Positions 1 to 22,225 of a stretch of DNA of 22,225 nt are shown one piece after another. The stretch comes from a virus, in IMG/VR virus record IMGVR_UViG_3300036772_000055, positions 1 to 22,225 of that record; one strand, written 5' to 3'. The translations under genes were made by a program, and so were the position numbers. Below the pieces are notes generated by a model. It had not been told where the DNA came from, made no database searches, and saw only the letters and a list, made by a program, of their open reading frames with translations. Positions within the stretch are counted from its first letter, which is position 1. Each line of letters starts with the position of its first letter.

Positions 1-265
1 CCAGGCCAGGGGTGAGCGGGTCGTTGGCCGGGCCGCGCGTGAGCGCCTGGAAGCCGCCGCAGTCCAGGGCGGCCTCGTCGGTGACCCAGCCGGGGCCTGG
101 CGTCGGCGTGATGAACACCGCCCGGTCAGGGCCGATGTCGGTCATCTCCGGGCCGGGGAACAGCGGCCAGGTGACCTCCTGGATCTCGCTCCACCCGAGC
201 GCGGTGATGAAGTCCATGTAGAGCTGCACCTTGGCGACCGTGGGCACCGGCTGCGGGTAGGTCAT
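1..265 (-). CDS. Probable tail-terminator or neck protein, 3' end outside window
   Basis: An open frame starts at the ATG at 265-263 and runs without a stop to base 1, giving 88 codons that begin MTYPQPVPTVAKVQLYMDF. Its ATG overlaps the TGA of the upstream connector gene (ATGA), which supports the start. The visible part has a helix-like N-terminus, then a stretch with GPDRAVFITPTPGPGW and a later GGFQALTRGP. This layout (helix, then strand-rich 'DRAVFIT', then 'FQ..TRG') resembles small tail-terminator or head-tail joining proteins of actinophages, which cap the tail tube and follow the connector genes. The position right after two connector-like genes fits. The call is an inference from position and general resemblance; the gene itself is near certain. 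Confidence 0.6.
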   Translation of the reverse strand, partial: MTYPQPVPTVAKVQLYMDFITALGWSEIQEVTWPLFPGPEMTDIGPDRAVFITPTPGPGWVTDEAALDCGGFQALTRGPANDPLTPGL

Positions 266-789
266 AGCCGCCCCCGCAGTGCGTGCGGCTCGTTCTTGCC
301 GGGGATGACCATGACCTTGCCGTGCCGCATGAAGTAGACCGTCAGCCCGGCGGCCAGGCGGGCGCGGAGGATGGCGCGGCTCTTGACCCTCAGCTCTTCT
401 GCGGTCAGCCGGGCCACCTTGGGCGGCCGGTCGTAGATGGTGCGCCCGCCGATGGTCACCGAGGGGTGGCCGGACTTGCGCAGGTCGCCCCACTCGCGCG
501 GGGCGTGCGCCTCCACCTCGTCGCTCATGTGCTCGGCGGCATTCTCCATCGCCTGCCTGCCGCCGTCGTGGAGCACGCCCCTGGCGTACTCGGCCAGGTA
601 ATCGCGGAAGTGAGCGTACAGCGGGCCTTCCAGGTACTTGGCCTCACCGCCGCGCGGGTGATGGAAGTCCAGGTGCTCGTGCTGGTAATGCGCGTACACC
701 TGGTCCACGACGCAGTGTGCGGTGACGGGCTCGCCGCGCCCGGTGGTGGTGCGCAGCTCCTCGATGCGCTCCATGAAGGTGCTGGTCAT
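262..789 (-). CDS. Putative head-tail connector / neck protein (175 aa)
   Basis: The protein starts MTSTFMERIEELR and has a His-rich region around residues 25-45 (VYAHYQHEHLDFHHPRGG), followed by AKYLEGPLYAHF. The C-terminal half includes HPSVTIGGRTIYDRPP and a charged helix. The 'HP-x-GG-x-AKYLE-x-PLY' stretch and the later 'YDRPP' are features I associate with actinophage neck or minor head proteins found between the capsid genes and the tail terminator. No enzyme motif is seen. The ATG at 789 overlaps the stop of the upstream gp36-like gene, and its own stop overlaps the next ATG, so it sits in a coupled connector cluster. It could be the HK97 gp10-type completion protein or a stopper; the sequence does not decide. 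Confidence 0.6.
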   Translation of the reverse strand: MTSTFMERIEELRTTTGRGEPVTAHCVVDQVYAHYQHEHLDFHHPRGGEAKYLEGPLYAHFRDYLAEYARGVLHDGGRQAMENAAEHMSDEVEAHAPREWGDLRKSGHPSVTIGGRTIYDRPPKVARLTAEELRVKSRAILRARLAAGLTVYFMRHGKVMVIPGKNEPHALRGRL

Positions 790-1322
790 CCCTGGTACAC
801 CGTCCCGCCGAGGAAGTCCCCGCCGCGCGGTGCCCAGTTGGTGCCGGTCGGTACGTCCGACTCCAGGTCCCCGGTGAGCGGGTCGATGCGCGTGTTGGAG
901 TCGTTGCCGTTGAAGATCCTCGGGATGCGGTTGATGACCTTCCCGATCTCCTGGTCAATGCCGCCTGCTACCGCCGGGTCCAGCCTGATCTTGCCGTTGC
1001 GCGCGTCCTGGAGGACCGACAGGGCGTCCTTGTACGCGATGTAGGCCGGGTGATCGACAGGCACGGCGCGGCCCTTGAGGTACGTCCGCCAGGCGTAGAA
1101 CGAGGCGAGGTCGAGCGTGAGGCTCTGGAAGATGTCCGGGGCGACAGCCTGCGGATTGGAGCCGTCCATGATCGTGCCGAAGTACACCGATACCCGGTTG
1201 CTGGCAGCCGTGAGCGCCAGCGTGAGCTGGACCGGAGTCAGCTCAGCCGGGGAGCCGATCCCGCCGTCCGTGCTCTGGAGCACGTTCGTTAGGTCGGCCA
1301 CTGAGGCGTACAGGGTGGGCAC
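786..1322 (-). CDS. Head-tail connector, Mu gp36/DUF1320-like (178 aa)
   Basis: Begins with GTG (MPTLYASVADLTNVL). The N-terminal 'YAS-x-ADL' opening, a central helix pair with DLASFYAWRTYLKGR, and 'HPAYIAYKDALSVLQDARNGKIRL' follow the pattern of the Mu gp36 (DUF1320) family: small helical proteins that bind under the portal as adaptors in head completion. The length, about 180 residues, is in the usual range plus an extended C-terminus rich in Gly and Asp. It lies 3 bases after the stop of a two-TM protein and is followed by another connector gene with an ATGA overlap. No strong Shine-Dalgarno sequence precedes the GTG, so it may depend on read-through from the upstream gene. Family assignment is by pattern only. 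Confidence 0.72.
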   Translation of the reverse strand: MPTLYASVADLTNVLQSTDGGIGSPAELTPVQLTLALTAASNRVSVYFGTIMDGSNPQAVAPDIFQSLTLDLASFYAWRTYLKGRAVPVDHPAYIAYKDALSVLQDARNGKIRLDPAVAGGIDQEIGKVINRIPRIFNGNDSNTRIDPLTGDLESDVPTGTNWAPRGGDFLGGTVYQG

Positions 1323-1325
1323 GGT

Positions 1326-1511
1326 CTACGGCACCACCCACGCGAGCACGAAGGCCGCGAACGCGGCGAAACCCCACGTCCAGGGGCTGGCGTCCAGGAG
1401 GCTGTCGCCGTTGGCCGCGAACGCGGCGATGATGAACAGGATGCCCGAGAACAGCAGCATCCACCAGGCGTGCGTGGTGCGAGGGACCGGGCCGGGTGCG
1501 ACGGGTGCCAT
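1326..1511 (-). CDS. Small two-TM membrane protein (61 aa)
   Basis: A 61-residue protein with two hydrophobic stretches: about residues 15-33 (WWMLLFSGILFIIAAFAA) and 44-60 (TWGFAAFAAFVLAWVV), joined by a short polar loop (NGDSLLDASP). The start ATG at 1511 lies directly after the stop of the upstream gene (TGA at 1515-1513), so translation is probably coupled. Size and topology suit a small phage membrane protein such as a holin partner or an exclusion factor, but there is no lysin next to it and it is embedded between capsid and connector genes. I do not recognise a family. A charge-poor N-terminus with PVAPGPVPRTTH precedes the first membrane segment. Confidence 0.6.
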   Translation of the reverse strand: MAPVAPGPVPRTTHAWWMLLFSGILFIIAAFAANGDSLLDASPWTWGFAAFAAFVLAWVVP

Positions 1512-1512
1512 G

Positions 1513-1764
1513 TCAGCCTGCCTGTCCCCACGAGTAGGGCGAGGTGTGGCCGGACTGCCCGGCCGCCAGCGACCCGGCGCCGAGCGAGTCGGAGCTGCCG
1601 GGGATCTGGTTCTGAGCGCTCAGCGCGATGACCTTGCCGGACAGCGCCGTGGCCAGGGCCGAGCCGTTGGGCACGTCGATGATCACGCCGCGCATGAGCT
1701 GCACGGTCACGCCGTCGTAGACGACGGTGGTGTTCGAGGTGACGAGCTGCGGGTTAGCTGCCAT
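1513..1764 (-). CDS. Small capsid-region protein, paralogue of the next upstream gene (83 aa)
   Basis: Starts MAANPQLVTSNTTVVYDG. The core VQLMRGVIIDVPNGSALATA has the same layout as the 68-residue protein encoded just upstream at 1766-1972 (VAPRTLVAVVPDSALYLAYG): a beta strand, a V(V/D)VP turn, then a short SAL helix. The C-terminus is Gly/Ser/Gln-rich and probably flexible. No enzyme motif is present. Such small beta-plus-helix proteins are often found near capsid genes of actinophages and may be minor structural or decoration proteins; that role is inferred from position. The start at 1764 follows the upstream stop by one base. Confidence 0.6.
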   Translation of the reverse strand: MAANPQLVTSNTTVVYDGVTVQLMRGVIIDVPNGSALATALSGKVIALSAQNQIPGSSDSLGAGSLAAGQSGHTSPYSWGQAG

Positions 1765-1765
1765 G

Positions 1766-1972
1766 TCAGTCTCCTGTCTCTGCGTGGTCTGCGTCGTCGC
1801 CTGTCTCGTTGCCGGGCAGGGGCTTGAGGTTGCCGTTGCCGCCGCCGTAGGCGAGGTACAGGGCGCTGTCGGGCACGACCGCGACTAGCGTGCGAGGGGC
1901 TACGAAGTACTGCTCGTGGTCCCAGGTGACCCAGATGGGGGCCTGCACGACGTATGTCTGCGGCGCGGCCAT
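1766..1972 (-). CDS. Small capsid-region protein (68 aa), paralogue pair
   Basis: Starts MAAPQTYVVQAPIWVTWDHEQ. It contains a strand-rich first half, then FVAPRTLVAVVPDSALYLAYGGG and a polar acidic tail (ETGDDADHAETGD). The 'P-x-SAL' helix followed by a Gly-rich loop and 'NLKPL' matches the pattern in the neighbouring 83-residue protein and, more loosely, in the 74- and 96-residue proteins of this block. A virion-associated role is inferred from position only. The gene starts three bases after the stop of the beta-rich protein upstream. Confidence 0.58.
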   Translation of the reverse strand: MAAPQTYVVQAPIWVTWDHEQYFVAPRTLVAVVPDSALYLAYGGGNGNLKPLPGNETGDDADHAETGD

Positions 1973-1975
1973 GGC

Positions 1976-2584
1976 CTAGTTGCTCACCCCCGTGCCGAGC
2001 CCGGACTGGCCGAGCTGGGCGTGCTGCGCGAACGGCAGGGCGGTGTACGGGTTCCAGCCCGCCGCCTCGGCCTGGGTGTTGGAGGCGTAGTAGCCGGGCG
2101 TGTAGCCCTCGTCCTCGGGGTTGGCCCACACCCAGCCAGGGGCCACCGTGTAGAGCAGAGTGATCGAGCAGCCCGGCGGGACGTCGATGCTGAAGGTGTT
2201 GGAGACCGGGTTGCCGGAGACGCCCTGGGCCAGGGCGGTCCAGACCCAGGTCGGGGTCGCGACCGTGTAGGTGATCGAGATCGTGCCACCGGCCGGGACG
2301 ACGTACGTGCCCGCTGCCGTGCCGACGCCGGAGCCGTTGACGGTCACAGCCGTGATCGTCGCGCCGTTGGCCGCGATGACCACCTGAACCGGGAAGACGG
2401 CGGTGTTGGGCGCGGTGACCGTGGTCGCCGGAACCGCCGGGGTGTTAACCGCAGGCGGGTTCGGCTGGGTGACCAGGATGGTCTGTGTCGTGCCGGTGCC
2501 GTTCAGCGTGACGTTGACGTTCTGCCCGGTCGGGTTGGCCGTTGCCGTGCCGCTGGCCGGGACGGCGGGCGCTGTGACTGCCAT
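1976..2584 (-). CDS. Beta-rich structural protein with internal duplications (202 aa)
   Basis: A Thr/Val/Ala-rich protein with almost no charged residues until its last 50 residues, predicted to be all beta. Two internal repeats can be seen. Residues about 6-38 and 48-82 both start APAVPA or NTPAVPA and end in an N-G strand pair. Residues about 92-116 (VVPAGGTISITYTVATPTWVW) and 129-154 (DVPPGCSITLLYTVAPGWVW) share P-x-G-x-x-I-[ST]-x-x-YTVA-P-x-WVW. Such Ig- or jelly-roll-like strands suggest a head fibre or decoration protein, consistent with its place after the capsid genes. AGGAGGG lies 5 bases upstream of the ATG at 2584. No homologue is recognised with certainty; the structural role is inferred. 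Confidence 0.6.
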   Translation of the reverse strand: MAVTAPAVPASGTATANPTGQNVNVTLNGTGTTQTILVTQPNPPAVNTPAVPATTVTAPNTAVFPVQVVIAANGATITAVTVNGSGVGTAAGTYVVPAGGTISITYTVATPTWVWTALAQGVSGNPVSNTFSIDVPPGCSITLLYTVAPGWVWANPEDEGYTPGYYASNTQAEAAGWNPYTALPFAQHAQLGQSGLGTGVSN

Positions 2585-2595
2585 TTCTGGCCCTC

Positions 2596-2886
2596 CTAGT
2601 TGCTGATGGACTCGTGGCCCACGTCGTCTTGGCCTGCTACGTACGCGCGCAGGACACCCGCACCGTTGAGCGCGGTGTACAGCGCGCTCGGCGTGCCGTT
2701 GTCGAGCACGATGGCCGATCCCTTGGTGATCGTCGTCGGCCAGTCCTCGGCCCCGGCGCTGATCGCCGTGTTGCCGAACCCGGCCGCCCCGCCGGTCCCC
2801 GGCTCTCCGGCCACCACCGTCGCCACGGTGCCGCCAGCGATCTGGACAGTGGCGGTGAGGACGAACTTGTTCAGGGTGACAGCCAT
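2596..2886 (-). CDS. Small capsid-region protein (96 aa)
   Basis: Starts MAVTLNKFVLTATVQIAGG, with a GEPGTGGAAGFGNT glycine-rich loop, then KGSAIVLDNGTPSALYTALNG and a C-terminus ending GQDDVGHESISN. The 'K/R-G-[ST]-x-[IV]-x...P-SAL-x-x-A' section resembles the 68- and 83-residue proteins downstream. The ending (QDDVGHESISN) resembles the ending of the 74-residue protein at 5422-5646 (HDTLGEASGISN). A clear GGGAGG Shine-Dalgarno precedes the ATG at 2886. No function is known to me; it is probably a minor virion component or cement-like protein, judged only from its location between capsid and connector genes. Confidence 0.6.
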   Translation of the reverse strand: MAVTLNKFVLTATVQIAGGTVATVVAGEPGTGGAAGFGNTAISAGAEDWPTTITKGSAIVLDNGTPSALYTALNGAGVLRAYVAGQDDVGHESISN

Positions 2887-2896
2887 CGAACCTCCC

Positions 2897-3316
2897 TCAG
2901 TTCGTCGTCGGCGGGTTGGCTTCCTGGGCGCTCAGCGTCGGCGTGGCCACGGCCACTGAGATGGCCTTGGCCGTCGCGTGGGCACTGGCAGTCGGCGTGA
3001 TGCCGACCGAGGTGCCGGTGATCGGCGCGACTGCCGTCACCGTCTCGGACAGCGCGGCGTCGTTGATGTACAGGAGCTGGCCCACCGTGAACTGGGTGCC
3101 GCCGGAAGCGAACGGCAGCGCCGTCGCCCCCAGCGTCAGCAGCGCGTTGGTGGTCAGCGGGCTGGAACCGGCGCCCATCGTCATCGGCCACTCGCAGCCT
3201 GAGCAGACGAAAAACAAGTCGTCTGCCTGGCCGACCATCATCCTGGCCACGCGGCATCGCGGGCAGCGCACGAATGCGTTGACCGGTACGTCCGTGCCAG
3301 TGCCGATCCAGGGCAT
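2897..3316 (-). CDS. Zinc-ribbon plus beta-domain protein (139 aa)
   Basis: The N-terminus carries two CxxC pairs, C18-P-R-C21 and C38-S-G-C41, separated by 16 residues, a typical zinc-ribbon arrangement. The rest (residues 50-139) is a Thr/Ala/Val-rich segment with TLGATALPFASGGTQFTVGQLLYIND and SETVTAVAPITG, which reads as a beta domain of the kind seen in phage structural proteins. The combination suggests a small virion protein whose N-terminal knuckle is held by zinc. It lies between the 215-residue protein and the 96-residue protein in the capsid section. The start at 3316 has only a weak Shine-Dalgarno (GGAAGTAGGT). The zinc-binding claim rests on the cysteine spacing; the role is unknown. 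Confidence 0.62.
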   Translation of the reverse strand: MPWIGTGTDVPVNAFVRCPRCRVARMMVGQADDLFFVCSGCEWPMTMGAGSSPLTTNALLTLGATALPFASGGTQFTVGQLLYINDAALSETVTAVAPITGTSVGITPTASAHATAKAISVAVATPTLSAQEANPPTTN

Positions 3317-3322
3317 GTTGAC

Positions 3323-3970
3323 CTACTTCCGCCCGGCGTACGGGTCCGGCAGGCCGAGCCCGGCCTGGTGCTTGACGGCAGACACCATGTCCTGGTCCGC
3401 GCCCTGGCGTACCTGGTCCCGGGCGAGCTGTCCGCCGGGCAGGATGTCAGCCGCGTCCTCCGACGCTGACGCCCTGTTCTCCATGCCGGGGACCGGCTGA
3501 GCCGACTCCGGCACAGACATCTCCGTAACCCGGGTGCTGCCAGCCGGGTCCGGCCTGGGCAGGTCGGTCCCGGGCGGGGGAGCAGACGGGCGGAACACCG
3601 GGCCGGACAGGTAGCTCGGGTGCGGGCGGGGGACGTTGTTGGCGTCCACCTCGTTCTTGGGGCGGATCACCGACACCCGCCTGCCGTCCTCCGGCCCGTG
3701 CCTCATGTAGAGCGCGGCTTCCTCGTCGGTGAGGTACACCGTCTCGCCAGGCGGCACCCGGTCTGTCTGCTTGTCCGGGTCGTTGCGCCGGGGCAGTGAC
3801 AGCCAGGCGAGCGCGATGTACGGCTGGCCGATACGCGCCGCCGCAGAGTGCGGGTTGGCCGCGCTGATCTTGCCCAGGAGACGCTCGTACGTCTTCTGCT
3901 CAGCGGCGGACAGCCCGGCAACCTTCGGCTCCTCCGGCGGCGCTTGCGTCTTCTCTGCGGTCTCGGTCAA
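3323..3970 (-). CDS. Head-region hypothetical protein with TTG start (215 aa)
   Basis: I place the start at the TTG at 3970-3968: AGGAG lies six bases upstream, and this start comes one base after the TGA of the capsid gene. The longer frame upstream only overlaps the capsid gene. The protein has a charged N-terminal region (TETAEKTQAPPEEP), a helical section with AEQKTYERLLGKISAANP, and a compact piece at about residues 70-105 (VPPGETVYLTDEEAALY...GRRVSVIRP) that resembles small beta-helix modules in phage head-tail proteins. The last 90 residues are Pro-rich and probably disordered. It could be a head-completion protein following the capsid, but no family is recognised with confidence. Confidence 0.65.
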   Translation of the reverse strand: MTETAEKTQAPPEEPKVAGLSAAEQKTYERLLGKISAANPHSAAARIGQPYIALAWLSLPRRNDPDKQTDRVPPGETVYLTDEEAALYMRHGPEDGRRVSVIRPKNEVDANNVPRPHPSYLSGPVFRPSAPPPGTDLPRPDPAGSTRVTEMSVPESAQPVPGMENRASASEDAADILPGGQLARDQVRQGADQDMVSAVKHQAGLGLPDPYAGRK

Positions 3971-3971
3971 C

Positions 3972-4883
3972 TCAGACTCCTGAAAGCAGGGCGATGGCAA
4001 GCGGCTGGTCCAGGCCGATGGCCGAGGCCCGCTGCGTGTCCGACCGCCAGGTCTTGCGCGGCTCGTCGCGGTAGAGGGGACCTGCCAGGAACGGCAGCTC
4101 GTCGGCGTAGAAACCGGCGCGCTGGCGCTGCATGACGATCGCGTTGCCCGGGGGCACCTGGCGCGAGACCAGGACGTCCAGGTTGAAGATCTTCTGCGGC
4201 AGGACGCCCGTGTACTGGAGGTTCTCCGACGCGATGTCACCGATGTACGGCGCGGCGAACGTGCTGCTCTGGAGCAGCGTGTTCTTGGTGCCGTGGTTGA
4301 TGATCAGCGTGTCGGCCTCGAACCCGAGCCACTGCGTGACGCCCGAGGGCGACACGATGTTGGCGTTCTCCACCAGGTAGCACGCCTGGGCCAGGTCCGC
4401 CCTGATGGTCGCGCTCGCGCTCGACCACGGGTTGGCCACGGCCAGGGTCTGGATGGATGCGTTCGCGACCACCGCCGAGTAGAAGGCGGTGTTCCACGAG
4501 TACACCATCGTGTTCTTGACCTGGAGGAGCTGGCGCGTCACCGGGTCGATGGCCTGCCTGCGGCGCATCTCGTCGGAGACCATGATCGCCATCGCCCGCT
4601 CGTGGCTGAACACCACGCGCGGGTTGCCGATGGACGTCGGCACGACGGGGACCTCACCGAACTCCGACCGGATCTCGGGGAAGTCATCCGCGTACAGCGG
4701 CGTGCTCTCCGAGTACCGGACGGCGCCGCTCGGCGCTGCCCCGCCCATGCGCAGCACCGAGTCCATGATGAACTCGTTCTGCGTGATGTCCAGGATGAGT
4801 GCTGGGATGACCAAGGGGTCCTTCAGCAGCTCGTTGACGGTTACTCTCGGAGCATCCGAGTAACCTCTAGCGCCCGTGGGCAT
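3972..4883 (-). CDS. Major capsid protein, HK97-fold type (303 aa)
   Basis: This forms the icosahedral shell. The N-terminal section (VTVNELLKDPLVIPALILDITQ) is followed by an extended-loop-like stretch with ESTPLYADDFPEIRSEFGEVP. Next comes a helical 'spine' (HERAMAIMVSDEMRRRQAIDPV...NTAFYSAVV). The C-terminus (GFYADELPF, then LYRDEPRKTWRSD and GLDQPLAIALL) is typical of actinophage capsid proteins of the HK97 fold. The length of about 300 residues fits a capsid protein whose scaffold is supplied elsewhere, here by the long tail of the protease gene. GAGGGAG lies upstream of the ATG at 4883. The gene follows the decoration-like protein by 21 bases. The fold call is by pattern; the position after protease and decoration genes agrees. 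Confidence 0.85.
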   Translation of the reverse strand: MPTGARGYSDAPRVTVNELLKDPLVIPALILDITQNEFIMDSVLRMGGAAPSGAVRYSESTPLYADDFPEIRSEFGEVPVVPTSIGNPRVVFSHERAMAIMVSDEMRRRQAIDPVTRQLLQVKNTMVYSWNTAFYSAVVANASIQTLAVANPWSSASATIRADLAQACYLVENANIVSPSGVTQWLGFEADTLIINHGTKNTLLQSSTFAAPYIGDIASENLQYTGVLPQKIFNLDVLVSRQVPPGNAIVMQRQRAGFYADELPFLAGPLYRDEPRKTWRSDTQRASAIGLDQPLAIALLSGV

Positions 4884-4904
4884 TGGTCACTCCCTCGCTT
4901 CTGT

Positions 4905-5405
4905 TTAGAAGACCCTCGCGCGGCCGAAGAAAAAGATGGCCGAGCCCTGTCCGCCGATTGCCTGCGTGAGCATGGCGGTCGCAACGCCGCCGGGGTGCGT
5001 GCAAACACCGACCACCTGGTCGGCCGCCGGGCCAGCGCCTGCGGCAACGACGCTGCCGTTGTTGGCGCTGCCGATGAGCAGCTTCTGGCCCTCCAGGACT
5101 TGCCCGGCGTACCAGACCCACATGTCGTAGCCGCCGTTGTAGACGGCGATGTAGTCGGTCAGCACGCTGATGTCGATCAGCGGCTGGCCGTAGCTGTTGG
5201 GCGCACCGGTCTGCGCCGACAGCACGTTGCCGTCGTTGCCCGCGACGCCGATGACCGTGACGGACGCCGACAGCGCGGGCTTGACCGTCAGGTCCGTGGT
5301 TCCGGCCGTGGGCGTGGTCGGCTGGACGAACTGGCCGCCGTAGATCAGCGTGGAGACCTGCTTGTTGGCGGGTCCCATCTTGTAGTGCGGCAGGGATGCC
5401 GACAT
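4905..5405 (-). CDS. Capsid decoration / stabilisation-like protein (166 aa)
   Basis: Starts MSASLPHYKMGPANKQVSTL. It is rich in Gly, Val, Ala and Thr, with predicted beta strands such as VYNGGYDMWVWYAGQVL and GVAGNDGNVLSAQTG. A central GSANNGSVVAAGAGPAADQV with GVCTHPGGVAT is the sort of strand-turn pattern seen in head-decoration proteins that sit on the outside of HK97-type shells. The position just before the major capsid gene, after the protease/scaffold gene and a 74-residue protein, is the usual site of a decoration or cement gene in such operons. AAGGAGA lies eight bases before the ATG at 5405. Family membership is not proven. Confidence 0.68.
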   Translation of the reverse strand: MSASLPHYKMGPANKQVSTLIYGGQFVQPTTPTAGTTDLTVKPALSASVTVIGVAGNDGNVLSAQTGAPNSYGQPLIDISVLTDYIAVYNGGYDMWVWYAGQVLEGQKLLIGSANNGSVVAAGAGPAADQVVGVCTHPGGVATAMLTQAIGGQGSAIFFFGRARVF

Positions 5406-5421
5406 CTGCGTGGTCTCCTTC

Positions 5422-5646
5422 TCAGGTGGTGTTGCTAATGCCGGACGCCTCGCCCAGCGTGTCGTGTGTTCCGCTGGCCGCGTGCGACCCGTTGACTCCC
5501 AGCGGGTTGTTGACCGTCCGCAAGTTCGACGCCCCCACTGCCGCGATCTGGGTCGCGGTCATGTGCGCCACGACCCCCTTGCGGTACTCCAGCGGGCCGA
5601 TCCTGACCGTGTTGATGATCAGGTTGGGGGTTGTCGTCTGTGGCAT
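5422..5646 (-). CDS. Small capsid-region protein (74 aa)
   Basis: Starts MPQTTTPNLIINTVRIGPLEYRKG; the middle has VVAHMTATQIAAVGASNLRTV and the end is HDTLGEASGISNTT. The 'IAAVGASNLR' helix-loop compares with 'ALYLAYGGGNGNLK' and 'ALYTALNGAGVLR' in other small proteins of this block. The C-terminal 'G-E/H-x-S-x-I-SN' ending is shared with the 96-residue protein at 2596-2886. It is encoded between the protease/scaffold and the decoration-like protein, three bases after the former's reading partner at 5650. No enzymatic motif; a minor virion or assembly role is likely but unproven. Confidence 0.58.
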   Translation of the reverse strand: MPQTTTPNLIINTVRIGPLEYRKGVVAHMTATQIAAVGASNLRTVNNPLGVNGSHAASGTHDTLGEASGISNTT

Positions 5647-5649
5647 GGC

Positions 5650-6876
5650 TCAGATACCGACCTGCGAGCGGTACCGGTCCACGACGCTGCGGCGCTCCTG
5701 CTCGGCGTGCTGGCCCGTGACAGGCTCGTCCATCGCGGTGCCCAGCTCCACCGGGGACTCCAGGCCGAGGCCCTGGAGCACGCCGCCGAACGCCGTGAGC
5801 ACCCGGCGCATGATCAGGCCGCTGTCCGCGTACTGGCCGTTGGACAGCTCGACCGTCCGGCCGGTGCCCTCCAGCAGCGGGCGGGCCAGCTCGGTGATGA
5901 ACGGCGGGATGTTGTGCTTGCTGGTGAACATCCGCTGCTCGTTGATGAACGCCTGCTTGTCGTGCTCGCCCTGGAGCACGCTGAGCTGGCGCTCGGTCTC
6001 CGCGACCCGGTAGTTGGCCATCTCGATGGCGTCCATGCCGTAGCCGTTCGACAGCCCGGCGCCGACGAGCTGCTGCTGCTGCTGCTGCGGCTGCTGCGGC
6101 GTGTCCCCGGTCTCGATCTCGTACTCGGCCTGGAGCGCGGCGAACTCGTCGTCGGTCATGGAGTCGATCAGCGTGACCAGATCGTCTTCGGTCAGCTCGT
6201 CGGCCGTGCCGCCGCTGCCTGCACCCAGGCTCGCGCCAGGGGCTGCGGCCAGCATCGCCTCAAGCTGGTCGGTGTCCAGCTCCAGCAGCCTCGCCAGCCG
6301 GGCCGACTTGTCTGCGTCAAGTTCCGGCATGATGATGCCGCCTTCCTGTGACTCTCCGGCGAATGTCGCCGCTGATAGGTCGATGACCACATCGGGCCGG
6401 TTGGACATCTGGATCTGCTCCCACGCACCCAGCCCGGTGATGCGCGGGTCCAGCGTGCCGAGCACATGCTGGATGGCGGCGGGGTAGTACTCCCCGTCGC
6501 TGCGTGCGTAGTCCTCCACGATGCGCGCGGAGACGCCAAGATTGGGATTGGTCCGCAGCAGCGTGTTGCCCTCGGACGTGACCTGCGCCGTGACCCACAG
6601 CCCGTCCGGCTTGACGTCCACGCCCGTGATCCAGCCGCGCGTGCGCTCCGGGTCGTTGGTATGCGTGTTGGCCGCGTCCGCGAGCTGGAACGGCACCTGG
6701 TCATAGGCGCCCGACTGGAACGCCTGGGCCAGGCCCTCCAGGTACGGCTTGTCGAAGTGGAGCATCCGCCCCTTGTACTCGACCTCACCGACCGGCAGCA
6801 CGCGCTTGCGCCAGACGCCGGGGCTGACGGCCTGCGCGGCTGCACGGCTGAACGGGGTGCGGATCTCGGCTGGCAT
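5650..6876 (-). CDS. Capsid maturation protease fused to scaffold-like region (408 aa)
   Basis: Residues about 25-160 look like the Mu I-type prohead protease. They include LPVGEVEYKGRMLHFDKPYL, a histidine in ANTHTNDPERTRG (H72) and a serine in NLGVSARIVEDY (S116), followed by HVLGTLDPRITGL. In this family His and Ser form the catalytic pair that trims scaffold and capsid after assembly. Residues about 190-408 are acidic and helical, with a glutamine run (QQPQQQQQQ near 261-269), as expected for a scaffold used once and then destroyed. The arrangement resembles Mu, where protease and scaffold are made from one gene. It precedes the capsid gene by three small genes. Catalytic residues are proposed from the motif, not tested. 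Confidence 0.8.
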   Translation of the reverse strand: MPAEIRTPFSRAAAQAVSPGVWRKRVLPVGEVEYKGRMLHFDKPYLEGLAQAFQSGAYDQVPFQLADAANTHTNDPERTRGWITGVDVKPDGLWVTAQVTSEGNTLLRTNPNLGVSARIVEDYARSDGEYYPAAIQHVLGTLDPRITGLGAWEQIQMSNRPDVVIDLSAATFAGESQEGGIIMPELDADKSARLARLLELDTDQLEAMLAAAPGASLGAGSGGTADELTEDDLVTLIDSMTDDEFAALQAEYEIETGDTPQQPQQQQQQLVGAGLSNGYGMDAIEMANYRVAETERQLSVLQGEHDKQAFINEQRMFTSKHNIPPFITELARPLLEGTGRTVELSNGQYADSGLIMRRVLTAFGGVLQGLGLESPVELGTAMDEPVTGQHAEQERRSVVDRYRSQVGI

Positions 6877-6879
6877 CGG

Positions 6880-8241
6880 CTAGCCCCCGAACGATCCGGC
6901 GGTCTTGTTCTGCGCCCGCTTGGCCATCGCCATGGCCACCTTGGGCGAGACGCCCTTGGCGGTCAGCTTCTTGTAGATCCCCTGGCCTCGCGGATTCAGG
7001 CCGTTGTCGCCGCCGCCGCCGTTGTCAGAGGCGTCGTCGGCGTCGTTGTCACCGGCCAGGCGGATGGCCTCGACACCGTACTGCTGCATCAGCGGGGTCT
7101 GTACCGGCGCCGGGACCAGCGGCTGTGCCGCACGGTCTGGGGTGACGGTCGTGCCGTTGTACACGCCGATCATCTCAGCCAGGGCAGCGCGCTGGCTCCG
7201 GCCCGGTGTGAGATCGTGCCCGTCCACGACGGACTGCCAGGTGCCGTCACCACCAGGGCGGAGCATCCCGATCTCGGTGGCGCCCTGACGATGGCGGATA
7301 ACTGCCGAGCCGTCAGGCTGGCGGGCCACCATCAGGTCCCCGTGGGTACGCACGGGCATGCGCCGGGAAAGGCTGATACTGCGGCCCTGGCCGTTGGCCA
7401 GGCCCAGGTTGGGCGATGCGCCGCGCACTGTCAGCGGAATGGTGCCCGAGCCCTTGGGCAGGTGCGGCTGCGGGGTGCGGAGCTGCTCCGGCTGTCCGGG
7501 CGAAGTAGTGCCTGACGCCCCGCCGCTGATCGCGAAATCAGCGTCGTCCGACTTGTACCCGCAGCGAGGGCACATTGCGTCTGCCATGTCGATGAGCCTT
7601 CCTGCGGTGTTGGCGAGCCCGTACGGGTTGCCCTGCTTGGTCTGGCCAGCGAACCCGCCTGCCTTGAGCACTTGCGGAAGACCGCCGCCGTCCCGGTACG
7701 ACACCTGGGCGTTGGCCTTCATGTTCTGGTAGTGGTGCTGACCACCGGGACCGAGCGTGTGCAGACGGACACTGCCGTTCGCCTTGCGCGCCACGCTGAT
7801 GACCTTGTGCTCCTCAAGCTGGCCTTTGTTGCCGAAAACTACGTTGTGGCCATACTTGAGCTGGCTGGCTGACTTGTGCGTGAAGCCCCGAACACCGCTG
7901 TCTGCGCTGGCCCGCTGGCCCTTGGACGCCATGTGGCGCTTTGCTGTCGCGCTGGCCGTGTTGTGCGCTGTTGCGCTGGCTGTGTCGTGTGCAGAAGACC
8001 CGCCGCCACCACGGTGGCCCGCGTCCCATTCCGCCCAGTCCAGGTCAATGACCTGACCTGCGGAACTGTCGCTGGCGTGGCTGTGCGAACCCAGCTTGGC
8101 GAAGCCCTTCTTGCCGTACTTCCGGCGGCCGATCCAGGCAGCCAGGGCTCCGGGGTTGTGCGCACCGCGAGCAGCCAGCTTGCCTGACAGAGCGGCGAAG
8201 TTAGCCCCGCTACCGGGGGGAGCCCCTGCCGTCGTCGCCAT
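6880..8241 (-). CDS. Capsid-associated cargo-like protein with short helical motifs (453 aa)
   Basis: Opens with APPGSGANFAALSGKLAARG and then GALAAWIGRRKYGKKGFAKLG (residues 31-51), a motif I recognise from many actinophage minor head proteins. The C-terminus carries a second short helical motif, LNPRGQGIYKKLTAKGVSP with AMAMAKRAQN (about 415-444). Between them are a Ser/Thr/His-rich repeat (HDTASATA, HNTASATA at 85-100), a single CxxC (MCPRCGY, 223-229) and a His/Gly-rich region. Residues 64-80 (VIDLDWAEWDAGHRGGG) look like a degenerate copy of the peptide module seen in the preceding genes. AAAGG lies about six bases before the ATG at 8241. The gene sits between the large multidomain protein and the protease. 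Function unknown; the motifs suggest packaging into the head. Confidence 0.68.
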   Translation of the reverse strand: MATTAGAPPGSGANFAALSGKLAARGAHNPGALAAWIGRRKYGKKGFAKLGSHSHASDSSAGQVIDLDWAEWDAGHRGGGGSSAHDTASATAHNTASATAKRHMASKGQRASADSGVRGFTHKSASQLKYGHNVVFGNKGQLEEHKVISVARKANGSVRLHTLGPGGQHHYQNMKANAQVSYRDGGGLPQVLKAGGFAGQTKQGNPYGLANTAGRLIDMADAMCPRCGYKSDDADFAISGGASGTTSPGQPEQLRTPQPHLPKGSGTIPLTVRGASPNLGLANGQGRSISLSRRMPVRTHGDLMVARQPDGSAVIRHRQGATEIGMLRPGGDGTWQSVVDGHDLTPGRSQRAALAEMIGVYNGTTVTPDRAAQPLVPAPVQTPLMQQYGVEAIRLAGDNDADDASDNGGGGDNGLNPRGQGIYKKLTAKGVSPKVAMAMAKRAQNKTAGSFGG

Positions 8242-8290
8242 GCGCAGCCTTTCCTGAAGATGTGCTGCTTCTGTGCGACATCGTACGGGT

Positions 8291-8307
8291 CTGCCTGCCT
8301 GCCTGCC
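8291..8307. repeat. CTGC tetranucleotide tract in the gap after the 870-aa gene
   Basis: Four CTGC units followed by a single C lie in the 72-base gap between the stop of the multidomain protein and the start of the 453-residue protein. The orientation relative to transcription is opposite to the tract at 17735-17754. Confidence 0.6.
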
Positions 8308-8313
8308 AGGATC

Positions 8314-10926
8314 TCAGCGTGTCGTGATCAAATCTTCTGCAAGTTCTTGTGCCTGGGTGCTTGACAGACCGGCCGAGGTGAAGACCATGGCGAGGAACTG
8401 GGCGGCACCGTCCTCTGCCTGGCTGTTGGCGAGCTGCTTGATGATGTTGCCGTGCGCCTGCTTCTTCATGCTCTGCACCCGGCGCTTCAGCTTCTTCTCC
8501 TGGTGCGCCTGGTAGAGCGGCTGGATGATGGCCTGGGAGATGGCGGTAGCAACAGGGATGATGGCCAGCAGCCATTCGTGCATGCTGACGGGAGTGGTGC
8601 CTGGCAGCGCGAAGAACGCGCCCAGGGTGATGCCGAGGTTGGCGAGAGCGGCACCGATCGCCGTGACCAGGCCGCGATGCTTGTCGGCCTCCTCGTGCGC
8701 CTGGGCGATCATCTCCTCCTTGCGCTGCTGGAGGCTGGCCAGGCGGTCCTTGACCTGCTCGTTGCGTATCTGGGCTGCCTGCCTGGTTGACAGGTCGCGA
8801 ACTGCCTGCTCCAGGTCAGCCAGGCGCTGGTCGCGCTGCTTGGCCTCTTCAGCCAGGCGGTGAGTCTCGCTGTCGGCGGCCAGGGCTGCCTTGGACAGGG
8901 AGTTGACCGCAGAGCTGATCTTGTCCGCGTCTGCCGGGCTAAGCTGGCCGTTCTGCCTGGCCAGGTCGATCTGGTGCACGGCGTTCCTGGTATGCGCGAC
9001 CACGGTCCTGTGGTCGAGGGCCTGCTTCGGGTCCACTGGCTGGTCCGGGTTATGGCCCTTGATGATCGCCTTGGTAGACGGCGACATGCCCTGGACCTGC
9101 GTGATCTGCCGGGTGAGCCGGGAGGTGGCGGCGTGGTGGCCGCGCTCGATGTCCTGGATCTTGGCCTGGAGATCTGATGACCCGCCGCCGCTGACACGCT
9201 GGAACTCCCCGTGAGGGTTGCGAACCAGGTGGTGCCGCTCCATGAACCCGGTGACTACCTGCCAGCTCACCAGCTCGATGGGCTCGGCTAGCTGCGATGC
9301 AATCCCGACGAAAGCTGGCGGGACAACTCCTCCGCTGCTGCCAGGCGCTCGTCCTCCGGCAGGTCGCAGTACCCCTCCGGCACGCGAATTGTCACCTTGG
9401 GTGTTGGCGTGCTCGATGATGCGTCCGCCACCGGTACCTCCCGTGTCTATCTCCCTGCCATTGTCAATGTCCCAGATGGCGATCTGATTCCTGGCTCTAC
9501 CAGCCATTTCTGCCTCACCACGGTCTGTGATGTTCTCGGAGGGGTCCAGCCACAGCTTGCCGTCGCTCACCCAGCCGCCGAGGAACATGCCCGGCTTGGA
9601 GAAGGAGGCCCGCTCGGTCATGAGCATGTCGTCTATGGACCGCGCCAGCTTCTTCGGGTCGTCCAGGACAGTCTCAGGGTAGGTGTGCGTGTGCCCTTCC
9701 AGCGAGACCATGAACCCGTGGACGGGCTCGCCGCCGTCGCTGACGCTAACGGAGAAGCCCTCGCGGTTGCGCTCGATGGTCTTGACCGCCTGCGGTACCC
9801 CGCCGAACCTGGTCCACCGGCCGCGCGAGTCGCGGGCCTCGTCCTGCCAGCCCAGGTCGGTCACCTGGCCGTAGATCGTGCTGGCGTCCAGCATCGTGGT
9901 GCCCGCGTGCGTGGGGATCTCGTCGTGGAGTGCCTCGTTGTCCCACTTCCGCCAGGCGTTGCGGATCATCGTCGCCCGGCCAGCCTGGCGGGCTGCCGCC
10001 CCGGTGTTCCCCGCTACCTGCCTGGCCTCGGTGTAGTCGTTCTCCTCCTGCTGCTGGAGCCAGGTCATGGCCTGGAGCTGGTGCGGGGACATGGCGATGC
10101 CGTCGCGCTGGGAGATCCGCCGGGCGGCCTCGCGGTACTGGTCGGCCACGTAGTCATAGAACCGGGGCTTGTCGATCGGCGCCTTGTCGGCCTCGGACTT
10201 GGGCAGCCTCTTGCCCATCACGACGGACATCGCGTGCCGGTCGATCACCACGTCGCCCATCGTGTCGCCCGGCGCGTCGCCGCCGTTGCGGATCAGGCGG
10301 CCGAACGCCCGGGTCTTCGAGGACCCCAGGGCCTGCTCCACCGTCTGCCCGTCCAGTCCCTTCTGCGCGTTGGCCTGCATCGAGCCGGTGATCATGCCCT
10401 CGCCGGGGCCGATGGCGCGGCCCAGCTCCAGAGCCCGGTCGGCGTTGAACATGTTGACCGGCCAGGCGGTCTGCGGCGAGTACGCCGAGAGCACCACAGC
10501 GCCCTTCTCCGCGTCACCGTGCGCGATGGCCTTGGCTACCGAGTGGGCGTCGGCGTACCAGCGCATGCCCTGCTGCCGGAAGCCCTCCGGGGTGCGGTCG
10601 TAGACCGCCATGACGTTCTCCGGGCTGACCGGGTGCTGCTGGAAGAACGGGTGGTCAGACGGGTGGTGGTAGGTGGCGACATCCCGGTGCAGCCGGTTGG
10701 TGTCCGGGGACTGGTAGTCAGCCCCGGACACGTGCGTGGCCTCGCCGCCCTCCCGGGTCCACTCGCCGTGCTCGTTGCGCAGCTCAGCGGGGTTGAACCG
10801 CCAGCCCATCTCGATCTGCTCGTCGTAGTTGTCGTCAGGGTCCTCGTCCAGCCAGCCCTGCCCCTCGTGCTCCAGGGCTGCCAGGCTGGTCGATACTCTC
10901 TGCCCGTCCGAGGTGATCAGCGTCAT
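8314..10926 (-). CDS. Multidomain cargo-like protein: glycosylase-like, coiled-coil and TM domains (870 aa)
   Basis: Four blocks are visible, each after a short peptide module. Residues 38-61 hold IEMGWRFNPAELRNEHGEWT. Residues about 100-300 have GMRWYADAH, LSAYSPQTAWPVNMFNA and VVIDRHAMSVVMG, plus a PHQLQAMTWL helix. This pattern I associate with a phage family resembling helix-hairpin-helix DNA glycosylases (DUF7178-like). A second module is at 355-376 (DLGWQDEARDSRGRWT), then a domain (380-497) with FLGGWVSDGKLWLD and IAIWDIDNGREIDTGG. A third is at 549-580 (IELVSW...RNPHGEFQRVSGG), then a long coiled coil (585-750) and two membrane segments (752-773, 783-805). The ATG overlaps the upstream stop (ATGA). 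A protein ejected with the DNA would explain pore-like TM segments plus enzyme-like domains; that is inference. Confidence 0.75.
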   Translation of the reverse strand: MTLITSDGQRVSTSLAALEHEGQGWLDEDPDDNYDEQIEMGWRFNPAELRNEHGEWTREGGEATHVSGADYQSPDTNRLHRDVATYHHPSDHPFFQQHPVSPENVMAVYDRTPEGFRQQGMRWYADAHSVAKAIAHGDAEKGAVVLSAYSPQTAWPVNMFNADRALELGRAIGPGEGMITGSMQANAQKGLDGQTVEQALGSSKTRAFGRLIRNGGDAPGDTMGDVVIDRHAMSVVMGKRLPKSEADKAPIDKPRFYDYVADQYREAARRISQRDGIAMSPHQLQAMTWLQQQEENDYTEARQVAGNTGAAARQAGRATMIRNAWRKWDNEALHDEIPTHAGTTMLDASTIYGQVTDLGWQDEARDSRGRWTRFGGVPQAVKTIERNREGFSVSVSDGGEPVHGFMVSLEGHTHTYPETVLDDPKKLARSIDDMLMTERASFSKPGMFLGGWVSDGKLWLDPSENITDRGEAEMAGRARNQIAIWDIDNGREIDTGGTGGGRIIEHANTQGDNSRAGGVLRPAGGRAPGSSGGVVPPAFVGIASQLAEPIELVSWQVVTGFMERHHLVRNPHGEFQRVSGGGSSDLQAKIQDIERGHHAATSRLTRQITQVQGMSPSTKAIIKGHNPDQPVDPKQALDHRTVVAHTRNAVHQIDLARQNGQLSPADADKISSAVNSLSKAALAADSETHRLAEEAKQRDQRLADLEQAVRDLSTRQAAQIRNEQVKDRLASLQQRKEEMIAQAHEEADKHRGLVTAIGAALANLGITLGAFFALPGTTPVSMHEWLLAIIPVATAISQAIIQPLYQAHQEKKLKRRVQSMKKQAHGNIIKQLANSQAEDGAAQFLAMVFTSAGLSSTQAQELAEDLITTR

Positions 10927-11807
10927 TTATACCCGTCCAGAGTGTGCAATTTCATTGACCTGGCAGGCAGATCCTCGGGGGGCAAGTGACTAAGCGCGTA
11001 TTCTCCGAATGCCTTCGCGGCGGGGCGCGGGTTTTTATTCAGGGTGAACTCGGCCCACAGCTCGCCCTGCATTTCGTACGGGCTGGATATGCCGTATTGC
11101 GAGATAGCCTTTTCCATGGCGTAGCGATTCCGGTCGGCCCAGTTAGCCAGATCCCTGAATATAATCCTGCCCGTCTTGCCTTTGGCCGGAGGCGGTTGGA
11201 TGCCGATCGCCTTGGCGATAGGAGCCCAGTAGCCGGGGTCAGTCAGCAGGTGGCGGTTCCTCTTCGTCAGGTGCGCGCCTACAACGTGCCCCATTTCGTG
11301 GGATAGCGTCATGTCGATCAGCGAGTGCTGCGTGGCCGTGGGCACCCAGAAGCCCTCTTTTTCCTGATCCTTCTCCAGCTTCCTGGCGTCCCCGTCGCCA
11401 ATCACGTCGGTCGATCCTGGAGGGAGGAATATCGTGCCATTGGGCATGGTCTCGCCCAGCACAGAGGGATTACCGTGCGCGTCGGGTATGTGGTTGGTGA
11501 AGGTGACCACCTGCTGGTCCACGATGCCGGGAATCAGCTTGCGCTGGCGCTCCAGGCTTTTGGCAACCTCGGCGGTCGCTGCGGTCTTGATGGCGTCAGG
11601 CATGTACCTGATGTCGGACTTCTCGTCCGGCTCGCTCCAGTCGTCGTCGCCGTAGTAGCCGCCGTAGCCGTGACCTGGGTCGAACCCGATCTTCTCCTCG
11701 CCGCCGCCGTCAGCCCCGTGCACCCAGCGACCGTCCGGGCCACGCGGCTCGTTCAGCCAGGCTTTCTCCCAGCCCAGATCCAGGAGCTGGGAGCTGAGCA
11801 GCGTCAC
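10923..11807 (-). CDS. Putative zinc metalloprotease (HEMGH) with N-terminal peptide module (294 aa)
   Basis: GTG start at 11807 inside the upstream stop (GTGA). The N-terminus is the shared module LLDLGWEKAWLNEPRGPDGRW (about residues 8-30). A zincin signature, HEMGH at 170-174 within MTLSHEMGHVVGAHL, gives two His ligands and the catalytic Glu. A downstream glutamate in YEMQGELWAEF (E249 or E253) could be the third ligand. Metalloprotease domains of this sort occur in phage proteins linked to Mu F-like genes. Codon choice differs from the neighbours: A/T-ending codons and AT-rich stretches are common (for example around 10921-11170), which suggests a more recent acquisition. It could cut head proteins during assembly or a host target after injection; substrate unknown. 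Confidence 0.78.
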   Translation of the reverse strand: MTLLSSQLLDLGWEKAWLNEPRGPDGRWVHGADGGGEEKIGFDPGHGYGGYYGDDDWSEPDEKSDIRYMPDAIKTAATAEVAKSLERQRKLIPGIVDQQVVTFTNHIPDAHGNPSVLGETMPNGTIFLPPGSTDVIGDGDARKLEKDQEKEGFWVPTATQHSLIDMTLSHEMGHVVGAHLTKRNRHLLTDPGYWAPIAKAIGIQPPPAKGKTGRIIFRDLANWADRNRYAMEKAISQYGISSPYEMQGELWAEFTLNKNPRPAAKAFGEYALSHLPPEDLPARSMKLHTLDGYK

Positions 11808-14317
11808 AGCTTCGCTGCCTGCGCGGTGAGCGCAGCGGCCTGGGACAGAAGAGAGATGGCCTGCTTGGTCAGGGCGGCGATCTGCGTCTTGATCTGGGCC
11901 TGGGCTATGTGCTGCTGCATCGCCGCGATCTGCGCCGGGGTAACTGCCTTGCCAGCCGCCGAGATCATGGCGGCAACCTGGCCCGCAGGGGTAGCTGCGG
12001 TCGCGGCCTTCGCCTTGGCTGCCGCCGCTACTCCGGCCGGGGTCTTGGCCGCTGCCGCCTTGGCTGCGGCTGCCGGGGTAACGGCCTTCTTGGCGGCGGT
12101 CTTAGACCCGGCCTGCTTGGCGGTCTTGCCCTTGAGCGCCTTCTTCAGGAGCGCTATCTGCCGGGCCAGGCGTGCCGCCTGCGCCCGGAGCCCGGCGGCC
12201 CGCTTGAGCAGCGCCGCCTTCTGGCTGGCCTTGGAGTTTGCGGCACTCTGAGCGCCCCCGCCGCCTCCGCCGCTGCCGAACTGCCCTCCGGCCGGGGACC
12301 CCGCCGCGACGTGCGTGTCCTTGGCTGCCCCGGCCGCCGTGCCTACCAGCTCGATTGCACGCACAACTGCACTGACGTTTGCATGTGCATGTGCAATTGC
12401 CCGCTTGGCGTCCCAGTCGGTGTTGGTGGCCTGCGACGCGGAGCGGACCTCGGCGTGCTTGCTCGTATTCGCCCACTTGGCCGTTGACGCCTTGGCGATA
12501 GCGATGGCGTGGGAGAGATCCCTGGCCCGGCCCTGCCGCAGAATGGCGTGAGCAATGTTCTGGATGTAGGGCGGCAGCTCCATGCCCTTCTGGTGCCAGA
12601 GGCCGGGACCGCCGGGCTTGCCGAACGGGTGCGGCGTGGTCGCCAGGGCCGGGGTCTGCGCGGACAGCTCCAGAATCCGCCGCCCCAGCTCCTGGTTGGC
12701 TGCCTGGATCGTGCGCGACTTCCTGGCGTACGACCTGGCTGCTACGGTGCGCGCCTCGAACACCCGGGTCCTCTTCGGCTGCGCGGCCAGGCCCTGCCCG
12801 GTGTGCAGCAGGTCCAGCTTGTCGGCCGCCGCGTTCAGCCGAGCGGCAAAGTTGGGGTCGCTGTAGGACTCGCGGCTGGCCGCCTCGCGGATCGTGCCGG
12901 AGTGCGCGCGGGCCAGCGACGGCTGGCCCCGGTCGATCATGTCGGCGGCGCGCTTGAGAGCCCGGCTGGCCGGATTTTCCGGCGTGCTGTCCGGGTACAG
13001 GCCAGCGGCCATCTTCGACGCCGAACGGCTGAACGGCCCCTCCCTGGAGCCCACCAGGGCCGAGAAGTTCCGCCCCTGGTGGTAGTCCGACTCGCGGCCG
13101 AGCTGCCGCAGCTCCTCGGCGTGCGCGTGGCTGCCGATGCCGCCCTTCTGCATCCCCTTCGCCATAGCGCTGCTGTCGGCAACATGCCTGGCCACCGCCA
13201 GGCGGTCGGCAGATGCCATGCGCCCGGTCCACCGGCCGTGATGGTCGCGCGGCTGGAGCGGGTTGAACGCCAGCTCGACCGCCGTGGTGAGATCGCCGCT
13301 CTGCGTCGCCGCCGCGACCTGCTTGGTCTCCCGCTGGCTGGTCATCTGCTGCGGCTTGGACACGTTGATGTCGATCCGTCCGATATTGGTGGTGTCCGGG
13401 GCGTTGAGCGCCTTGTCGCCGCCGGGCTGTCGCGCCGTGGGCTTGTCCGTCAGGTCGTTGCTGCCGTCGCTGGCCCCGGGCAGGTCGGCGTGCGGTAGCT
13501 GGCTGTTCTCCGCCTGCATGTCCTCGATGTCTTTGACCAGCAGCATGTGCCGGTGCACCGCGTCCATCGAGCGCTTGGCCGCGTCGTGCTGGTCATCGGC
13601 CAGCAGCCCGTGACGGCGCAGCGACTGCGGCGTCATGTTGCCGACCGCTGCGGTCAAGTGCCGGTTGGCGGCGCTCGGCATGTTGTTGTCCAGTGCCCTG
13701 GCCGCGTCGCGGATGTGCTGGTGCGCGCCGAGGTCGGGGTGCCGTTCCTGCATCTGGTCGGCCATCTTGCGCATCGACGCGGAGACGGTCTTGCGCATCA
13801 CGCTGGTCGGCTTGTACGCCGGGACCCGGGGCGGCCGGTAGGAACCGGCGGCGAACTCCATCGGGTTGGACAGCTCGTCCATGCCGCCGCTGTCGTAGCT
13901 GTCGGCCTGGTTCAGGCTGGGACCGGAGGGAGTGTCCTCTTCGTTGGCCGCTTCCCGCTGCCGCCGCCGGACTTCCTCGGGGTGCGCCTTCTCCCAGGCC
14001 GTGGGCTCGAACGACTTGAGAGCCGCCTGGTCCTTGTAGTCCTGGACCTTCTGGTTGAACATGTCGATCGCTTGCTGCCGGATCTGGTTTGCCCGCTGCA
14101 TGTCACCGGCTGCCTTCGCGGCCAGGAACTGGTTGTGCAGGCGCTGGACATCGGGGTGCCTGGCAGCCGACGCCTTGGCCATCTCGCTCAGCGAGCTGGG
14201 GTCCGGCGGCAGGTCCAGTGCATCCACGTAGCTGTTGCCGATGTTGTTGCTAGTCCACTCTCCGTGGGCGTCGCGCCGCTCCATCGGGTTAAAGTGGAAC
14301 CCCAGCTCGACGGTCAT
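11804..14317 (-). CDS. Large helical Mu F-linked protein with repeated peptide modules and Lys/Ala tail (837 aa)
   Basis: The start is taken as the ATG at 14317 because AGGAGG lies five bases upstream and the ATG overlaps the stop of the Mu F-like gene; the frame is open further upstream. Peptide modules lie at residues 2-22 (VELGFHFNPMERRDAHGEWT), 346-366 (VELAFNPLQPRDHHGRWTG) and, in a variant form, 654-684 (IELVGT...HVAAGSPAGGQFGSG). Between them are long charged helices. Residues about 581-616 (LPPYIQNIAHAILRQG, then SHAIAIAK and AKWA) are a short helical motif I know from other phage head proteins. Residues 690-837 are extremely rich in Ala and Lys, recalling histone H1-like tails. No catalytic motif is seen. 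Probably a structural or DNA-associated internal head protein. Confidence 0.72.
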   Translation of the reverse strand: MTVELGFHFNPMERRDAHGEWTSNNIGNSYVDALDLPPDPSSLSEMAKASAARHPDVQRLHNQFLAAKAAGDMQRANQIRQQAIDMFNQKVQDYKDQAALKSFEPTAWEKAHPEEVRRRQREAANEEDTPSGPSLNQADSYDSGGMDELSNPMEFAAGSYRPPRVPAYKPTSVMRKTVSASMRKMADQMQERHPDLGAHQHIRDAARALDNNMPSAANRHLTAAVGNMTPQSLRRHGLLADDQHDAAKRSMDAVHRHMLLVKDIEDMQAENSQLPHADLPGASDGSNDLTDKPTARQPGGDKALNAPDTTNIGRIDINVSKPQQMTSQRETKQVAAATQSGDLTTAVELAFNPLQPRDHHGRWTGRMASADRLAVARHVADSSAMAKGMQKGGIGSHAHAEELRQLGRESDYHQGRNFSALVGSREGPFSRSASKMAAGLYPDSTPENPASRALKRAADMIDRGQPSLARAHSGTIREAASRESYSDPNFAARLNAAADKLDLLHTGQGLAAQPKRTRVFEARTVAARSYARKSRTIQAANQELGRRILELSAQTPALATTPHPFGKPGGPGLWHQKGMELPPYIQNIAHAILRQGRARDLSHAIAIAKASTAKWANTSKHAEVRSASQATNTDWDAKRAIAHAHANVSAVVRAIELVGTAAGAAKDTHVAAGSPAGGQFGSGGGGGGAQSAANSKASQKAALLKRAAGLRAQAARLARQIALLKKALKGKTAKQAGSKTAAKKAVTPAAAAKAAAAKTPAGVAAAAKAKAATAATPAGQVAAMISAAGKAVTPAQIAAMQQHIAQAQIKTQIAALTKQAISLLSQAAALTAQAAKL

Positions 14318-14985
14318 GCTGCCCTCCTGTACCGGCCAGTGCCCGGGATTCCGTAACTCGGCAGCAGGCGGGCGCCGGGAAAGAGAGCACCCGCCCGGCA
14401 CCGGCAGTGCGGGTGGACGGCTCCCGGGTACCCGATCAGCGGCATGTGATCAGCGTAGAAGTTCCTGCCATCTGCCTGCCTGCATTCTGCGCTGGTCCGC
14501 GTGTCATGTACAGTGTGCCAGCCCAGAAGAAGGCCGCGTGTCATTGCCTCGTTATCCACCTGGGCGCCTGCCTGGCTGCGCTGCCAGGTAGCCACCAGGT
14601 GCTGGGCGTAGAACCGGCGCTCGCGGTGTATCGCGCTGGCCAGGGCCGAGAGCTGGCTGGTGTTCCTGCTGCGGGCTGCGGCCAGGTCGGCGCCGATGCG
14701 CCTTGCTGCGGTCAGCACGAACGAGGCCCGGCGCTGGAGGTTCAGCCGCTCGGTCGTCATCGTCGCCGGGCCATAGAACCCGGTCACGCCCGGCGGGTTG
14801 CTGATCGCGATGTCCAGCGCCGCGAGCACGGCCCGGGGCGGGACGCCCGCGAAGTACGCCGTCCCGGCCAGGCCAGCCAGGGCAGCAGAGGCAGACACGG
14901 CAGTGAGGAGCGCGGTGCCGACCGCCGCGACAGCAGCGGCGTCGGCGGCCGGGTTGACCGGCTGCGGCTGCTGCGGAGTGGTCAT
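14314..14985 (-). CDS. Mu F-like minor head protein (223 aa)
   Basis: The C-terminal third has the Mu F signature: GWHTVHDTRTSAECRQADG (residues 155-173), then PLIGYPGAVHPHCRCRAGA (182-200). The H-x-H-C-x-C cluster and C168 are typical of this family, which joins the portal during head assembly and whose C-termini are often swapped for effector domains. The N-terminus is Ala-rich and helical. At 223 residues it is short for a Mu F-like protein, as if the usual long N-terminal part or effector had been moved into the separate large genes that follow. It overlaps the upstream membrane protein (ATGA) and the next gene (ATGA), placing portal-side assembly and the cargo-like genes in one coupled unit. 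Confidence 0.83.
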   Translation of the reverse strand: MTTPQQPQPVNPAADAAAVAAVGTALLTAVSASAALAGLAGTAYFAGVPPRAVLAALDIAISNPPGVTGFYGPATMTTERLNLQRRASFVLTAARRIGADLAAARSRNTSQLSALASAIHRERRFYAQHLVATWQRSQAGAQVDNEAMTRGLLLGWHTVHDTRTSAECRQADGRNFYADHMPLIGYPGAVHPHCRCRAGALFPGARLLPSYGIPGTGRYRRAA

Positions 14986-15290
14986 GTGCCTTCATCCCTG
15001 CCTACGGCCTGTGTGCGCCAGATCATGAACGCCCGCCAGAGGATTACCGCGCCGGTCCCGAAGACGGCTGCCACCTGGAACCAGGCCAGGAACGGCCCGT
15101 ACGGCACGCCGAACATGACGTGCAGCGGGGCGGGTGCCAGGGACACCCAGACGCAGGACTCCAGCAGGACGATGTTCCAGCCCCAGTCGCTGCGCCACCA
15201 CGGCCAGATCAGCGAGACGGCCGGGGTGAACAGGAAGCTGATCCAGAACGTCGCTACTGACGCGATTGCCAGCATGGTCGGGGGCTGCAC
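14982..15290 (-). CDS. Small holin-like membrane protein, paralogue B (102 aa)
   Basis: GTG start at 15290, with AAGGGGA eight bases upstream. It has three hydrophobic segments: about residues 6-27 (MLAIASVATFWISFLF), 40-58 (IVLLESCVWVSLAPAPLHVMF) and 68-87 (FLAWFQVAAVFGTGAVILW). The connecting piece LIWPWWRSDWGWN is nearly identical to VRLFWPWWRSMWGWN in the gene upstream, so the two are tandem paralogues. Both end with a basic 'AW/WR..(L/M)IW/Y R' stretch. Size, topology and the WPWWR motif resemble small actinophage membrane proteins labelled putative holins, although no endolysin lies in the window. An alternative is a membrane anchor for assembly or an exclusion protein. Confidence 0.7.
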   Translation of the reverse strand: MQPPTMLAIASVATFWISFLFTPAVSLIWPWWRSDWGWNIVLLESCVWVSLAPAPLHVMFGVPYGPFLAWFQVAAVFGTGAVILWRAFMIWRTQAVGRDEGT

Positions 15291-15291
15291 A

Positions 15292-15624
15292 TTAACCGTC
15301 CCCTTGCCTATCGCGCTCGGCCCCGGCCTTCTGGTCCCGGTAGATGAGCACTGTGCGCCAGGCGATGACGAACGGGATCACGGTGAGGGCGGCTACCTCG
15401 ACCCACTCCAGGACCAGGCCGGGCTCGATGCCGAACTCCGTCTTGAGGACGGAAGCAAGCAGCGCCAGGGCGAGCATCTCGGTCTTGATGGCCATGTTCC
15501 AGCCCCACATGCTGCGCCACCACGGCCAGAACAGGCGGACGATGGCGGGCCAGGTGAAGCACACCCAGAATGTGACGCCGATCGCGTACGTAGCCCATTC
15601 CCGAAGGAACTGGAGCTGTGTCAT
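15292..15624 (-). CDS. Small holin-like membrane protein, paralogue A (110 aa)
   Basis: Starts MTQLQFLREWATYAIGVTFWV. It has hydrophobic segments at about residues 12-30, 47-60 (EMLALALLASVL) and 72-92 (VLEWVEVAALTVIPFVIAW), and the motif FWPWWRSMWGWN at 32-43, shared with the downstream protein. The C-terminal tail is charged (RDQKAGAERDRQGDG) and probably cytoplasmic. The ATG overlaps the stop of the 69-residue gene (ATGA). Tandem paralogous membrane proteins can form a holin/antiholin pair in which one regulates the other. Here the pair lies between portal and Mu F-like genes rather than beside a lysin, so that reading is uncertain. Confidence 0.7.
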   Translation of the reverse strand: MTQLQFLREWATYAIGVTFWVCFTWPAIVRLFWPWWRSMWGWNMAIKTEMLALALLASVLKTEFGIEPGLVLEWVEVAALTVIPFVIAWRTVLIYRDQKAGAERDRQGDG

Positions 15625-15830
15625 CCCCCGCCGTCCTTCAGTTCTCTTGCCCTCCGCTGTATCAGCATGTTCAGCCGGGGCGCGATGTGGTTCTCCTTGC
15701 GCAGGTCCGCGAGCGGGAGAGTCACGTGCTCGTGGTCGTGCGCCAGGCGCTGCTCAGCGGCGGCTAGCTCGCGCTTCGTCTCTGCGCGGTCTACTGCTAC
15801 CACGGCCTTTCGCCTCCAGAAAAACCTCAT
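15621..15830 (-). CDS. Small charged protein next to portal genes (69 aa)
   Basis: Starts MRFFWRRKAVVAVDRAETKRELAAAEQRL and continues with LADLRKENHIAPRLNMLIQRRAREL. The N-terminal 'FFWRRK' and the central 'LR-x-x-NHIAP-x-L' helix are features I have seen in short actinophage proteins encoded around portal and terminase genes, whose role is unknown. It is strongly basic and helical, and probably soluble. The ATG comes directly after the upstream TGA, and its own stop overlaps the next ATG, so it is coupled on both sides. No further function can be read from the sequence. Confidence 0.6.
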   Translation of the reverse strand: MRFFWRRKAVVAVDRAETKRELAAAEQRLAHDHEHVTLPLADLRKENHIAPRLNMLIQRRARELKDGGG

Positions 15831-16079
15831 TCACTCCAGCTCCTTGCGGAGACCGAGCATCACGTCCCTGACGATCTGGCCGGTGACTACCCCGGCGTCG
15901 GCCCTCGCCCTCTCCAGCTCAGCGATCCGCTTCCAGTCGTCGCGGTCATCTTTCATCTCCTGGTAGCGCCCCTTGGAGACAATCTGGTCCGTGATAAACA
16001 GCGCGACGAATATCAGGCAGACGCCGACAACTCCGGCCCCAGCCCCGCCGAACAACTGGAACAGGTCCGCCGCCGTCAC
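15831..16079 (-). CDS. Small single-TM protein with charged helix (82 aa)
   Basis: GTG start at 16079 with AGGAGG six bases upstream. Residues about 11-30 (GGAGAGVVGVCLIFVALFIT) form one membrane segment. The rest is a highly charged helix (GRYQEMKDDRDDWKRIAELERARAD) that could form a coiled coil on the inner side of the membrane. The gene follows the portal stop by 18 bases and precedes the 69-residue protein by direct contact. This single-TM plus coiled-coil layout occurs in Rz-like or holin-accessory proteins but also in many unrelated small proteins, so no function is assigned. Together with the two paralogues downstream it forms a three-gene membrane set inside the head cluster. Confidence 0.62.
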   Translation of the reverse strand: MTAADLFQLFGGAGAGVVGVCLIFVALFITDQIVSKGRYQEMKDDRDDWKRIAELERARADAGVVTGQIVRDVMLGLRKELE

Positions 16080-16097
16080 CTGCTACCTCCTGAACTG

Positions 16098-17708
16098 TCA
16101 TGCCATCCGCCCCGGGGGCGGCACCATCGGCGGCTTAGCGGGCGGGGTAGCCGAGCCGACCGCAGGCGGCCCGGCAGCAGCGCGAGCACCAGGCGGCGGC
16201 GGCCGGAGCCCGGCGCCGCCGTTCTGTGCTGCCGCGTGCTGGGCGATGCCGAACGCTGCGCCGGTCATGCCCTGGAGCGCCCCGAGGCTGCCCGCTGCCT
16301 CCGGCGGCATGCCCGGCGGCGGGTTGCCCGCGAGCTGGTCGGCCCGCTGGCTGGCCGTGGAGATCAGCGCGTTGTGCACCTGGTCCACGTCGAGCTGGAG
16401 GATCGTCGCCATCCGCTCGGTGATCAGGTCGAACACCGGCAGCGGCACGTGCAGCACAGGAGCGGCGGCCATCTGGCCGAAGAGAGTCAGCAGCGCCTGG
16501 ATCTGCTCATCCTGGAGCGGCCCGCACTTGATCTTGGGGAACGCGGCGTCGGACCCGAAGTTCAGGATGACCAGCGGCCGGGCCACGTCGTGAGAGAGCG
16601 ACCCGGCTATCTCCTTGGACACGGCCTGGCGTGACTTCAGGTAGAAGCTGCTCTGGTCCTGGGACAGGGCGTAGCTGCCCTTGCCGCCGGTAGCCGAGCC
16701 GGTGAGCGCCATGAACCCGGCCAGCACGCTGTGCGTCTGCCAGCCCTCCAGGAACGACAGCGCGTCCAGGAAGAACTTGCCGTTGTCGCCGTGCGACTCC
16801 AGTACCTCGAACGTCTTGCCGTTGTCCGGCGGTCGCTCCAGGCCGACGACGCCCGAGGACTTCAGGGACGCGATGTTGTCGGCGCGGTCGTTGGCCTCGT
16901 TCTGGTCGTTGCCGTAGACGATGGTCCTGGGCAGCGCCTGGTTCTCCAGGAAGTGGTACCAGAGGTAGAGCAGCTTCATCTTGGTCTGGTAGCACCAGTA
17001 CGACACCTCCATCTCGGAGGTGCCGGTCAGCGGCTCCATGTCCTTGCCGTGCGTATAGATGTAGCTGCGGACCCGGGGGATGTCCACGTACCCGGGGACC
17101 TTCTGCTTGGACGTCAGCGCCAGGTTGCCGCCGAACAGCCAGACCTGCTGGCGGAAGCCGTTCTGCTCGCCGCTGCGGTCGTTGTACCGGGCCTGGCAGG
17201 TGGCGGGCGGGCGGTAGGCGATCTTGTCATAGATGATCTTGTTGTCGTCTTCGCGGATCTTGTAGACCTTCTCGAAGAACGACCGGCGGAAGATCTGCGC
17301 CGTGGTGACCTGGCCGATCAGGTCATGCCAAGGCGTCTGCATGCCGCCCTCGCTGTCGGGGGTCATCAGCACCGAGTGGACGAACTCTGCCTCGCCCTTG
17401 TCGCCCCGGGCTGGCTCTATCGACCAGTCGGCCTCGCGGATCGGCAGGGTGAGCACCAGCTTGATCGCGTTGCAGATGCCGTCGCGCGAGAACATGACCT
17501 TCATGTCCCGCGCGCCCCACTCGCCGTAGTCGAAGACGTCGCCCTCGCCGTAGTAGGCGAACAGCCGCTGGCCCCAGTCGAACTGGGTGCCGATCTCCTG
17601 GCTCATCAGATCGCGCCTGCGGGCGCCGGGAGAGCCGGGAGGTGCCAGGTCGGGGAACTCTACGACGTTGCCGCCGCCGGAGATCTTGAACCCCTTGCCA
17701 GTCGCCAC
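16098..17708 (-). CDS. Portal protein, Mu gp29 / DUF935-like (536 aa)
   Basis: The portal forms the ring at one head vertex through which DNA is pumped. GTG start at 17708 with AGGAGG seven bases upstream. Family features include an N-terminal helix region with GICNAIKLVLTLPIREADW (77-95), the middle GTSEMEVSYWCYQTKMKLL (229-247) and the LTGSATGGKGSYALSQDQ stretch (335-352) that marks DUF935-type portals, followed by a helix with HDVARPLVILNFG. The C-terminus (460-536) is rich in Pro, Gly and Ala and probably flexible. The gene lies downstream of the terminase and upstream of the Mu F-like gene, the expected order for a Mu-like head plan, although three non-classical genes separate it from the terminase. 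Confidence 0.85.
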   Translation of the reverse strand: MATGKGFKISGGGNVVEFPDLAPPGSPGARRRDLMSQEIGTQFDWGQRLFAYYGEGDVFDYGEWGARDMKVMFSRDGICNAIKLVLTLPIREADWSIEPARGDKGEAEFVHSVLMTPDSEGGMQTPWHDLIGQVTTAQIFRRSFFEKVYKIREDDNKIIYDKIAYRPPATCQARYNDRSGEQNGFRQQVWLFGGNLALTSKQKVPGYVDIPRVRSYIYTHGKDMEPLTGTSEMEVSYWCYQTKMKLLYLWYHFLENQALPRTIVYGNDQNEANDRADNIASLKSSGVVGLERPPDNGKTFEVLESHGDNGKFFLDALSFLEGWQTHSVLAGFMALTGSATGGKGSYALSQDQSSFYLKSRQAVSKEIAGSLSHDVARPLVILNFGSDAAFPKIKCGPLQDEQIQALLTLFGQMAAAPVLHVPLPVFDLITERMATILQLDVDQVHNALISTASQRADQLAGNPPPGMPPEAAGSLGALQGMTGAAFGIAQHAAAQNGGAGLRPPPPGARAAAGPPAVGSATPPAKPPMVPPPGRMA

Positions 17709-17734
17709 CGTCGCACCTCCTGACTGACAAGGTA

Positions 17735-17754
17735 CAGGCAGGCAGGCAGACAGG
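17735..17754. repeat. CAGG/GGCA tetranucleotide tract in the gap before the portal gene
   Basis: Four CAGG units in a short tandem run, with a one-base deviation before the last unit, fill the middle of the 56-base gap between the conserved hypothetical gene and the portal gene. A similar tract, in the other orientation, fills another gap at 8291-8307. Confidence 0.6.
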
Positions 17755-17764
17755 CGAGCACCTC

Positions 17765-18211
17765 TTAGTCAGTGGCGGCCTCGATGGCAGGCTGCTGCTC
17801 GCCGTACGCCTGGTAGAGCGTCTTCTTCGGTTCTACCAGGACGTACGGCAGCATGATCTGCTCTATCTCGGCCAGGCCCGCCTCGATCATCGCGATCTGT
17901 ACCTCAAGCCAGTCCTTGAGCACACGCCAGGTCACTCGCGCAGCCTGTTCGCGGGAAGCGAATCGCGGCGGAATGCCGCCGCTTGCCCGCGACGACCGCA
18001 GCAGCGCCTGGTACGTGCCCTCGATGTTGGCGGGCATGTCGAACGCGCGGTCACCCCAGCGGGTGGCGATCACGAACGACAGGCCGATCGGCACCTTGTG
18101 CTCCATGTCAATGGAGATCTTGCGCGCCCCGGCGTTGGCCAGGATGCCCATGCACTCGGTGGCGGACTTGCTGGGGTCGATGGTCGTGGTGTAGTTCAGC
18201 GGGCCTGGCAT
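17765..18211 (-). CDS. Conserved phage hypothetical protein (148 aa)
   Basis: Starts MPGPLNYTTTIDPSKSATECM, followed by ILANAGARKISIDMEHKVP and then SFVIATRWGDRAFDMP. The second half is helical: REQAARVTWRVLKDWLEV, then EAGLAEIEQIMLPYVL. This order (YTT plus helix ending in GA, central beta part, 'EQ-x-x-R-x-x-WR-x-L-x-x-W/K-LE', then 'E-GL..E...LPY') matches a widespread family of uncharacterised phage and prophage proteins of about 150 residues, often encoded near replication or packaging genes. AGGAGG lies five bases before the ATG. It is encoded between the SPFH-like protein and the portal. Function unknown; an accessory role in DNA metabolism or packaging is a guess. Confidence 0.68.
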   Translation of the reverse strand: MPGPLNYTTTIDPSKSATECMGILANAGARKISIDMEHKVPIGLSFVIATRWGDRAFDMPANIEGTYQALLRSSRASGGIPPRFASREQAARVTWRVLKDWLEVQIAMIEAGLAEIEQIMLPYVLVEPKKTLYQAYGEQQPAIEAATD

Positions 18212-18220
18212 GACTGCCTC

Positions 18221-19138
18221 CTACTTGCCGGTGCTGAGCGCCAGGCCGCTGCCCGAGCCGGGGAAGCACTGGAACCCGGCCGGTAGCTGCCCGGCCTCGG
18301 ACTTGACGTCGGTCAGGCACTGCGCGACGAGCTGCGCCACGGTGGGCGTGCCCAGCTTGGCGAACGCCGCCGCGTTCTCGGTGTTGACCTTGACGTTCTC
18401 CGTCGCGATGGCGTCGTTGGCGAATGCCTGCTGGATGGCTTGCAGCTTGGCCTCCACCGAGTCGGAGAAGTGCGCGTACGGCATGAGCACCGACTTGACC
18501 TGGATGTCGGCGCCGATGTCGGTCTCCATCTGTGCCAGGATCTGCGGGCCGAACGACGTGAACTGGCTCGACGCGGTGTTCGTGCCGGTCACGTTGCTGA
18601 CGTCGGTGATCGGGTTGTAGTCACCCAGCACCTGGTTGACCACCTGCTTGAACTCGCGCACCACCACGGCGTCGGTGATCACGGTCATGAAGTCGCCGTG
18701 GTTGGCGTAATTGCTGTACAGCGTGCCCGCTGCTCCCGGCAGGATCTTCCACTGGATCGTGGTGTCCACGCAGGCCGTCTGCTGGCCGCCGATGCGCACG
18801 GTCAGGCAGTTCCTGCCCTCGAAGGTCGTGGTCTGCACGGTCTCGTCCACGTGGACGACGTTCAGCCACGGCTCCCAGGTCTCGTGCATGCCAGGGCCGA
18901 ACACGCCCGAGCTGACCGCGCCGAAGGACACCGGCACGCCGATGTTCCTGGTGGGCACCGACTTGACCCCGGCCAGGGCGAACAGGCCCAGCCCGAGGAT
19001 GACGCACAGCGCCGCTGCGCTGCCCGATATGCCACGGATGCTGACGCCGCCCTCGGTCTTGCCCGAGACGAACACGGCGACGATGGCGAGTATCACCGCC
19101 GCCAGCCAGAGCATGATGGCTAGAACGAACCATCCCAT
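18221..19138 (-). CDS. SPFH / band-7-like membrane protein (305 aa)
   Basis: The start is set at the ATG at 19138 (MGWFVLAIMLWL): a purine-rich site, GAGAGGGAGAGG, lies eight bases upstream, and the longer frame runs through the tRNA-like sequence. Two membrane segments lie at about residues 4-26 and 38-58, followed by VKSVPTRNIGVPVSFGAV (58-75), a typical band-7 opening. A beta-rich part contains TVQTTTFEGRNCLTVRIGGQ (100-119) and VDTTIQWKI (124-132). The helical part includes VVVREFKQVVNQVLGDY and KLQAIQQAFANDAIATENVK. SPFH proteins assemble into ring- or cage-like scaffolds on membranes. The C-terminus (CFPGSGSGLAL) looks flexible. The gene overlaps the previous one by 19 bases. A role in head assembly at the membrane or in host membrane change is inference. 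Confidence 0.78.
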   Translation of the reverse strand: MGWFVLAIMLWLAAVILAIVAVFVSGKTEGGVSIRGISGSAAALCVILGLGLFALAGVKSVPTRNIGVPVSFGAVSSGVFGPGMHETWEPWLNVVHVDETVQTTTFEGRNCLTVRIGGQQTACVDTTIQWKILPGAAGTLYSNYANHGDFMTVITDAVVVREFKQVVNQVLGDYNPITDVSNVTGTNTASSQFTSFGPQILAQMETDIGADIQVKSVLMPYAHFSDSVEAKLQAIQQAFANDAIATENVKVNTENAAAFAKLGTPTVAQLVAQCLTDVKSEAGQLPAGFQCFPGSGSGLALSTGK

Positions 19139-19374
19139 TTGCGTTGCCTCTCCCTCTCCCTTGCAGCCAGTCGCTCCAGCTCCGCCGGAGTCTTCGCCTG
19201 GCCGAGGTTTGCCAGGTACGCCGTGGTGGCGTCCCGGTCTTCCTGCTCCAGCAGCCCACGAGCACCCTCGCGCACGAGCCGCTGCTTTCTGCCTTTCACG
19301 ACGACCACCACGGTGACCACGGCAGCAGCCAGCGTCGCCACGAAGGCGAACAGCAGCAGCAGCAGGTCTGTCAT
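19120..19374 (-). CDS. Small single-TM protein upstream of SPFH gene (84 aa)
   Basis: Two ATGs are close together (19380 and 19374). I choose the second because GGGAG lies six bases before it, while the first would touch the Shine-Dalgarno. The protein starts MTDLLLLLFAFVATLAAAVV, with one long hydrophobic segment (about 3-26), then a basic stop-transfer region (KGRKQRLVREGARG) and a charged helix ending RERERQRKWDGSF. The gene overlaps the SPFH-like gene by 19 bases, so the two are very likely translated together and may act together at the membrane. Longer forms starting further upstream would read through the tRNA-like sequence and are not credible. No family recognised. Confidence 0.66.
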   Translation of the reverse strand: MTDLLLLLFAFVATLAAAVVTVVVVVKGRKQRLVREGARGLLEQEDRDATTAYLANLGQAKTPAELERLAARERERQRKWDGSF

Positions 19375-19396
19375 GATCATCTCCCTCGTAAGCACG

Positions 19397-19460
19397 CGGG
19401 GCGGCGGGGTTCGAACCCGCGATCTCCGACCCGTACCAGTTCGGTGAACGGAGAGCCCCT
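19397..19460 (-). other. tRNA-like sequence (canonical T-arm, incomplete cloverleaf)
   Basis: On the minus strand, 19420-19404 forms a perfect T-arm: a 5-bp stem GCGGG/CCCGC around the loop TTCGAAC. It is followed by seven bases (CGCCCCG, 19403-19397) of which five pair with GGGGC at 19459-19455 as an acceptor stem. Between them a 6-bp stem (TCTCCG/CGGAGA) closes a 20-base loop in place of separate D and anticodon arms. No CCA is encoded. I could not fold a normal D arm plus anticodon arm in any register, so this is a degenerate tRNA, a tRNA 3'-end fragment such as an attachment-site core, or another structured RNA. It lies in the largest gap of the window, between terminase and the small membrane protein. 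Confidence 0.45.
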
Positions 19461-19518
19461 GGCTGGGCGCCGCTTGGCCTCTCCACGGCCCACGCACACC
19501 GCGTACTTGGCTACCAGA

Positions 19519-21195
19519 CTACCGCCAGGCGTGCACCGCCGCGCGCTGTCTGCGCGGCCGGTCCTCGTCGTCCGCGCCGTCCTGCGGGTTGAGGAAGTTG
19601 TCGCTGTCTTTCGGTGCGAATCCCTCCAGGTCCCAGTCGCCGCCGGAGACATCGAGCAGCCCGCCGTGCGCGCCCTTGAGGCGGCGCCGGGACACCGCCT
19701 GCGACGGTGAGATGCCGATCGAGTCCAGCTCCTCGGCCGCCGCCCAGCGCCGCACCCCGGCGCGCACCGGGTTCTCCTCGAACGTGGCGTTGAGGAACGG
19801 CGTGCACGCCCAGACCAGGCTGTCCAGCCGGTCGGGGGACCGCTCGTCGGCCGCGCCCGTGAACGTGGCCATCTGGTCCTCCAGCTCGGCCATCTTCACG
19901 ATGTCGCGGTGCCAGGTCTTGGCCAGGCTGTCCGGGTCGGTGATCTCGTACGTCTGGCCGTCATAGCAGTGCTTGACCACGCCGCGCTCGTACAGCGCCG
20001 AGACCGGCTCGGCCCGGGTGCGCTTGCCCTGGTTGCGCCCGGCCCACACCTTTTCCACAGCCGGGATCTGCTCGGCCCTGATGACCCCGCTCTTGACCAG
20101 ATCCTTGATCACCTGACGGAACACTGTGACTAGCCACTCGCCGCCGTGGTTCTTCTCCACCACGATCCTGGCGTGCCACTGGACCGCCTCCAGCACGACA
20201 CGCTTGGCGAAGGCCGCAGGAGCCTCCTGGCCGCCCCAGTTCTTGGCGACGTACAGGTAGCCCAGGTGCATGCCCGCGATCGTGTACGCCTGCTCGTCGC
20301 TGGTCTCCTGGCCGTCTGACGGGTCCACCCCGATGACCGTCCGGGTGAGGAACGGCGGCCCGCCTTCCTGCCCGACCATCGGCACCTGGATCTCGTCCAG
20401 CAGGTCCCGGGTCCACAGGGCATTGGCCACGTCCTCCAGCAGCTCGCCCTCCAGCTCCTGGCGCTCCAGCCTGGTGCCCTTGGCTGCACCGACGACTGCC
20501 CGGTAGAACGCGCTGGACAGGTTGGCCACGTTGTCGATGGTGCGCAGCTTGCGGACGATGACGCCGCCCTCAGACGGCTCGTTGCGGATCAGCGAGCGGA
20601 CCAGGGCGCGAGCCGGGCGCGACGCCTTCGGAGTGCCGGTGGCGATGATGACCGAGGAGCCCATGCGCACCGCGTACCGCAGCGACTCGTTCCAGGTGGT
20701 GTCCCACTTGTCCCAGAGACCTACCTCGTCGCACCAGGCGGCGCGCAGGTTGCGGCCCTGGATGCGCAGCCCTCCCTCAGCGGCGGAGTCGGCGTAGACC
20801 ACGATGCCGTTGTGCAGGATCACCTGGCCGTAGGTCCGCCAGGCGCTGCGGACGATCTTGCTCTTGTGGTCCTTGATCTGGCCCATCGACGTGCCTAGTG
20901 CCCTCAGCAGGCCGGACTCGCCCTCCACGCACTTGGTCCAGGCATCGGCGTAGGTAGGCGCGACGATCGCGTACTCGCCCTCGCCGCTGGTGTCTTCCAT
21001 CACGAGGTCGGCCAGGCCCTGCGCCCCTGCCCTGGTCTTGCCTGACCCGCGCCCGCCCTGGAGATAGAACACGCGCCACTCGCCGGTTCGCTCGGGCAGG
21101 ATCTGCTCCGGCCGCGCTACCTTCCGCCAGCGCAGCCGTGGGTCCTCCGGCAGGACGTCCAGCCGGGAACCGAACTCCTCCCAGAGCGTTCTCAC
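19519..21195 (-). CDS. terL: Terminase large subunit (558 aa)
   Basis: The packaging motor and nuclease. The ATPase part has Walker A GGRGSGKT (residues 47-54), Walker B with AAWCDE (152-157) and a coupling motif ATGTP (185-189). The nuclease part has VIGVDPSDG (D291), IVVEKNHGG (E347) and SPDRLDSLVW (D455/D458), giving the acidic cluster that binds metal and cuts DNA. The length of about 560 residues is usual. The GTG start at 21195 overlaps the TGA of the small-subunit-like gene (GTGA), and the C-terminal 75 residues are polar and probably disordered. It lies upstream of the portal, separated by three non-classical genes and a tRNA-like sequence. Confidence 0.93.
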   Translation of the reverse strand: MRTLWEEFGSRLDVLPEDPRLRWRKVARPEQILPERTGEWRVFYLQGGRGSGKTRAGAQGLADLVMEDTSGEGEYAIVAPTYADAWTKCVEGESGLLRALGTSMGQIKDHKSKIVRSAWRTYGQVILHNGIVVYADSAAEGGLRIQGRNLRAAWCDEVGLWDKWDTTWNESLRYAVRMGSSVIIATGTPKASRPARALVRSLIRNEPSEGGVIVRKLRTIDNVANLSSAFYRAVVGAAKGTRLERQELEGELLEDVANALWTRDLLDEIQVPMVGQEGGPPFLTRTVIGVDPSDGQETSDEQAYTIAGMHLGYLYVAKNWGGQEAPAAFAKRVVLEAVQWHARIVVEKNHGGEWLVTVFRQVIKDLVKSGVIRAEQIPAVEKVWAGRNQGKRTRAEPVSALYERGVVKHCYDGQTYEITDPDSLAKTWHRDIVKMAELEDQMATFTGAADERSPDRLDSLVWACTPFLNATFEENPVRAGVRRWAAAEELDSIGISPSQAVSRRRLKGAHGGLLDVSGGDWDLEGFAPKDSDNFLNPQDGADDEDRPRRQRAAVHAWR

Positions 21196-21926
21196 CCTGC
21201 CAGCTCACCCTGGATGACCCTGATGTTGGCGCGGAAGGCGGTACGCGCGCTGATCTGCCCGTCGAGGCCGACGTGGGACGCCTCCAGGGCCATGTTCAGC
21301 GCCTGTTCCAGCATCCTGAGCTGCTCTTCGCGGATGCCCTGGAGCCGGTCGTCAATGTTCAGCTTGGAGATGTCGAGCAGCAGCTTGGCGTACCGCTCCA
21401 GGGCGCGCTCGTACAGCAGGATCTCGGCGCGGAACTGCTCACCGGCCTTGCTGTGCGCGTACCGCAGGGTGCCGCGCTGGACCATCGCGGCCACCGTGTC
21501 GCGCAGCATCTCCTTCATCGCCTTGATCTCGGCGGCCAGCTCCAGCAGCTCATCGAGCGGGCTGCCGATGCCAGGGGGATTGAGCAGCCTGTCGCCGTGC
21601 GCGGCCATGATCTCCTGGAGCGTGGCCGCTGCCCGGTTCTCCACGCCCCTGACCGCCGAGAACTCGCGGGTGATCGAGCTGCCAGCGCCGTGGACGGTGC
21701 ACATCGGCGGGATGCTGTCGGACACCGCGTACTTCCGGCAGGCGTCAGGAGCGCCGAACTGGCGGCGGCAGCGCTTCGCCCCGGTGATGTCCTCGGCCTC
21801 TTCCAGGAGATCATCGGGGACGTGCAGGAGGCAGGCCCCGAGGCCGTCCACCTCGTTGTTCTGGCACGGGGCGCCGTTGACGGTCTCGCCTCCGCACTTC
21901 CTGTCCCCGGAGCCGGGCAGTTTCAC
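21192..21926 (-). CDS. Putative terminase small subunit with two Cys/His clusters (244 aa)
   Basis: GTG start at 21926 with GGAGG six bases upstream. The N-terminus has two clusters with similar spacing: C11, C21, C32, H35 (in KCGGETVNGAPC...ACLLH) and C53, C63, C76, H79 (in RCRRQFGAPDAC...MCTVH). These fit small zinc knuckles of the type 'C-x-x-x-T-x-x-G-x-PC ... G-x-C-x-x-H' found in actinophage small-terminase and DNA-binding proteins. The remainder is helical, with a charged segment (LELAAEIKAMKEMLRD) and KLNIDDRLQGIREEQLRMLEQALNMAL that could drive oligomerisation. The immediate overlap with the large subunit gene supports a DNA-recognition role. Zinc binding and the small-subunit call are inferred. 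Confidence 0.7.
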   Translation of the reverse strand: MKLPGSGDRKCGGETVNGAPCQNNEVDGLGACLLHVPDDLLEEAEDITGAKRCRRQFGAPDACRKYAVSDSIPPMCTVHGAGSSITREFSAVRGVENRAAATLQEIMAAHGDRLLNPPGIGSPLDELLELAAEIKAMKEMLRDTVAAMVQRGTLRYAHSKAGEQFRAEILLYERALERYAKLLLDISKLNIDDRLQGIREEQLRMLEQALNMALEASHVGLDGQISARTAFRANIRVIQGELAG

Positions 21927-22225
21927 GTGGAACCTCCGTCATGGTGGCTGACCAGCAGGGCAGTAGTGAAGAACGAGAATACCGCCGACCACAGCGGGAT
22001 CATCAGCACCATCGCGGCCAGGGCCAGTCCGTACTGGAGCCGCCCGTGCAGCGCGATATCGCAGCCGTCCGTGGTCGCCAGGCCCGCCGTGCAGTAGACG
22101 CCGTGGATCGGGCCGGTGCGCGTCACGGTGCCCATCAGCCAGCCGAGCACCACGACCAGGACGACGGTCACGCCGAGCAGGTACAGCGCCCGGTGGTGGT
22201 GCTTGTTCAGTGCCACTCGTCGCAC
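21923..22225 (-). CDS. Small two-TM membrane protein upstream of terminase, 5' end uncertain (100+ aa)
   Basis: The frame is open to the window edge, where a GTG at 22225 could be the start; the true start may lie outside. Two hydrophobic segments are seen, at about residues 14-33 (LYLLGVTVVLVVVLGWLMG) and 65-93 (YGLALAAMVLMIPLWSAVFSFF). They are separated by a loop with two cysteines (GVYCTAGLATTDGCDIALHG) that could form a disulfide outside the cell. The stop overlaps the GTG of the putative small terminase gene (GTGA). No family is recognised; this is one of several small membrane proteins scattered through the block. Confidence 0.62.
   Translation of the reverse strand: MRRVALNKHHHRALYLLGVTVVLVVVLGWLMGTVTRTGPIHGVYCTAGLATTDGCDIALHGRLQYGLALAAMVLMIPLWSAVFSFFTTALLVSHHDGGST

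Follow-up and report, generated by a model that had tools for sequence, protein, structure and literature searches.

An SPFH/Band_7 membrane protein gene as accessory cargo between the terminase and portal genes of an uncultured soil phage

The junction between the terminase large subunit gene (terL) and the portal gene of an uncultured phage from soil, with high-GC bacterial hosts, is a variable cargo slot, and the gene for an SPFH/Band_7 membrane protein found there is an accessory occupant. The phage is represented by a 22,225-bp IMG/VR virus fragment (the window). The SPFH homology, the fold, the paired cysteines and the cargo nature of the site are computed results. We propose, with a probability of about 0.5, that the product is an accessory ("moron"-type) SPFH scaffold that modifies the host envelope, exposes its domain on the outside of the membrane and takes no part in packaging.

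All genes of the interval lie on the minus strand in the order terL (19519-21195; Terminase_6N, E=8e-11, and PHROG terL), a 144-bp gap, TM84 (19120-19374; an 84-aa ORF with a single TM segment), the SPFH ORF (18221-19138; 305 aa), hyp148 (17765-18211; a 148-aa ORF with a weak match to phrog_17260) and portal (16098-17708; Portal_Mu, E=3e-31, and phrog_113). The sequence-only reading had claimed a gene lying between terminase and portal and coupled by a 19-base overlap to a small TM gene. Both particulars are borne out, as terL and portal flank the pair and the ORFs of TM84 and the SPFH protein share exactly 19 bp (19120-19138). hyp148 was absent from that account of the interval. The SPFH gene, hyp148 and portal are tightly spaced on one strand, a sequence scan found no terminator between them, and a promoter/terminator scan around the SPFH cassette gave no match; the SPFH gene is probably expressed late. 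Elsewhere on the minus strand, two adjacent small membrane proteins (14982-15290 and 15292-15624) have a WPWWRSxWGWN motif in common, as if they had arisen by tandem duplication. In 8314-14401 several large proteins repeat an FNPxxxRDxHGxWTx-like motif, each time at the start of a segment; it may mark head-associated proteins for processing or attachment.

The SPFH ORF has an ATG start, a purine-rich RBS and a GC3 of 0.95 which, like that of TM84 (0.79), is typical codon-position GC for coding sequence here. The check proposed beforehand, a profile search with the SPFH domain, matched residues 60-242 to Pfam Band_7 (PF01145; E=2e-10; score 41.5 bits, cutoff 23.6), and phrog_200 matched with E=8.6e-27. 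The protein is made up of TM1 (~2-24), a basic loop, TM2 (~34-56), the SPFH domain (~60-224), a long helix (226-261) and a C-terminal segment with Cys274 and Cys291, the hydropathy of the two N-terminal helices being KD 3.1 and 2.5. An AlphaFold2 model obtained with an alignment of 25 homologues (pLDDT 81, pTM 0.65) shows a beta-rich domain followed by the helix 226-261. A single-sequence phmmer search of the PDB gave chance matches only and an alignment profile was required; with a profile of 25 homologues, HflC (E=1e-6) was the only family matched, bar one marginal unrelated match. Foldseek against the PDB gave the HflK/C entry 7vhq as the best match (E=1e-10), with erlin, prohibitin and stomatin scoring close to it and QmcA lower, while among viral models it matched a Streptomyces phage band-7-like protein (E=2e-16). 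The identification as an SPFH/band-7-like protein stands, since Pfam Band_7, phrog_200, the HflC profile and the fold matches agree: the protein has (i) a domain above the curated cutoff; (ii) the fold with its long helix; and (iii) an N-terminal membrane anchor. The long profile match and the invariant cysteine pair place it in the actinophage band-7-like family (phrog_200).

HflK and HflC are modulators of FtsH in Escherichia coli. The HflC profile and the best Foldseek match confirm the likeness to HflK/C noticed earlier and, together with the same predicted outside topology, would suit an HflK/C mimic that caps or redirects host FtsH, protecting phage proteins or shifting the lysis-lysogeny choice. 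HflKC modulates FtsH in the turnover of lambda CII, and authors of a phage genome have pointed to HflKC/CII (PMC4936722). However, as erlin, prohibitin and stomatin score nearly equally, the fold match of the modelled 305-aa protein indicates the SPFH superfamily and not HflC function; moreover, no lysogeny genes were seen within the window. We consider such a mimic rather unlikely.

According to the positive-inside rule, basic segments of membrane proteins lie on the cytoplasmic side, and HflK/C carry their SPFH domains on the outer side of the cytoplasmic membrane. K/R residues are absent from the segment before TM1 in all 25 sequences compared and present in the TM1-TM2 loop in 24 of them. 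Because the loop is basic and the N-terminus lacks K/R, we infer that the loop is cytoplasmic and that the SPFH domain lies outside the cytoplasmic membrane, on the same side as in HflK/C. A domain so placed could form disulfides from its paired cysteines. Of 70 aligned homologues, 69 have both Cys274 and Cys291, and the one that departs is frame-disrupted at its C-terminus; these counts are not independent, as the set is unevenly sampled, with many near-identical Mycobacterium abscessus prophages, and falls into 20 clusters at 70% identity. A second pair, Cys111 and Cys123 (or a nearby cysteine in the locus L133), occurs in seven homologues, that of the window included; its members co-occur in 7/7, a single member was never seen and the remaining intact homologues are without both. 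In the AlphaFold2 model Cys111 and Cys123 are on adjacent strands of one hairpin. What is new here, at the level of aligned sequences, is the paired-cysteine pattern and the basic inter-helix loop across the intact homologues, which together predict, in a testable way, that the scaffold faces outward in all of the actinophage family.

TM84 has a short N-terminus, one strongly hydrophobic segment (~4-26, KD 2.86) and a basic helical tail that would be cytoplasmic by the positive-inside rule. Its RBS is purine-rich, with an SD-like GAGGGAG; codon bias, RBS and position argue for a real gene, and no homologues were found beyond one sibling record (see below). Conservation of a small TM partner in other phages, as anticipated by the sequence-only reading, did not materialise: none of the 28 genes tested next to 12 sampled phage SPFH genes encodes a small strongly hydrophobic protein.

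Portal and terL queries in IMG/VR gave ~70 related loci each, from which 59 distinct terL-portal junctions were compared. The spacing of the two matches was at most 182 bp in 35 junctions and larger in 24 (a few gaps being inflated by partial matches), and terL adjoins portal directly in most relatives. The sole other carrier of the SPFH gene and TM84 at the junction is IMGVR_UViG_3300036784_000044 (the sibling), with 100% protein identity. The arrangement is thereby seen in two near-identical records only, both of which are fragments beyond which further accompanying genes could lie. When 28 related records were searched for Band_7, only the sibling matched; the other 27 were negative, 20 of them being at least 35 kb long (most 35-125 kb), and all may be fragments. 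The sequence-only reading had named absence from this locus in all related phages as evidence against itself; the gene is indeed absent from them, except for this near-identical sibling.

In L010 and L011, the relatives nearest to the window after the sibling (terL 88-89%), a DUF7873 gene and a tRNA-Ile replace TM84 and the SPFH gene (L010:6360-7438 and L011:1296-2400), while hyp148 is common to L010 (84% identical) and L011 (45%), whose upstream cargo differs. Other occupants of the slot are a DUF7873 gene with tRNA-His (L099:7457-8645), a Ro60-like TROVE/vWA protein with a tRNA-Ser upstream (L040:6035-7711), a second Ro60-like protein (L027:2903-4627; TROVE and vWA_Ro60 domains in both, E down to 6e-56), an HNH endonuclease (L110), phrog_5931 (L058 and L075) and, as read by eye, HNH-like ORFs (L052 and L058) and probable secreted proteins (L041, L053 and L066). 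Because the occupants vary and the SPFH/TM84 pair is confined to the window and its sibling, we regard the SPFH gene as cargo. The slot explains its place amid packaging genes and cautions against deducing function from position. In the terL-TM84 gap of the window (19398-19480, minus strand) a tRNA-like remnant was read from the sequence, its T-arm motif (GCGGGTTCGAACCCCGC) being intact. ARAGORN and Rfam were negative and the fold z-score was -0.45, so it was rejected as a real tRNA; it is possibly a scar left by a tRNA like that of L010 and L011.

The same comparison bears on the membrane-linked assembly put forward earlier, by which the SPFH/TM pair would hold the terminase-portal machine, or the assembling procapsid, at the membrane. 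Both genes of the pair do lie between terL and portal and share their strand; however, the pair is absent from relatives with clearly homologous, mostly adjacent terL and portal, the homologues of other phages are far from packaging genes, and the predicted side of the SPFH domain is extracytoplasmic, away from DNA packaging. Shared with one near-identical sibling only, the pair is no general part of packaging and the SPFH gene does not belong to the conserved packaging genes of the group, and we judge a packaging scaffold very improbable. Restriction to one lineage of the family would also suit a neutral passenger, recently acquired and with no selected role here, but the intact frame, the GC3 of 0.95, the conserved cysteines and SPFH core and the good RBS leave this reading barely credible.

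Phage SPFH proteins are already known from ~300 actinophage records. A tblastn search found a homologue in 311 phage records, nearly all of actinophages and at ~30% identity or below, annotated as band-7-like membrane protein, membrane protein, lipoprotein or hypothetical protein. In the 12 loci that were opened the gene is beside MazG, Cas4, RecE/RecT, RtcB or another early gene, or within a tRNA island, and in none of these actinophage records is it between terL and portal. An IMG/VR profile search added 80 loci, including the nearest non-identical homologue, L127 (IMGVR_UViG_3300036821_000178; 43% over residues 63-294), and L139, where the SPFH gene is divergent from a terL. Except for L139, the terL and portal queries of the window had no match at these 80 loci, a result that terminases and portals of different families would escape. 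SPFH and portal queries against GTDB genome contigs found no relatives. In Rhodococcus phage NiceHouse and in L138 a gene closely similar to DUF7873 is just upstream of the band-7 gene, and from this neighbourhood DUF7873 and band-7 genes may come from a common pool of accessory genes. RtcB RNA ligase genes are beside or near band-7 genes in L122, L126 and L137.

Homologues are common in M. abscessus prophages. This and the sporadic cargo distribution, as well as the predicted extracytoplasmic domain with paired cysteines, would be consistent with superinfection exclusion or an envelope shield acting from outside the membrane. The prophage homologues, however, lie beside recombination/replication genes with no obvious lysogeny-expressed cassette, and we know of no exclusion phenotype for phage SPFH proteins, which makes this role doubtful. 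As a candidate defence system the SPFH protein was rejected, having no PADLOC match.

Hundreds of phages encode SPFH proteins, for which, to our knowledge, no role is known. Overexpression of the Band-7-like LeBron gp49 mildly inhibits growth of M. smegmatis (colony size score 1/3; PMC13148394), those describing phage DLP5 counted its SPFH gene among the morons (PMC5834331) and other phage SPFH genes have been filed as moron or host-modification genes (PMC13384950); Band_7 genes are also found in T4-like phages (PMC1524935). Because of the growth effect of LeBron gp49 and the placements by these authors (moron, host modification and HflKC), we favour the accessory scaffold that modifies the envelope; FtsH modulation and superinfection exclusion are two more specific versions of it, which we cannot separate. 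We propose that a two-helix hairpin would anchor the protein in the host cytoplasmic membrane, leaving the SPFH domain and the C-terminal segment with its cysteines to face outward, and that, like SPFH proteins of solved structure, it may form ring- or cage-shaped oligomers. In the late phase it might then modify the host envelope by modulating membrane microdomains or proteases, by stabilisation or by exclusion of other phages. TM84 may be its co-translated membrane partner; this role is, like oligomerisation and the target, guessed by analogy. In a more speculative extension, which we hold only tentatively, the terL-portal slot would be repeatedly loaded with tRNA/RNA-quality-control and membrane genes, and would here carry an outward, disulfide-stabilised SPFH/TM84 module acting on the host envelope late in infection (e.g. 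through recruitment or blockade of FtsH).

The coupling of an SPFH gene to a membrane-protein gene recalls the SPFH-NfeD operons (QmcA-YbbJ, stomatin-NfeD). The partner in these is an NfeD protein, whereas TM84, tried as an NfeD candidate, matched no NfeD family in Pfam or NCBIfam, and its 84 residues could not accommodate an NfeD OB domain, so that the pair is not of the SPFH-NfeD type. HflK/HflC are the best match by both profile and fold and have the SPFH domain on the outer side, as we predict for the window protein. HflC, however, has one TM helix and works as one of two partners, whereas the window protein has an N-terminal two-TM hairpin and is encoded by a single gene without an HflK partner or any second SPFH gene in the record; it is thus not HflC proper. 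L127 has both cysteine pairs like the window protein, but its SPFH gene is single, without TM84, on the opposite strand ~3 kb from a terminase-like gene and with a QueD-like gene nearby. The actinophage band-7-like proteins (e.g. Gordonia Forza gp125 and Octobien14 gp54, mycobacteriophage Bongo gp116 and Streptomyces Yaboi gp161) differ in that their genes lie by MazG/Cas4/RecET/RtcB or within tRNA islands instead of between terL and portal, that none of the 12 sampled has a small TM neighbour where the window gene overlaps TM84, and that most are without the second cysteine pair. They nevertheless share 22-30% identity with the window protein over most of its length and are built alike, with two TM helices, the SPFH domain, the long helix and the two invariant C-terminal cysteines.
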